Origin: Thermomonas sp.
GTDB lineage: Bacteria; Pseudomonadota; Gammaproteobacteria; Xanthomonadales; Xanthomonadaceae
Assembly (NCBI RefSeq): GCF_023953935.1
Contig: NZ_JAMLIW010000007.1
Coordinates: 62,001-126,000, forward strand
Direction of reading: 5' to 3'
Length of the DNA: 64,000 bases
Below the pieces are notes generated by a model that saw nothing but the letters and a program-made list of their open reading frames with translations, ran no database searches and was not told where the DNA came from. The translations under genes were made by a program, and so were the position numbers. Below are positions 1 to 64,000 of this stretch, piece after piece (positions within the stretch are counted from its first letter, which is position 1; each line of letters begins with the position of its first letter).

Positions 1-621
1 GAGTAGCCTCCCCAAATCCCAAGCTCCTAGATCAACCGGAGTTCCTGCCCTCTGGCCGGCCAACGGAAAATGGAAAGTTTCATGCTGCAGCGCAAGCGTT
101 CAAGCGCGGACAGCGGCCGCCTGAACGGGTTCGTGTCTACGAAAAACTAAAGAAAGGCATCTGGTCATATAACGTGTCTTCCACTTAGTTGACTCATGGG
201 TGGAGCGAGACGCCCACCGAGCCGTATTTAGGTTTAATTAGTGGCCGTCGAATCGGACGAAAACTTTTGACCTGCCGCCAGGCCTACCGCCGAACATCGC
301 CGGCTAATCCCTACCGAGGTTAAAGTCAAAGTCTGGAAGCGTGATGGCGGGAGGTGCCAAGAGTGTGGTGCCACCGATGAGCTGCACTTCGACCATGTAC
401 TTCCATTCTCACTTGGTGGGTCATCAATCACGGCTGAGAACGTGCAATTGCTATGCGCAAGGCACAACATCGCCGACAACAAGATGTCTAAGAGTGTAGT
501 GCTACTTCACAATTCGTTCAAGCCGACGCCGCTTCGTGGCAACTCTCGCGTGCTTACGCTACGCTGGCACGTTCGCCGCCGCTACGCAGCGCGGCTTAAC
601 TCAGGCGTTAGCCCTAGGTGA
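1..621 (+). pseudogene. Shattered SRA-like/HNH endonuclease, cut by the window edge
   Basis: Read across frames, this stretch is one decayed nuclease gene. Frame 3 from base 3 gives a segment ending VRVYEKLKKGIWSYN. A shift near 170 continues it as VFHLVDSWVERDAHRAVFRF, which resembles the SRA/YDG-like module seen in bacterial HNH restriction enzymes. After stops at 239-241 and 268-270, frame 1 carries a clear HNH domain: VWKRDGGRCQEC, then HFDHVLPFSLGG, then ENVQLLCARHN (about 319-480). The frame stays open to a stop at 619-621. At least three small indels or stops break it, and no in-frame start precedes the HNH part. The HNH call is strong; the SRA call rests on remembered family patterns. 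The 5' end lies outside the window. The role would have been restriction of modified DNA, by inference from the family. Confidence 0.72.
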
Positions 622-625
622 GGCA

Positions 626-860
626 ATGAGAGCCGGTGACGAGAGGTGGCACGAGGTATTCGAGCGAGATCGAGGTCACTGCCGTTACTGTGGCTGCGAC
701 TTGCTGGCGACCTTCGAGCATTACTACTTCGCGGAGGTAAGACCATCTTCTCCCTTGGTCGGCCCCGGATAGAGATGCTCTGGTCAATCTTGTACTAGCT
801 TGCCGCTTGTAATGGACGGCTCTCAAGAGCGCACTCTCTTGGCCACATCACATTTGAGTC
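626..860 (+). pseudogene. Second frameshifted HNH endonuclease remnant
   Basis: An ATG at 626, preceded by an AGGTGAGG-type ribosome site, opens a short reading frame with WHEVFERDRGHCRYCGCDLL. This is the N-terminal CxxC half of an HNH nuclease. Translation then drifts at base 740. Removing one A there restores VDHLLPWS, and further on LVNLVLAC followed, in yet another frame, by CNG. These are the second and third parts of the same HNH domain. Several indels therefore separate the pieces and no functional product is expected. The gene follows the first HNH remnant and is cut short by the insertion sequence that begins near 914. From about 860 to 913 I recognise nothing further. Confidence 0.68.
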
Positions 861-978
861 GCGCAAAGCCTATCTTCAGCAAGACCATCTGAGCATCGGC
901 ACTAGGAGAATGTATGGGGTTCACCCCCGTTTTCACGGACACTTACGAGAAGGCCGATCGAGGCCCTGAGGAGTGTTC

Positions 979-1278
979 ATGTCGAAGCGAAGGAAGTTCA
1001 GCACTGAGTTCAAGCGTGGTGCGGTTGAGCAAGCCAGCCGGCCAGGCGTCAGCTGTGCCCAGGTGGCGCGGGAACTGGGGATCCGGGATAACCTGCTGAC
1101 CCGTTGGAAGCGGGAAGCCCAGATGCAGGGCAAGACCGCATTCGGTGGCACCGGGACGCCCCGGGACGAGGAAGTGGCGCGTCTCAAACGCGAACTGGCC
1201 CGGGTGCAGAAGGAGCGGGATTTTTTGCGCGAAGCGGCGACGTTCTTTGCCAAGGGATCGTCCCGAGGTATCGGGTGA
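979..1278 (+). CDS. IS3-family transposase OrfA
   Basis: A 99-residue protein that binds IS ends and helps the OrfB catalytic partner. The N-terminal half has the helix-turn-helix pattern of IS3 OrfA proteins ([16 protein letters not shown], then [20 protein letters not shown]). The C-terminal half is a charged coiled coil with a leucine-zipper look ([20 protein letters not shown]). The ATG at 979 has GAGGAG six bases upstream, so it is preferred to the GTG at 973. OrfB lies in the -1 frame, as expected for programmed frameshifting. This reading frame is still intact, although its OrfB is broken, so it cannot transpose on its own. Confidence 0.85.
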
Positions 1279-2125
1279 TCGAACGTTGCCGCGATGAGTT
1301 TCCGATTCGACTGATGTGCCGCTGCCTGAAGGTATCGGCCAGCGGCTACTACGACTGGAGCAAGCGCTTGCCCAGTGCCCGCCAGCATGACAACGCACGC
1401 TTGCTCAGGCGCATTCGGGAGTTGCACACGGACAGCCGAGGCACCTTGGGTGCCGGTCGGATGCAGGAAGATCTTGCCGATGAAGGCGAGACGGCAAGCC
1501 TGAACCGGGTGGCTCGGATCATGGCTGCCGACGGACTGCAAGGCTGGCCGCGACGAAACGGCGTGGTCAGCGCGGGAACCCGCGCGCTGACGCCCTTGGT
1601 GTCGCAGCCACCTGGAACGGGACTTCACCGCGCTGGAGCCGGAGACCAAATGGGTCATCGACATCACCGAGATCAAGACGGCCGAAGGCAAGCTGTACCC
1701 GTGCATCGTCTTGGACTTGTTCGACCAGCGCGTCGGGCTGGTCAGTACCGCGGCAGGATCGACAGATGGTGATCCAGATTGCGAATGTCTGGCAGCGTCA
1801 GGACAACCATCCGGTCATCCCTGCGCTCCGACCGCGGCAGCCAGTTCCGAAGCGGCGGCTACCAGAACTATCTGGTGGCAAACAAGCTCGTGTGCTCGAT
1901 GAGTGCCGTGGGCCATTGTGGCGACAACGCCGCCTGCGAGGGGTTCTTCGGCCTGCTCAAGCGCGGCGTCATATACCGATCCAGAGTATCCAACGCTCGC
2001 TGCCGCCCGGGCTGGATGTGTTCGGCTACATCGAGCGACGCCATAACCCAAGGATGCGACGCAGAGTCATCAGACAAGATCAGAAGTTTTCAGCTCTTTC
2101 CAAACCGTCCGTGATTTCGGGGTAG
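1262..2125 (+). pseudogene. IS3-family transposase OrfB, frameshifted
   Basis: Catalytic DDE subunit of the same IS, broken into at least four frames. Readable pieces in order are: [20 protein letters not shown] with SGYYDW (about 1275-1360); [20 protein letters not shown] with the first catalytic Asp (about 1612-1670); [20 protein letters not shown] with the second Asp (about 1830-1890) followed by CGDNAACEGFFGLLKR around the Glu; and NPRMRRRVIRQDQKFSALSK near 2046-2100. The stop at 2123-2125 lies inside the right inverted end. All catalytic blocks are present but out of register, so the damage is a series of small indels rather than a deletion. Confidence 0.82.
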
Positions 2126-2139
2126 AACCCAAGTTCTAC
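2122..2139. repeat. Perfect 7-bp palindrome at an IS junction
   Basis: GTAGAAC, four bases, then GTTCTAC. It overlaps the stop codon of the decayed orfB and the outer edge of the right inverted end, just before the sequence that truncates the next IS. It could be a remnant of a target site or a small hairpin; its function is unknown. Confidence 0.5.
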
Positions 2140-2142
2140 TTC

Positions 2143-2550
2143 TCAGGTGTGCGCGATAGGGTGGAGCTTACGCATCGACCACACCTGGTTGATCGCGGTC
2201 GGCACCGCCAGCGGCTGCGGCGTCTCCCGCACCAGACGTTTCCTCGGCTTGATCCGCAGGTTCAACTCCAGCTCACGGTAGATGCGATACACGCGTTTGT
2301 GGTTCCAGCCGAAGCCCTTGACGTTGCGCAGGTGCAAGAAGCACAACCCGAAGCCCCAGTCACGGAACGCCGTGGTCAGTCGGAGCAACCAGTCGGCGAT
2401 CACCGCGTCCTCGTCCGGACGCTGCGCCACATAGCGGTAGCAGGTCTCGCTGACGGTGAACGCATGGCAGGCCTGCCGGATGTTCATGGCCTTGTGTTCC
2501 ACCGCCCATCGGGCCATCTCCCGGCGCTGAGATGGCCTCACCATTTTTTT
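2143..2550 (-). pseudogene. IS407-like transposase OrfB, truncated
   Basis: The N-terminal part of an OrfB, about 135 of the usual 270-280 residues. It reads [17 protein letters not shown], then QACHAFTVSETCYRYV and later RVYRIYRELELNLR, which are the typical helical region and HTH_21 block before the integrase core. It stops soon after NQVWSM, so all three DDE residues are gone. It begins at the A7 slippage site it shares with orfA (2544-2550). It cannot be active. The last nine residues come from foreign junction sequence. Confidence 0.78.
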
Positions 2551-2804
2551 GACATCGCCTCCCGAAGCACATCCGCGGTCATCTGTGACTCGGCGTACAT
2601 CTTCTTCAGGCGTCGGTTCTCGTCCTCGAGTTCCTTGAGCCGCGCCATCAGCGAGGCGTCCATGCCGCCGAACTTGCTGCGCCACTTGTAGAACGTCGCC
2701 GAACTGATGCCGTGCTCGCGGCACAGCTCCGGCACGGGTGTGCCGACCTCGGCCTGCTTGAGTACGGCAATGATCTGGCTGTCGGTGAAACGGGACTTCT
2801 TCAT
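2538..2804 (-). CDS. IS407-like transposase OrfA
   Basis: An 88-residue helix-turn-helix protein beginning [19 protein letters not shown], then [20 protein letters not shown], with a C-terminal coiled coil ([15 protein letters not shown]). This is the canonical OrfA of the IS407 subgroup. The ATG at 2804 has a strong GAGGAGG ribosome site. Near its end the coding strand holds TCAAAAAAATGG, an A7 slippery run at 2544-2550. There, -1 frameshifting would normally make the OrfAB transposase. The gene is intact, but its partner OrfB is truncated, so the element is probably immobile. Confidence 0.88.
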
Positions 2805-2852
2805 GGAACCTCCTCGGGAAAGACTACGAGAAAATTCCACTTCTGACGTCAG

Positions 2853-3100
2853 CTAATTGGTGGGGGGATTACCCGGGAGCCGAACCGCGCAGACATAGCC
2901 GGTGCTGCGCTCCACCAAGGTCAGGAGGCGGGGGCGTTCTCTGCTGGGGCCCATGACCGTATCGCCTCCCCAGTGGCCAATCTCCTGTCGTTCCTCGACC
3001 GCAGCAGGGCGGCTGTCAATCATCGGCTTGCCGCCAAGTTCCCATTTATTTTTACGTTCGATTGCGGCGGCATTTGCCGCCTTGCCGGAGCTGTTTGAAC
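2853..3100 (-). pseudogene. IS30-family transposase fragment
   Basis: A frame of 90 codons contains the centre of an IS30-type transposase: ERKNKWELGGKPMIDSRPAA, then [11 protein letters not shown] around the first catalytic Asp, and [12 protein letters not shown]. The protein ends soon after, where the IS407-like element begins. Upstream, the first about 20 residues do not look like IS30 and may be junction sequence. The N-terminal DNA-binding part and the rest of the catalytic core are absent. Between about 3100 and 3158, up to the maeB stop, I see no recognisable feature. Confidence 0.75.
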
Positions 3101-3158
3101 AGGGCGTGCTTAGCCTGTCCCGCATGCAGCATGTCTGGAGTGTAAAAACCCCGATGTT

Positions 3159-5495
<2,337 letters not shown>

Positions 5496-5693
5496 GGGGT
5501 CTGTCCGATTTCTGGTCCGGGCCAATGATGATAGCGACTTGGCCGTGGCGGGGCTGAAGCCGGCGCAACGGCCGGCCTTGTTGCCGGCGTTGGCGCGGCA
5601 TGCCGCAGAGCCGCTGCTGCGGCATCGGGTGCTGTCGCGAAACCGCATGCCCGGGATGTCGAGGGCATCCGAAACAACCCGGACACGGAAAGT

Positions 5694-6950
5694 TCAGATA
5701 TCCGTCACCGAATCCATCGCCATGACCTGATCCAGCCGGATCCGGTTGGCGAACAGGGAAAACGCCAGTGCACCGGCCAAGCCGTTTGCGCGCGCCACCC
5801 ATTCCGGCAGCCAGCGCGGCTCGGCCAACCCGCCCTCGCCGAACAGCGGCGCGAAGCGCTGCACGTCGGCCAGCGTCATCTTGCCGGCGAACAGCATCCG
5901 GCACAGGCGCAGTTTCCCGTTCTTGAGCGCCCAGCGGAAGAAGGTGTGGACGCCGATCAGGCCACGCAGGTACACGGTGTCCTTGGTGAAGGCGTAGCCA
6001 CCGCTGGTGGGGACACCGCGAAAGACCCGCTGCGCCGAGGTGAAGCTCTCGACCTCGGTTTGCCCGGCGTCGAGGAAATAGCGGAACACCGCCATGAAAT
6101 CGGCGCCTTCCTGCGCCATCGCCACCGCCTCGATGCGCAGGCTGACCCGCTTCATGCGCTCGATATCGATGCTGCCGGTGATCTGCTCGGCGAACACCGC
6201 CAGCCCTTCCTGGGTCGCGGTGGTGCGCGGCGAAGACAGCGCCAAACTCGGCAACACGGTCTGTTGCTGGCCGTTGAGTGCGGTCAGCGAATGCACGAAG
6301 GCTTCGTGCTGCAGCAATTGCTGCAGGTCGTAATCGGAAAACGCGGCGCCGGTGCGCACGCGGATGCGGGTGGCGCCGGCAGCCGCCTTGGCAATCAAGT
6401 CGGGATCCCGCTCGACCGTGATCACGCGGCCATCGAAGAAATCGTCCAGCCTGGCCTGCAATTGCAACACCAGGGCGGTGGCGGAAATTTCCACCTGTTC
6501 AGACGGTGCCAGCAGTTCGCGGTCCATTTCATCGGCCACGCTGATGAAGTGGTTGGCCGCTTCCCGCGTGGTCGCGCCGCCCGGAAGCACCCGGTCGGGT
6601 CCGCCAAACAGGGACTGCGACAATTCCGCAACCTTCGGCGAACCCAGGCATTCGAGCAGCTGCGCCGCCAGGTCCCAGTCGCGCGCCGATTCGAGAAGGT
6701 ACTGGCCCAGCGGGTGTTCCGGATCCGCCGCGGCGATGATTGCATCGAACTCGCGTCGGGCCGCGCTGAAGTCGCGCTTCGGATAGTCGTAGGCGGGCAG
6801 TTGCGCCTGGCCGCGGGCGTAAGCCGCGAGGAACATGTCACGCTCACTGGCCGGCCAGCTCGCGTAGCTGAGCAGGCGGATGCCCTTGGCCGCGCGTGCC
6901 ATGCGCGCATCGAGCGCGGCGTGGTGGCTGATGGCGTCAGTGCCGGCCAT
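5694..6950 (-). CDS. DUF1704 / QEGLA-motif protein, MATCAP-like metallopeptidase fold
   Basis: A 418-residue protein of the family often annotated as flavohemoglobin expression-modulating QEGLA motif protein (DUF1704). The family includes the eukaryotic tubulin tyrosine carboxypeptidases. The sequence shows an HExxxH-type metal site in LLQHEAFVHSLTALNG, followed about 35 residues later by TTATQEGLAVFAEQ, whose Glu would be a third metal ligand. These are the two hallmark motifs, so a metallopeptidase activity is plausible; the bacterial substrate is not known. The ATG at 6950 overlaps the rsgA 3' end by 14 bases, indicating an operon with rsgA. No signal peptide is visible, so it should be cytoplasmic. 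Confidence 0.82.
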   Translation of the reverse strand: MAGTDAISHHAALDARMARAAKGIRLLSYASWPASERDMFLAAYARGQAQLPAYDYPKRDFSAARREFDAIIAAADPEHPLGQYLLESARDWDLAAQLLECLGSPKVAELSQSLFGGPDRVLPGGATTREAANHFISVADEMDRELLAPSEQVEISATALVLQLQARLDDFFDGRVITVERDPDLIAKAAAGATRIRVRTGAAFSDYDLQQLLQHEAFVHSLTALNGQQQTVLPSLALSSPRTTATQEGLAVFAEQITGSIDIERMKRVSLRIEAVAMAQEGADFMAVFRYFLDAGQTEVESFTSAQRVFRGVPTSGGYAFTKDTVYLRGLIGVHTFFRWALKNGKLRLCRMLFAGKMTLADVQRFAPLFGEGGLAEPRWLPEWVARANGLAGALAFSLFANRIRLDQVMAMDSVTDI

Positions 6951-8055
6951 GTTTGTCGTCCAACCGCTTGTGCAGCGCCTTGGTTTGCACGCGCGCATCG
7001 GCTTTTTGCGCCAGTCGCATCGCCAGTCGGCCAGCCGCACCATCCACTTCATCGGACAGTTTCAGGAAATTGGCCACGCGCTCGCCCTCCAATTCACCCC
7101 GCTCGACCGCCGCGCGCACCGCGCAGCCAGGCTCCGTCGCGTGCTTGCAGTCGCGGAACCGACACTGCGCTGCCAAGGCCTCGACGTCGACGAAGCTTGC
7201 CGCCACGGCTTCCTCGCCGGTGGGTTTGAGCTCGCGCATGCCCGGCGTATCGATGAGGCAGGCGCCCGCGGGCAAGGCAATCAGCGCGCGGTGGGTGGTG
7301 GTATGGCGGCCGCGCGCATCGTGCTCGCGCACCGCGCCGGTCTTCATTCTTTCAACCCCAAGCAAGGTATTGGTCAAGGTCGATTTGCCGGCACCGGAAC
7401 TGCCGACCAGCACGATGCTGCGGCCTGCGCCCAGCCACGGCGCGAGTACGGCGACGCTGGCGCGATCCTTGGCATTCACCGCGTGCACGGGCACGTCCAG
7501 CGCACGCAACGCGAGCAGTGCGGCCTCGGCATCGGCACCGTCCTTGTCGGCCTTGGTCAGCACCACGACCGGCTGCACGCCGCTGCCGGCCACCAGAAGA
7601 AGGTAGCGTTCGATCCGGCGCGGATTGAAGTCCGCATCCAGCCCGCAGACCACGAACACGGTATCGACGTTGGCGGCGATCACCTGCTGGCGATAGTGCT
7701 CGCCGGCGGCGCCGCGCTTGATGGCAGAGTAGCGCGGCAGCAGGGCCACGATCCGCAGCGCGTTCGGCGCCTCGCCTGCCACCAGCACCCAGTCACCCAC
7801 CGCCGGCCGCGCCTCGGGGCTGAGTGCATCCTTGCGATAGCTGCCGGCGTGCTGCCACTCGGGCAGGGATTCGGCCGGGTGCACCTGGTCGATGCTCTCC
7901 GACACGCGATAGCCGCTGCGGTGCTGCGCCACGATTCGTGCCGGACGTGCCTGCGCATGCGCTGCCAGCACCACGTCCCAGCCCGGCGGCAACGCGTCAG
8001 GCGTCCAATGCCAGCCGATGGCAGCCAAGGCAGGGGGCGGTGAGCTCAAGGGCAT
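6937..8055 (-). CDS. rsgA: Small ribosomal subunit biogenesis GTPase RsgA
   Basis: A circularly permuted GTPase that acts in late maturation of the 30S subunit. The motif order is G4 (LTKADKDG), then G1 (GSSGAGKSTLTN), then G3 (LIDTPGMREL), which is diagnostic of the permutation. An OB fold precedes it. The C-terminal zinc finger is CRFRDCKHATEPGC, with the CxxxxCxHxxxxxC spacing. With the ATG at 8055 it has 372 residues; an ATG 13 codons upstream lacks a ribosome site and adds no family sequence. The stop overlaps the start of the DUF1704 gene. The repeated hairpin at 8128-8155 lies just upstream and probably ends the preceding transcript. Confidence 0.93.
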   Translation of the reverse strand: MPLSSPPPALAAIGWHWTPDALPPGWDVVLAAHAQARPARIVAQHRSGYRVSESIDQVHPAESLPEWQHAGSYRKDALSPEARPAVGDWVLVAGEAPNALRIVALLPRYSAIKRGAAGEHYRQQVIAANVDTVFVVCGLDADFNPRRIERYLLLVAGSGVQPVVVLTKADKDGADAEAALLALRALDVPVHAVNAKDRASVAVLAPWLGAGRSIVLVGSSGAGKSTLTNTLLGVERMKTGAVREHDARGRHTTTHRALIALPAGACLIDTPGMRELKPTGEEAVAASFVDVEALAAQCRFRDCKHATEPGCAVRAAVERGELEGERVANFLKLSDEVDGAAGRLAMRLAQKADARVQTKALHKRLDDKHGRH

Positions 8056-8127
8056 GCAGCATCGGTTTCCGGCAGGGTGTGGGCCCATTGTCATGCAAAA
8101 GCGCAGCGCCGGCTGCTCGACACATCA

Positions 8128-8155
8128 GGCAACGCCGACTTGATCAGCGTTGCCC
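8128..8155. repeat. Intergenic hairpin, copy 1 (shared with 52148-52176)
   Basis: GGCAACGCCGA, five bases CTTGA, then TCAGCGTTGCC: an 11-bp stem with one mismatch. It begins just after the stop of the minus-strand GGDEF gene, with its outer base one position beyond it. The same palindrome, including the identical 17-base right half, recurs at 52148-52176. It may act as a terminator or as a dispersed repeat; there is no U-run. Confidence 0.6.
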
Positions 8156-11100
8156 TCATATCGGGTTGGCCGCACGCGCGACCCGGTTGCGTCCACCGGC
8201 CTTGGCCTCATACAGGGCCGCATCCACGATTGCGAGCAGACCATCGACCCGATCATCGCTGTCGGGCACGACGCTGAACACACCTGCACTCATCGTCAGC
8301 GTTTCCACATCATTGCCGATTGCCCGCGGCGGCAGCGCTTCCACCGAAGCACGCATCCGCTCTGCCACTTCCATCACCTCCGCAAGCTCTGCCGCCACCA
8401 GCAGGCAGACGAACTCTTCGCCACCAAACCGTGCGACCAGGTCGCCGGGCCGCACGACGGCGTTCAACGCATGCGACACCGCCCGCAGCGCGACGTCCCC
8501 GGCGAGATGGCCATGCCGGTCGTTGTAGTTCTTGAAGTGGTCGATATCGACCATGATCAGGCCCAGCGGCAGTTTCTGCGCGGCGGCGCGGGCGATTTCC
8601 GCTTCCAGCACTTCGGTCAAGCGGCGCCGGTTGGCCACCCCGGTCAATGGATCGAGATAGGACATCGCGGTCAGCCGCTCATTGGCGGCGCGCAGCTCCC
8701 GGGTCCGATCGGCCACGATCCGCCGCAGCTGCCGTTGGCGCGACCGCAGTCTTCGGTTGTAGGCCATGACCAAGGCGATGACGGCCAGCAGCGCCAGCAG
8801 CGCCAGCACGGCCTGTACCCATCCGCGCTGCCACCACAGTGGCGCGATGGTGATCGCCGGCATCACCAGGGTTCGGGTGCTGCCGTTGAAGTCGCGGGCT
8901 TCGATGCGCAGGGCGTAGCGGCCGGGTGGCAGGTTGGTGAACACCCGCCGACGCTCCTCCGACCATGGCGTCATTTCGGTCTCGTAGCCTTGCAGCCGGC
9001 TGCGGTACCGGGTTTCGTCCTCGCGCTGGCCGCTGAGCAGGCTGTAGTCGATCTCGACCCGGTGATCGCCGGGCGCCAGGTGCAGCGACGCCCGATCCGG
9101 AAGCGCCCGGGTCACGCCATCCACCCCCAGCGCCGTGACCAGAAGCGGCCCCGGAGCGGACGCCGGGCGCGCCTCCAGCGCCGGATCGTACATTCCCAGC
9201 CCGCCCATGGTCCCCACCCAGTAGCGGTCATGGACATCGACCTTCTGCGCGCCGATGTTGCACTCCTCGTGGACCAGGCCATCGCGGCGTCGGTACACCC
9301 GGGATTGATACCCGCCGCGGCCATCGGGCGTCAGCCGCTGGATGCCGTGGTTGGTGCAGATCCACACCCGTCCCCGGCTGTCGGGCGCGATGCTGTACAC
9401 CATCCGGTTGGGCGGCGGCGGAATCCCGTTTGGATCCAGCAGCTGCGGGCGCATCGGATCGGTCACATCCAGGCGCGAAATGCCGTTGTGGTTGCTGCCC
9501 ACCCAAAGCTGCTGCGTCTGGCCCGCGCGGATCAGGGCCATGCCGATGTGCGGACCGCCGGGCAAGCCTGGAACATCCCGGATCAGGGTCCAGGTTTGGC
9601 CATCGAAGCGGGCCAACCCTTGCCGCGTCCCCGCCCACAGCCAGGAGCGGCCGCTGGCGTCGATCTGTTCGCTCAGATCGTATACGGTCCACGCTGCCTC
9701 CGCCCCCTGCGTCCGATACGCCGTCCAGCGTCCATCGCGCCAGCGGAAGATGCCGCCGCCGCGCACCCCCACCCACCACTCGATCGCTCCGTCGATGCGG
9801 CGCGCCAGCATGGAGGAGGCATACACATTGGGCGCAATCGACCAAGGCGTATCGAAAGGAACCAGCTCAAATCGATCATTGATTTCGTACAGCGAAGCCC
9901 CGACGAACGCGACCAACCGATGGGGTCTCCCATCCGGACCCGGCAAGCGAAACAAGCCGCTCACCGTGCCCTGCGGCAATGCGCCGTTGGCGGCATTGAA
10001 GTGGCGCCATTTGCCCGCATCGAGCAGGGCCAGCCCGGCGACCGGCGCAGCCACCCACAGCCGCTCCCCGCCGCGGCCATCGGGCTCGACGATGACACCG
10101 AAAACGCCGTTGCCCTGTTCGCCCATCCGCGTCACCACGGTCCACGGGCCGCGCCCCAGGGTTGCCCGCACCATGCCCTGTTCGGTGGCCAGCCACAGCG
10201 CCTGACTGCCATCCGGCAGGGTCTGGACCATGACATCCTTGATGACGTCCGACGGCAGCCCGTCGCGGCGGTCGTAGCGGTCGATCCGCTCTTCCGGCCC
10301 ATGGATCCGCAGCAGCCCCGCGCGCGTGGCGATCCACAGGTCGCGCTGGCCGGTTGCACCGCGGGTTTCGACCATCTTGTGCATCGAGGTCGCGGGCACG
10401 CCCGCTTCACCGGGCTTCCAGACCCGGATGCCGTCATCGCGCAGCCGCACCAGGCCGTTGTTGTAGGGAATGAACCAGAGCTCTTCCTGCCCCGCATCAT
10501 TGCGGCTTGCAAACAGCCGCCCCGGAATCAACCGGTCGATCACCGGATGGTGGAAACGCTGCCACGGCCCGAATCCCGCCGGTTCGACGCGTCGATACCA
10601 CAACCCGCCGTTGATATCCCCCAGCCATTGTCGTGGCTCCCCGAACAGACGGCGCGTTTGTGCAAAACCCGACGGCCGGATGCCCGCCTGCGCCGGATCG
10701 CCGAAATCCTTGCGCCAACGGTTGCCCTCAAGCTGCCAGACGCCGGTCTGGCCAGTGGCCACCAGAAGCCGGCCGGGACCGCTGCCGACAGCCTGGAAAG
10801 ACCCGAATTCGTCCGCTTTGCCGCCCGTCGTCCAACGCCGTCCGTCGTAGCGGGCGTAGCCGGAGAACCCCAGCAATGCCCACAGCGCGCCATCCGGGGC
10901 GGTTGCCAAGTCCATGATCGGACTGTTCGGGACCGGCAGCGCAGCGGCATGCCAGCGGTAGCCGTCGAACCACGCCAGGCCGTTGTCCGACCCCGTCCAA
11001 ACCAGCCCGCGCGCGTCTTGCGCCACGGCATTCCAGGCACCGTCCTCGAGGCCGTCCTGGCTGCCGTAGACGGTGAACACAGGCGCTGCGGTGGCCGGCA

Positions 11101-11239
11101 CGACCAAGGGGCGCAGCGCGGTCGGGGCTGCAAGCCGGTCACGCGCGCCGGCAGCACTGACCGCCAGCGCCAACACCAGCGTGCACAGCAAACGCCACAG
11201 CACCCATCCCACAATGACACTCCTGCCCATGGACGCCAT
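8156..11239 (-). CDS. Periplasmic propeller - Y_Y_Y - GGDEF diguanylate cyclase
   Basis: A 1027-residue membrane sensor predicted to make cyclic di-GMP. A signal segment (about 9-32) leads into a periplasmic region of about 680 residues with repeated regulator-propeller strands. Examples are VYGSQDGLEDGAWNAVAQD, GLVWTGSDNGLAWFDG and later GRVWICTNHGIQRL. A Y_Y_Y domain follows (about 735-800, RLQGYETEMTPWSEERR and LPPGRYALRIEARDF), then one membrane helix near 815-835. A short coiled coil precedes the GGDEF domain (SYLDPLTGVANRRRL, MVDIDHFKNYND, ARFGGEEFVCLL). RPGD, five residues before GGEEF, matches the inhibitory I-site. The signal it senses is unknown; in relatives this architecture is linked to polysaccharide or other extracellular cues. 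An ATG three codons in is equally possible as the start. Confidence 0.9.
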   Translation of the reverse strand: MASMGRSVIVGWVLWRLLCTLVLALAVSAAGARDRLAAPTALRPLVVPATAAPVFTVYGSQDGLEDGAWNAVAQDARGLVWTGSDNGLAWFDGYRWHAAALPVPNSPIMDLATAPDGALWALLGFSGYARYDGRRWTTGGKADEFGSFQAVGSGPGRLLVATGQTGVWQLEGNRWRKDFGDPAQAGIRPSGFAQTRRLFGEPRQWLGDINGGLWYRRVEPAGFGPWQRFHHPVIDRLIPGRLFASRNDAGQEELWFIPYNNGLVRLRDDGIRVWKPGEAGVPATSMHKMVETRGATGQRDLWIATRAGLLRIHGPEERIDRYDRRDGLPSDVIKDVMVQTLPDGSQALWLATEQGMVRATLGRGPWTVVTRMGEQGNGVFGVIVEPDGRGGERLWVAAPVAGLALLDAGKWRHFNAANGALPQGTVSGLFRLPGPDGRPHRLVAFVGASLYEINDRFELVPFDTPWSIAPNVYASSMLARRIDGAIEWWVGVRGGGIFRWRDGRWTAYRTQGAEAAWTVYDLSEQIDASGRSWLWAGTRQGLARFDGQTWTLIRDVPGLPGGPHIGMALIRAGQTQQLWVGSNHNGISRLDVTDPMRPQLLDPNGIPPPPNRMVYSIAPDSRGRVWICTNHGIQRLTPDGRGGYQSRVYRRRDGLVHEECNIGAQKVDVHDRYWVGTMGGLGMYDPALEARPASAPGPLLVTALGVDGVTRALPDRASLHLAPGDHRVEIDYSLLSGQREDETRYRSRLQGYETEMTPWSEERRRVFTNLPPGRYALRIEARDFNGSTRTLVMPAITIAPLWWQRGWVQAVLALLALLAVIALVMAYNRRLRSRQRQLRRIVADRTRELRAANERLTAMSYLDPLTGVANRRRLTEVLEAEIARAAAQKLPLGLIMVDIDHFKNYNDRHGHLAGDVALRAVSHALNAVVRPGDLVARFGGEEFVCLLVAAELAEVMEVAERMRASVEALPPRAIGNDVETLTMSAGVFSVVPDSDDRVDGLLAIVDAALYEAKAGGRNRVARAANPI

Positions 11240-11389
11240 CGATTATGGCAAAGCTCCTGCGCGGTTGGCTTGATCTGAATCCAGCATTCCCGGCGGGCAC
11301 AGCGTCCCCTGATCCGGGCGCCGCGGCCTTCATTTCCTGCGGCAGCATTTCCGCTAGGCTATGCGCTCCGATTTTCCTGCCGTTCCCCC

Positions 11390-12649
11390 ATGTCCGCCAT
11401 CAACCCCCGCCACAAGATCGCCACCCGCACCCGTTTGACCGAAGTTCGCTACGAAATCCGGGGGGAATTGGCGCGGCGCGCGCGCGAGATGGAGGCCAAC
11501 GGGCGCAAGTTGATCAAGCTGAACATCGGCAACCCCGGCGCGTTCGGCTTCCGCGCGCCCGAGCATCTGCAGAACGCGATCGCCGGCGGCATTGCCCGCA
11601 CCGATCCGTACACCCACCAGCAAGGCCTGCCGGAAGCGCGCGAGGCGATCGCCGCCTTCCACAAGCAGCGCGGCACGCCCAATGCCTCGCCGGAGCGCGT
11701 GTTCGTCGGCAATGGCGTGTCCGAGCTGATCGACATTTCCCTGCGCGCCCTGCTCAACCCCGGCGAGGAAGTGCTGGTGCCCTCGCCCGACTACCCGCTG
11801 TGGTCGGCGGCCACCATCCTCAACGACGGTCGCCCGGTCTATTACAAATGTGACCGCGACAACGGCTTCCTGCCCGATCCCGAGCAGATCGAATCGCTGG
11901 TGTCCTCGCGCACCCGCGCGATCGTGCTGATCAATCCCAACAACCCGACCGGCGCGAACTACCCGAAGGCGCTGCTGGAGCGGATCGTCGAGATCGCCCG
12001 CCGTTACCGTCTGCTGTTGCTGGTCGATGAAATCTACGACGGCATCCTGTACGACGATGCGGTGTTCCAGCCGGTCGCGCCGCTGGCCGGCGACCTGCCG
12101 TGCATGAGCTTCGGCGGGCTGTCCAAGGTGCACCGCGCCTGCGGCTGGCGGGTCGGCTGGGCGGTGCTGAGCGGCGATCCGCTGGCCTGCGGAGACTTCC
12201 ACCACGCGCTCGACCTGCTCGGCGCGCTGCGCCTGTGCGCCAATGTGCCGGGGCAATTCGCGATCGAGCAAGCCCTGCACGGCACCGACACCATCACCCC
12301 GTTGTGCCGCCCCGGTGGCCGCCTGTTCGAAACCCGCAAGGCCCTGATCGAGAGCTGCGCCGCCAGCGAGCACCTGTCGCTGGTGGCACCGGCCGGGGCG
12401 CTGTACGGCTTCCCGCGCGTGGTCGGCGATGCCGCCCGCGGCTTCGATGACCACGAATTCGCGCTGGACATGCTGGAACAGGAAGACGTGCTGATCGTGC
12501 CCGGTACCAGCTTCAACGTGCCCTACCGCGAGCACTTCCGTGTCACGCTGCTGCCGGAAGCGCCGATGCTGCGCGAGGTGTTCACCCGCATCGATCGCGT
12601 GCTGGCGCGACGTGCCCAGGGCACTGACGCATGCAGCGCGGTGGCCTGA
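11390..12649 (+). CDS. alaA: Pyridoxal-phosphate aminotransferase, AlaA-like
   Basis: A 419-residue fold-type I aminotransferase resembling the glutamate-pyruvate aminotransferase AlaA, which makes alanine in the cytoplasm. It shows the N-terminal EIRGELARRAREME and LNIGNPGAFGF, the cofactor-contacting Asn in LINPNNPTGANY, the Asp in LLLLVDEIYDGILY and the Schiff-base lysine in SFGGLSKVHRACGWRVGW. The length fits AlaA. It stands alone: the upstream neighbour is divergent, and 70 bases separate it from the glutaredoxin gene. Substrate preference is assigned from overall similarity, so a related aminotransferase specificity cannot be excluded. Confidence 0.88.
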   Translation: MSAINPRHKIATRTRLTEVRYEIRGELARRAREMEANGRKLIKLNIGNPGAFGFRAPEHLQNAIAGGIARTDPYTHQQGLPEAREAIAAFHKQRGTPNASPERVFVGNGVSELIDISLRALLNPGEEVLVPSPDYPLWSAATILNDGRPVYYKCDRDNGFLPDPEQIESLVSSRTRAIVLINPNNPTGANYPKALLERIVEIARRYRLLLLVDEIYDGILYDDAVFQPVAPLAGDLPCMSFGGLSKVHRACGWRVGWAVLSGDPLACGDFHHALDLLGALRLCANVPGQFAIEQALHGTDTITPLCRPGGRLFETRKALIESCAASEHLSLVAPAGALYGFPRVVGDAARGFDDHEFALDMLEQEDVLIVPGTSFNVPYREHFRVTLLPEAPMLREVFTRIDRVLARRAQGTDACSAVA

Positions 12650-12719
12650 CCCAGGCCCGAGTCAGCGTTCGTCATTTTGCACATCGTAAAATCCACGGTT
12701 CGTCTTCCCGGAAATCCCC

Positions 12720-13643
12720 ATGTCCCTTGATTCGGCCCTGCGCGCTCGCATCGAAACGGTGCTGTCCTCCAACCCCGTCGTCCTGTTCCTGAAGGGCACG
12801 CCAAGCGCCCCGCAGTGCGGGTTTTCTGCGCGCGCGGTGGCCGCCCTCGACGCCACCGGTGCGGACTATGCCCACGTCAACGTGCTGGCCGACCCGGACA
12901 TCCGCGAAGGCATCAAGGTCTTCGGCGACTGGCCGACCATCCCGCAGCTGTACGTCCACGGCGAGCTGGTCGGCGGCGCCGACATCATTTCCCAGATGGC
13001 CGGCAGCGGCGAACTGCACGCCGCGCTGGGCCTGCCGGCGCCGGACCGCACGCCGCCGCAGATCACCATCACCCCGGCCGCCGCGCAGATGCTGAAGCAG
13101 GCGCTGGACAACGCCGGCCCCGGCTATGCGCTGCAAATCGAGATCGATCGCGGTTTCAACGCCAGGTTGCAGCTGGCCGAGCGCGACGACACGGCGATCA
13201 CCACTGAATCCGAAGGCATCCGCGCCCAGTTCGACCTGGTCAGCGCCCAGCGCGCCCGCGGCATGCAGATCGACTGGGCCGACGATGCCCGCGGCAAGGG
13301 GCTGGTGATCGACAACCCCAACGCGCCGCCCAAGGTGGGAACGCTGACCCCGGCCGAGACGCGCGACCGGGTCGCTGCCGGCACCCTGACCCTGGTCGAC
13401 GTGCGCCCGGCGCAGGAGCGTGCCCTGGCCGAGGTCCCCGTGGCCAGCCGCAATTTCGATGATGGCGTCGAGGACATCGAGGCCCTGCCGAAAGACCAGC
13501 CGCTGGCCTTCATTTGCCAGGCCGGGGCGCGCAGCCAACAGGCGGCCGAGCACTTCCGCGCGCTCGGGTTTACCCACGTTTACAACGTCGCCGGCGGCAC
13601 CAACGCCTGGGCCGAGCTCGACCCGACGGTACCGCGCTACTGA
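12720..13643 (+). CDS. Monothiol glutaredoxin (Grx4 type) with HesB-like middle and C-terminal rhodanese domain
   Basis: A 307-residue fusion. Residues 1-103 are a Grx4-type monothiol glutaredoxin with the CGFS centre in APQCGFSARAV, the conserved FLKGTP, and WPTIPQLYVHGELVGGADI for glutathione binding; such proteins carry [2Fe-2S] clusters. Residues about 115-205 (ITITPAAAQMLKQALDNAG) resemble an A-type/HesB carrier domain, but no cysteines are left. Residues about 215-307 are a rhodanese-like domain with the active Cys in AFICQAGARSQ. Fusion of a cluster carrier with a sulfurtransferase fits iron-sulfur or thiol metabolism. The full-length fusion is known in Xanthomonas relatives as far as I recall. 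The middle-domain assignment is inference from pattern. Confidence 0.87.
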   Translation: MSLDSALRARIETVLSSNPVVLFLKGTPSAPQCGFSARAVAALDATGADYAHVNVLADPDIREGIKVFGDWPTIPQLYVHGELVGGADIISQMAGSGELHAALGLPAPDRTPPQITITPAAAQMLKQALDNAGPGYALQIEIDRGFNARLQLAERDDTAITTESEGIRAQFDLVSAQRARGMQIDWADDARGKGLVIDNPNAPPKVGTLTPAETRDRVAAGTLTLVDVRPAQERALAEVPVASRNFDDGVEDIEALPKDQPLAFICQAGARSQQAAEHFRALGFTHVYNVAGGTNAWAELDPTVPRY

Positions 13644-13661
13644 GCGCGGCCGCCCGGCGGC

Positions 13662-14195
13662 TCAGAATCCCCCGCCCGCGTTCAGCCACGCCTGCTCCTC
13701 GGGCGTGCTTTCGCGCCCTAGCGCCCGGTTGCGGTGCGGGAAACGGCCGAACTTGGCGATGACATCGCGGTGGATGACCGCGTAATCCAGATACGCCCCG
13801 GGCCCGAGCGACTTGAACAACGCCACCGCGCGGTCCTGGTCCACCATCGCTTCGGAATGCTCGAACGGCAGGTAGAAGAACAGCCGCAGCGCCGGGTCGG
13901 CTTGCGCGTCGAACCCTGCGGCAATCGCGCTGGACGCATGCAGGCGCGCCAGCGGGTCGGTCGCAAAGGCGTGCGCACTGCCGCGGAAGATGTTGCGCGG
14001 AATCTGGTCCAACAGCAGCAACAGCGCCAGCGCACCCTCAGCGTCGCGCATCCAGCCGTCCAGCTCGCGCTGCGCGGCCAGGTGGTGAAGCTCACCGAAG
14101 CGCGTCCGGCAGGCTTCGTCGAACGCGACCCCGCCATTGAACCACTTGCCGGCGCCTGCATCGCGCCAGAAGCCCACCATGTCGGCTGGCGTCAT
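13662..14195 (-). CDS. DUF924 family protein
   Basis: A 177-residue all-helical protein of the DUF924 family, which is common in proteobacteria and without an established function. Typical blocks are VGFWRDAGAGKWFNGG near the start, ALLLLLDQIPRNIFRGSAHAF in the middle, and FFYLPFEHSEAM followed by HRDVIAKFGRFPHRNRALGR towards the end. The ATG at 14195 is chosen because AGGAG lies seven bases upstream and the family starts near this residue. It converges on the glutaredoxin gene with only 18 bases between the stops. The 235 bases up to degV presumably hold two divergent promoters, but no clear boxes stood out. Confidence 0.85.
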   Translation of the reverse strand: MTPADMVGFWRDAGAGKWFNGGVAFDEACRTRFGELHHLAAQRELDGWMRDAEGALALLLLLDQIPRNIFRGSAHAFATDPLARLHASSAIAAGFDAQADPALRLFFYLPFEHSEAMVDQDRAVALFKSLGPGAYLDYAVIHRDVIAKFGRFPHRNRALGRESTPEEQAWLNAGGGF

Positions 14196-14430
14196 TCCAC
14201 CGCTCCTGTCAGGTTCAAGCATCGGGCGCCACCGGCGATGGGGATCCACACGACTGGACAAGCTCAATCCTAACCCGGCGGCTTCCGCACCCAGTGCATG
14301 CTGCATCGCAATATTCGACAGGCGGACTGCTTCCAAACTGGGACATGCTTCACTCGTTGTTCAAGAAGTCGATGCAAATGCCCGTCAATTGGAGTACGTT
14401 CGGCGCAGTATGGTGCCTGAGGGGGTGGTC

Positions 14431-15372
14431 ATGCGTATCGGAATCATCATGGACTCGGCGGTGGACTTGCCCAACGAGTTCATCGAAAAAGAAAACATCA
14501 CCGTCATGCCGGTGACGATCCAGATCGGCAACGCGGTGCTTGCGGATGTGCGCAGCGAAGAGGCGACGATGGGTTTTCTCACCGGCGAAACCGGCGAGCG
14601 CGCGTTCGAAGCCGTCAGCACGCCCTACGGCGTACAGGACGTGCACGACCTGTTCCTGAACAAACTGGTCTTCGATTACGACTACGTTTTTTGCATCACC
14701 ACCGCGGCCAGCCGCAGCGGCATCTACGACAACGCCGTGCAGGCCAGCTATTCGATCCTGAATGACTACAAGCCGATCCGCGCCCAGGCCGGCAACAACA
14801 CGCCGTTTTCGCTGCGCGTCGTGGACAGCCAGAACGTGTTCCCCGGCCCCGGCGTGGTGGTGGTTGAAGCCGCGCGCCTGCGCGACGCCGGCGAGGCACC
14901 GCCGAAGATCCGCAACAGCCTGGAAGCGCTGGTCCAGAACGTGCACGCCTACATGGTGCCGCGCGACCTCTATTACCTGCGCAACCGCACCCGCATCCGC
15001 GGCGATCGCAGCGTGAGCCTGTTCAGCGCCTTCATGGGCACCACGCTCGACATCAAGCCGATCCTGCACGCCAACCGCGGCGAAACCGGGCCGGTCGGCA
15101 AGGTGAAGGGCTTCGATCATGCGGTCGAGAAAATGTTCGGGTTCGTCGGCAACCGCGTCCGCGAGGGGCTGCTGACCCCGGCGGTGGTGTTGTCCTACGG
15201 CGGCGACCTGGCCGAGATGCGCGCGATGCCCGGCTACACGCGCTTGCGCGAGGTCTGCGGCGAGCACGATGTCACCGTCTACGAGACCTTCATGGGCCTG
15301 CCCGGCATCGTGAACGTCGGCAAAGGCGCGCTGGCGGTGGGCTTCGCGGCGGAACACAAGAAATTCGAGTGA
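14431..15372 (+). CDS. DegV family fatty-acid-binding protein
   Basis: A 313-residue DegV-fold protein; members bind fatty acids, and in some bacteria act as the FakB partner of fatty acid kinase. The hallmark N-terminal strand MRIGIIMDSAVDLPNEF is present, followed by VMPVTIQIGN with the typical loop and, later, LKP-type KPILHANRGETGPVGKVKG. No FakA-like kinase gene is in this window, so the pathway here is open. The ATG at 14431 is preceded by GAGGGGG at good spacing; an ATG seven codons upstream is possible but lacks such a site. The next gene starts 28 bases after the stop, so the two are probably co-transcribed. Confidence 0.82.
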   Translation: MRIGIIMDSAVDLPNEFIEKENITVMPVTIQIGNAVLADVRSEEATMGFLTGETGERAFEAVSTPYGVQDVHDLFLNKLVFDYDYVFCITTAASRSGIYDNAVQASYSILNDYKPIRAQAGNNTPFSLRVVDSQNVFPGPGVVVVEAARLRDAGEAPPKIRNSLEALVQNVHAYMVPRDLYYLRNRTRIRGDRSVSLFSAFMGTTLDIKPILHANRGETGPVGKVKGFDHAVEKMFGFVGNRVREGLLTPAVVLSYGGDLAEMRAMPGYTRLREVCGEHDVTVYETFMGLPGIVNVGKGALAVGFAAEHKKFE

Positions 15373-15400
15373 GTCGCCGCCCGCGCGCGGTCCTGCCAGC

Positions 15401-16075
15401 GTGACTCCGGTCCTGCTGGCCTGGAGCGGCGGCAAGGACGCCGCGTGGGCGCTGCACGCGCTGCGCCAGCGGGCCGACGTTGAGGTTGTCGCCCTGCTTT
15501 CCACCATCACCCGCGAGTACGGCCGTTCTTCGATGCAAGGCGTGCGGATGGACGTGCTGCAGGCACAGGCGCGGGCTGCCGGACTGCCGCTGCTGCAGGC
15601 GTCGATCCCGGCACAATGCGACAACGCCCGCTACGAAACGGCGATGGCCCGGACGCTGCAGCAGGCGCAAGCACGCTGGCCGGAGTTGCGCACCGCCGCG
15701 TTCGGCGATTTGTTCCTGACCGAGATTCGCGATTACCGCCAGCAGCAGCTGGAGGCCGTCGGCTGGTCTCTGCTCACCCCGTTGTTCGGCAGCCACACGG
15801 CCCGGCTGGCGCGGGAGATGCTCGCCGGTGGCCTGGTCGCCGATCTGTGCTGCGTCGACACGACCCGGCTCGAGGCCAAGTTCTCCGGCCGTCGTTTCGA
15901 TGCCGACCTGCTGGACGAACTCCCGAACGCGGTCGACCCTTGCGGTGAAAACGGCGAGTTCCACACCTGCGTTTCCGCGGGCCCGATGTTTGCGCAGCCC
16001 ATCGCACTGGAACGCGGCGAGACCGTGCTGCGCGATGGGCGCTTTGCCTATACCGATTTCACGCTGCGCCTGTAG
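15401..16075 (+). CDS. Dph6-like PP-loop ATP-binding protein
   Basis: A 224-residue protein of the diphthine-ammonia ligase (Dph6) superfamily. The ATP-binding PP-loop is LLAWSGGKDAAWALHAL at the N terminus, followed by TREYGRSSMQGVR and the conserved FGDLFLTEIRDYR. The C-terminal DPCGENGEFHTCV is the family signature. Bacteria lack diphthamide, so the bacterial substrate is unknown and the common name may mislead. It starts with GTG at 15401. Its stop codon TAG is part of the GTAGGAG arm of the palindromic repeat at 16072-16159. Confidence 0.85.
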   Translation: MTPVLLAWSGGKDAAWALHALRQRADVEVVALLSTITREYGRSSMQGVRMDVLQAQARAAGLPLLQASIPAQCDNARYETAMARTLQQAQARWPELRTAAFGDLFLTEIRDYRQQQLEAVGWSLLTPLFGSHTARLAREMLAGGLVADLCCVDTTRLEAKFSGRRFDADLLDELPNAVDPCGENGEFHTCVSAGPMFAQPIALERGETVLRDGRFAYTDFTLRL

Positions 16076-16159
16076 GAGTGCACCGAGGTCGCAGGCCGAG
16101 GGGCGCGAATCCCCTTGCATGATCCGAAAAAGCATCGCGCCCCTGCGGCGCGCTCCTAC
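16072..16159. repeat. REPIN-like GTAGGAG palindrome between convergent genes
   Basis: An 88-base imperfect palindrome. The outer arms are GTAGGAG (16072-16078) and CTCCTAC (16153-16159). The inner arms are GGGGCGCGA (16100-16108) and TCGCGCCCC (16135-16143). This is the layout of two inverted REP units as found in Pseudomonas and Xanthomonadales. The TAG in each outer arm is the stop codon of the adjacent gene. It could act as a two-way terminator. Confidence 0.82.
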
Positions 16160-16989
16160 AACCGCTGCAACGCTTTCGCGTGATGGGCGATGTGTTCACC
16201 GATGAAACTGGCGATGAAGTAATAGCTGTGATCGAAGCCGGGTTGCAGGCGCAGGTACAGCGGGTGGCCCACTGCATCGGCCGCTTCCTGCAGCAGCCAC
16301 GGCCGCAGCTGGAGATCGAGGAATTCGTCGGCCTCGCCCTGGTCAATCAAAATCGGCAGTTTTTCCGCTGCCGTCTTTATCAACGCGCAGGCGTCGTACT
16401 GCGCCCAGGTCGCGACGTCATCCCCCAGATACGCGGCAAATGCCTTCTGCCCCCAAGGCACCTGCGAAGGCGCCACGATCGGCGCAAACGCCGACACGCT
16501 GCGATAGCGTCCGGGATTGCGCAGCGCGGCGACCAGCGCGCCGTGGCCACCCATGGAATGCCCGCTGATCGCACGCGCGCCCGTCACCGGGAAATGCGCT
16601 TCGACCAATGCCGCCAGTTCGTCGACGATGTAGTCGTACATCCGGTAATGCGCCGCCCACGGTGCCTGCGTCGCATTGACGTAGAAACCCGCGCCTAGCC
16701 CGAGGTCGTAGCCTTCGGCATCGGCCACGCCATCACCACGCGGGCTGGTGTCCGGGCAGACCAGCGCGATGCCGTGCTCGGCCGCATAGCGCTGGGCGCC
16801 GGCCTTCTGGATGAAGTTCTGCTCGGTGCAGGTCAGCCCGGACAGCCAGTACAGCACCGGCACCGGCCCGTGCTGCGCCTGCGGCGGCAGGTAGATGGCA
16901 AACCGCATCGTGCAGTCCAGCGCCGTTGATGCGTGTTGGTAGACGTCCTGCCAGCCGCCGAAGCAGGCGCGGTGTTCAACGCGATTCAT
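16156..16989 (-). CDS. fghA: S-formylglutathione hydrolase
   Basis: A serine hydrolase of 277 residues that splits S-formylglutathione into formate and glutathione, the last step of glutathione-dependent formaldehyde oxidation. The alpha/beta-hydrolase nucleophile is in [12 protein letters not shown]. The conserved Asp lies near [14 protein letters not shown] and the His in [34 protein letters not shown] is the family pattern near residue 50-70. The ATG at 16989 has an excellent AAGGAGG site. It ends the gshA-pirin-adhC-NAD(P)-fghA group, consistent with the product of adhC being its substrate. Its last codons and stop run into the REPIN. Confidence 0.93.
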
Positions 16990-17051
16990 CTCATCCTCCT
17001 TGCCCAGCCGTCTCAGAACTCCGGCATTGCGCGTCGGCCACGCATGCCGAA

Positions 17052-19808
<2,757 letters not shown>

Positions 19809-19827
19809 GGCGCGCCTCCAATGGCGA

Positions 19828-21192
19828 TCAATATGCGAATTCGCAAAACACCGGATCCACGCTGCCGTACCACTCGCCGTTGAACAGTTCGAGCTTGCGT
19901 TCGGCCGGGGTCTGTCCGGATTCGACGATTTCCAGCAGCGGATCGAGGAAGCGGGTTTCATCCGCGCCTTTTGCGTTCAAGCAGGCGCGTCGCGCCAGAC
20001 CGTGCGCGGAAATCTTCAACGCCTCGCGCGCCAGTTCGCGCACACTGCCGCCGCGGAATGGCAATTTCAGCGCGTGCCTGGGCACGCCATCGCGCAACGC
20101 GTGGCGCTCCTCCATCGAAAAATCCTTGACCAGATCCCAGGCCGCATCCAGCGCAGTCTGGTCGTACAGCAGCCCGACCCAGAATGCCGGCAGCGCGCAC
20201 AGCCGGTTCCACGGCCCGCCGTCGGCGCCGCGCATCTCGAGAAAGCTCTTCAGCCGCACCTCGGGAAAGGCCGTGGTCATGTGGTCGTTCCAGTCGCGCA
20301 GGGTCGGCAGCGCGCCCGGCAGCACGTCGAGCCTGCCGGCAAGGAAATCGCGGAACGACTTGCCGCTGGCGTCGATGTAGCGACCCTCGCGATAGCTGAA
20401 ATACATCGGCACGTCGAGCAGGTAATCGACATAGCGCTCGTAGCCGAAGCCGTCCTCGAACACGAAGTCGAGCATGCCGGTGCGGTCGGGATCGGTATCG
20501 GTCCAGATGTGCGAGCGGTAGCTGAGGTAGCCGTTGGGCTGGCCTTCGGTGAACGGCGAGTCGGCGAACAGGGCGGTGGCAATCGGCTGCAATGCCAGCG
20601 AGACGCGGAACTTCTCGACCATGTCCGCTTCGCTGGCATAGTCAAGGTTGACCTGCACGGTGCAGGTGCGCGCCATCATGTCCAGGCCCAGCGCGCCGAC
20701 CTTGGGCATGTACTCGCGCATGATCTGGTAGCGGCCCTTGGGCATCCAAGGCATCTCGTCGCGACGCCACTTCGGCTGGAAACCCATGCCTAGGAAGCCC
20801 AGCTGCAATTCGTCGGCCACTTCGCGCACTTCGCGCAGGTGAGTGCCGACCTCGCGGCAGGTGTCGTGGATCGTGGCCAGCGGCGCGCCCGAGAGCTCGA
20901 GCTGGCCGGCCGGCTCCAGGCTCACCGACGCACTGTCGCGGCTCAGCGCAATCGTGCGCCCCGCTTCCTGCTGCGGCTGCCAGCCGAAGCGGATCAGGCC
21001 GGTCAGCAGGGCTTCGATGCCACGCTCACCGTCGAAGCTCGGTGGTCGCAGGTCGTCCAGCCGAAATCCGAACTTTTCGTGCTCGGTACCGATCCGCCAC
21101 GCGTCGCGCGGCTTTTCGCCTTTGGCCATCACCCCGGCCAATTGCTGTCGGTCGGTGATCGGCGTGTCGCTGGCGTGGCTGGGGCCGGACAT
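19828..21192 (-). CDS. gshA: Glutamate-cysteine ligase, plant/alphaproteobacterial type
   Basis: First enzyme of glutathione synthesis, joining glutamate to cysteine with ATP. The 454-residue length and the motifs [32 protein letters not shown] and [20 protein letters not shown] place it in the plant-like ligase group rather than the E. coli type. [16 protein letters not shown] and [12 protein letters not shown] are further blocks. The ATG at 21192 follows an AGGA site. It heads the minus-strand group with adhC and fghA, so glutathione supply and glutathione-dependent formaldehyde removal are encoded together. No gshB is in the window. Confidence 0.92.
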
Positions 21193-21291
21193 CGAGGATT
21201 CCTGAAATGAACGGTTCAGGATACCGGGAACAATGTCAATGCGACGACACGCTGGCACGACCGCAGCGTTCCAACCGTGGGTGTAAAATCG

Positions 21292-21909
21292 CTACAGTTC
21301 CAGCCAGCTCGCCACCACCGCGCGCAGCTCGTCCACGCCCAGTCTGGATTGCGCCGAAAACAGCTGCAGGCTCACCCCCTCCCCGTACACCCGCCACAGC
21401 TCCATCCGCACCGCCTGCTTGGTGTTGCCGGCGGCGCCGCGGCTGAGTTTGTCGGCCTTGGTCAGCAGTACGTGGGCCGGCAGGCCGCGGTCGCGGGCGT
21501 GGGCCAGCATCATCCGGTCATAGTCCTTGAGCGGATGGCGCACGTCCATTACCACCACCAGCCCGCGCAGCGCGAACCGGTCGCGGAAATAATCGCCAAG
21601 GAACGCCTGCCAGTGCGCCTGCAAGTCCTGCGGCACCTTGGCGTAGCCATAGCCTGGCAGATCCACCAGATAGCGCGCGTCCTTGGGCGGAACGCCGAAA
21701 TACACCAGTTGCTGGGTCCGGCCCGGGGTCTTGGAGACCCGCGCCAGCGCATTTTGCTGGCACAGGGCGTTGAGCGCCGAGGATTTCCCGGCGTTGGAGC
21801 GGCCCGCAAATGCCACTTCGAAGCCCCCGTCGGGCGGCAGCTGCTGCGTGGTGTGCGCCGCCAGCAGATAGCGCGCGCCGGTAAACGGGTTCGGGGTAGC
21901 CATTGGCAT
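21292..21909 (-). CDS. engB: Ribosome biogenesis GTP-binding protein EngB/YihA
   Basis: A TrmE-Era-EngA-type GTPase of about 205 residues needed for 50S assembly. G1 is AFAGRSNAGKSSALNAL, the switch Thr lies in KTPGRTQQLVYF, G3 is LVDLPGYGYAKV, and G4 is LLTKADKLSRG. G5 is near LFSAQSRLG. Two ATGs two codons apart (21909, 21903) are possible starts and no strong ribosome site separates them. It is divergent from the cytochrome c4 gene, with 111 bases between them. It stands just downstream of the gshA start region but on its own transcript. Confidence 0.92.
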   Translation of the reverse strand: MPMATPNPFTGARYLLAAHTTQQLPPDGGFEVAFAGRSNAGKSSALNALCQQNALARVSKTPGRTQQLVYFGVPPKDARYLVDLPGYGYAKVPQDLQAHWQAFLGDYFRDRFALRGLVVVMDVRHPLKDYDRMMLAHARDRGLPAHVLLTKADKLSRGAAGNTKQAVRMELWRVYGEGVSLQLFSAQSRLGVDELRAVVASWLEL

Positions 21910-22020
21910 AGCATCGCACGAGCCGGCACCCTGACCGCACCGGTTTGACCGCAGATGCCCTGCCGACCATAATTTCCGCGTCACGCGGCCACCGGCCGCC
22001 CTTACGCTTCGGGGTTACGC

Positions 22021-22764
22021 ATGCGTCTTGCCCATGCCTTTGCCGGCCTTGCCTGTCTCGCCCTCGCGGCGGTCGCCTATGCCCAGAGCACGGCCATCCC
22101 CGCGCCCGACGCGGCGCCGGTCCAAGCCGCACCGCTGACCGAAGCGCCGGCGCACTGGGGCGATGCCAAGGCCGGCCAGGCCAAGGCCGCCATCTGCGCC
22201 GCCTGCCACGGCCTCGACGGCAACGCGATGCAGCAGAATGCCCCGCGCCTGGCCGGCATGCCCGAACGCTACATCGCCGACCAGCTCCATCTGTTCAAAA
22301 GCGGCCAGCGCACCAGCGGCCTGGCGGCGGTGATGGCCCCCTTTGCCGGCATCCTCAGTGCACAGGACATGCGCAACGTCGGTGCCTGGTACGCCGGCCA
22401 GAAATCCGGCGCCGGCATCGCCGATGACAGCGTCATCGCCAGCGGCCCGAACAAGGGGATGAAGTTCTACGAAGTGGGTGAACGCCTGTTCCGCGGCGGT
22501 GACGCGGCGCGCGGCCTGCCGGCCTGCATGGCCTGCCACGGCGCGACCGGCGCCGGCAATCCAGGCCCGGCCTATCCGTCGCTGCACGGCCAGGACGCGG
22601 CTTATGTGACGCGCCGGCTCGAGGAGTACCGCACCGGCACGACGAACTATGCCAATCCGGCGCATTTCGCGCTGATGGCCAGCGTCGCCAAAACCCTGAC
22701 CGACGAAGAGATCCATTCGCTGGCCAGCTACGTGCAAGGCCTGCACGCACGCACGGCGCAGTGA
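22021..22764 (+). CDS. Di-heme cytochrome c4
   Basis: A 247-residue periplasmic electron carrier. The signal peptide MRLAHAFAGLACLALAAVAYA is cleaved near AYAQS. Two heme-binding motifs, ICAACHGLDG near residue 58 and LPACMACHGATG near residue 168, mark two similar c-type halves, each with a distal Met in the following segment (for example LAGMPERY). Cytochrome c4 passes electrons from the bc1 complex to terminal oxidases, fitting the aa3 oxidase locus further along. The two thiol-disulfide proteins directly downstream could serve the apocytochrome cysteines, by inference. Confidence 0.92.
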   Translation: MRLAHAFAGLACLALAAVAYAQSTAIPAPDAAPVQAAPLTEAPAHWGDAKAGQAKAAICAACHGLDGNAMQQNAPRLAGMPERYIADQLHLFKSGQRTSGLAAVMAPFAGILSAQDMRNVGAWYAGQKSGAGIADDSVIASGPNKGMKFYEVGERLFRGGDAARGLPACMACHGATGAGNPGPAYPSLHGQDAAYVTRRLEEYRTGTTNYANPAHFALMASVAKTLTDEEIHSLASYVQGLHARTAQ

Positions 22765-22840
22765 TTGCCGCGCATTCATCCGCCGTTCGCCGGCAATCGC
22801 GCAGGCTGACTTCCCTGACTTGAACCCGGAGACGGATTCG

Positions 22841-23533
22841 ATGCGTGCGCTACTGTTGTTCATTGCCCTGTTCCTGACCAGCGCACCGTTCGCGGCACAG
22901 GCCCAGGCGAAGCTTGCCGGCCTGACCGAAGGCGTCGAATACACCCGCATCGAAGGTGGCCAGCCTTACCGGCAATTGCCACCGGGCATGGTGGAAGTGG
23001 CCGAGGTGTTTGCCTACACCTGCCCGCACTGCGCGCACTTCGCGCCGATGATCGAGGCTTGGGCCAAGACGCTGCCGCCGCACGCGCGCGTGGTGTACGT
23101 CCCCGGCGTGTTCGGCCGGGACGACGCCTGGGCGCGGGCCTACTTCGCCGAAGAAGCGACCAAAACCATCCCGCTGCTGCACCGCAGTTTCTTCACCGCG
23201 ATCCACGAATCCGGCGAACTGCCGCAGAACGCCGGCACCGCCCAGATCGGTCAGTACGCCGGCCGCGTTCGCGGCGTGAATGCGGCTGCGTTCAACGCCG
23301 CGCTGACCAATGACGCCGCGCTGGTGCCCAAGCTGCGCGCCGCCTACGAGTTCGCGCAGCGCAGTGGCGTCGAAGGCACCCCCTCGATCATCGTTGCCGG
23401 CCGCTACATGATCCGCGGCAACAGCTACGAAAGCCTGCTGGCCAATGCCCGCAAAGTAGTGAACGCGCTGGCGCCGCGCCGCGCCGCCGCACCGGCCCGC
23501 CCCGCCGCCGCACCGGCGGCCAAGCGCCCCTGA
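22841..23533 (+). CDS. dsbA: Thiol:disulfide interchange protein DsbA
   Basis: A periplasmic oxidase of 230 residues that introduces disulfide bonds. Signal peptide MRALLLFIALFLTSAPFAA, then the thioredoxin-fold active site CPHC in VFAYTCPHCAHFAPM, and the cis-proline in GVEGTPSIIVAGRY. The C-terminal tail is alanine/proline rich (about 25 residues). The ATG at 22841 has GGAGA upstream; a TTG seven codons earlier is not needed. It is followed 20 bases later by a second DsbA-type gene, so the two are co-transcribed after cytochrome c4. Confidence 0.92.
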   Translation: MRALLLFIALFLTSAPFAAQAQAKLAGLTEGVEYTRIEGGQPYRQLPPGMVEVAEVFAYTCPHCAHFAPMIEAWAKTLPPHARVVYVPGVFGRDDAWARAYFAEEATKTIPLLHRSFFTAIHESGELPQNAGTAQIGQYAGRVRGVNAAAFNAALTNDAALVPKLRAAYEFAQRSGVEGTPSIIVAGRYMIRGNSYESLLANARKVVNALAPRRAAAPARPAAAPAAKRP

Positions 23534-23553
23534 TCCCGCCCGAGGAAGCTGCC

Positions 23554-24462
23554 ATGATCCGCCTGCGCCACGTCCTGCTCCTGCTCGCCCTGCTGCCGCT
23601 GGCAGCCTGCAACCGCGAAACGCCGGCGCCGGTGACCGGCAGCGGCTCCGCAGCGACGGCCGGCGCCGGCGCAACCGTCGCCGCGGCCAGTGCGGAAGAC
23701 CCGCAGCGCGCCGCTGCCGCCGCTGCGGCGATCAAGAAAGCCGAAGAGGAGGCCGCACGCCTGCCGCCGCCGGTCGAGGGCACCGACTATGTGGTGATCC
23801 CCAACGGCCAGCCCTATGACACGCCGCCGGGCAAGGTCGAACTGGCCGAATTCTTCGGCTATGTCTGCCCGTTCTGCGCCGCGGTCGAACCGACGGTGGC
23901 CGCGATGCGCGACAAGCTGCCGCCCGACGTGCACTTCGTCTCCATCCCGGCGCCATTCGGCGGACCGTGGGAGAACTACGCCAAGGCGTTCTACGCCGCC
24001 GATGCGCTGGGCATCGTGCCGCAGACCCACGAGGAGATGTTCCGCGCCATCCACATCGACCGCAGCCTCAAGGGCGAGCGCGGCATGGATTCGCCCGAAG
24101 ACATCGCCGCGTTCTACGCCAACTACGGCGCCGACCCGAAGCAGTTCCTCAGCAGCATGCAGAGCTTCGCGATCGCCACCAAGGTCAACCGAGCCCGCCA
24201 GTACATGACCGCCGCGTTCGCCAACGGCGACCAGATGGGCACGCCGGCCTTCGTCATCAACGGCAAGTACCGGGTCAAGGGCCGGACGGTCGACGACATG
24301 TTCCGGATCATCAACCAGCTGGTCCAGATGGAACGCCGCAAGCTGCACGAAACGGGCGCGCCGGCACCGACCGCCGAATCAGCCCCTGCCGCTGCGCCTG
24401 CCGCTGCGGCCCCTGCCACCGAAGCGCCGGCGGCCGCCGCGGCCGGGACCAACGGCGGCTGA
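23554..24462 (+). CDS. DsbA-like thiol:disulfide lipoprotein
   Basis: A 302-residue second DsbA with a lipoprotein signal: LLLLALLPLAAC gives a lipobox with Cys19, so it should be anchored in a membrane. An alanine-rich linker (about 25-70) leads to the DsbA domain with active site CPFC in FFGYVCPFCAAVEP and the cis-proline in QMGTPAFVINGKY. A Pro/Ala-rich tail follows residue 270. Two CxxC oxidoreductases in tandem, one soluble and one tethered, suggest separate substrates. A ribosome site GAGGAAG precedes the ATG. This arrangement next to cytochrome c4 is typical of Xanthomonadales. Confidence 0.9.
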   Translation: MIRLRHVLLLLALLPLAACNRETPAPVTGSGSAATAGAGATVAAASAEDPQRAAAAAAAIKKAEEEAARLPPPVEGTDYVVIPNGQPYDTPPGKVELAEFFGYVCPFCAAVEPTVAAMRDKLPPDVHFVSIPAPFGGPWENYAKAFYAADALGIVPQTHEEMFRAIHIDRSLKGERGMDSPEDIAAFYANYGADPKQFLSSMQSFAIATKVNRARQYMTAAFANGDQMGTPAFVINGKYRVKGRTVDDMFRIINQLVQMERRKLHETGAPAPTAESAPAAAPAAAAPATEAPAAAAAGTNGG

Positions 24463-24480
24463 TTCCCGGCTACGCTGATC

Positions 24481-25239
24481 GTGGACAAACGCCGGCTGCG
24501 CCTGCTGAGCGCCAACATCCAGGCCGGCAACAGCACGCGCGGCTACAAGGACTACATCACCCACAGCTGGTCGCACGTCCTGCCCGGTGGCAACAAGCGC
24601 AGTGCGCTTGACGCCATCGCCGAGCTCGCCGGCCAGCACGACATCGTCGGCCTGCAGGAGACCGACCCCGGCAGCCTGCGCTCGGGCTTCACCAACCAGA
24701 CCCACTACCTCGCCGAGCGCGCGGGTTTTTCCTGGTGGAGCCATCAGCCCAACCGCACGATCGGCAAGCTGGCCTCGACCGCGAACGGCCTGCTCAGCCG
24801 GATCGAACCCAAGTCGATCGAAGAACACCCGCTGCCGGGGCGGATCAGCGGGCGCGGCGTGCTGCTGGCCAATTTCGGCAGCGACAGCAACGCGCTGGCG
24901 GTTGCCATCGCCCATCTGTCACTGGGCAACCAATCGCGCCAGTACCAGCTCGACTTCATCGCCGAGCTGCTCGCGGACAGCCCGAACGCGGTCCTGATGG
25001 GCGACTTCAACTGCGATCCCGATTGCCGGGAGATGCATGCGCTGTTCCGCAAAACGCACCTGCAGCCGCCTTCGCAACGCATTCCGACCTTCCCTTCCTG
25101 GCGCCCGCTGCGCGCGATCGACCACCTGCTGGTGACGCCGGCGCTGTCGATCGCCGAGATGCGCGCGGTCCCGGCGGCGCAGTCGGACCACCTGGCGCTT
25201 TCGGTCGATCTGGACGTTCCCGAGGCCGCGCTGCGCTGA
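24481..25239 (+). CDS. Endonuclease/exonuclease/phosphatase family protein
   Basis: A 252-residue EEP-fold hydrolase. N-terminal LRLLSANIQAGNST carries the Asn of the active site. DIVGLQETDPG has the metal-binding Glu, LMGDFNCDPDC the catalytic Asp/Asn pair, IDHLLVTP the following strand, and QSDHLALSVDL the terminal Asp-His. No signal peptide is seen. The substrate could be DNA, inositol phosphate or a lipid; the sequence does not decide. It starts with GTG at 24481, 18 bases after the preceding lipoprotein gene. Its stop faces the convergent transporter gene 15 bases away. Confidence 0.87.
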   Translation: MDKRRLRLLSANIQAGNSTRGYKDYITHSWSHVLPGGNKRSALDAIAELAGQHDIVGLQETDPGSLRSGFTNQTHYLAERAGFSWWSHQPNRTIGKLASTANGLLSRIEPKSIEEHPLPGRISGRGVLLANFGSDSNALAVAIAHLSLGNQSRQYQLDFIAELLADSPNAVLMGDFNCDPDCREMHALFRKTHLQPPSQRIPTFPSWRPLRAIDHLLVTPALSIAEMRAVPAAQSDHLALSVDLDVPEAALR

Positions 25240-25254
25240 GCGTCGAACGCAACC

Positions 25255-26058
25255 TCAATCCAGCGCACTGTACGCAAACGCCACGCCCACGCCCAGCAGG
25301 AACAGCGCGAACACCCGCCGCAGCATCACGCCGTCGATCGCATGCGCGATTCGCGCGCCCAGCGGCGCGAACAATACCGAGGTGCCGGCCACGCCCAGCG
25401 CCGCCGGCAGATAGACGAAGCCCACCGACCACGGCAGCGCCAGGGCACCCGCCGGCGCCTGCAGCGCGTAGCCGAGCGCGCTGCCCAGGCCGATGAAGAC
25501 GCCGCAGGCCGACGAGGTGCCTACGGCGCGCACCGGCGTCACTCCGCGCCAGACCAGCAGTGGCACGGTCAGGCTGCCGCCGCCGATGCCGACGATGGCG
25601 GACAACCCGCCGATCACCCCACCCGCCAGCGCGTAGCCGGGCCCGCGCGGCGCCTCCGCGCGTTCAGCGCGCCCGCCCGCCTTCGGCAACAGCATCTGCA
25701 CCGCGACGATCAGGCAATAGACCGCCACGCACCAGCGCAGCACCCGACCGTCCAGGCCAATCGCCAGCCGGCTGCCCAGCCAGCCGCCGATCAGGATGCC
25801 AGGCACCATCCACGCCACGGTGGGCCACAGCACGCTGCCGCGGCGGTGGTGCGCCCGCGCTGAAGACGCCGCGGTCAGGACGATGCTGGCCAGCGAACTG
25901 GCCAGCGCCGCGTGCATCGCCGCGGCTTCGGGCACGCCCATGTGCGGAAACAGCCACGCCAGCGCGGCCACCAGCAGCAGCCCGCCGCCAATGCCCAGCA
26001 GGCCGGCCATCACGCCCACGCAGGCGCCCAGCAGCAGGTACAGGGCCAATGCGGTCAT
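25255..26058 (-). CDS. TSUP family (TauE/SafE) membrane transporter
   Basis: A 267-residue inner-membrane protein with about eight hydrophobic segments in two repeated halves. Each half begins with a glycine-rich helix: GACVGVMAGLLGIGGGLLLV near residue 12 and VIGGLSAIVGIGGGSLTVPL near residue 148. This duplicated GxGGG pattern is the hallmark of TSUP transporters, which export sulfite, sulfoacetate or related anions. The substrate here is not evident. It is divergent from slt with 49 bases between the starts. Confidence 0.88.
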   Translation of the reverse strand: MTALALYLLLGACVGVMAGLLGIGGGLLLVAALAWLFPHMGVPEAAAMHAALASSLASIVLTAASSARAHHRRGSVLWPTVAWMVPGILIGGWLGSRLAIGLDGRVLRWCVAVYCLIVAVQMLLPKAGGRAERAEAPRGPGYALAGGVIGGLSAIVGIGGGSLTVPLLVWRGVTPVRAVGTSSACGVFIGLGSALGYALQAPAGALALPWSVGFVYLPAALGVAGTSVLFAPLGARIAHAIDGVMLRRVFALFLLGVGVAFAYSALD

Positions 26059-26107
26059 CGGGTGTGGCCGGGGAATGCGTTCATTTCTGCTCGGTTATAG
26101 TCCGGTC

Positions 26108-28150
26108 ATGCACAAAACCGCGTCGATATTGCTCGCTTTCCTGTTTGGCGTCAGCAGCGCGCCGTCGCTGCCGGCGGCTGCAGCCCCGAATCAGGTCGGC
26201 ACACTGGCTGCCCGCGCGCCGATCCTGATCCCGCCACCCGATCCGGCGCTGAAAGCCGCCTTCGACGCCGCTGACCGCAGCGGACTGGGCGATCTGGCGC
26301 TGGCCGGTTTCCGCAGCCAACCGCTGGCAGGCTGGCTGGAATACGCCGCGCTGCGGCGGCGCCTCGATACCTTGCCGGTCGAACGCGGCAGCGCCTTCCT
26401 TGCCGCCCATCCGGGGGAACCGGTCGCCGCGGCCTTCCGCAGCGAATGGCTCGCCGCGCTGGCCAAGCGCAATGCCTGGCAGGCCTTCCTCGCGCAGTGG
26501 GACCCTGCGATCGACGACATCACGCTGCGCTGCCTGCGCCTGCAGGCGCTGATGGCCGTCAACCGCACCGATCCGCAATGGACGCAGGAGGCGCAGGCGC
26601 TGTGGCGCAGCAGCGGCAAATCACTGCCCGCGCAGTGTGACGCGCCGTTCGCCCTGCTGGCCGCACAGGGTGGCCTGACCGATGCGCTGCGCTGGGAACG
26701 CTTCGATCTGGCCGCCGACGTGGTGCAGACCGGCGTCATGCGCGCGATCGCCCGCGACCTGCCTGCGGCGGATGCCGCGCAGGCCAACGCCTGGGCGGCG
26801 TATGTCGATGCGCCCAACGGCCAAGTCGGCGGCTGGCCCAAGACCGCGCGCAGCCGTCTGGTGGCCGCGGCGGCGCTGGAAAAATTCGCCCGCAAGAATC
26901 CGGGCGCGGCCGAAGCCCTGCTCCCGTCGATCGCTTCAACGCTGCAATTCACCGATGCCGATCGCGGCCGGGTGCTGGCCCAGATCGCGCTGCAGTCGGC
27001 GGCCTCCTTCACCCCGGATGCCGCCCGCCGGCTGGCCGCCGTGCCCGCCGTCGGCTATGACGCCACCCTGCACGAATGGCGCGTGCGCGAGGCGATCGCG
27101 CGCAGCGACTGGGCCGGCGCACTGGCCGCAATCAAACGCATGCCCGATGCCCAGCGCAACGATTCCCGCTGGCTGTATTTCGCTGCCCGCACCAGCGCCC
27201 TGACGGGAGATGCGGCAGGAGCGAAAGCCCTCTACGCGCAGGCCGCACGCAGCAGCGACTACTACGGCTTCCTTGCCGCCGACCGGCTGGACCAACCCTA
27301 TGCCCTGTGCCCGCTGCAATCGCCTGCGCCGCAGGCAACCAAGCTGACCATCGCCCGCGATCCGGGCCTGGTGCGGGCGCTCCAGCTCCATCAGCTGGGC
27401 CGCAAGGCCTGGGCGGTGAAGGAATGGAACGCCGCGGTGGCGCGGTTCAGCGACCCGCAGCGCTGGCTGGCGGTCGAGGTGGCGCAGGACAACGGCTGGT
27501 TCGACCGCGGCGTGTTCGGGCTGATCAACGTGGCCGGCAAGCGCCACCCGGACGAGCGGCGGCTGTATTCCTTGCGCTTTCCGCTGCACCACGGCGCCAC
27601 GATCCGGCGCGAGGCGGCGCGCAACGCGCTCGATCCTTCCTGGATCGCCGCCGAAATCCGCGCCGAATCCATCTTCGATCCGCGCGCGCGCTCACCCGCC
27701 GATGCCCGCGGCCTGATGCAGGTGCTGCCGTCCACCGGCGCCACCCTGGCGCGCCGGCTCGGCGTGGCCTTGCCCAGCGCCGAAGCCCTGTACGACGCCG
27801 ACACCAGCATCACCCTCGGCACCGCCTACCTGCGCCAGCTGATGGACCGCTTCAACGGCAAGCCTTATCTGGTGATCGCCGGCTACAACGCCGGCCCCGG
27901 CGCCGCCAACCGCTGGCTCACGCAGCGGCCGAACCTGGAACCGGATTTCTGGATCGAGACCATCGGCTATAAAGAGACCCGCGAATACGTCGCCCGGGTG
28001 CTTGGTTTCAGCACCATTTACGACTGGCGGCTGGACGGCAACGCCCGCCGCGTCAGCGACCGCATGCTCGGGATCATCAACGGACCGCGCAAGGGCTTTG
28101 CCTGCCCGGAGGCCACGCCTGCCGCAGCCCCGCCGCCTGCGCGGCGCTGA
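26108..28150 (+). CDS. slt: Soluble lytic murein transglycosylase
   Basis: A 680-residue periplasmic enzyme that cleaves peptidoglycan glycan strands to 1,6-anhydro products. Signal peptide [19 protein letters not shown], then a long helical superhelix (about 45-500) as in Slt70, then a C-terminal lysozyme-like SLT domain (about 505-640). The catalytic Glu is in [20 protein letters not shown], followed by the conserved [11 protein letters not shown] and [15 protein letters not shown]. It is slightly longer than E. coli Slt70 and has a Pro/Ala-rich tail. The ATG at 26108 lies seven bases after a TATAGT. cca starts 18 bases later. Confidence 0.92.
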
Positions 28151-28167
28151 ACGGCACCGTCGCCGCG

Positions 28168-29421
28168 ATGCTGCCCGCGCCCGTGCAAACCTACCTCGTC
28201 GGCGGCGCGGTCCGCGACGCGCTGCTGGGCCTGCCCCCCGGCGACCGCGATTTCGTGGTGGTAGGCGCAACCGCCCAACAGATGTTGGACGCCGGCTTCA
28301 AGCAGGTCGGCCGCGATTTCCCGGTGTTCCTGCATCCGCAGACCGGCGAGGAATACGCGCTGGCGCGCACCGAACGCAAATCCGGGCGCGGCTACACCGG
28401 CTTTGCCGTCCACGCCAACCCTTCGGTGACGCTGGAAGAAGACCTGCGTCGGCGCGATTTCACCATCAACGCGATCGCGCGGGCCGAAGACGGCACGCTG
28501 GTCGATCCGTTCGGCGGTGCGGGCGACATCGAGGCGCGGGTGCTGCGGCATGTCGGCGATGCGTTCGTCGAAGACCCGCTGCGGGTGCTGCGGGCGGCGC
28601 GCTTCATGGCTCGCTTGGCGCCGCTGGGCTTCACCGTGGCACCGGAAACAATCGCGCTGATGCGGCAGATGGCGGCCAGCGGCGAGCTCGACGCGCTGGT
28701 ACCTGAGCGGGTCTGGCAGGAATTGGGCAAGGCATTGCGCAGCGCAGCGCCCTCCGCCTTCCTGCAATGCCTGCGTGCTGCCGACGCCCTGCGCGTGGTG
28801 CTGCCGGAAGTCGATGCCCTGTACGGGGTCCCGCAGCGCGCCGATTACCACCCGGAGATCGATACCGGCACCCACGTCGAGATGGTCTGCGACATGGCTG
28901 CACGGCTGACGCCGGGTGACGAGCTGATCGGCTACGGCGCGCTCTGTCATGACCTCGGCAAGGCGCTCACGCCGGCGGCCGAACTGCCGCGCCACGTCAT
29001 GCACGAACAGCGCGGCGTCGCCGTCGCCAACGCCATGAGCGAGCGCCTGAAGGCGCCGAGCGAGCACCGCGAGCTGGCGGCATTGTGCAGCCGCGAGCAC
29101 CTGCTGGTGCACCGCATCGCCGAGCTGAAGCCGGCCACGATCCACGACCTGATCGCCCGCTGCGACGGCTTCCGCAAACCCATGCGAATCGATCAGCTCG
29201 CCACCGTCTGCGAGGCCGACGCGCGCGGCCGCACCGGGCATGCCGAAACGCCCTACCCCCAGGCCGCCACGCTGCGGCGGCTGTTCGCGGCAGCGCAATC
29301 GGTGCGCGGCGATGCGATCGCGGCCAGCGGCCTCAAGGGCCCGGACTTCGGCGCGGCATTGCGCAAGGCGCGGATCGCCGCCATCGCACAGGCAAGGTCA
29401 CAGCCGGCGATCGAACCTTAG
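28168..29421 (+). CDS. cca: Multifunctional CCA tRNA nucleotidyltransferase
   Basis: Adds or repairs the 3' CCA end of tRNAs. At 417 residues it matches the E. coli-type enzyme with an extra HD phosphohydrolase domain. The N-terminal catalytic site is [20 protein letters not shown], with the two metal-binding Asp residues in DRDFVVVG. The template region is [15 protein letters not shown] and the Arg-rich [14 protein letters not shown]. The HD domain has [19 protein letters not shown]. The last 24 bases overlap the convergent VanZ-like gene. Confidence 0.94.
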
Positions 29422-29808
29422 CAACAGGTCGCGCAGCGGCGTGAACGCCGTCGCCAGCCCGATCAACACCCCCACGGTATTGGCCAGTGCATCCATCCGG
29501 TCGGCGGCGCGGCCCATTCCCATCGCGCCTTGCAGGTATTCCAAGCCGATCCCGAGAAACACCAGCACCACGCACACGAACCCCCAGGACAGCCGCCGCT
29601 GGAACAATTGCACCGCGCCCGCCGACAGCACCGCGTACGCCAGGAAGTGTTCGAACTTGTCGCTGACCCCGACCTCGGGCAGATCCTGCACCGGCAGCAG
29701 CGAGCCGAACACCACCACGGCAATGGCCAGCATCCACAGCCCGGTCCATAGCCAGGGCCGCCGGAACGGCTTGAGCGAACGTCCGAACCGGGGCTTTGGC
29801 GCGTTCAC
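29398..29808 (-). CDS. VanZ-like membrane protein
   Basis: A 136-residue membrane protein with about four hydrophobic segments: [20 protein letters not shown], the segment after [39 protein letters not shown] and the segment around [13 protein letters not shown]. The DKFEHFLAY motif and the later ...[11 protein letters not shown] are characteristic of VanZ-like proteins, named after a teicoplanin-resistance factor. Most members have unknown roles in the envelope. The start is a GTG that overlaps the preceding gene's TGA (GTGA). It is the last gene of the folB operon, and its 3' end overlaps cca on the other strand. Confidence 0.8.
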
Positions 29809-30992
29809 AGCCGATGGCTCAAGTCGCCCAAGGCAAATGCGGGCTCGAACTCCACGCCGCGCTGGAAGCCCAGGCACTGGAAGCGCTCGCCCATCTCGCT
29901 GGGCAGGGTCAGTCGCTTGACCTGCTGGCGCAGGGCATGCCGCGCCGCGTCATTCGCGGCACCCGCCTCGGCGGGCGCCAAGCGTTGGGCCAGACCGTTG
30001 CCAAGCAGGAAGCTGGCCTGCGTGCAGTAGCCGGCGAATTCAAACCCGGCGCCGACGCCGGCCTCGGCCAGCGCGGTGAAATCCACCGAAGCGGTGATGT
30101 CCTGCAAGCCCGGCCAGGCAAACACGTCCGCCGTCATCCGGTGCTGCCTGTACGCGCGCAAGGTGCCGTCATCGCGTTCGGGCAGATAGTATTCCGAACG
30201 CGGGTGGCCGTAGTCGATGAACAACAGCGCGCCGCGCTGCAACCCGCCGACCACCGCCTGCACCCAATACGGAAGCTGGACCAGCACTTCGCTGCGGTAG
30301 CCGTCGGCGAACGGCGCGTCCAGCTGTCCTTCGATCCGACGCACCTCCGCGGCCAGCATCGCGTCCGCCGGCTGTTCGCTGCGCACGAAGCGACCCTCGC
30401 CATCCAGCGCCACACCCTCTTCCAGCACTTGCCCCTGGCGAATGACGAAACGCGAAGCCGGCAGGGCGTCGATCACCTCGTTGGCAAACACCACGCCTTG
30501 CCACGGTTCCTGGATCGGCCCGTCCAACCATTCCACCCGTGCGAACAGATCCGCATCCAGCGCGGCTTCCAGACGCGCGCGCTGGCGTGTGCGCAGGTCG
30601 GCGCTTGGTTCGAGGATCGCGTAGCGCGCCGGCAGCGCATCAAGATCGCGCAGCGCTTCCAGACAAGCGTGCGCAAACGCGCCGCTGCCGCCGCCCAGTT
30701 CGAAAAACACCGCATCGATGCCCAACTGCTTGAGCACCGGTGCCAGCGCATCGGTCACGGTTGCCGAAAACAACGGCGAGAGCTCCGGCGCGGTGACGAA
30801 GTCCCCGCCCGCCCCGAACTTGTGCGCGCCGGCGCTGTAGTAGCCCAGGCCCGGCGCGTACAGCGCCAGCTCCATGAACTTCCAGAACGGGATCGCGCCG
30901 CCGGCGGCGATGATCTGCTCCTGGATCAGCTGGCGCAGGCGCGCACTGTGCGCCTGTGCGTCGGCCTCCGGCTCCGGAATTCCTGGCATCAT
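29805..30992 (-). CDS. MidA-like SAM-dependent methyltransferase (COG1565)
   Basis: A 395-residue member of the COG1565/DUF185 family, whose eukaryotic member (MidA/NDUFAF7) methylates an arginine of respiratory complex I. The N-terminal signature is IPFWKFMELALYAPGLGYYS followed by FVTAPELSPLFS. The SAM-binding loop is VFFELGGGSGAFAHACLEAL, and VVFANEVIDALPASRFV is also conserved. The bacterial target is unknown. The first ATG overlaps the TAA of the upstream PTPS-like gene by one base (TAATG). Two ATGs are adjacent, so the start is uncertain by one codon. Confidence 0.85.
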   Translation of the reverse strand: MMPGIPEPEADAQAHSARLRQLIQEQIIAAGGAIPFWKFMELALYAPGLGYYSAGAHKFGAGGDFVTAPELSPLFSATVTDALAPVLKQLGIDAVFFELGGGSGAFAHACLEALRDLDALPARYAILEPSADLRTRQRARLEAALDADLFARVEWLDGPIQEPWQGVVFANEVIDALPASRFVIRQGQVLEEGVALDGEGRFVRSEQPADAMLAAEVRRIEGQLDAPFADGYRSEVLVQLPYWVQAVVGGLQRGALLFIDYGHPRSEYYLPERDDGTLRAYRQHRMTADVFAWPGLQDITASVDFTALAEAGVGAGFEFAGYCTQASFLLGNGLAQRLAPAEAGAANDAARHALRQQVKRLTLPSEMGERFQCLGFQRGVEFEPAFALGDLSHRL

Positions 30993-31483
30993 TAGTCGAA
31001 CCGCGCGCGGCGCCCCGCGCTCTGCCCGGGCGCGGAGGCTACCCGTACCTCGATTTCCTCGATCGCATGCGCGCGCAGCGCAGCGCGATCTTCGCCCAGC
31101 CGCGCAAGGAACCAGCCGGCGAACTCTTCCAGGGTCGCATTCTCGATCGGCAGCAGTTTCACGTCCTCGCGCAGGAACGGAATGCGCTGGCCGGCAAACA
31201 CCGCGATCACGTGATCGCCGTCCTCTTCGATCCGCAGGTGCGGCGATCGCGTCGGCAGGATCATCCACTCGTTCAACTCACGGCACAGCGCGACCACCCG
31301 ATCCTTGTAGATGCCGTAATCGAAGCAGAGGCCATTGAACTGCATGCGTGCGTGGAGGTCCACTTCGACGAAGAAATTGTGCCCGTGCAGGCGCTCGCGT
31401 TCGCTGGCCGAGAAAATCGTGAAATGGCCAGCAGAGAACTTCATGTTCTGCTTGGCAAGGCGAATGGTGACATTCTCGCTCAT
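30992..31483 (-). CDS. 6-pyruvoyltetrahydropterin synthase / QueD superfamily protein lacking the usual Cys
   Basis: A 163-residue T-fold enzyme of the PTPS/QueD group, which act on dihydroneopterin triphosphate. Zinc ligands are visible: the His in KFSAGHFTIF and the pair in LHGHNFFVEVD. In QueD and PTPS a catalytic Cys stands four residues before HGH (CxxxHGH). Here the segment is SASERERLHGH with no Cys but with two Glu, as in the PTPS-III-like enzymes that substitute Glu and can replace FolB chemistry. The protein also has an inserted loop after DYGIYK. It overlaps the SDR gene by ATGA and sits in a folB operon, so pteridine metabolism is likely; the exact reaction is unknown. Confidence 0.83.
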   Translation of the reverse strand: MSENVTIRLAKQNMKFSAGHFTIFSASERERLHGHNFFVEVDLHARMQFNGLCFDYGIYKDRVVALCRELNEWMILPTRSPHLRIEEDGDHVIAVFAGQRIPFLREDVKLLPIENATLEEFAGWFLARLGEDRAALRAHAIEEIEVRVASAPGQSAGRRARFD

Positions 31484-32184
31484 GCGAAATCCGCCGCACC
31501 GATATCACCCAGCTGCGGGCGCATGACGATCTCCTCGACCACCGTGCGCGGCGACAGCGACCACGCCGTCCACGCCATTTCCGCCACGTCCTCGGCGGGC
31601 ATGAAGCGCTCGGGCGGCAGCGCCACCCCGGCCCAGGAATCGGTATGGGTCGCGCCGGGGATCAGCGCCACCACGCGCACCCCGTGCGGCTTCATTTCCT
31701 CGCGCAGATTGCGGGTGAAGCCCAGCAGCGCGTGCTTGGCGATGCTGTAGGAGCCGCCGTTGGAATAGGCCGCGATCGAGGCGGTGCTGCACACGTTGAG
31801 CACCATCCCGCTTTGCTTCGCCAGCATCGCCGGCAGCAGCCGGCGGGTCAGCCGATAGGCGCCGAACAGGTTGGCCTGCAGCATCTCCTGCAGCACGCCA
31901 TCATCCTCCTCGGCAAGCGCCCCCGGCTGGAACGCACCGGCGTTGTTGACCAGCAGCTCGACGCCGCCGTGGCGCTCCAGCACCGCCTGCGCCAGCGCAT
32001 CCACCGCTGCATCATCGCGCATGTCGCAGGCGAAGCACTCGACCGCCGGCAGGTCTGCCTTGAGCGCATCCAGGCCCGCCTGCCCGCGCGCGCAGGCGAT
32101 CACCTGCTGCCCTTCGCGGACGAAACGCGCGACGATCGCCCGGCCGATCCCGCGCGACGCGCCGGTGACCAGCACCACGCTCAT
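31480..32184 (-). CDS. Short-chain dehydrogenase/reductase
   Basis: A 234-residue SDR. The cofactor loop is VLVTGASRGIGRAIVARF. NNAG is in ELLVNNAGAFQPG, the catalytic Ser in VLNVCSTASIAAYS, and the YxxxK in GGSYSIAKHALLGF. An Arg rather than an Asp near the end of the second strand (CARGQAG) suggests NADP preference. Standing between folB and a PTPS-like gene, with ATGA overlaps on both sides, it is a candidate pteridine reductase (sepiapterin- or FolM-like). That role is inference from context; the sequence itself is a general SDR. Confidence 0.85.
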   Translation of the reverse strand: MSVVLVTGASRGIGRAIVARFVREGQQVIACARGQAGLDALKADLPAVECFACDMRDDAAVDALAQAVLERHGGVELLVNNAGAFQPGALAEEDDGVLQEMLQANLFGAYRLTRRLLPAMLAKQSGMVLNVCSTASIAAYSNGGSYSIAKHALLGFTRNLREEMKPHGVRVVALIPGATHTDSWAGVALPPERFMPAEDVAEMAWTAWSLSPRTVVEEIVMRPQLGDIGAADFA

Positions 32185-32540
32185 TCCCCGAAACTCCCGC
32201 GCTCGATTTCCACGCCCACCGCTGTCGCGTTCGGCAGCGCTTCGGGCTTGCTCACTTTCAGGTGCACACCGTGGGCGCCGAATTCGTTGAGGATCAGCTC
32301 GGCGCAGGCCTCGGCCAGCGTCTCCACCAGCACGTATTCGGTCTGGGTGACGAAATCGGCCAGCCGCTGCGCCACCGCTTCGTAATCCAGGGCGTCGATC
32401 AGGGAATCACTGAGCGCGGCGACGCGGGTCTCGAAGCGGATCCGCACGTCCAGCACCAGCGTTTGCGGGGCGAGACGCTCACGCGCGTGCACCCCGATCA
32501 GGGCGGGGATGCGCAGGCCTTCGATGAAGAGGGTGTCCAC
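32181..32540 (-). CDS. folB: Dihydroneopterin aldolase
   Basis: Cleaves 7,8-dihydroneopterin in folate synthesis. It has 119 residues and the T-fold pattern: IEGLRIPALIGVHARERL with the substrate-binding Glu, DALDYEAVAQRL, ETLAEACAELIL, and the catalytic Lys in LKVSKPEALPNATAV. It starts with GTG at 32540. Upstream, the GTGATTC heptamer repeats touch the start codon directly, so there is no recognisable ribosome-binding site and the 5' leader consists of repeat sequence. It is first in the operon folB-SDR-PTPS-midA-vanZ. Confidence 0.92.
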   Translation of the reverse strand: MDTLFIEGLRIPALIGVHARERLAPQTLVLDVRIRFETRVAALSDSLIDALDYEAVAQRLADFVTQTEYVLVETLAEACAELILNEFGAHGVHLKVSKPEALPNATAVGVEIERGSFGE

Positions 32541-32641
32541 GTGATTCGTGATTCGTGATTCGTGATTCGTGAAGGCTACCTGCTCTTGAAGCTTTTACCA
32601 ATCACCAATCACCAATCACGAATCACGAATCCCCAATCCCG
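32541..32641. repeat. Inverted blocks of GTGATTC heptamers
   Basis: The left block (32541-32571) is four tandem copies of GTGATTC. After a spacer of about 25 bases, the right block (32597-32641) is built from CACCAAT and CACGAAT units, the inverse of the left block. Together they can form a long hairpin. The right block encodes the last residues and the stop of tsaD; the left block abuts the folB start codon. Such heptamer arrays are dispersed repeats in Xanthomonadales, as far as I recall. Confidence 0.85.
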
Positions 32642-33656
32642 GCAACAACGCCATGTCCCAGCGCGGGGTCGCCCGGATCGCGGCACCGTCGCGCTGGCCG
32701 GCGGCCAACCGCAGCGCGCCGGCGAAGGCGATCATCGCGCCGTTGTCGGTGCACAGCGCGGGGCGCGGGAAGCAGGCGCGGCCGCCGCGTTGTTCGCACA
32801 TCTGTGTCAAGCGCGCCCGCAGCCGCTTGTTCGCACCGACCCCACCGGCCACGATCAGCACGTCGCAACCGGCTGCATCCAGCGCGCGCTGGCACTTGAT
32901 CGCCAGGGTATCGACCACTGCATCCTCGAAGCCGCGGGCGATGTCGACGCGGGTCTGCTCGGATTGGTCGCTGTCGCGCCACGCCAGCAGCACCTGGGTC
33001 TTCAAGCCGCTGAAGGAAAAATCCAGCCCCGGCCGGTCGGTCATCGGGCGGGCGAACTTGAAGCGCCCCGGCGCGCCCTGTTCGGCCAGTCTGGCCAGCT
33101 GCGGCCCGCCCGGATAGGGCAGGCCCATCATCTTGGCGGTCTTGTCGAAAGCCTCGCCGGCGGCATCGTCCAGGGTTTCGCCCAGCAGCCGGTAGCGGCC
33201 GATCGCCTCCACACCGATCAGCTGGGTGTGGCCGCCGGAGACCAGCAGCGCCACGAACGGCGGTTCCGGCGCAGCGTCCTCCAGCAGCGGCGCCAGCAGG
33301 TGGCCCTCCATGTGGTGGACGGCCAGCGCCGGCACCTCCAGCGCCCACGCCAGCGAGCGGCCGACCGCCGCGCCCACCAGCAGCGCGCCGACCAGGCCGG
33401 GGCCGGCCGTGTAGGCCACGCCGTCGATGTCGGCCACGCCCAGCCCCGCCTCGCCCAGGGTCTGCCGGATCAGCGGCAGCAGCTTGCGCACGTGGTCACG
33501 GCTGGCCAGCTCCGGCACCACCCCGCCGTATTCCGCGTGCAGCGCGATCTGGCTGTAGACGGCGTGCGCGCGCAGGCCGGCCGCACCGCCCAAGGCGGTG
33601 TCGTAGACCGCCACTCCGGTCTCATCGCAGGAGGTTTCGATACCCAGGACTTTCAT
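32616..33656 (-). CDS. tsaD: tRNA N6-adenosine threonylcarbamoyltransferase TsaD
   Basis: Transfers the threonylcarbamoyl group to A37 of tRNAs reading ANN codons, together with TsaB and TsaE. It has 346 residues in the ASKHA fold. The N-terminal signature is [17 protein letters not shown], with the metal-binding His pair in [26 protein letters not shown] and [34 protein letters not shown] and the Asp in [13 protein letters not shown] complete the site. The last seven residues (GLGIRDS) and the stop codon are encoded by the heptamer repeat, so the tail is repeat-derived. It is divergent from rpsU. Confidence 0.96.
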
Positions 33657-33665
33657 CCGCCCATC

Positions 33666-33695
33666 TTGCGCTCAAACCCGAGGCACTGCTACCAT
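33666..33695 (+). promoter_or_regulatory. Possible sigma-70 promoter of rpsU
   Basis: TTGCGC and TACCAT separated by 18 bases, about 50 bases before the rpsU start, in the gap between divergent tsaD and rpsU. The match to consensus is partial (three and four of six bases), so this is a candidate only. Confidence 0.3.
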
Positions 33696-33745
33696 GTGCA
33701 GCTTCCTGCCGCAAAAGGCAGGCCTTTCGACCACGAGAGTTCCGA

Positions 33746-33961
33746 ATGCCCAGCGTCAAAGTCCGCGAAAACGAGCCGTTCGAGTTTGCCCTGCGTCGCT
33801 TCAAGCGCACCTGCGAAAAGGCCGGCGTGCTCGCCGAAACCCGCAAGCGCGAGTTCTACGAGAAGCCGACCCAGGAGCGCAAGCGCAAGGCGGCGGCCGC
33901 GGTGAAGCGTCAGGCCCGTCGCGCCGGTCGCGACGTCACCAAGCGCCAGCGCCTGTACTGA
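33746..33961 (+). CDS. rpsU: 30S ribosomal protein S21
   Basis: A 71-residue basic protein of the small ribosomal subunit, involved in initiation. The full bS21 pattern is visible: [20 protein letters not shown] at the N terminus and a Lys/Arg-rich C terminus ([16 protein letters not shown]). Length is exactly that of the family. It heads the macromolecular-synthesis cluster rpsU-yqeY-GNAT-dnaG, and a terminator-like hairpin follows directly, which would allow higher expression of S21 than of the genes behind it. Confidence 0.97.
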
Positions 33962-33980
33962 TCCGGCCGGTTGACGGCAG

Positions 33981-34013
33981 AAGCCGGCACGCACGCGCGT
34001 GGCCGGCTTTTTG
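33981..34013 (+). terminator. Hairpin terminator after rpsU
   Basis: AAGCCGGC (33981-33988) pairs with GCCGGCTT (34002-34009) around a GC-rich loop that can pair further, followed by a short T-run. It lies 20 bases after the rpsU stop. Partial read-through would reduce yqeY and dnaG relative to rpsU, as in other members of this operon. Confidence 0.7.
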
Positions 34014-34050
34014 CGTTTCTGCGCCCGGCCCTGAACCCAAGGAGATCACC

Positions 34051-34497
34051 ATGACCCTCAAGCAACAGCTCATCGATGACATGAAGACCGCGATGAAGGC
34101 CGGCCAAAAAGACCGCCTCGCGGTGATCCGCCTGATCAACGCCGCGATCAAGCAGAAGGAAGTCGACGAGCGCGTGGAGATGACCGATCCGCTGGTGCTG
34201 GGCGTGATGGAGAAGATGCTCAAGCAGCGCAAGGATTCGATCACCCAGTACGAGGCCGCCGCGCGCGAGGATCTGGCCGCACAGGAGCGCTACGAAAAGG
34301 GCGTGATCGAAGCCTACATGCCTGCCCAGCTCGACGAGGCCGCCATCCTCGCGGAGATCGACAAAGCCATCGCAGCCACCGGCGCCGCCTCCGCCGCCGA
34401 CATGGGCAAGCTGATGGGCGTGCTCAAGCCCCAGCTTGCCGGCAAGGCCGACATGGGCCTGGTCAGCAAGCTGGTGAAGCAGGCGCTCGCGTCCTGA
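34051..34497 (+). CDS. yqeY: GatB/YqeY domain-containing protein
   Basis: A 148-residue helical protein of the YqeY family, related to the tRNA-binding tail of the amidotransferase subunit GatB; its cellular role is not established. N-terminal LKQQLIDDMKTAMKAGQKDR and VIRLINAAIKQKEVDER, then a C-terminal half with IEAYMPAQLDEAAI, MGKLMGVLKPQLAGKADM and VSKLVKQAL match the family throughout. The ATG at 34051 has an AAGGAGA ribosome site. Its position between rpsU and dnaG is conserved in Xanthomonadales. Confidence 0.93.
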   Translation: MTLKQQLIDDMKTAMKAGQKDRLAVIRLINAAIKQKEVDERVEMTDPLVLGVMEKMLKQRKDSITQYEAAAREDLAAQERYEKGVIEAYMPAQLDEAAILAEIDKAIAATGAASAADMGKLMGVLKPQLAGKADMGLVSKLVKQALAS

Positions 34498-34565
34498 TTC
34501 CTGGCGCAGCGCCGCCATCGCGCCCAGCGGCGGCCACGCCCAATGCAATTTTCCGAGCCCGCAGC

Positions 34566-35063
34566 ATGAACGACGCCCTCGTCAGCATCCGCCCCGCCAC
34601 GCCCGACGACGTGCCGCTGATCCGGCAGCTGATCGCCGAACTGGCCGAATACGAGCGCATGGCCGAAGCCGCGGTGGCCACCGACGCCGGCCTGCGCGCT
34701 CAGCTGTTCGGCCCCCAGCCCGCTGCCGAAGTCCTGATCGGCGAAGTGGATGGCGCCGCCGCCGGTTTCGCCCTGTTCTTCCACAATTTCAGCACCTTCA
34801 CCGGCAAGCGCGGCTTGTATCTGGAAGACATCTTCGTGCGCCCCGCCTTCCGCGGCGCGGGCCTGGGCAAGCAGCTGATGGCCGCGCTGGCGCGGATCGC
34901 GGTGCAGCGCGACTGCGCCCGCTTCGAATGGAGCGTGCTGGACTGGAACACCCCGTCGATCGCGTTCTACCGCAGCCTCGGCGCAGTCGGCATGGACAAA
35001 TGGACGTTGCAGCGGCTGGACGGCACCGCCCTGCACGCGCTGGCGGCGCGCGACGAACTCTGA
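34566..35063 (+). CDS. GNAT family N-acetyltransferase
   Basis: A 165-residue acetyl-CoA-dependent transferase. The N-terminal SIRPATPDDVPLIRQLIAEL is typical. The acetyl-CoA-binding motif A is LYLEDIFVRPAFRGAGLGKQ with the RGxGxG loop. WSVLDWNTPSIAFYRSLGA is motif B and resembles diamine or thialysine acetyltransferases. The acceptor is unknown. It lies 68 bases after yqeY and 66 before dnaG, so it belongs to the same transcription unit. It is cytoplasmic. Confidence 0.86.
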   Translation: MNDALVSIRPATPDDVPLIRQLIAELAEYERMAEAAVATDAGLRAQLFGPQPAAEVLIGEVDGAAAGFALFFHNFSTFTGKRGLYLEDIFVRPAFRGAGLGKQLMAALARIAVQRDCARFEWSVLDWNTPSIAFYRSLGAVGMDKWTLQRLDGTALHALAARDEL

Positions 35064-35129
35064 TCAATGGTGATCAAGCGGCTCGGCTGAAACCCGCCTG
35101 CGCCAGCAGCCCGCGACTACACTAGCCCT

Positions 35130-36857
35130 ATGGCCCGCATTCCCGACGCCTTCATCGACGACCTGCTGGCGCGCTCCGATATCGTTGAAGTGATCGCCAC
35201 CCGCGTGCCCCTGAAGAAGCAGGGCCGCGAATACGCCGCCCGCTGCCCGTTCCACGACGAACGCAGCGCCAGCTTCACGGTCTCGCCGACAAAGCAGTTC
35301 TACCACTGCTTCGGCTGCGGCGCGCACGGGTCGGCGATCAGCTTCCTGATGCAGTACGACCGGCTGGAATTCCTCGATGCGGTCGAGGAACTGGCTCGGC
35401 GGGTGGGCGTGGAAGTGCCGCGCGATACCGCGCAGCGCAATGCCAATCCCGAGACCCGCGACCTGTATGCCGCGATGGACGCGGCCGCCGGTTTCTTCCG
35501 GCGCCAGCGCGAGGCCAACGCCAAGGCGCGCGCCTACATCGAGGCACGCGGCATCGCCACCGAGATCGTCGATCGTTACGACATCGGCTATGCGCCCGGC
35601 GGTTTCTCGGCGTTGCGCGACGCGCTCGGCACCGACCCGCAGCGGCTGCACCTGTTGGAACGCGGCGGGATGTTCTCGAAGAACGACCGCGGCCACGTCT
35701 ACGACAAGTTCCGCGACCGCCTGATGTTCCCGATCCACGACCGTCGCGGCCGCGTGATCGCCTTCGGCGGCCGGGTGATCAACCCCGACGATTCGCCGAA
35801 GTACCTCAACTCTCCGGAAACCCCGCTGTTCCACAAGGGCCGCGAGCTGTACGGCCTGTGGCAGGCGCGGCAGGCCAACCAGAAGCTGGAACGCCTGATC
35901 GTGGTCGAAGGATACATGGACGTGGTGGCGCTGGCGCAATTCGGGGTTTCGCAGGCGGTGGCCACGCTGGGCACCGCGACCACGTCCGAGCACGCCGAAC
36001 TGCTGTTCCGCAGCGCCGCCGACGTGTACTTCTGCTTCGACGGCGACCGCGCCGGTCGCGCCGCGGCCTGGAAAGCGCTCGAATCGGTGCTGCCGCGCAT
36101 GAAGGACGGCCGCCAGGCGCTGTTCCTGTTTTTGCCCGACGCTGAGGACCCGGACAGCCTGATCCGCAAGGAGGGCGTGGATGGTTTCGACGCGCGTCTG
36201 CGCGCGGCCACGCCGTTGTCCGAATTCTTCTTCAACCAGCTGTCAAGCGACGTCAACCTCGCCAGCCTCGACGGCAAGGCGCGACTGGCCGAACGCTGCA
36301 AGCCGCTGCTGGCGCTGATCCCGGATGGCGCGTTCGGCGATTTGATGCGGCAGCGGTTGGGCGAGCTGACCGGCATCAGCGCGCGCGCCGGCGCGGCGCC
36401 AACGGCGGCTCCGGCGCGCAGCAGCCGCGTCGCCGCAGGGCCGACGCACAAGCCCAGCCTGGTCCGTACCGCGATCACCCACCTGCTGCAACGTCCGGCG
36501 CTGGCCCTGGAGCTGGCGCCGCCGTACCGCTTCGCCAGCCTGCGCCAGCCCGGCATCGAGCTGCTCTCCGAGCTGGTGCTGCTGATCGGCGAGCGCCCGG
36601 ACATCAGCACTGGCTCCCTGCTCGAACATTTCGAAGGGCGCGACGCGTTGCCCGCGCTGCAACAGCTGGCCGTGCTCGACCTTCCGGGTGAACCGGCCAA
36701 CCTGCGGGCCGAATTCCTCGACGCCATCGCCCAGCTTGACCGCCAGGTCTCGCAGCAGCGCATCGAGGAACTGCAGCAGCGCCAGCGCGGCGAGGGGCTG
36801 GACACGGCAGAAACCCAGGAGCTGCTGGAACTGCTGCGGGCGCGCATTCAGCATTGA
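35130..36857 (+). CDS. dnaG: DNA primase
   Basis: Makes RNA primers at the replication fork; 575 residues, near the usual 580. N-terminal zinc finger: AARCPFHDERSASFTVSPTK then YHCFGCGAHG, with the CHCC ligands. The RNA polymerase core starts near FRDRLMFPIHDRRGRVIAFG. The Toprim segment has VVEGYMDVVALAQFGV and the metal-binding YFCFDGDRAGRAAAWKA. The C-terminal helicase-binding domain follows after a linker near residue 430. In many gammaproteobacteria rpoD follows; here an OmpA-type gene does. Confidence 0.96.
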   Translation: MARIPDAFIDDLLARSDIVEVIATRVPLKKQGREYAARCPFHDERSASFTVSPTKQFYHCFGCGAHGSAISFLMQYDRLEFLDAVEELARRVGVEVPRDTAQRNANPETRDLYAAMDAAAGFFRRQREANAKARAYIEARGIATEIVDRYDIGYAPGGFSALRDALGTDPQRLHLLERGGMFSKNDRGHVYDKFRDRLMFPIHDRRGRVIAFGGRVINPDDSPKYLNSPETPLFHKGRELYGLWQARQANQKLERLIVVEGYMDVVALAQFGVSQAVATLGTATTSEHAELLFRSAADVYFCFDGDRAGRAAAWKALESVLPRMKDGRQALFLFLPDAEDPDSLIRKEGVDGFDARLRAATPLSEFFFNQLSSDVNLASLDGKARLAERCKPLLALIPDGAFGDLMRQRLGELTGISARAGAAPTAAPARSSRVAAGPTHKPSLVRTAITHLLQRPALALELAPPYRFASLRQPGIELLSELVLLIGERPDISTGSLLEHFEGRDALPALQQLAVLDLPGEPANLRAEFLDAIAQLDRQVSQQRIEELQQRQRGEGLDTAETQELLELLRARIQH

Positions 36858-36938
36858 TCGGTGTCGGCGCCGGCCCTGTCCTTTCCCGTTCGAATTTTCC
36901 GTATTCTCTGCTTGACTCCAACCACTCAAGGTTTCCCC

Positions 36939-38018
36939 GTGCGCATCCTGTCCCTCCTGGCCGGCGCCCTGCTCGCCCTGGCTTCCGTCACCGCCTTCGC
37001 CGACGCCACCGTTCCGACCAAGGACATTGCCGGCGCCAGCGACCCGGCCTGGCTCAAGCGCTACGAGGGCAGCTTCATCGTCAGCTACGAGCACCGCCGC
37101 TTCGACGCCATCAGTTTTCCGGCCTCGAAACTGCTGCCCAGCGCGGATCCGGAAGAGCGCGACAGCAACAACAATCGCCCTCGGCGCGCCGCCCGCACGG
37201 TCAAGGCCGAAGGCGAATACACGCGCCTGCTCTACGTCGCCCCGGAAGACCGCTCGACGCTGGAGGTGATGCGCAACTACATCAGCGAAATCAAATCCGC
37301 CGGCGGTCGCCTGCTGTACGGCTGCACCAACCACGAATGTGGTGGCGAGTTCGAAGGCAACGATCACGGCGGCGGCACCCAGGGCCTGCTTGAACAGATT
37401 TATCCCGGCAACCGGGTCAAGGACGCCAATTTCAGCAACGGCAAGTGCGCCAGCGGCACCGATCCACAGGAGCAGCGCTATCTGCTGGCCCAGTTGCCCG
37501 ACGGCAACGGTGGTACCCGCACGCTTGCCGTTTACGTCTACCAGATCGGCGACAAGACCTATTGCTCCGCACTCAAGGATCGCACCGGCGTGCTGGTGGT
37601 TGCGGTGTCGCCCAAGCCGATGGACAACAAGATGGTGACCGTCACTTCGGACGAGATGAAGCGGGCGCTGGAGACCGCCGGCCACATCGCCCTGTACGGC
37701 ATCTATTTCGATACCAACAAATCGCAGGTCAAGCCCGAGTCCAAGCCGACCCTGGAGCAGATCGCCAACTTGCTCAAGCAACTGCCGAACCTGCGTCTGG
37801 GCGTGGTCGGGCATACCGATGACGTCGGCGACGACGCCTCCAACCTGCGGCTGTCGCAGCGCCGGGCGGACGCGGTGGTGGCCGCGCTGGTCGAGGACTA
37901 CGGCATCGCCGAGTCGCGCCTGGCGCCCAGCGGCGCCGGCGAGACCAAGCCCGTCGTGCCCAACAGCAACGACGCCGCGCGGGCGAAGAACCGCCGGGTG
38001 GAGCTGGTCAAGCTCTGA
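36939..38018 (+). CDS. OmpA-family outer-membrane protein with DUF4892-like N-terminal domain
   Basis: A 359-residue secreted protein. Started at the GTG at 36939 (AAGG six to nine bases upstream), it has a signal peptide ending near SVTAFADA. Residues about 30-230 resemble the DUF4892 domain (RYEGSFIVSYEHRRFDAI, VYQIGDKTYCSALKDRTG). The C-terminal about 120 residues are an OmpA-like peptidoglycan-binding domain: YGIYFDTNKSQVKPESKPTL, GHTDDVGDDASNLRLSQRRA and NRRVELVKL. It should link the outer membrane to the cell wall. Its function beyond that is unknown. Confidence 0.85.
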   Translation: MRILSLLAGALLALASVTAFADATVPTKDIAGASDPAWLKRYEGSFIVSYEHRRFDAISFPASKLLPSADPEERDSNNNRPRRAARTVKAEGEYTRLLYVAPEDRSTLEVMRNYISEIKSAGGRLLYGCTNHECGGEFEGNDHGGGTQGLLEQIYPGNRVKDANFSNGKCASGTDPQEQRYLLAQLPDGNGGTRTLAVYVYQIGDKTYCSALKDRTGVLVVAVSPKPMDNKMVTVTSDEMKRALETAGHIALYGIYFDTNKSQVKPESKPTLEQIANLLKQLPNLRLGVVGHTDDVGDDASNLRLSQRRADAVVAALVEDYGIAESRLAPSGAGETKPVVPNSNDAARAKNRRVELVKL

Positions 38019-38058
38019 AACCCGGCGACGCTGGCGGGCTGGAGTCGTTCGGACGCAA

Positions 38059-38712
38059 CTAGCGCACCTTGCGGAAGGTCAGGTTGAGGCGCTGCTCGCC
38101 GAGCAGCGGATGGCGGCCCGGCCGGATCGGCAGCACGCCGTGAAAGCGCATGCGGTCGACGCCGCCCCAGACCACCACGTCACCGTGCCGCAGCGGCACC
38201 CGCAGCGCCTTGTCGCCACGGGCAAGGCCACCAAACAGGAACACCGCCGGCAGGCCCAGCGAGACCGAGACGATCGGCGCGATGCGATCGTCCTCGTCAC
38301 GATCCTGATGCAGGCTCAAGCGCGTGCCGGGTGCATAGCGATTGATCAGGCAGGCGTCGGGCACATGGTCCGCGAAGCCGGCCTCGGCGGCGGCATCACG
38401 CGCCAGTTGCAGTAACGCGTCCGGCAGCGCCGGCCACGGCTGGCCCGAGTCCGGATCGTTGCGGTCGTAGCGATAGCCACGGCGGTCGCTGCACCAGCCG
38501 TAGGTTCCGCAGTTGCTCATCGCCACCTGCATCACATGCCCGCCGGGGGTTTGCAGATGACGGAACGGCGCGCGTGTGGTGACCGTGTCGATCCCGGCCA
38601 GCAGCGCATCGACATGCGGCAGCACGTAGCCATGCAGGACCCAGGCCTGCGTTGCCAAGCGCGTGCGCGCTCCCGCCGATGGCGTGGCAAACAGATCCAC
38701 TTGCTCGCTCAC
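38059..38712 (-). CDS. alkB: Alkylated DNA repair dioxygenase AlkB
   Basis: A Fe(II)/2-oxoglutarate dioxygenase that reverses methyl damage in DNA and RNA. It has 217 residues. The iron site is HxD in [12 protein letters not shown] and the distal His in RFHGVLPI. The 2-oxoglutarate-binding Arg pair is in [10 protein letters not shown] at the C terminus. Typical blocks are [13 protein letters not shown] and [15 protein letters not shown]. It starts at a GTG overlapping the ctaB stop (GTGA), which couples a DNA repair gene to the end of a heme/oxidase assembly operon. It converges on the OmpA-type gene. Confidence 0.93.
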
Positions 38713-39638
38713 GACTGCGGCACGAACTCCAGCCCCGGCGGCGGCGCGAACAGCGGCAGCAGCCAGTGGTCGATCAGCAGGAACGCGAACAGCGCCATCA
38801 GATACCAGATCGAATACTTGAACGTGCGCATCGCGAAAAACTCGTCCGGCGGATCCAGCAGCTTCCACGCGTACCACAGGAACACCGCGCCCAGCACCAG
38901 CGCGCCGCCGAGGTAGAACAGCCCACTCATGTGCACCACCCACGGCAGCACCGAGGCGATCACCAGCAGGATGGTATAGAGCAGGATCTGCCAGCGCGTG
39001 TAGACCACGCCGTGGGTGACCGGCAGCATCGGCACCAGCGCGCGCGAATAGTCCTCGCGGCGGAAGATGGCCAGTGCCCAGAAATGCGGCGGCGTCCACA
39101 CGAACACGATCAGCACCAGCAGCAGCGCATAGCCCCAGTCGGTCTCGTTGCCCATGCCGGTCACCGCCGCCCAGCCCAGCAGCGGCGGCACCGCGCCGGC
39201 CAGGCCGCCGATCACGATGTTCTGCGGGGTGGCGCGCTTGAGGAAGCCGGTATAGATGATCGCGTAGCCAATCAGGCCGGCGAACGACAGCAGCGCGCTG
39301 ATCGGGTTGACCCACAGCAGCAGCACCGCCATCGAGGCGACGCCGAGCACGATGGCGAACGTGAGCACCTGCGCCGGCCGCAGCGCGCCGGTCGGCAGCG
39401 GGCGGTCGGCGGTGCGTGCCATGACCTTGTCGATGCGCTGGTCGAGCAGATGGTTGACCGCCGCCGCGCTGGACGCGGACAGCCAGATCCCGATCGTTCC
39501 GGCGACGATCCGCAGCCACGGCCAATCCTGGCCGGGCTGGATCGCCAGCAGCATGCCGATGACCGCAGTGAACACGATCAGGGCCACGATCCGCGGCTTG
39601 GTCAGCCGCCAGTACTGCGCCGCGATCGAACCGCTCAT
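38709..39638 (-). CDS. ctaB: Protoheme IX farnesyltransferase (heme O synthase)
   Basis: An inner-membrane UbiA-type prenyltransferase of 309 residues with about nine hydrophobic segments. It converts heme B to heme O, the precursor of heme A. The first aspartate-rich motif is [20 protein letters not shown], the second region is [20 protein letters not shown], and [18 protein letters not shown] is highly conserved in the family. The ATG overlaps the ctaA stop (ATGA). With ctaA and the oxidase genes it provides the heme A cofactor. Confidence 0.94.
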
Positions 39639-40789
39639 TCCCAGCCCTCCGGCGGCCGCAGGCGCGCCAGCAGCGCAACCAGCACGAACAGCAGCGCCAC
39701 CGCGCCGGCATTGTGCAGGATGGCGATCGGCAGCGGCAGCGCCAGCAGCACGTTGCTGATGCCCAGCCCGACCTGAAGACAGACCAGCAGCGCCAGCGCC
39801 ACCCCCCAGCCGCGCAGGCCGGGGATCCGCAGCAGTTTGGCCGCCATCCCCAGCAGGTAGACGAACACCACGACGGCCGCCAGCCGATGCGCCATCTGGA
39901 TGGCCACCCGGGCCGGGTTGTCGAGGACGCCGCCTTCGTAATCGACGCCGATGCCGCGCCAGAGCACGAAGCCCTCGCGGAAATCGTGCTGCGGCCACCA
40001 GTGGCCGGCGCAGCGCGGGAAATCGGTGCCGCAGGCCAGCGCCGCGTAGTTGGCGCTGGTCCAGCCGCCCAGCGCGATCTGCACCGCCAGCAGCGCCAGA
40101 CCGATGCCCAGCAGCAGGCGCAGGCGGCGCGCGTCGGCGCTGAGGATCGGTGAGTCGGTGGCCCGCCAGGCGATCCACGCCAGCAGGGCGAAGGTGGTCA
40201 GGCCACCGAGCAGATGCCCCATCACCACGATGGGTTTGAGCAGCCAGGTGACGGTCCACATGCCGAGCAGGGCCTGGAACACGATCACCATCAGGGTCAG
40301 TGCGCTGGCCCGCGCCAGATCCACGTTCGACCAGCGCAGCACGCCGACCAGCAGCAGCAATTCCCCCACCACCGCCAGCAGGGCCGCCGGCGCGTGCGCG
40401 CCGCGCATGTACTGCGGAATCGCCAGCGCCACCAGCCCCGCGGCCAGCGCAATCTGAGCCACGCCGCGGCGGCGGCCGCGCGCGGCCAGCAGCGCCAGCG
40501 TCAGCACCAGCACGCCCAGCGCACCGGCAAGCATGCGGTGGACCTGCTCGCGCCAGGCGCGGGTGGGATCGACCGGGCGAATCGCGGTGGCGGCGTGGTC
40601 GACCACCTGCGCGGCCGCCGTGGGCCAGGTGGCCTTGCCGTAGCAGGTCGGCCAGTCGGGGCAGCTCAGGCCGGCGTTGGACAGACGCACGAAGGCGCCG
40701 AACACGATCAACGCCGCGGCCAGCGCCGTCGCCAGCCAGGCGATGCGGTGGAAGTGGCGGTACAGCTGTGTCCGGGACGTCTGGACCAT
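39635..40789 (-). CDS. ctaA: Heme A synthase (COX15/CtaA)
   Basis: An inner-membrane enzyme of 384 residues with about eight hydrophobic segments. It oxidises a methyl group of heme O to a formyl group, giving heme A. The first half has [15 protein letters not shown] with a Cys pair, [10 protein letters not shown] with a heme His, and [12 protein letters not shown]. The second half repeats the pattern with [24 protein letters not shown] and [11 protein letters not shown]. It is four bases downstream of the membrane-anchored protein gene and overlaps ctaB. Confidence 0.94.
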
Positions 40790-40793
40790 GGGC

Positions 40794-41375
40794 TCAATTG
40801 ATTCTCAGCAGCTTGGCAAGATCGGTGCGCAGATCGCCCGGATCGGCCCCGGGCGCGTAGCGCAGGACCACGAAACCATTCGGGTCCACCAGCCAGACCG
40901 GATCGCCGCGGGCGTCGTCGTAGCCCGCCAGCTCCGCCGACAGCCGCGGATCCGAGCGCAGCAGATGCACTTCTCGCAGGGAGGCAACGTCGCTTGGCGG
41001 CGCGCCGATCCACAGGACGTGCACCCGGTCGGCATTGCGGCCCATCAGGCGCCAGACCTTGTCGAGGTTGGCCAGCAATCTTGCACATTCGGCGCGCCGG
41101 GTACTGGCGCAGTCGCGCGGGGCGACGACCATGCGCCAGGTGCGCGGGCTGTCGTGCCAGCGGTAGGCGCGGCCATCGGCGCGCGTGGGCGTGAAATCCC
41201 GCAGGTCGCCGTAGGGCTGCAACAACTGGCCCTTGTTGATCTGCCCGGAAGGGCGCCAACCGGAGAAACGCAGCAGGCCGGCCACCAGCAGCGCACCCAG
41301 CGACAGCACCAGGATCAGCAGCAGCGTGCCGCGATTGCGCCGCCGGATGGCGCTGGCCGTCGTCGCTTCGGTCAT
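40794..41375 (-). CDS. Membrane-anchored oxidase-assembly-like protein of unknown function
   Basis: A 193-residue protein with one N-terminal membrane helix (LLLILVLSLGALLVAGLLRF) and a periplasmic domain of about 150 residues. The domain looks thioredoxin-like: WRMVVAPRDCASTRRAECAR at the start, VHVLWIGAPP, and a C-terminal DPVWLVDPNGFVVLRYAPG that recalls SCO1-type strands. The two cysteines are not arranged as a CxxxC copper site. A similar gene lies between SURF1 and ctaA in Pseudomonas. The ATG overlaps the SURF1 stop (ATGA). A role in oxidase assembly is inferred from context only. Confidence 0.72.
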   Translation of the reverse strand: MTEATTASAIRRRNRGTLLLILVLSLGALLVAGLLRFSGWRPSGQINKGQLLQPYGDLRDFTPTRADGRAYRWHDSPRTWRMVVAPRDCASTRRAECARLLANLDKVWRLMGRNADRVHVLWIGAPPSDVASLREVHLLRSDPRLSAELAGYDDARGDPVWLVDPNGFVVLRYAPGADPGDLRTDLAKLLRIN

Positions 41376-42124
41376 TTCCGCAACTGCCTGATCGTCAGCA
41401 GCAGGGCCACCACCAGCACCGTCAACGCCAGCCCGAACCATTGCACCGCGTAGCCGAGGTGGCGCTCCGGCGGCATCGTATTGGGCAGGATCGCCAGATC
41501 GCGTTCGTTCGGCGCCGCCATCACGCCATCGTCGCCTTCCTGCCGCCGCGAATCCAGGCGCAGCACGCGCGGCGCCAGCGCCATCGGCAGCCTGAGCGTC
41601 GAGGCAATCGCGGCCATGTCCATGCGCGCGGCCAGCCAGCGCCGGTCCCCGGCGGCGGCCAGCGGCGCCCCGTGTTGCAGGCCTTCCGAGGGCGGCGGTG
41701 CCAGCAGGCCGCGCACGGTCTGTTCGCCGCGGGACGGGCAGCCGAACTCCGGCAGCACCCGATCACCGCCCAGCGGCCGCCAGCCGGCATCCACCAGCAG
41801 CGCCTGCGCGCCGAAATCCGGCAACAGGACGCAGTACATGCGCACGCCCACCACCCCTTCGCGCTGCTGACCGTCCAGCCACAGGGTGAGGTTGAGGATG
41901 CGTCCCTGGCCCTGCGCCCAGTCGTAGGCGCGGGCGCGCTTGGGATCGGAGGCCAGCAGCAGCGGTTGCGGAACGGCGCGGGTCAGCGCACGCGCGGCGT
42001 CATCGAGGACCGCCTGCTTTTCGTGCATCCGCGCCAGCTGCCAGCGCCCGGCCTGGGCGAAGCCGCCGGCCACCAGCAGCGCCAGCAGCCACCACAGCAG
42101 CAGTCGCACACCGCGCCCACTCAT
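41372..42124 (-). CDS. SURF1 family cytochrome oxidase assembly protein
   Basis: A 250-residue inner-membrane protein with one helix at each end (LLLWWLLALLVAGGFAQAG, and WFGLALTVLVVALLLTIRQL) and a periplasmic domain between them, the SURF1 topology. GRWQLARMHEKQAVLD corresponds to the family WQLxRxxWK-type start. LLVDAGWRPLGGDR and HLGYAVQWFGLAL are the other conserved spots. SURF1 helps place heme A in subunit I. It is the first gene of the second oxidase-assembly transcript and is divergent from the DUF2909 gene. Confidence 0.87.
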   Translation of the reverse strand: MSGRGVRLLLWWLLALLVAGGFAQAGRWQLARMHEKQAVLDDAARALTRAVPQPLLLASDPKRARAYDWAQGQGRILNLTLWLDGQQREGVVGVRMYCVLLPDFGAQALLVDAGWRPLGGDRVLPEFGCPSRGEQTVRGLLAPPPSEGLQHGAPLAAAGDRRWLAARMDMAAIASTLRLPMALAPRVLRLDSRRQEGDDGVMAAPNERDLAILPNTMPPERHLGYAVQWFGLALTVLVVALLLTIRQLRK

Positions 42125-42190
42125 CGTGATGCCCCGCGAGGCTGCGATAATGCCGCCATTGCGCCGGCCCGATCCGGCATCGGAGGCGAC

Positions 42191-42421
42191 ATGGGCGGCT
42201 CGTTCAAGGCCCTGCTCATCGGTGGATTCCTGCTCCTCATCGTCTGGCACCTCGGCGCCGGGCTGTACTACATGCTCGTCGACAAGGGCAGCAGCAAACG
42301 CACCGTCAACGCGCTGACCTGGCGCATCGGCCTGTCCATCCTGCTGGTCCTGCTCCTGCTGCTGGGGATCCATCTTGGCTGGATCACGCCCCACGGCGTC
42401 GGCCAGACGCCGGCAGGCTGA
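42191..42421 (+). CDS. DUF2909 twin-transmembrane protein
   Basis: A 76-residue membrane protein with two helices: FKALLIGGFLLLIVWHLGAG, and after the loop SSKRTVNALTWR, a second of about 20 residues (IGLSILLVLLLLLGIHLGW). The conserved RTVNALTWRIGLS loop is typical of the DUF2909 family, found next to ctaE and SURF1 genes. It has GGAGG before the ATG. Unlike the rest of the oxidase locus it is on the plus strand, between SURF1 and ctaE, and converges on ctaE with a shared hairpin in between. Function is unknown; a role in oxidase assembly is inferred from location. Confidence 0.85.
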   Translation: MGGSFKALLIGGFLLLIVWHLGAGLYYMLVDKGSSKRTVNALTWRIGLSILLVLLLLLGIHLGWITPHGVGQTPAG

Positions 42422-42447
42422 TCAGGCCAGGCGGCCCCGCCAGAACA

Positions 42448-42468
42448 AAGGCCGGCATCGCCGGCCTT
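42448..42468. terminator. Two-way hairpin between DUF2909 and ctaE
   Basis: AAGGCCGGC, loop ATC, GCCGGCCTT: a perfect 9-bp stem between the two convergent stops (42421 and 42495). It lacks a long U-run but is well placed to stop both transcripts. Confidence 0.7.
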
Positions 42469-42494
42469 GGTTGTCTGGATCGCTGCAGGCCAGC

Positions 42495-43385
42495 TTACAG
42501 CACGTAAACGAACACGAACAGGCCAAGCCACACCACGTCCACGAAGTGCCAGTACCAGGCCACGGCTTCGAAACCGAAGTGGTTGTCGGCGCTGAAATGG
42601 CCCTTGGCGCAGCGGAACCAGATCACCGCCAGCATGATCGTGCCCAGGGTGACGTGGGCGCCATGGAAGCCGGTCAGCATGAAGAAGGTCGAACCGTAGA
42701 TCCCCGAGCCCAAGGTCAGGTTGAGCGCGCCGTAGGCATGCGAATACTCCTCGACCTGGAAAAACAGGAACAGCCAGCCCAGCAGCACGGTGGCCGCGAG
42801 GAAGAACAGCAGCAGGCCGCGCTTGCCGGCCTTGAGGGCATGGTGGGCGATGGTGATGGTCACGCCCGAGGACAGCAGGATCAGGGTATTGAGCAGCGGC
42901 ACGCCCCAGGCCGGAACGGTCTGGTAGGCGCCGCCCAGCGCGTTCGGCCCGTTGCTCGGCCAGCCACCGGTGAAGGACGGCCACAGCATGGCGTGGGTTT
43001 CCACCCCATGGCCCTGGCCTTCGAGCCACGGGATCACGAACTGGCGCGCGTAGAACAGGGCGCTGAAGAAGGCGGCGAAAAACATCACTTCGGAGAAAAT
43101 GAACCAGACCATTCCCATCCGGAACGAGACGTCCACCTGCTTGTTGTAGCGCCCGCCCACCGATTCGCGGATCACCTCGCCGAACCATCCGAACGCCGTC
43201 ACGACCAGCAGCGCGATGCCGAGGAAGAACACCGCGCGGCCCCAGCTCACTTCGTTCAACCAGTTGGCAAACCCGAACATGGTGACGAACAGGGAAATCG
43301 AGGCCACCATCGGCCAGCGGCTTTTGCTGGGGACGAAGTAGACGTCCTGGTCGTGGCTGGCGAGTTCGGCGTGGGCGTTGGCCAT
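42495..43385 (-). CDS. ctaE: Cytochrome c oxidase subunit III
   Basis: A 296-residue membrane subunit of the aa3 oxidase with seven hydrophobic segments. The N-terminal part (YFVPSKSRWPMVASISLFVT) and FRMGMVWFIFSEVMFFAAFF with the conserved Glu are typical. So are THHALK-like TIAHHALKAGKRG, the Glu in FFQVEEYSHA, and FHGAHVTLGTIML with a C-terminal WHFVDVVWLGLF. It follows ctaG by 27 bases. The hairpin at 42448-42468 ends this transcript. Confidence 0.95.
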   Translation of the reverse strand: MANAHAELASHDQDVYFVPSKSRWPMVASISLFVTMFGFANWLNEVSWGRAVFFLGIALLVVTAFGWFGEVIRESVGGRYNKQVDVSFRMGMVWFIFSEVMFFAAFFSALFYARQFVIPWLEGQGHGVETHAMLWPSFTGGWPSNGPNALGGAYQTVPAWGVPLLNTLILLSSGVTITIAHHALKAGKRGLLLFFLAATVLLGWLFLFFQVEEYSHAYGALNLTLGSGIYGSTFFMLTGFHGAHVTLGTIMLAVIWFRCAKGHFSADNHFGFEAVAWYWHFVDVVWLGLFVFVYVL

Positions 43386-43412
43386 GTTGATGATCCCGAA
43401 GCGTGATTGAAA

Positions 43413-43994
43413 TCAGGGAGCGGCGCGCGCCGCCCCGACCGACCCGCCCCCCGCGGCGAGCGCGGCGGTCTGGGTATCGTTCTTGTAGAAGGTGTAGGAC
43501 AGCGTCACCGTCTTGATGCCGTGCGGCAACGCCGGATCGACGATGAAGCGCACCGGCATGTCGCGGGATTCCCCCGGAACCAGCGTTTGCGCGGTGAAGC
43601 AGAAACACTCGGTCTTGTTGAAATAGCGTGAGGCGCGCGACGGCGCGACCGAGGGCACCGCATTGCCGACGATGGCGCGGTCGGAGTCGTTGCGGGCGGC
43701 ATACACGGCTTCGTACTGGCGGCCGACCTGCACCCGCATCTGTTGCTGCCTGGGCGCGAACGTCCAGGGCAGCTTGGAATTGACGCTGCCATCGAACTGC
43801 ACCGTCACCCAGCGCGCATCGGCGGTCGTCGCGGACACGGCGGCCACGTTCGGGCCCTTTTCCAGCCGGATGCCGAAGACCTTTTCGCAGGTGATCCGGT
43901 ACAGCGGCACCATCGAAAACGCAAAGGCAAAGGCGCCCAGCGCGATGCCGAGCATCTTCCACACCCCCAGTGAACCCAGCGGCGATGCGTTCAT
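43413..43994 (-). CDS. ctaG: Cytochrome c oxidase assembly protein CtaG/Cox11
   Basis: A 193-residue copper chaperone anchored by one helix (WKMLGIALGAFAFAFSMVPL) that delivers copper to the CuB centre of subunit I. The copper-binding motif CFCF is in FNKTECFCFTAQTLVPGE, and YRITCEKVFG holds the third conserved Cys. LPHGIKTVTLSYTFY is the C-terminal signature. The ATG overlaps the stop of the 45-residue gene upstream (ATGA), so the two are coupled. Confidence 0.95.
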   Translation of the reverse strand: MNASPLGSLGVWKMLGIALGAFAFAFSMVPLYRITCEKVFGIRLEKGPNVAAVSATTADARWVTVQFDGSVNSKLPWTFAPRQQQMRVQVGRQYEAVYAARNDSDRAIVGNAVPSVAPSRASRYFNKTECFCFTAQTLVPGESRDMPVRFIVDPALPHGIKTVTLSYTFYKNDTQTAALAAGGGSVGAARAAP

Positions 43995-44128
43995 TGTCCG
44001 GGTGCTCCGCGCAGGAAGACCAGCGCATACAGACCAACCGCCACCAGCGCCAGCAGCCATGCCATGCGCCGAGCGCGCTTGCGTGCGGCTTCGGCGTTTG
44101 GATCCTGCCCGGCCTGGCGGTTGTCCAC
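43991..44128 (-). CDS. Small single-helix membrane protein, cytochrome oxidase small assembly type
   Basis: A 45-residue frame between ctaD and ctaG. It begins with a GTG at 44128 preceded by GAGG, and reads a charged cytoplasmic head (DNRQAGQDPNAEAARKRARR) followed by one hydrophobic helix (MAWLLALVAVGLYALVFL) and a short tail. It overlaps ctaG by ATGA and starts 13 bases after the ctaD stop. Small proteins with this topology occur at this place in many proteobacterial oxidase operons. A GTG two codons upstream is an alternative start. Its role in oxidase assembly is inferred. Confidence 0.75.
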   Translation of the reverse strand: MDNRQAGQDPNAEAARKRARRMAWLLALVAVGLYALVFLRGAPGQ

Positions 44129-44141
44129 GATCACCTCGGGC

Positions 44142-45770
44142 TCAGTGCGCCGGATCGCCGTGGGCCAGATCGCCCGGGTGGATCTCCGGCGGCGTCTCGA
44201 AGGTGTGGTGCGGCGCCGGCGACGGCACCGTCCACTCCAGGCCGCGCGCGCCTTCCCAGGCGCGGGCCTCGGCCTTGGCGCCGGTCTTGAGCGAACGCCA
44301 CAGGATGAAGGCCATGAAGAACGGCGTCGGGAACATGCAGAACGCGCCGATCGAGCTCACCAGGTTCCAGTCGGCGAACACCACGTTGTAGTCCGGAATC
44401 CGGCGCGGCATGCCGGCCAGGCCGAGGAAGTGCTGCGGGAAGAACACCATGTTGACGAACACGAAAGTCCACCAGAAATGGATCTTGGCCAGGGTCTCGT
44501 TGTACATGCGACCCGACCACTTCGGCCACCAGTAGTAGATCGCGCCGATGATGGTGAACAGCGAGCCGGTCACCAGCACGTAGTGGAAGTGGGCGACCAC
44601 GAAATAGGTGTCGTGGTACTGGTAGTCGGCCGGAACCACCGCCACCATCAGCCCGGAGAAGCCGCCGATCGCGAACAGGACGACGAACGCGATCGCCCAC
44701 AGCATCGGCGCCTCGAAGGTCATCGAGCCGCGCCACATGGTCGTCACCCAGTTGAAGATCTTCACCCCGGTCGGGATCGAGATCAGCATGGTGGCGAACA
44801 TGAAGTAGACCTCGCCGCCCAGCGGCATGCCGGCCACGAACATGTGGTGCGCCCAGACGATGAAGGACAGGAACGCGATCGCCACCGTCGCGTACACCAT
44901 CGCGTTGTAGCCGAACAGCGGCTTGCGCGAGAAGGTCGGGATGATCTCGGACACGATCCCGAACGCCGGCAGGATCATGATGTAGACCTCGGGGTGGCCG
45001 AAGAACCAGAAGATGTGCTGGTACATCACCGGGTCGCCGCCGCCGGCGGCATTGAAGAAGCTGGTGTCGAAGAAGCGGTCGGTCAGCAGCATGGTGACCG
45101 CGCCGGCCAGCACCGGCATCACCGCCAGCAGCAGGAACGCGGTGATCAGCCAGGTCCAGCAGAAGATCGGCATCTTCAGCAGGTCCATCTGCGGCGCGCG
45201 CATGTTGAGGATGGTGGCGATGATGTTGATCGCGCCCATCACCGAGCTGACGCCCATCATGTGGATCGCGAAGATCGCGAAGGCGAGGTTGTAACCACCC
45301 TGCAGGGACAGCGGCGGGTACATGGTCCAGCCGCCGGCCGGCGCGCCGCCCGGCAGGAAGAAGGTCAACAGCAGCAGCGCAAAGGCGAACGGCATGATCC
45401 AGAACGACCAGTTGTTCATGCGCGGCAGCGCCATGTCCGGCGCGCCGATCTGCAGCGGCACCATCCAGTTGGCGAGGCCGACGAACGACGGCATGATCGC
45501 GCCGAAGATCATCACCAGCGCATGCATCGCGGTGAGCTGGTTGAAGAATTCCGGCTTCATGTATTGCAAGCCGGGCTCCGCCAGTTCGGCGCGCAGCCCC
45601 ACCGACAGCAGCGCGCCCACGATCGCCATCGTGAAGCTGAACACCAGGTACAAGGTGCCGATGTCCTTGTGGTTGGTGGAGAACAGCCAGCGATCGATGA
45701 AGCCCTGGTGATGGGCCGCATGGCCGTGCTCGTGGGCTTGGCCGATGGCGTCTGGATGGGTTGCGGACAT
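44142..45770 (-). CDS. ctaD: Cytochrome c oxidase subunit I
   Basis: Catalytic subunit of the aa3-type oxidase, 542 residues and twelve membrane helices, holding heme a, heme a3 and CuB. Ligand motifs visible: NQLTAMHALVMIFGAIMP with the low-spin heme His, FFGHPEVYIMILPAFG with the CuB His and cross-linked Tyr, WAHHMFVAGM with the CuB His pair, and YFVVAHFHYVLVTG with both heme ligands. The Tyr and Glu/Ser elements place it in the A-type heme-copper oxidases. It starts 32 bases after ctaC. Confidence 0.97.
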   Translation of the reverse strand: MSATHPDAIGQAHEHGHAAHHQGFIDRWLFSTNHKDIGTLYLVFSFTMAIVGALLSVGLRAELAEPGLQYMKPEFFNQLTAMHALVMIFGAIMPSFVGLANWMVPLQIGAPDMALPRMNNWSFWIMPFAFALLLLTFFLPGGAPAGGWTMYPPLSLQGGYNLAFAIFAIHMMGVSSVMGAINIIATILNMRAPQMDLLKMPIFCWTWLITAFLLLAVMPVLAGAVTMLLTDRFFDTSFFNAAGGGDPVMYQHIFWFFGHPEVYIMILPAFGIVSEIIPTFSRKPLFGYNAMVYATVAIAFLSFIVWAHHMFVAGMPLGGEVYFMFATMLISIPTGVKIFNWVTTMWRGSMTFEAPMLWAIAFVVLFAIGGFSGLMVAVVPADYQYHDTYFVVAHFHYVLVTGSLFTIIGAIYYWWPKWSGRMYNETLAKIHFWWTFVFVNMVFFPQHFLGLAGMPRRIPDYNVVFADWNLVSSIGAFCMFPTPFFMAFILWRSLKTGAKAEARAWEGARGLEWTVPSPAPHHTFETPPEIHPGDLAHGDPAH

Positions 45771-45802
45771 TGTGCTTGCCTTCTTCGAATGCGGGGCGTG
45801 GA

Positions 45803-46741
45803 TCAGCCGGCCGTTGCCGGGGCTGCGGTGGCGTCAACCGAGGCCGTGGCCGGCAGCGCAGGCGCTTCCGCCGGGGCTGCTTCCGGAGCGGCGGCCGGCG
45901 GCGGCGCAGGCGGTGCATTCTTCCCCTTCTGCGCGGCCAGCCACGCGGCAAACTCTTCCTTGCTCACCGCCTTGACCACGATCGGCATGAAGCCGTGGTC
46001 CTTGCCGCACAGCTCGGCGCATTGGCCGCGGTACACCCCGGGAGTTTCGATCCGCGCCCAGGCTTCATTGACGAAACCGGGCACGGCGTCCTGCTTGAAG
46101 CCCAGCGCCGGCACCCACCAGGAGTGGATCACGTCATCGGCGGTCAGCAGGAAACGCACCTTGGTATCGACCGGCAGCACCAGCACGTTGTCCACGTTCA
46201 GCAGGTAATGCGGATCGTCCGCCGCGGTGATGACCCGGCCACTCTGGCGCAGGGCGTCGCTGTTGCGGTCGAGGCGACTGGTGAAGGACACCCCTTCGCC
46301 GGCGTATTCGTACTTCCACATCCACTGGTAGCCGGTCACCTTGACCGCCATCTCCGAATCGCGGGTGTCGTACATGCGCAGCAAGCCGCTGGTGGCCGGG
46401 AACGCCAGGCCGATCAGGGTCAGGATCGGGATTGCCGTCCAGACGATCTCCAGCTTGGTGTTGTGGATGAAGCCGGTATCCGGCACCGCGCCCCTGGACT
46501 TGCGGAAGCGGAAGATCGCCACCGCCATCGCGCCGAACACCAGCGCGCCGATCACCACGCAGACCCACAGCACGATCATGTGCGCGTCATAGGCGGCATG
46601 CGCCGTGGGCGTGACGCCGCGGACGAGGTTGAGCTGCCAGGGGTGCGGATCGGCCGGACCGGTCGATGCCGGCTGGGCGTGCAGGACCCATGGAGAGGCG
46701 GCCAGCGCCGCCGCAAGCAATTTCAAACGACCGGATGTCAT
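45803..46741 (-). CDS. ctaC: Cytochrome c oxidase subunit II
   Basis: A 312-residue subunit that takes electrons from cytochrome c through the CuA centre. Signal peptide (LKLLAAALAASPWVLHAQPA), two membrane helices (about 55-80 and 97-120), then the cupredoxin domain. CuA ligands: the His in ADDVIHSWWVPALG, and CAELCGKDHGFMP with two Cys, His and Met. The aromatic patch is GYQWMWKYEY. The C-terminal about 45 residues are Pro/Ala rich, with no heme c motif. It is the first gene of the oxidase operon, and the FNR-type box lies 122 bases upstream. Confidence 0.95.
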   Translation of the reverse strand: MTSGRLKLLAAALAASPWVLHAQPASTGPADPHPWQLNLVRGVTPTAHAAYDAHMIVLWVCVVIGALVFGAMAVAIFRFRKSRGAVPDTGFIHNTKLEIVWTAIPILTLIGLAFPATSGLLRMYDTRDSEMAVKVTGYQWMWKYEYAGEGVSFTSRLDRNSDALRQSGRVITAADDPHYLLNVDNVLVLPVDTKVRFLLTADDVIHSWWVPALGFKQDAVPGFVNEAWARIETPGVYRGQCAELCGKDHGFMPIVVKAVSKEEFAAWLAAQKGKNAPPAPPPAAAPEAAPAEAPALPATASVDATAAPATAG

Positions 46742-46862
46742 CACGTCAGAGCCCTGTATGCAGTCCACCCCGCGAGACGCACGAATGCAGAAGCGCCCGC
46801 CGCGCCCGCGGATCCCCGGAAACCTGTCCTTTCGCCTCAGGCACAAAACGCCGATGCCTGAC

Positions 46863-46876
46863 TTGACCTGAATCAA
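46863..46876. promoter_or_regulatory. FNR/Anr-type binding site
   Basis: TTGAC, four bases, ATCAA: nine of ten conserved bases of the FNR/Anr/CRP-like site TTGAT-N4-ATCAA. It stands in the divergent region between ctaC (start 46741) and putA (start about 46969). Oxygen-responsive control of the oxidase, of putA, or of both is the natural reading; which promoter it serves is unknown. Confidence 0.55.
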
Positions 46877-46968
46877 GATTACTGGCGAAGCCCGCCAACG
46901 GCAACAACCGGATGCAAAAACGTGCACTCGCTTACACTATGCGGTCCTACCTGCATCCTTCCGCGCGC

Positions 46969-49900
46969 ATGAGCAGCGATTCCGCGCCCCTTCCCGTTTC
47001 GGCGATCCTGAGTCCGGAGCTTCCGCCGCCGCCCGCACCCGCGCGCCTGGCCATCACCGACGGCTGGTCCGTGGACGAGGCACGGCACGTGCGCGAACTG
47101 CTGGCCGCCGCCGAACTGCCGGCCGCCGATCACGCGCTGGCGCAGGAAACCGCCGCGGATCTGGTCCAGCGGGTGCGCGCCCGGGTACGCGAGCAGGGCG
47201 TGGTCGAGGCCTTCATGCGCCAGTACGACCTGGGCAGCGAGGAAGGCGTGCTGTTGATGTGCGTGGCCGAAGCGCTGCTGCGCATCCCCGACCAGGACAC
47301 CGCCGACGCGCTGATCCGCGACAAGCTCGGCGATGCCAACTGGAAGCGCCACCTCGGCCAGTCCGATTCCATGCTGGTCAACGCCTCCACCTGGGGGCTG
47401 ATGCTGACAGGCAAGCTGGTCGATCTGGCCGATGACACCAAACGCGACGCCTACGGCGCCTTCCAGCGTCTGATCGGGCGCGCCGGCGAGCCGATGATCC
47501 GGCTGGCGGTTCGCCAGGCCATGAAGATCATGGGCCACCAGTTCGTGCTCGGCCGCACCATCGGCGAGGCGCTGGCGCGCAGCCGCAAGGGCGACAGCGC
47601 CAACTACCGCTATTCCTTCGACATGCTGGGCGAAGCGGCGCTGACCGCCGCCGACGCGGCCCGCTACCAGAGTGCCTACCGCAGCGCGATCGCGGCGATC
47701 GGCGGCACCGGCCCGTTCGCCGACGTCTTTTCCGCGCCGAGCATTTCGATCAAGCTTTCGGCCCTGCATCCGCGCTACGAGCACGCCAAGCGCGCGCGGG
47801 TGATGGCCGAGCTGGCGCCGCGCATCCTCGAACTGGCGCAGCAGGCCAAGGCGTTCAACATCGGCTTCACCATCGACGCCGAGGAAACCGACCGCCTCGA
47901 ACTGTCGCTGGATCTGATCGAAGCCACCCTCATCGACCCCTCGCTGGACGGCTGGAACGGCTACGGCCTGGCCGTGCAGGCCTACCAGAAGCGCGCGCCG
48001 CGGGTGATCGACTATCTGGCCGACCTGGCCCGCCGCAGCGGCCATCGGATCCCGGTGCGGCTGGTCAAGGGCGCGTACTGGGACGCCGAGATCAAGCGCG
48101 CCCAGGTGGAAGGACTGGGCGAGTATCCGCTGTTCACCCGCAAGCAGAACACCGACGTGAGCTATCTGGCCAACGCGCGCCGGATGCTCGACGCCGGCAG
48201 CGCGCTGTATCCGATGTTCGCCACCCACAACGCCCACACCATCGCCAACGTCTACCAGATGGCACGACGGATGGCCGATCGCCGCGATTTCGAATTCCAG
48301 AAGCTGCACGGCATGGGCGATGACCTCTACGCCGAGGTCGTTCCGGCCGACCGCCTCGACGTGCCGTGCCGGATGTACGCCCCGGTCGGCAGCCACGAAG
48401 ACCTGCTGCCCTATCTGGTCCGGCGCCTGCTCGAAAACGGCGCCAACTCCAGCTTCGTCAACCGGATCACCGACGAAACCATCCCGGTCGAGGAACTTGT
48501 GCGCGACCCGGCCGAATTCGTGTCCGGGCTGGCCTCCATTCCCCACCCCCGCATTCCGCTGCCGGTCGACCTGTACCGCAGCCAGAACCAGAACCGAGGC
48601 AATTCCATGGGCATCAATCTCGCCAACGACGACGCGCTGCGCGCGCTGGCCAGCAGCATCAACAGCGCCGGCGCCGGCAGCTGGACCGCCGGCCCGCTGG
48701 TGCCGGGCGCCAGCCCGAGCGGAGCGATTGCCGACGTCACCAACCCGGCCGACCGCCGCGAGGTGGTGGGCCGCTGGCAGGCCACCGACGCCATCACCCT
48801 GGAGCGCGCCCTGGCCAATGCCGCCGCCGCGCAGCCGGGCTGGGACGCCACCCCGGCGGCGTCGCGCGCCGCGATCCTGGAACACGCCGCCGGCCTGCTG
48901 GAAGCGCGCATGCCGGCGTTCATGGCGATGTGCACCAAGGAAGCCGGCAAGACCCTGGCCGACGGCGTCGCCGAAGTGCGCGAAGCGGTCGATTTCCTGC
49001 GCTACTACGCGCTGCAGGCGCGCGAACAGTTCGCACCGTTGGCGCTGCCCGGCCCGACCGGCGAAAGCAACCACCTGCAGCTCTCCGGGCGCGGCGTGTT
49101 CGTCTGCATCAGCCCCTGGAACTTCCCGCTGGCCATTTTCCTCGGCCAGATAACGGCGGCGCTGGCCGCCGGCAACGCGGTGATCGCCAAGCCGGCCGAG
49201 CAGACCAACCTGATCGGCCACGCCGCCATCAAGCTGCTGCACGAAGCCGGCATCCCCGCCGACGTGCTGCAGTTCGCGCCCGGCGACGGTGCCACCATCG
49301 GCGCCGCGCTGACCTCCGACCCGCGCGTGGCCGGCGTGTGCTTCACCGGCTCCACCGACACCGCCCGCGCGATCAACCGCGCGCTGGCGGCGCGCGAGCA
49401 GGCTCCCATCGGCGTCTTGATTGCCGAAACCGGCGGCCAGAACGCGATGATCGCCGACAGCTCCTCGCTGCCCGAGCAGGTCATCAAGGACGTGGTCGGC
49501 TCGGCCTTCACCTCGGCCGGGCAGCGCTGCTCGGCGGCGCGGGTGCTGCTGGTGCAAGACGACATCGCCGACAAGGTGATGACCATGCTGGCCGGCGCGA
49601 TGGCCGAATTGAAGGTCGGCGATCCGGGTCTGCTGTCGACCGACGTCGGCCCGGTGATCGACAGCGACGCCCAGTGCCAGCTTGCCGAACACGGCGAGGC
49701 CATGGACCAGAGCGCACGCCTGATCGCGCGCGCACCGCTGGGTCCGGACACCGCGCACGGCACCTTCATCGCCCCCAGCGCCTGGGAGCTGCAGTCGATC
49801 TCCCAGTTGACCCGGGAAAACTTCGGCCCGGCCCTGCACGTGATCCGCTGGAAGGCGGACGAACTCGACGCGGTGGTCGATGCGATCAACGCCACCGGCT

Positions 49901-50166
49901 ACGGCCTCACCCTGGGCATCCATTCGCGAATCGACGCCACCATCGAACGCATCGTCGCCCGCGCCCGGGTCGGCAACATCTACGTCAACCGCAACCAGAT
50001 CGGCGCGGTAGTCGGGGTGCAGCCGTTCGGCGGCCAGGGCCTGTCCGGCACCGGCCCCAAGGCCGGCGGCCCGCACTACCTGCTGCGCTTCGTCACCGAA
50101 AAAACCGTCACCATCAACACCACCGCCTCTGGTGGCAATGCCAGCCTGCTGACGCTGGGGGATTGA
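46969..50166 (+). CDS. putA: Bifunctional proline dehydrogenase / L-glutamate gamma-semialdehyde dehydrogenase
   Basis: Converts proline to glutamate in two steps. About 1065 residues. There is no N-terminal ribbon-helix-helix segment, so it is a catalytic PutA rather than a trifunctional repressor. The proline dehydrogenase barrel (about 180-480) has SISIKLSALHPRYEHA, TIDAEETDRLELSLDL, RLVKGAYWDAEIKRAQ and FATHNAHT. The aldehyde dehydrogenase part (about 550-1050) has ISPWNFPLAIFLGQITAALA, CFTGSTDTAR, the Glu in LIAETGGQNAMI and the nucleophilic Cys in FTSAGQRCSAARVL. Starts at 46912, 46939 or 46969 are possible; the last is chosen because family sequence begins after it. Confidence 0.93.
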   Translation: MSSDSAPLPVSAILSPELPPPPAPARLAITDGWSVDEARHVRELLAAAELPAADHALAQETAADLVQRVRARVREQGVVEAFMRQYDLGSEEGVLLMCVAEALLRIPDQDTADALIRDKLGDANWKRHLGQSDSMLVNASTWGLMLTGKLVDLADDTKRDAYGAFQRLIGRAGEPMIRLAVRQAMKIMGHQFVLGRTIGEALARSRKGDSANYRYSFDMLGEAALTAADAARYQSAYRSAIAAIGGTGPFADVFSAPSISIKLSALHPRYEHAKRARVMAELAPRILELAQQAKAFNIGFTIDAEETDRLELSLDLIEATLIDPSLDGWNGYGLAVQAYQKRAPRVIDYLADLARRSGHRIPVRLVKGAYWDAEIKRAQVEGLGEYPLFTRKQNTDVSYLANARRMLDAGSALYPMFATHNAHTIANVYQMARRMADRRDFEFQKLHGMGDDLYAEVVPADRLDVPCRMYAPVGSHEDLLPYLVRRLLENGANSSFVNRITDETIPVEELVRDPAEFVSGLASIPHPRIPLPVDLYRSQNQNRGNSMGINLANDDALRALASSINSAGAGSWTAGPLVPGASPSGAIADVTNPADRREVVGRWQATDAITLERALANAAAAQPGWDATPAASRAAILEHAAGLLEARMPAFMAMCTKEAGKTLADGVAEVREAVDFLRYYALQAREQFAPLALPGPTGESNHLQLSGRGVFVCISPWNFPLAIFLGQITAALAAGNAVIAKPAEQTNLIGHAAIKLLHEAGIPADVLQFAPGDGATIGAALTSDPRVAGVCFTGSTDTARAINRALAAREQAPIGVLIAETGGQNAMIADSSSLPEQVIKDVVGSAFTSAGQRCSAARVLLVQDDIADKVMTMLAGAMAELKVGDPGLLSTDVGPVIDSDAQCQLAEHGEAMDQSARLIARAPLGPDTAHGTFIAPSAWELQSISQLTRENFGPALHVIRWKADELDAVVDAINATGYGLTLGIHSRIDATIERIVARARVGNIYVNRNQIGAVVGVQPFGGQGLSGTGPKAGGPHYLLRFVTEKTVTINTTASGGNASLLTLGD

Positions 50167-50200
50167 AAGCGGCCCGCAATTGAAGAGCGCCCCTCATCCG

Positions 50201-50294
50201 GCCCCCGCCTTCGCGGGGGCAGGCTCTGCGGCCATCTTCTCCCCGCCGCGCGGGGAGAAGGAAAAGAAAGCAAGCCTCCCCGCTGCGCGGGGAG
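50201..50294. repeat. Three perfect GC-rich hairpins in tandem
   Basis: Hairpin 1 has an 8-bp stem (GCCCCCGC at 50201-50208 with 50213-50220). Hairpin 2 has an 11-bp stem (CTTCTCCCCGC at 50236-50246 with 50250-50260). Hairpin 3 has an 8-bp stem (CTCCCCGC at 50276-50283 with 50287-50294). Hairpins 2 and 3 share the CTCCCCGC/GCGGGGAG arms. They lie after putA and before the next plus-strand gene, and may terminate or stabilise the putA transcript. Confidence 0.75.
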
Positions 50295-50381
50295 AAGGGA
50301 ATACGCGCATTGTGGCACACGCATTTCCCTCGCTCCGATCCGTTAACCTGCACCCGAGGCACTCGGTTCGGGGAGCGGATC

Positions 50382-52109
50382 ATGGATCGCTGGCGTTTGC
50401 TGCGCATCGCCGTCACGGTGCTGGTGCTTGGCCTGCAGCTGGCCTATATCCTGACCGCGGGAAATATCGGACGCTTTCCGCTCCGTTGCGACAACGCTCC
50501 GGGACCAGCCGGTCGCTGTGTCGTCCTGCCTCTGGATGACGTCCCGTTGCCGACCGGCCTGCAACCCGGCGATGTCCTGTACGACTCGGAGCTGCCCTTG
50601 CGCCAACGTCTGGCGATAGGCGTGCTGCCGGCCGGTCATGCGATCACATTCCAACGACATCGCGGCGCGACGCAGGCATCCGTGCGCCTCACCACAATCC
50701 CCAGATCGTGGAATGAGACAACGGAATTCCGGGCTGGACGAGCCCTGAACCTGATCTACCTCGCGCTCGGATTGCTGCTGCTCTGGCGTGGCCGCGATGC
50801 AGTGGCATGGAACCTCGCAGGTGCCTGCATGGCCTTGGCGGCCAGTCAGCCGGTCTGGAATATCCCGACCACCTGGGGAGCGCTCGACATCCTGTTCGCC
50901 CGCCTCGTGCTCATGCCGTTGAGGGAATATTTTTTCTTCGCTGCCGCACGCAGTCTCGCCGGCAACATTCCCCGCAGGCTCCTGCGCTGGCTCACCTTCG
51001 GCATGGCCGGGGCGATCGCCGTGCCGATGCTGGTACGTGCGACCGAATTCGCGGTCGTCGTCCTCGCCGGCCGCCACTTCGATTTCCCCGTCGATGCCAT
51101 CGGCCGAATCGCCCAGGGCATCACCGGGGCGCTGCCCGCGCTGCTGCTGCTGATCGGCTACCGCCATGCCGATGCCGTGCAGCGGCTGCGGATCCGCTGG
51201 TTTCTGCTGGCGCTGGCGCTCTTGGCCGGCCTGTCCGTATTCGCGATTTTTGTCGACCTCGAATCCGGGGCCAAGCCCGGCCTGCTCCTGCTGGTCGCAC
51301 TGCTCACCATCCCCGCCCTGCTGATCGCCTACGCCGCCCTGCGCAACCGATTGGTAGAAGTCTCCTACGTCGTCAGCCGCACCTTCATCTACAGCACGAT
51401 GGGCGCGGTGGTGGTGGGCGTGTTCGTGCTGGTCGAAAACGCGCTGTCGGCGTTCGCCGTCGGCGAGCGGCAGGGCGCGCTGCTGCAACTGGGCATCCCG
51501 CTGGCGCTGGGTCTGGCGCTGAACCAGTTGCACAAACGCATCGAGCGGGTGATCGAGCGCCTGTTCTTTCGCCGCCAGTTCGCCGCCGAACAGGCGCTGC
51601 ACCGGCTTGCCCACGAAAGTACCTACATCGAACGGCCCGAGCACCTGCTGCAACGCACGCTCGACGAGATCGCGCGCCATCTGCGGCCAGCCCGTGCGGC
51701 CATCTATCGGCGCGAGGACGACTACCGCAAGTCCGGCCAGACCGGCGCGCCGGATTGGCCGGAGCAGGTGGACCCGGACGATCCCCTGTTCGTCGCCCTG
51801 CGCGCCGACACCGGCGTGCGCGATCTGCACGCCAGCTCCGGCGCGCTCGGCAACGGCGGGCTGGCCGCACCGATGCACGTGGCCGGCCGTCTGCACGGCG
51901 CCATCGTCCTTGGCGAACGGGCCGAGGGCTATTCCCCGGACGAACGTGAACTGCTGCGCAAGACCGCGCAGGCGGTGGGATCAGCGCTGTACGCACTGAA
52001 GGCGCGCGAGGATGCGACGTTGCTGGACGCGCTCGTGCATGGGCGCATCCGGCTGCAGGCATTGAGGCAGCGGGCCGCGCTGACGGAGCCTCCATCGCCT
52101 GGAGGCTGA
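50382..52109 (+). CDS. Multi-pass membrane sensor with PDZ-like and GAF-like domains, no output domain seen
   Basis: A 575-residue membrane protein. After an N-terminal helix (about 8-27), an external segment of about 80 residues has a PDZ-like core (LQPGDVLYDSELPLRQRLAI). Seven or eight hydrophobic segments follow between about 112 and 355. The last 215 residues are cytoplasmic: KRIERVIERLFFRRQFAAEQ with ALHRLAHESTYIERPEHLLQ leads to a GAF-like domain (RTLDEIARHLRPARAAIYRR, GGLAAPMHVAGRLHGAIVLG, SPDERELLRKTAQAVGSALY). No histidine-kinase, GGDEF or cyclase domain is present. It may be a receptor that signals through a partner. The ATG at 52109-proximal frame starts at 50382 with GGGAGCGG upstream. 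Confidence 0.7.
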   Translation: MDRWRLLRIAVTVLVLGLQLAYILTAGNIGRFPLRCDNAPGPAGRCVVLPLDDVPLPTGLQPGDVLYDSELPLRQRLAIGVLPAGHAITFQRHRGATQASVRLTTIPRSWNETTEFRAGRALNLIYLALGLLLLWRGRDAVAWNLAGACMALAASQPVWNIPTTWGALDILFARLVLMPLREYFFFAAARSLAGNIPRRLLRWLTFGMAGAIAVPMLVRATEFAVVVLAGRHFDFPVDAIGRIAQGITGALPALLLLIGYRHADAVQRLRIRWFLLALALLAGLSVFAIFVDLESGAKPGLLLLVALLTIPALLIAYAALRNRLVEVSYVVSRTFIYSTMGAVVVGVFVLVENALSAFAVGERQGALLQLGIPLALGLALNQLHKRIERVIERLFFRRQFAAEQALHRLAHESTYIERPEHLLQRTLDEIARHLRPARAAIYRREDDYRKSGQTGAPDWPEQVDPDDPLFVALRADTGVRDLHASSGALGNGGLAAPMHVAGRLHGAIVLGERAEGYSPDERELLRKTAQAVGSALYALKAREDATLLDALVHGRIRLQALRQRAALTEPPSPGG

Positions 52110-52147
52110 AGTCGGTCGCCGCGCTCGATAGCGAGAAGTTCGGCCTA

Positions 52148-52176
52148 GGGCAATGCTGACTTGATCAGCGTTGCCC
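52148..52176. repeat. Intergenic hairpin, copy 2 (shared with 8128-8155)
   Basis: GGGCAATGCTGA, five bases CTTGA, then TCAGCGTTGCCC: a 12-bp stem with one G-U pair. It lies 38 bases after the sensor gene stop. The same palindrome is at 8128-8155, again just after a signalling gene. Confidence 0.6.
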
Positions 52177-52224
52177 TGACTCTGCGCATGGTGCGCCGCC
52201 GGAGCGCCTCTTGTCCGGCAACGA

Positions 52225-52250
52225 AAAAGCCCCGCTTGCGCGGGGCTTTT
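52225..52250. terminator. Rho-independent terminator, two-way
   Basis: AAAAGCCCCGC, loop TTGC, GCGGGGCTTTT: a 7-bp GC stem flanked by A4 and T4. It follows the fadL stop (52271, minus strand) and also faces the end of the sensor gene on the plus strand. Confidence 0.85.
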
Positions 52251-52270
52251 CTGCCACCGATCCCGAAGGA

Positions 52271-53686
52271 TCAGAAGCGGTACTGCATCGACAGGCCGAA
52301 CAGGTTGGCGTGGCCGCCGAAGCTGCCATACAGCGTCGAGGTGTTGCTGTGCGGCAGGTCCACCGGCAGCGCGATCTTCGGGGTCTTGATCTCGATCCGC
52401 TGGTAGGCCGCATCCAACGACAGGTTCTCGGACACGTGCCAGGAGGCGCCCAGCGCGTACACCATGCGGTCGTTGTCGGGCAGACGCGGGGTGCGCGTCA
52501 CGTCGTTGGTCGGGGTTTCATCGCTGCCCACGCCGAAGCGCAGGGTGAACGTGTCGCTGAAGTCGTACTCACCGCCGAGCGAAACGAAGGTGCTGCCGCT
52601 CCAGGAGAAGTCCTCACTGCCCACCACGGTGCCGCTGTTGCGCACGATGGTGACGTCCTGCAGCGAATTCCAGCCGGTGTGCTGGATGTCCAGCATCATC
52701 CGGAAGTTGTCGGTGAAGGCGTAGCGGGCGCTCAGGGTGATCAGCTCGGGGGTCACCAGCTTGGCGCCGCCGGGGCCGTCCACGAAGCGCGGATCGGCGC
52801 CGAGGATCGCCGGCACGCCGTTGAAGTCGAGGGTGCCCTGCAGCTTCTGGTGGATCCGCGAGCGGTAGCTCAGGCCGAGTGCGAACTGCTCATTCGGGGT
52901 GATCTGCAAACCGACCAGGAAGCCGAAATCGGTGTCGCTGCCCTTGACCGTCAGGCTGCCGTCGGCGGACTGCGGGTGGTACAGCGGATACAGCGCCCAG
53001 CCCGGGTTGAAGCAGGTCAGCATCACGTTGCCGGTGTTGGGCGCCGGCAGACCGGCAGCGGCCTGCGCGCAGATGGCCGTTCCGAAGTCGATCGACTTGC
53101 TCAAGGTGGCTTCGGCGCGTTCGTAAATCAGGCCAACGCCGATCGAGAACATATCGTTGACCTTGTAAGCGGCGGACAGGGTCAGATCAACGGTTTTCAC
53201 TTCCGACGTCAGCGCGCGATAGCGGCCAACCCAGCCCGGCGCGTAGTCGGTCTTCAGGCCGAACGGCGCGCCGACGCTGGCGCCCAGGTACAGGCCATCG
53301 ATGGAAGCGATCGGGAACACCGCCGACATGTTCGGCACCAGGGTCGGATCGCCCGGGTCGCCGCCGTTGCCGCCGGTCAGGGTGGCGTTCGGGAGCACGC
53401 CGGGCGCGCCCAGCGCGGTGCCGCCGCCGGTGAAGCCCGCGGTCAGATCAATGACGGTACCGTCAACCTGGAAGGTGCGCTGGCTGATGTTGACCATGGC
53501 CGCCGGGTTGAGCGAAACCACGGCGGCATCCCGCTGCGCGACCCCGCTGCCGGCACCGGCACGACCAAGATTCTTGACGCTCTGCTCGCGCAACTGGAAA
53601 CCCGAGGCGGCGGCCTGGCCGACGAACAGCGTGCCAAGGACGGCCAGCGCAAGCGCGGAAGCACGAAGATTGCGATTGTTGCTCAT
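52271..53686 (-). CDS. fadL: FadL-type outer-membrane long-chain fatty acid transporter
   Basis: A 471-residue outer-membrane beta-barrel. The signal peptide (ASALALAVLGTLFVGQAAA) is followed by GFQLREQSVKNLGRAGAGSG and the diagnostic NPA sequence in VSLNPAAMVN, which forms the N-terminal hatch. The rest alternates strands and ends with a Phe (HANLFGLSMQYRF) as expected for barrel assembly. Substrates would be fatty acids or other hydrophobic compounds. The ATG at 53686 has a GGAGAG site. It is divergent from the rhomboid gene, and a terminator stands just behind it. Confidence 0.92.
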   Translation of the reverse strand: MSNNRNLRASALALAVLGTLFVGQAAASGFQLREQSVKNLGRAGAGSGVAQRDAAVVSLNPAAMVNISQRTFQVDGTVIDLTAGFTGGGTALGAPGVLPNATLTGGNGGDPGDPTLVPNMSAVFPIASIDGLYLGASVGAPFGLKTDYAPGWVGRYRALTSEVKTVDLTLSAAYKVNDMFSIGVGLIYERAEATLSKSIDFGTAICAQAAAGLPAPNTGNVMLTCFNPGWALYPLYHPQSADGSLTVKGSDTDFGFLVGLQITPNEQFALGLSYRSRIHQKLQGTLDFNGVPAILGADPRFVDGPGGAKLVTPELITLSARYAFTDNFRMMLDIQHTGWNSLQDVTIVRNSGTVVGSEDFSWSGSTFVSLGGEYDFSDTFTLRFGVGSDETPTNDVTRTPRLPDNDRMVYALGASWHVSENLSLDAAYQRIEIKTPKIALPVDLPHSNTSTLYGSFGGHANLFGLSMQYRF

Positions 53687-53816
53687 GAGGAAACTCTCCG
53701 GTGTAGCTGGGCTGCGTTGGTTGTGATTGGGTGTGACCGCGCGGCATGCTGCTGGATCTTCTGTATCTTTGACCCCGGTCGACAATCACCAACCGGACGT
53801 ACCATGCCGTATGTCC

Positions 53817-53845
53817 ACTATAGCGCATTTTTAACCGTCTTATAA
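53817..53845 (-). promoter_or_regulatory. Possible fadL promoter
   Basis: On the minus strand, TTATAA and TATAGT are separated by 17 bases, about 130 bases before the fadL start, in an AT-rich patch of a GC-rich region. The -10 box is good; the -35 box matches consensus at only three positions. Confidence 0.35.
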
Positions 53846-53875
53846 CAACCGCTTCTCACCTTCTGAACCTGAATC

Positions 53876-54568
53876 ATGTTCGTCGGCATCCCCCCGCGCC
53901 AGCGACCGCGCTTCCTCTGGGCCACCCCGCTGATCTTTGCCGCCCTGTGGCTGGCCTACGTGATCGCGGCGCTGCGCGCCCCGGCCGGACGCATCGCCAC
54001 CACCCTGGATTGGGGCGTGCTGACCGGCGGGCTGGACAGTCTCGACGCCTGGCGCGCGGCGTTCGCCGACGGCAGCGTGCTGCGGCTGTTTTCCGGACTG
54101 TTCCTGCACGCCGACTGGATCCACCTGCTCGGCAACCTCGTGTTCCTGCTGATCTTCGGGCTGCCGGCCGAGCGCAGCATGGGCGGTTGGCGCTTCCTGC
54201 TGCTGTTCCTGCTCGGTGGCGCCACCTCGAACCTGGCCGCCGTGCTCGCCATCGGCACGCCCGACCGGGTGGTGATCGGCGCCAGCGGCGCGGTGTCGGC
54301 GGTCATCGGCGCCTACCTCGCGCTGTTCCCCGGCGCCCGCCTGGGCGTGGTGCTGCCGCTGGGCCTGTACCTGCAGTTCGTGCGCGTGCCGGCGTTCCTG
54401 CTGATCGGGCTGTGGGCGCTGCTGCAGGTGCTGTTCGCCTACAGCGGCCCGGCGCTGGGTGCGGTGGCGTGGCCGGCGCACATCGGCGGCTTCGTGTTCG
54501 GCGTTGCCTTCGCGTTGCTGGCCCGCGCCGCGATCGCCCGCCGCCTGCGCCACAGCCGCGGATTCTGA
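53876..54568 (+). CDS. Rhomboid family intramembrane serine protease
   Basis: A 230-residue membrane protease with six helices. The family Asn/His segment is HADWIHLLGNLVFLLIFGLP. The catalytic Ser is in VVIGASGAVSAVIGAYLALF (GASG). The catalytic His is in WPAHIGGFVFGVAFALL. These give the Ser-His dyad inside the membrane. It cleaves transmembrane substrates; its targets here are unknown. It starts with the first ATG of the frame and is divergent from fadL with 189 bases between the starts. Confidence 0.92.
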   Translation: MFVGIPPRQRPRFLWATPLIFAALWLAYVIAALRAPAGRIATTLDWGVLTGGLDSLDAWRAAFADGSVLRLFSGLFLHADWIHLLGNLVFLLIFGLPAERSMGGWRFLLLFLLGGATSNLAAVLAIGTPDRVVIGASGAVSAVIGAYLALFPGARLGVVLPLGLYLQFVRVPAFLLIGLWALLQVLFAYSGPALGAVAWPAHIGGFVFGVAFALLARAAIARRLRHSRGF

Positions 54569-54632
54569 GCCGGCCGTCGGAATACTGACATTCTCCAGCG
54601 TGAATCGGCGCGGCCGGCCGCAGCAGCCGGAC

Positions 54633-56138
54633 TCAGGGCTTGGCTGGCACCGGCGGCGACGGTGATGCGGCCTTGTCGGCCGGTTTCGCTGGTGCCGGTT
54701 TCGCTGGTGCCGGCGCTGGCGCGGCCGCGTGCGGTGCGGGCTGCGCGACCATCCGCTTCAGCTCCGCCAGCGCCGCGGCGATCGGTGCCTCGCCTGGCAG
54801 GACTTCGCCGGCATTGTCGCCTTCCAGCGCGCCCGCTTCCGAGGCCAGGTGGCCCGGCAGGACCGCCTCGCTGACCGGCGCCGGGCGGCGCGGGCCGCCG
54901 TCGGGGTGGAGTTCGACATCCGGCACGATGCCCAGCGCCTGGATCGAGTGCCCGCTTGGGGTGAAGTAGCGTGCCGTGGTGAGCTTGACCGAATCGCCGT
55001 TGTCCAGCGGCAGCACGGTCTGGACCGAACCCTTGCCGAAGGTGCGGCTGCCGACCACGCGCGCCCGCTGGTTGTCGTGCAGGGCGCCGGCCAGCACTTC
55101 CGATGCGCTGGCCGAACCGGCATCGACCAGCACCACGACCGGCGCCCCGTGCAGGCGATCGCCCGGGGTGGCGTCGAAGCGGCTGTTGCCGATCGACTCG
55201 CGGCCACGGGTGGTGACGATGGTGCCGCGGTCGAGCAGCTCATCGGCAATCTGCACGGCCCCGACCAGCAGGCCGCCGGGATTGCTGCGCAAATCCAGCA
55301 CCAGCCCGCGCAGCGGCCCGTCCTTCTGCAGGGCTTCGAGACGCTTGACGAATTCGTCCGCGGTCGACGCCTGGAAGCTGGACACCCGGATGTAGCCATA
55401 GCCGGGCGCGAGCATCCGCCCGCGCACGCTGGCGGTGCGGATGGTGGCGCGGGTCAGGCTGACGTCGAAGGGCGCGGGTTTGCCGGCACGCACGACCTTG
55501 ACCGTCACCTTGCTGCCGGCCACGCCGCGCAGCGGCTGCGAGCTGTCGTTCTGGCCGGCGCGCAGCAGTTTGCCGTCGATGGCGATGATGCGGTCACCGC
55601 TGCGCAGCCCGGCGCGATCGGCGGGACTGTCATCGATCGGTGCCACGATCCGCAAACTGCCGTCCGGAAGCTGCTGCAATTCCAGCCCGACGCCGTCGTA
55701 GCTGCCGCGGGTTTGCTCGTTGAACTGCTCGGCATCGCTCCTTTCCAGGTAGGCGCTGTGCGGGTCAAGGTCGAGCAGCAGCCCGCGGACCGCCGCGCTC
55801 ATCAGGGCATGGTCATCGACCGGATCGACGTAGGCCTGCCGGATCGCGTTGTAGACGGTGACGAAGCGGCGGATTTCGCCCAGCGGCACCTTGGCATTGG
55901 CGGTTTCGACCGCATCCGGATCCTCGGCAGCGGCCGACGCGGCAGCGCCCGCCTCGTCAGGCGCCTCGACGGCAGGCGCCTCAATGGCAGGCGCATCTGC
56001 GGCAGGCTCCTCGGCGGCGGGTGTTTCCGTGGCCGCCGGCGCTGCAGGCGTCTCCTTGACCTGCGGCGCTTGCTGGGCAAACGCGACGCCCTGGCCCAGC
56101 GCCAGCGCCAGCAAACAGCAGAGCAATCCGTTCCGCAT
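54633..56138 (-). CDS. S41 carboxy-terminal processing protease (CtpA type)
   Basis: A 501-residue periplasmic protease. Signal peptide GLLCCLLALALGQGVAFA is followed by an Ala/Glu/Pro-rich linker, a helical cap with ILPGEIR-like RRFVTVYNAIRQAYVDPVDD, then a PDZ domain (about 150-225, GVGLELQQLPDGSLRIVAPI, AGLRSGDRIIAIDG). The protease domain has LVLDLRSNPGGLLVGAVQIA, the catalytic Ser in SASASEVLAGALHDNQRARV and the Lys in TFGKGSVQTVLPL. A Pro/Ala/Lys-rich tail ends it. The ATG at 56138 has GGAGA upstream. It follows envC and gpmI on the same strand, as in many proteobacteria. Confidence 0.93.
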   Translation of the reverse strand: MRNGLLCCLLALALGQGVAFAQQAPQVKETPAAPAATETPAAEEPAADAPAIEAPAVEAPDEAGAAASAAAEDPDAVETANAKVPLGEIRRFVTVYNAIRQAYVDPVDDHALMSAAVRGLLLDLDPHSAYLERSDAEQFNEQTRGSYDGVGLELQQLPDGSLRIVAPIDDSPADRAGLRSGDRIIAIDGKLLRAGQNDSSQPLRGVAGSKVTVKVVRAGKPAPFDVSLTRATIRTASVRGRMLAPGYGYIRVSSFQASTADEFVKRLEALQKDGPLRGLVLDLRSNPGGLLVGAVQIADELLDRGTIVTTRGRESIGNSRFDATPGDRLHGAPVVVLVDAGSASASEVLAGALHDNQRARVVGSRTFGKGSVQTVLPLDNGDSVKLTTARYFTPSGHSIQALGIVPDVELHPDGGPRRPAPVSEAVLPGHLASEAGALEGDNAGEVLPGEAPIAAALAELKRMVAQPAPHAAAPAPAPAKPAPAKPADKAASPSPPVPAKP

Positions 56139-56261
56139 TCGAATCTCCGATGGCCGCGCGGGCGGCGGTGGGTCAGGGCAAACCGCGGCCCCATGGTGGC
56201 ACGGGAACCGGTACGCGCGCATGCCTCCCGCGCCGCGCCCGGCCCGCTGGCGGCGACCGGC

Positions 56262-57509
56262 TCACTGTCTGGTCAGCCAGACCGATGGGTTCACCGGCTT
56301 GCCGGCCTGCCGCAGTTCGAAATAGAGCGCCGGCATCGCCTGCCCGCCGGACGATCCGACCGTGGCCACGGCATCTCCCTTGCGCACCACGTCGCCCGCT
56401 TCGCGCAGCAGGCCGTCGTTGTGCGCGTAGAGGCTCATGTAGCCGTTGCCGTGATCGATGATCAGGATCATCCCGTAGCCGGTCATCCAATCGGCGTACA
56501 CCACGGTGCCGTCGGCCACGGCCTGGACCCGGGTGCCCGCCGCCGCCGCAATCAGCACGCCATCGCTGCGGCGACCGTCCGGCATCCGGCCCCCGAAGCC
56601 GGCCAGCAGGTTGCCGGACACCGGCCAGCTCAGGCCGCCGACCCGCGGCGCCGGGGCAGTGGCGACCTGCACGCGCGGCGGCGTGTGCGTGGCCGCGGCA
56701 CCGGTGTCGGCACGCAGGCGCGCTTGCTCACGCTCACGCTCACGCGCCCGTGCCTGCTCACGCGCCGCCTTGGCCGCCGCCGCACGCAGCTGCGCCAGCA
56801 GGGTCTGCAGTGCCTTGGCGTCCTGGCCGAGCGCGCGTTCGCGGCTGGCGCGGTCGCGGTATTGGCGATCGATGCCCGCCAGCAGATCCGCACGCCCCTT
56901 GCGCGCGGCCTGCGCTTGCGCCATCTGCGTCGCCTGAGCCTGGCGCGCCTGCTCCAGTGCCGTGCGCTGTCCGGCAATCTGCGCCTCCAGCGTCTGCAAG
57001 CGGGCGATGTCCTCGGCCAGCACGCGGATCCGCGCCACCTGCGCGCGCTGCAGGTAGCCTTGCAGGATCAGCGCGCGCTCCGCACCCTGCACCCGATCCC
57101 GCGCCAGCAGCGCCTTCAGCGGTGCCGCATCGGCGCCCGCCTGCGCGGCACGCAGCAGCCGCAGCAATTCCGCACGCCGTGATTCCAGATCGCCGCTGTG
57201 ACGGGCGCGCTCGGCTTGCAGCTCCAGCAGACGCCGGTCGGACTGGGCCAGATCATTGCGGGTGCGCTCCAGCGCTTTCTGGGTCGCGCCCACCGTCTCA
57301 TCGGCGGCGCGCAGCTGGCGGCTGGCCGTGCCGCGCTGGCCCTCCAGGCGCCGGCGCTCGGCGGCCACCGCCCGCAGTTCGCTGCGCACGCCCTGCAGGC
57401 GCTGCTGCGCGTCCTGCGCCTGCTGGCCCTGCTGCGCCAAGGCCCCCGGCCCGCCCGCAGCTGCGGCCAGCGTCAGGGCCAAGGCCAGGCTGGCGCTCCG
57501 CCGGCGCAT
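56262..57509 (-). CDS. envC: Murein hydrolase activator EnvC
   Basis: A 415-residue periplasmic protein that activates amidases at the division septum. Signal peptide (SLALALTLAAAAGGPGALA), long coiled coils (about 28-265, rich in Gln, Arg and Ala, with repeated RRxLEGQR-like heptads), and a C-terminal LytM domain (about 300-410, GYGMILIIDHGNGYMSLYAH). The first zinc His-x3-Asp of active M23 peptidases is replaced by RRSDGVLIAA, so the LytM domain is degenerate, as expected for EnvC. The ATG overlaps the gpmI stop (TGATG). Confidence 0.92.
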   Translation of the reverse strand: MRRRSASLALALTLAAAAGGPGALAQQGQQAQDAQQRLQGVRSELRAVAAERRRLEGQRGTASRQLRAADETVGATQKALERTRNDLAQSDRRLLELQAERARHSGDLESRRAELLRLLRAAQAGADAAPLKALLARDRVQGAERALILQGYLQRAQVARIRVLAEDIARLQTLEAQIAGQRTALEQARQAQATQMAQAQAARKGRADLLAGIDRQYRDRASRERALGQDAKALQTLLAQLRAAAAKAAREQARAREREREQARLRADTGAAATHTPPRVQVATAPAPRVGGLSWPVSGNLLAGFGGRMPDGRRSDGVLIAAAAGTRVQAVADGTVVYADWMTGYGMILIIDHGNGYMSLYAHNDGLLREAGDVVRKGDAVATVGSSGGQAMPALYFELRQAGKPVNPSVWLTRQ

Positions 57510-59071
57510 CAGCCCGGCAGCAGCAGGCTGGCGCCGGTCATCTCCGCCGGCTGGGACAGTCCGAGCAGGTCCAGCAGGGTCGGCGCCACGTCGCGCAGCG
57601 CGCCGCCTCCGCGCAGCGTCACCTGGCGATCGCCCAGATACACCAGCGGCACCGGCCCGACCGTGTGCGCGGTATGCGGCTGGCCGGTGACGGGGTCGCG
57701 CATCATCTCGAGGTTGCCGTGGTCGGCGGTGATGACCAGCGCACCGCCGGCCTGCCGCACCGCGGCCACGATCCGGCCGATCGCCGCATCCACCGCTTCC
57801 GCGGCGCGGATGGCGGCCTCCAGGATGCCGCTGTGCCCCACCATGTCGGGGTTGGCGAGGTTGCAGATGATGGCGTCGTAGCGTTGCGTGACGATGGCAT
57901 CGACCAGCCGGGTGGTGACCTCGGCGCAGCTCATCTCCGGCTGCAGGTCGTAGGTAGCGACCTTGGGGCTGGGGACGAGGATGCGCTGCTCGCCCGCGAA
58001 CGGCGTCTCCCGCCCGCCGCTGAAGAAGAAAGTGACGTGGGCGTATTTCTCGGTCTCGGCGATCCGCAGCTGGGTCATGCCTTGTTCGGCCAGCAGTTCA
58101 CCGAAGGTGTGACGCAGGTCATCCGGCGCGAACGCCACCGGCGCCGGCAGCTTGGCGTCGTATTCGGTCAGGCAGACGAACCGCGACAGCGCCGGTCGGC
58201 GGGCATCGAATCCGTCGAACCCCGGCGCAACGAACGCAGCGCTGAGCTGGCGCGCGCGGTCGGCGCGGAAGTTCATGAACACCACCGCATCGCCGTCGCG
58301 GATCGGCTGGCTGCCGTCGAGCACGGTCGGGGCGACGAACTCGTCATTCTCGCCGCGTGCGTAGGCGGCTTGCAGCGCGGCGAGTGCATCGTGCGAATAA
58401 CATTCGGCCTGCGCCTCGACAATGGCATCCCAGCCGCGCCGCACGCGCGCCCAGCGGTGGTCGCGGTCCATCGCGAAATAACGTCCGCCGACGCTGGCGA
58501 TGCGGGCATTGCCCAGCCGTTCGCACAACGCCTGCAGCGCGCGCAGGCTGGCTTCGGCCGAGCGCGGCGGGGTGTCGCGGCCGTCCAGCAGGGCATGCAC
58601 CGCCACCTTCGCCACTTCAAAACGCGCCGCCAGCTCCAGCATCGCGAAGATGTGGCGCTCGTGGCTGTGCACGCCGCCGGGCGAGAGCAGGCCGATCACG
58701 TGCAAGGTGGCGCCGGTTTGCTTGACCGCTTCACAGGCGGCAGTCAGCTCCGGGTTGCCGAAGAAACTGCCGTCCTCGATCGCCGCATCGATCCGGGTCA
58801 AGTCCTGGTACACGATCCGTCCGGCGCCGAGGTTCATGTGCCCCACTTCGGAGTTGCCCATCTGACCATCGGGCAGGCCGACGTGCCGGCCTTCGGTGTG
58901 GATCAAGGTGTGCGGACAGGTCGCCAGCAGGCCGCGCCAGTGCGGCAGCTTTGCCAGCGCCAGCGCGTTGTCCGCGGTTTCCTCACGGTGCCCCCAGCCG
59001 TCCAGAATCAACAGCACCACGGGTTCGGGACGGATCGACGGGGGTTGGGGCACGGGAACTCCTGCAGGCAT
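57509..59071 (-). CDS. gpmI: 2,3-bisphosphoglycerate-independent phosphoglycerate mutase
   Basis: A glycolytic enzyme of 520 residues with two manganese ions that interconverts 3- and 2-phosphoglycerate. Metal Asp and surroundings: [20 protein letters not shown]. The phosphoserine centre is [31 protein letters not shown] and [12 protein letters not shown] are conserved, and [12 protein letters not shown] with [12 protein letters not shown] ends the metal site. The ATG at 59071 is preferred; the frame upstream shows no family sequence. envC and the S41 protease follow, a conserved arrangement. Confidence 0.96.
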
Positions 59072-59235
59072 GGTCTGAAACCACCCGGGAGGTGGCGCCC
59101 TTGAAATTGTAGCGATGCGCCCGTCCGGCGTCGGCCCGTGGCTGACTGGCGGCATAACCCGTGGCGCAAAACCTCGCGCCACGGCGGCCCGCCGCATTGC
59201 TCTAGAATCGATCCATCACCCACGGGAGCCGAAGC

Positions 59236-61002
59236 GTGCGCCATGTCTTGCTGCTGTCGATGATCGCGCTTGCGCTGTGCGGCTGCACCCGCCGCGGCGA
59301 AGGCGCCTTGATCGGCGCCGACGGAACGCGAGACACGCGCGCCGTCACGGCCGTGGCGGGCGATCATGCGTTCTCGCCCGCCATCACCGCCGACGATGTC
59401 GCGGCGCAGGTGCAGATTCTGGCGTCGGATGCTTTCGGCGGCCGCGGACCGGGCAGCGCCGGCGAGGAAAAGACCGTCGATTACATCCGTTCGCAGTTCG
59501 CCCGGATCGGACTGCAGCCCGGCAACGGCGGCAGCTGGTTCCAGACCGTGCCGATGCTGGAAACCACCGCCAACCCCGACACCGCCCTGCATCTGGCCAT
59601 CGGAGACGTTCGCCAGGATCTGGCCTACGGCCGCGACATGATCGCCTGGACCCGCAGCGGCAAGGCGCAGGTCAGTCTCAAGGACAGCCCGCTGGTGTTC
59701 GTCGGCTACGGCGTCGATGCGCCCGAGCGCGGCTGGAACGACTACGCGGATCTGGACGTGCGCGGCAAGACCGTGGTGATGCTGGTCAACGATCCCGGTT
59801 TCCACGTCAATGACCCGACCCTGTTCGATGGCAAGCGGATGACCCTGTACGGGCGCTGGACCTGGAAGTTCGAGGAAGCCGCCCGCCGCGGCGCGGCCGC
59901 CGCGCTGATCATCCACGACGATCGCGGTGCGGCCTACGGTTGGGACGTGGTAAAGAATTCCTGGTCCGGCCCGCAGTACGACCTGCGCCCCGGGGACGAT
60001 GCGTCACCGCGTCTGCCGGTGCAAGGCTGGATCACCCAGGCCGCGGCCGACGCCCTGTTCAAGGCCGCCGGCCTGGATCTGACCACCCTGCGCGCGGCCG
60101 CCAGCCGGCCCGGCTTCAAGCCGGTCCCGCTCAATGCCCAGGCTTCGCTCGACCTGCGCAGCCGCACTGTCGAGAAAACCTCGCGCAACGTGCTCGGCTT
60201 GCTGCCGGGAAGCAGCGCGGCCGACGAGGCGGTCGTGTACATGGCGCACTGGGACCATCTGGGCACCCACTCCGACGCATCCGGCGACAACATCTACAAC
60301 GGCGCCGTGGACAACGCCACCGGCGTCGCCGGCCTCCTTGAACTGGCCGAAGCCTTCGCCAACGCCCGCCCGCGGCCGGCGCGCTCGATCCTGTTCCTGG
60401 CCGTCACTCTGGAGGAGTCCGGCCTGCTCGGCTCCAGCTATTACGTCGCCCATCCGGTCTTTCCGCTGGCGCGCACCGTCGGCGTGATCAACATCGATGC
60501 CCTCGAACCAATCGGCCGGGCCAGCGATCTGGTCGTGGTCGGCAAGGGCGGATCGCAGCTGGAAGACCTGCTGCAGACCGCGCTTGCGCGTCAGGGCCGG
60601 CGCATGGTGGACGAAAGCGACGTGACGGCGGGCTACTACTTCCGCTCCGATCACTTCAGCTTCGCCAAGGCCGGGGTTCCGGCGCTCTATGTCAACAGCG
60701 GAGGCGACCTGCGCGAAGGCGGCACCGCGGCGGGATTGGTCGCCAGCCAAGACTATGGCGAACACCGCTACCACAAGCCCGGCGACCAGTACGACCCGGC
60801 CACCTGGAAGCTCGACGGCATCGTCGAGGATTTGCAAGCCCTGTACTCGGTGGGTTCCAGCCTGGCAAACGGCGCCCAGTGGCCGAACTGGCGCACCGGC
60901 AACCCCTTCAAGGCCGCGCGCGACGCGATGCGTCCGCCCGCACCTGCTCCGGCCGCAGCGACCGCCAAACCCGGCGCGCCCACGCGACAACCGGCACACT
61001 GA
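59236..61002 (+). CDS. M28 family metallopeptidase, lipoprotein
   Basis: A 588-residue zinc aminopeptidase-like lipoprotein. The lipobox LCGC puts the lipidated Cys near residue 17 after MRHVLLLSMIALA. A protease-associated-type insertion lies about 130-260. Metal and catalytic residues: VYMAHWDHLGTH (His and Asp), GAVDNATGVAGLLELAEAF (bridging Asp), TLEESGLLGS (general base Glu and ligand Glu), NIDALEPIG (Asp) and FRSDHFSFAKAGVPALY (His). It starts with GTG at 59236 with GGGAG upstream. The N-terminal AADDVAAQVQILASDAFGGR-like block is typical of the subgroup. Substrate unknown. Confidence 0.92.
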   Translation: MRHVLLLSMIALALCGCTRRGEGALIGADGTRDTRAVTAVAGDHAFSPAITADDVAAQVQILASDAFGGRGPGSAGEEKTVDYIRSQFARIGLQPGNGGSWFQTVPMLETTANPDTALHLAIGDVRQDLAYGRDMIAWTRSGKAQVSLKDSPLVFVGYGVDAPERGWNDYADLDVRGKTVVMLVNDPGFHVNDPTLFDGKRMTLYGRWTWKFEEAARRGAAAALIIHDDRGAAYGWDVVKNSWSGPQYDLRPGDDASPRLPVQGWITQAAADALFKAAGLDLTTLRAAASRPGFKPVPLNAQASLDLRSRTVEKTSRNVLGLLPGSSAADEAVVYMAHWDHLGTHSDASGDNIYNGAVDNATGVAGLLELAEAFANARPRPARSILFLAVTLEESGLLGSSYYVAHPVFPLARTVGVINIDALEPIGRASDLVVVGKGGSQLEDLLQTALARQGRRMVDESDVTAGYYFRSDHFSFAKAGVPALYVNSGGDLREGGTAAGLVASQDYGEHRYHKPGDQYDPATWKLDGIVEDLQALYSVGSSLANGAQWPNWRTGNPFKAARDAMRPPAPAPAAATAKPGAPTRQPAH

Positions 61003-61031
61003 CCCCACCCATCGTCCATCGGAGCCAAGCC

Positions 61032-61424
61032 ATGGTGATTGCCTACTGGTGCATCCTGATCGCCGCCGCCCTGCCCTACCTGTGGGCGGTCATCGCCAAG
61101 ATGGCGGTACCGGGCTACAACAACAAGGACCCGCGCGGCTGGATCGCCAGGCAGGACAGCTATCGGGTGCGCAATGCCTACAGCGCGCATCTGAACGCCT
61201 TCGAAGCGTTCCCCGCCTTCGCCGCCGCCGTGCTGATGGCGCAGTTCACCCAGGTCGATCCGCAGCGGGTCGCCTGGCTGGCGCTGGCCTTCGTCGCCTT
61301 CCGGATCCTGCACGGCGTGTTCTACGTCACCGTCCAGCAGGCGCTGCGCAGCCTGTGCTGGTTCGGCGGTTTCGCCTGCGTGATCGCGCTGATGGCCTCG
61401 GCCGCGCTGCGCGTCGGCGGCTGA
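61032..61424 (+). CDS. MAPEG family membrane protein
   Basis: A 130-residue protein with four membrane helices. The MAPEG pattern is clear: RVRNAYSAHLNAFEAFPAFA in the second helix region, followed by AVLMAQFTQ and FRILHGVFYVTVQQALRSLC. Eukaryotic MAPEG proteins act on glutathione and eicosanoids; most bacterial members, including this MAPEG/YecN-like type, have unknown functions. The ATG at 61032 has GGAG upstream. It lies 30 bases after the M28 gene. Confidence 0.87.
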   Translation: MVIAYWCILIAAALPYLWAVIAKMAVPGYNNKDPRGWIARQDSYRVRNAYSAHLNAFEAFPAFAAAVLMAQFTQVDPQRVAWLALAFVAFRILHGVFYVTVQQALRSLCWFGGFACVIALMASAALRVGG

Positions 61425-61480
61425 GGCAGAATCTCCTCGCAGAACCATCCCATCGTCCCGCCCCTGCCCAGGATCGTCCC

Positions 61481-61966
61481 GTGAGCTACGTCGAATCCGT
61501 CATCGTCCCCGGCGAAAAGATCATCGCGCGGGCCCGCACCCACTGGTTCATCTACCTGCCCTCGCTGTTCTGGCTGGTGCTGGGCGGCGTGCTGTCGCTG
61601 CTGCTGCCGCTGCCGTTTGCGGTGCTGGGCTACGTGGTACTGGCGGGCGCCCTCTTCCTCGTGCTGAAGGCCTGGATCTACGTCCACTCCACCGAGCTGG
61701 CCGTCACCAGCAGCCGGGTGATCGCCAAGTTCGGCTTCATCAGCCGTGAAACCGTGGAGCTCCAGCACAGCAAGGTCGAAAGCCTGCAGGTGAATCAGAC
61801 CATCCTTGGCCGCCTGTTCGACTACGGCAGCGTGGTGATCACCGGCTCGGGCGGCACCCACGCGCCGATTCCCTACATCGCCAATCCGCTGAACTTCCGC
61901 AGCGCTGCACTGACCGGAATGGAAGCAGTGGTCCAGGAAGGCGCGGCGGCGCACGATTCCGATTGA
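61481..61966 (+). CDS. PH (bPH2/YdbT-like) domain membrane protein
   Basis: A 161-residue protein: a short N-terminal strand (VESVIVPGEKIIARARTHW), a paired membrane segment (IYLPSLFWLVLGGVLSLLLP and the following 20 residues), then a bacterial PH domain. The PH part has YVHSTELAVTSSRVIAKFGF, ETVELQHSKVESLQVNQTIL and GRLFDYGSVVITGSGGTH, which is the YdbT/bPH2 signature. Function unknown; members are thought to act at the membrane. It starts with GTG and its stop overlaps the upstream end of the next reading frame by a few bases. Confidence 0.85.
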   Translation: MSYVESVIVPGEKIIARARTHWFIYLPSLFWLVLGGVLSLLLPLPFAVLGYVVLAGALFLVLKAWIYVHSTELAVTSSRVIAKFGFISRETVELQHSKVESLQVNQTILGRLFDYGSVVITGSGGTHAPIPYIANPLNFRSAALTGMEAVVQEGAAAHDSD

Positions 61967-62001
61967 GCGGCATCCACGCCGTTCCCGCCGGAGCGCCTGC
62001 G

Positions 62002-62505
62002 ATGCTCCAGAAGTTCCTGCTCTGCGTCCTGCTGGCGTGGTTGCTGCCCGCAGGCGCCACTTCGCCACAGGCGGTCAGGGTGGGCCTGGTGCGGGTGGAC
62101 AAGGCCGCGCGCACCCTGAGCCTGATCGGAAATGGCGTGGTGCTGCACCGGTTTTCGATTCGTCTCGGCGGCGCGCCGATCGGGCACAAGCAGCGCGAGG
62201 GCGACCGTCGTACCCCGGAAGGCCGCTACCTGCTGGATTTCCGCAAGGCCGACAGCGCGTTCTATCGCGCCATCCATGTGTCCTATCCGAACCGCCAGGA
62301 TCGCGCCAACGCACGCCGACTCGGGGTGCCCCCGGGTGGCGCGATCATGATCCACGGCCAACCCAATGGACTGCGCTTGGAGGCGGATTCAACCACGACC
62401 ATCCCGTATGACTGGACCGACGGCTGCATCGCGTTGTCGAACGCGGACATGACGACGCTGTGGAACCTGGTGCGGGTGCCCACGCCGATCGAGATCGTGC
62501 CATGA
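62002..62505 (+). CDS. L,D-transpeptidase (YkuD) family protein
   Basis: A 167-residue exported enzyme with signal peptide [20 protein letters not shown]. The YkuD domain spans most of the mature protein: [43 protein letters not shown] with the first His, and [13 protein letters not shown] with the catalytic Cys. Asp replaces the common His before GC, as in the small YafK-like branch. It would form or cut L,D peptide bonds in peptidoglycan or attach lipoproteins. The ATG at 62002 has GGAG upstream; a TTG at 61963 would add 13 residues. It overlaps the macro gene by ATGA. Confidence 0.87.
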
Positions 62506-63023
62506 GCCCGGGTCAGACCATGCCGCAGATCGAAGCACTCCTGGGCGACATCACCACCCTCGCCGTCGATGCCATCGTCAATGCCGCCAACCCGTCCCTG
62601 CTCGGCGGTGGCGGCGTCGACGGCGCGATCCACCGCGCCGCCGGCCCGGGGCTGCTGGAGGAATGCCGGCAATTGGGCGGCTGCGCCACCGGCCAGGCCA
62701 AGCTGACCGCAGGCCATGGCTTGCCGGCGCGGCATGTGATCCATACCGTCGGCCCGTATTGGCGTGGCGGGCAAGCAGGTGAGCCGGAACTGCTGGCCGC
62801 CTGTTATGCCAATGCACTGGCGCTGGCCGAGGCGCACGGGTTGCATTCGATCGCGTTTCCTGCGATCAGCACCGGCGTCTACGGCTATCCCAAAGGGGCG
62901 GCCACCCGGGTCGCGGTGACCACGGTGCGCGGCTTTCCTGCACAGTCCCTGCAGCGGGTGGTGTTCTGCTGTTTCAGCGGCACGGACCTGACGCTGTATC
63001 GCGAGTGCCTCGCCCGTATCTGA
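62502..63023 (+). CDS. Macro domain O-acetyl-ADP-ribose deacetylase
   Basis: A 173-residue YmdB-type macro domain that hydrolyses O-acetyl-ADP-ribose or binds ADP-ribose. Signature residues: [20 protein letters not shown] with the catalytic Asn-Ala-Ala-Asn region, [32 protein letters not shown], and [17 protein letters not shown] for phosphate binding. Coupling by ATGA to an exported L,D-transpeptidase gene is odd because the compartments differ. No PARP-like or sirtuin gene is beside it. Confidence 0.93.
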
Positions 63024-63049
63024 GCCGCCACGCTTCCTTGGGCAAGTCC

Positions 63050-63075
63050 GTCATCCTCGCGCAAGCGGTGATGAC
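63050..63075. repeat. GTCATC intergenic palindrome
   Basis: GTCATC at 63050-63055 and GATGAC at 63070-63075 with partly paired CTCGCGCAAGCG between them, and flanking CCTTGGG and CCCAAGG arms further out. It lies between the convergent macro and murA genes. Its shape resembles the common GTCATTCCCGCG-type repeats. Confidence 0.6.
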
Positions 63076-63100
63076 CCAAGGACGGCAACTCCCCGCCGCC

Positions 63101-64000
<900 letters not shown>

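Follow-up and report, generated by a model that had tools for sequence, protein, structure and literature searches.

Within the genus Thermomonas, a tetrahydrobiopterin-type route composed of an SDR and a PTPS-fold enzyme may have replaced the monapterin-type route through FolM, the usual bacterial reductase, in that gene's own genomic position; judged from sequence, the chances of this reading are about even. If it is true, one genus has exchanged its tetrahydropterin cofactor route in place, which would show that bacterial phenylalanine hydroxylase can have its cofactor switched between the monapterin and the biopterin type. The two-enzyme route appears to be animal-like and to yield a reduced pterin, which probably feeds phenylalanine hydroxylase. 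The analysis further brings out a PTPS subfamily that is widespread and has an active site not expected to follow the textbook mechanism. A search of the open-licence literature (titles and abstract openings) found no report of an exchange between SDR-PTPS and FolM, nor was any paper found that contains both "Thermomonas" and "pterin".

The genes lie in a stretch of 64,000 nucleotides of Thermomonas sp. DNA, called the window here. The ORF list and the sequence place all five on the minus strand, in the order folB, SDR, PTPS, MidA-type, VanZ-like. The features of the locus are listed below; the two flanking genes are presumably tsaD and a cca-type gene.

32181..32540, minus strand: folB, dihydroneopterin aldolase, GTG start (PF02152, TIGR00525)
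31480..32184, minus strand: SDR, probably an NADPH carbonyl reductase of the sepiapterin-reductase type (fold, profile, W184)
30992..31483, minus strand: PTPS-fold enzyme, from a divergent subfamily resembling PTPS-III (PF01242, fold, active-site differences)
29805..30992, minus strand: MidA-type SAM-dependent methyltransferase (Methyltransf_28), 395 aa when started at the ATG in TAATG (PF02636)
29398..29808, minus strand: VanZ-like membrane protein (PF04892 below cut-off; same place in relatives)
32616..33656, minus strand: presumed tsaD, lying upstream in both types of locus (ORF; tracked by tblastn)
28168..29421, plus strand: presumed cca-type gene; it and the VanZ gene converge, with a 24-base overlap (ORF; tracked by tblastn)

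A sequence-only reading of this DNA had described, with no strand given, a five-gene operon in which every junction overlaps, and the sequence confirms it: the junctions read ATGA (folB/SDR), ATGA (SDR/PTPS), TAATG (PTPS/MidA) and GTGA (MidA/VanZ). That reading had proposed conservation of the gene order as a check, and the order is kept in all 18 PTPS-bearing genomes of our genus sample (the window's own genome and 17 others, whose matches to the five genes show 60-93% identity), so it is not due to chance. Conservation of the overlaps is looser: in L007, L008, L010, L012 and L019, 14-29 bases separate the match to the SDR from the match to PTPS.

The genus sample comprised 25 genomes. SDR and PTPS co-occurred strictly, in the same 18 genomes, and the remaining 7 (six read as regions, G015 from coordinates) had neither. 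All 7 carry a second FolK (FolK2) and a FolM pteridine reductase, neither of which is found in the 18. A FolM ortholog was present at 74% identity or more in each of the 7 genomes without PTPS and in none of the 18 with it, where the best match was at most 44%. The FolM of L027 scored above the NCBIfam "pteridine reductase" cut-off (352.7 over 288), and in these relatives FolM occupies the slot of the locus taken elsewhere by SDR and PTPS. Two other Lysobacteraceae, which look like intermediates, point to FolM as the gene that was swapped, since they keep FolK2 but show no FolM. In L050, the order is folK2-SDR-PTPS-another ORF-MidA-VanZ-cca; L042 also retains FolK2 together with SDR-PTPS; and no FolM match at 1e-35 was found in either genome. 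FolK2 was therefore rejected as the replaced gene. No FolM ortholog was found in any of the 20 Lysobacteraceae with SDR-PTPS that were examined (18 of the genus sample plus these two). The patchy spread of the SDR-PTPS module suggests acquisition from outside, and the exclusion of FolM in the genus may reflect one ancestral event. The 18 versus 7 genomes offer a clean natural comparison, in which the choice of bacterial pterin cofactor is directly testable.

The SDR (adh_short, 173.2 bits; Pfam cut-off 26.6) had been proposed as a possible pteridine ring reductase, an assignment that we correct here. The FolM/PTR1 pteridine reductases carry the motif TGx3RxG, as given in PMC13259868; the L027 FolM reads TGAARRIG, whereas the window SDR reads TGASRGIG and is not a ring reductase of the FolM/PTR1 type. 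By fold and by profile, the nearest solved relative is instead the sepiapterin reductase of Chlorobium tepidum: 2bd0_A is the top PDB fold match (E 7.1e-25, TM 0.92; next 4.9e-22), and the profile search also puts 2bd0 first (159.4 bits; next 144.1), with an alignment spanning positions 3-230 of 234 and including the C-terminal RTVVEEI..RP..GDI tail. In a single-sequence PDB search at 1e-30, 2bd0 was absent among the ten chains listed. W184 is invariant in all 18 SDRs of the genus sample and aligns with Trp-196 of the C. tepidum enzyme; Phe-99 of that enzyme is Pro in all 18. Both Trp-196 and Phe-99 are named in the title of a 2008 paper on L-threo-tetrahydrobiopterin production. On fold, profile and the kept Trp, the protein is best taken as a putative NADPH carbonyl reductase of the sepiapterin-reductase type.

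The PTPS-fold protein (PF01242, 44.8 bits; Pfam cut-off 22.4) finds its nearest folds in the Plasmodium PTPS structures 3lze, 1y13, 3m0n and 2a0s (TM 0.91). It was rejected as QueD (PTPS-I): it does not carry the QueD motif CxxxHGH, its QueD score of 39.3 bits lies under the NCBIfam cut-off of 89.25, and a separate QueD-like gene with KCARLHGH exists at G000:C11. None of the three subfamily members tested reached any cut-off in the NCBIfam search. For the subfamily, a single scan matched 301 stretches of genome, and the best 80 loci of these were used; as the scan looked for the peptide patterns FxAxHFTIF and IRLAKxxM, these two segments are bound to appear conserved to some degree. A tree of the PTPS relatives covers 60 of the 80.

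The window protein reads RERLHGHNF, so that the Glu noted earlier in place of Cys before HGH is real; this exchange (ExxHGH) is, however, a known signature of PTPS-III, as described in PMC5041015. The motif without Cys is common to the window protein and all 80 relatives (best 80 of 301); none of them has a Cys anywhere in the 14 positions that precede HGH, in contrast to the PTPS-II pattern CxxxxxHGH. The unusual feature is rather that the His and Glu of Plasmodium PTPS are missing at two active-site positions. Among the same best 80 of 301, none has the Plasmodium His at position 72, position 71 is Asp in 55 (Asn in the window), and none has Glu at position 150 (Ser in 62, Asn in 15). We take position 72 to be the catalytic His of the Asp-His dyad and position 150 the pterin-anchoring Glu of SESPxQ; of these marks of PTPS-III, neither the complete dyad nor the Glu of the SESPxQ segment is present in this subfamily. 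The zinc His and the PTPS-III Glu are invariant in all 80. Most members carry the signature RExxHGH ... SGPGQ, with SAPGQ in the window protein.

Across the wider set, 47 of 52 full-flank loci have an SDR, belonging to any of three types, no more than 2.8 kb from PTPS, against 3 of 52 in the zone at 2.8-5.6 kb; FolM stands beside PTPS in 12 of the best 80 of 301 loci. For the second SDR type, the commonest PTPS partner, 2bd0 was not among the best 60 matches. Linkage of PTPS to SDRs extends across several phyla, with FolM, FolB or QueD also linked in some places, and FolM and PTPS are found near each other in other gammaproteobacteria. In Pseudomonadales, a Vut_1 transporter that passes the queuosine-precursor transporter model adjoins PTPS. 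Exclusion of FolM is not general: G042 (42%) and G043 (39%), two of three Sericytochromatia with the window-type SDR, have FolM-like matches, as do 27 of 50 wider genomes, which were hand-picked from the best 80 of 301 loci with close relatives thinned and include many incomplete MAGs. It is conceivable, although we lean against it, that the subfamily is a distinct, uncharacterised enzyme class that makes tetrahydropterin by chemistry unlike the Cys-Asp-His mechanism and hands its product to interchangeable reductases (sepiapterin-reductase-like, the second SDR type, FolM), with the FolM route displaced outright in Thermomonas.

The earlier suggestion that folB, SDR and PTPS look like pterin genes is supported. 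The folB product matches FolB (PF02152) at 101.5 bits (Pfam cut-off 31.8) and NCBIfam TIGR00525 at 78.2 bits over 72.15, and falls short of the bifunctional-aldolase model PRK11593 (87.3 under 184, NCBIfam). It is the single FolB match of its genome, and the Tyr of DY, Glu of VETLAE and Lys of SKP, presumably the catalytic residues, are intact. A FolB tree, with 16 of 24 inner branches open, did not settle whether folB in PTPS-bearing genomes is native or acquired. Replacement of FolB by PTPS was considered; against it, 39 of the 50 sampled PTPS-bearing genomes, many of them incomplete MAGs, have a FolB match, and 11 have none.

The MidA-type protein is a clear Methyltransf_28 (PF02636, 179 bits; Pfam cut-off 23.3); the "VanZ-like" name is weakly supported, as the match to VanZ (PF04892) reaches 27.0 bits, under the Pfam cut-off of 30.1. 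The sequence-only reading had left their coupling to the pterin genes unexplained. The coupling is positional: MidA and VanZ are old neighbours, found at this locus even in relatives that have neither SDR nor PTPS. A single pathway of all five genes was rejected for the same reason, and of the proposed five-gene biochemical unit the conserved order stands, but it is SDR and PTPS that move and pair.

The proposed order of reactions is as follows: GTP cyclohydrolase I would supply dihydroneopterin triphosphate, which the PTPS-fold enzyme, by analogy with the mechanism of PTPS-II, would rearrange to a tetrahydropterin whose side chain bears a carbonyl. A FolM-type ring reductase would then not be needed, since side-chain oxidation would pay for ring reduction. 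Next, the SDR, with NADPH, would reduce the side-chain carbonyl(s) to an L-threo-tetrahydrobiopterin-like cofactor, as the C. tepidum enzyme does; profile, fold and the kept Trp point this way. Finally, the cofactor would serve phenylalanine hydroxylase, while FolB would stay as the folate aldolase. The second step is the weakest, because the PTPS protein carries ExxHGH of PTPS-III, not CxxxxxHGH, and lacks the Plasmodium His and Glu. A pterin-dependent hydroxylase, which the sequence-only reading had suggested looking for, was found: within the genus sample, every genome with PTPS has Biopterin_H (18 of 18; in G005 the gene is partial, at the end of a contig), and so does each of the five further genomes with the window-type SDR that were searched (G041, G042, G043, G044 and G047). 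In the genus it lends weak support, being nearly universal there (24 of 25).

A plain PTPS-III could instead make 6-hydroxymethyldihydropterin from dihydroneopterin triphosphate, as a second route to folate beside FolB; the SDR would then be a reductase like FolM, or a mere passenger with no related function. The ExxHGH signature, the closeness of the Plasmodium fold and the operon shared with folB all fit such a bypass, and PTPS might stand in for FolB in the 11 of 50 sampled genomes (many incomplete MAGs) with no FolB match. We nevertheless consider it rather unlikely: FolB is present in the other 39, the operon's own folB has its motifs intact, the pairing with an SDR is left unexplained, and what the genus lost was FolM (and FolK2), not FolB.

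The presence of three SDR types beside the same PTPS, with FolM in 12 of the best 80 of 301 loci, would suit an enzyme that cuts the side chain and leaves its product to be reduced by SDR, FolM or the other SDR type, giving tetrahydro-6-hydroxymethylpterin or a related new tetrahydropterin. In cyanobacteria this might be glycosylated, as in cyanopterin, a 6-hydroxymethylpterin glycoside that is tetrahydro in vivo according to PMC3546692. Of three Trichodesmium loci, two (L079, L088) have a GT4-type glycosyltransferase after PTPS-SDR, and in Okeania (L096) the distance to it is 3.3 kb. The GT4 protein matched general glycosyltransferase models only, no pteridine glycosyltransferase, and the window SDR looks like a reductase of side-chain carbonyls rather than of the ring; this reading seems to us improbable. 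Very doubtful is the idea that the PTPS-fold protein has lost its activity on pterins, having another substrate or a non-catalytic role in a positional cluster. The anchoring-Glu and catalytic-His positions are changed in all 80 relatives (best 80 of 301), and MidA and VanZ are indeed there by position, but the zinc His and PTPS-III Glu are invariant in the same 80, and the links to SDRs, FolM, FolB or QueD recur in several phyla.

The preferred tetrahydrobiopterin-type route can be set beside four known systems. With the C. tepidum and cyanobacterial tetrahydrobiopterin pathway it shares the pairing of a PTPS-fold protein with an SDR, whose closest solved relative is the C. tepidum enzyme itself; it differs in its ExxHGH in place of the PTPS-II motif, its altered active site, the Pro at Phe-99 and its setting in a folB operon. 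The FolM/tetrahydromonapterin route of E. coli and Pseudomonas has its counterpart in the same locus slot in relatives, where FolM probably supplies tetrahydropterin; FolM is, however, a TGx3RxG ring reductase, with no ortholog in the 20 SDR-PTPS Lysobacteraceae examined. PTPS-III, known from Plasmodium and the bacterial FolB bypass, has ExxHGH and a similar long fold in common with the window protein (TM 0.91 to Plasmodium PTPS), and its product is 6-hydroxymethyldihydropterin according to PMC5041015; unlike it, the window subfamily is without the Plasmodium His and Glu, keeps FolB alongside and has an SDR partner. PTPS-IV, as characterised in PMC5445326, has the signature FGPAQ and the neighbours PF00925 and PF01872; it resembles the window subfamily in a GPxQ-type motif, which we read as lying at the place of the Glu-bearing SESPxQ of Plasmodium, whereas the window subfamily mostly has SGPGQ and is neighboured by SDR or FolM.

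The five genes occupy the minus strand of the window (C14:62001-126000, in a source genome of 2.59 Mb that is 99.98% complete), and their Pfam matches agree with the names given by the sequence-only reading, the VanZ-like match falling below its cut-off:

32540-32181, minus strand: folB
32184-31480, minus strand: SDR (short-chain dehydrogenase type)
31483-30992, minus strand: PTPS-fold gene
30992-29805, minus strand: MidA-type methyltransferase gene
29808-29398, minus strand: VanZ-like gene, under the Pfam cut-off

The four junctions read, in order, ATGA, ATGA, TAATG and GTGA. Neighbors at this locus are presumably tsaD and cca. The tsaD/folB gap (32540-32638) holds two mutually inverted heptamer arrays, CGTGATT x4.7 and ACCAATC/ACGAATC x6, and as RNA has a predicted folding energy of -52.9 kcal/mol (z -8.3).

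Conservation was examined in 25 genomes of the genus (the source genome and 24 others). PTPS of the window type was present in 18, and the order folB-SDR-PTPS-MidA-VanZ was kept in 18/18, bearing out the expected conservation of the operon. At E 1e-45 the SDR was found in the same 18 genomes, in 0/7 of those without PTPS, and in 0/16 genomes sampled from the rest of the order. Among the latter, G038 carried a more distant PTPS (43%), next to which lie an SDR of a second type and a Vut_1 gene. The PTPS looks locally acquired, because it was found in only 11/247 genomes and 3/54 genera of the family sample.

Six of the seven PTPS-less genomes were examined as regions (L023-L028) and the seventh, G015, by coordinates. 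All six regions have the gene order tsaD, folB, folK2, antisense FolM, MidA, with extra sequence separating folB and folK2 in L024; the L024 region stops inside MidA. L023 and L025-L027 have VanZ after MidA, and L028 ends in a VanZ fragment; cca comes next in L025-L027 and was not detected in L023. In G015 a partial FolK and FolM are adjacent on a single contig. The FolM protein of L027 scored above the NCBIfam cut-off for pteridine reductase. A 2007 paper (PMC1971073) already noted two FolK genes in Xylella and the clustering of folM-like genes with pterin-branch genes, and predicted for FolM-like proteins the activity of pteridine reductases, not of folate enzymes. A FolM ortholog was present in 7/7 PTPS-less versus 0/18 PTPS-bearing genomes, and FolK numbered two in 7/7 (one of G015 partial) versus one in 18/18, counts that are not independent tests and may have one or a few events behind them. 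Two other Lysobacteraceae loci separate these differences: L050 reads folK2-SDR-PTPS-another ORF-MidA-VanZ-cca and L042 reads folB-a further ORF-SDR-PTPS-other genes-folK2-MidA, and neither genome had a FolM match at 1e-35. Since both keep folK2, we infer from gene content that FolM is the gene exchanged for SDR and PTPS, and that FolK2 loss was a separate event.

A search of the source genome for a pterin-dependent hydroxylase, as proposed from sequence, returned a Biopterin_H gene (ORF L119:4685-5752). Biopterin_H was present in 24/25 genus genomes, missing from G015 alone (80% complete, PTPS-less), and in 5/5 searched genomes outside the genus sample with the window-type SDR. One scan found 301 PTPS relatives, the best 80 of which came from Gammaproteobacteria, Myxococcota, Cyanobacteriota, Verrucomicrobiota and Sericytochromatia. 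Among 50 PTPS-bearing genomes picked from these 80 loci, FolB matched in 39, FolM-like proteins (1e-35) in 27, and Biopterin_H in 28, five of them weakly and in two pieces. In each of those five (G060, G065, G071, G074, G075) both pieces fall in one reading frame of 408-605 aa, as if it encoded a divergent hydroxylase with an insertion; the second piece in G075 is very weak (E 4e-5). No FolB match was found in G048, G066, G082 and G084, which are candidates for PTPS in place of FolB. Their Biopterin_H matches span profile positions 1-305, in two pieces in G084.

An SDR lay within 2.6 kb of PTPS at 70 of the best 80 loci (second type 41, window type 17, FolM 12); several of the other 10 end early at contig ends. 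At the 52 loci with full flanks, an SDR was found within 2.8 kb in 47 versus 3 in the 2.8-5.6 kb band. The best 60 matches of the second SDR type did not include 2bd0, the structure of Chlorobium tepidum sepiapterin reductase. In Pseudomonadales a Vut_1 transporter gene follows this second type, and PTPS, second SDR type and Vut_1 (YhhQ-like) are consecutive on one strand in L054, L066, L076, L077, L091, L094, L098, L099, L100, L101, L103-L108 and L113; the cargo may be a pterin instead of a queuosine precursor. Elsewhere, a GT4-type glycosyltransferase lies near PTPS in Trichodesmium (L079, L088), other gammaproteobacteria have a FolM-MidA-PTPS neighborhood, and FolB neighbors PTPS in a Coxiellaceae MAG. 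In Nannocystis (L058, L061, L064, L065, L067, L080) QueD, with the motif KCSRLHGH in L058, is directly upstream of PTPS and a second-type SDR downstream. In a tree the contexts are clustered yet require several changes (second SDR type 6, window type 2, MidA with FolM 4).

The suggestion that the SDR is a pteridine reductase did not hold: PMC13259868 gives TGx3RxG as the motif of those enzymes, and the window SDR has the ordinary TGx3GxG. Trp-196 of the C. tepidum enzyme is kept (W184) and Phe-99 is replaced by Pro, each in 18/18 orthologs; both residues are named in the title of a paper on L-threo-tetrahydrobiopterin production, cited in PMC7520308. The top PDB fold match of the AlphaFold model (mean pLDDT 89.8) was 2bd0_A (E 7.1e-25, TM 0.92), and a profile of the 18 orthologs also ranked 2bd0 first, aligning positions 3-230 of 234; a single-sequence PDB search at 1e-30 listed ten chains, 2bd0 not among them.

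The Glu reported before HGH in the PTPS is present: the protein reads RERLHGHNF, and therefore carries ExxHGH, the PTPS-III signature given in PMC5041015. Its predicted structure (pLDDT 96.5) is nearest to Plasmodium PTPS (TM 0.91), and E30 aligns with Glu-37, the catalytic residue named in the titles of two Plasmodium entries. All 80 relatives keep the three His of the zinc site, Arg29 and Glu30. Position 71 is Asp in 55/80; the window has Asn there, as do 24 of the relatives. At position 72 none of the 80 has the His of Plasmodium and QueD (Glu 62, Arg 12, Ser 3, Gln 2, Gly 1), and at position 150, where QueD is misaligned and the comparison is with Plasmodium only, none has Glu (Ser 62, Asn 15, others 3). 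We take the His and Glu absent at these positions to be the residues that act in catalysis and anchor the pterin, respectively. Three members (window, L088, L106) reached no NCBIfam cut-off. Because motif and active site together fit neither PTPS-II nor textbook PTPS-III, the product may be biopterin-type, to which we give an even chance, or another tetrahydropterin. The core of tetrahydrobiopterin synthesis is PTPS with a sepiapterin-reductase-type SDR; such a pair would yield a tetrahydropterin with no need of a FolM-type ring reductase, which fits both the lack of FolM in the PTPS-bearing genus genomes and the fact that SDR and PTPS always occur together there.
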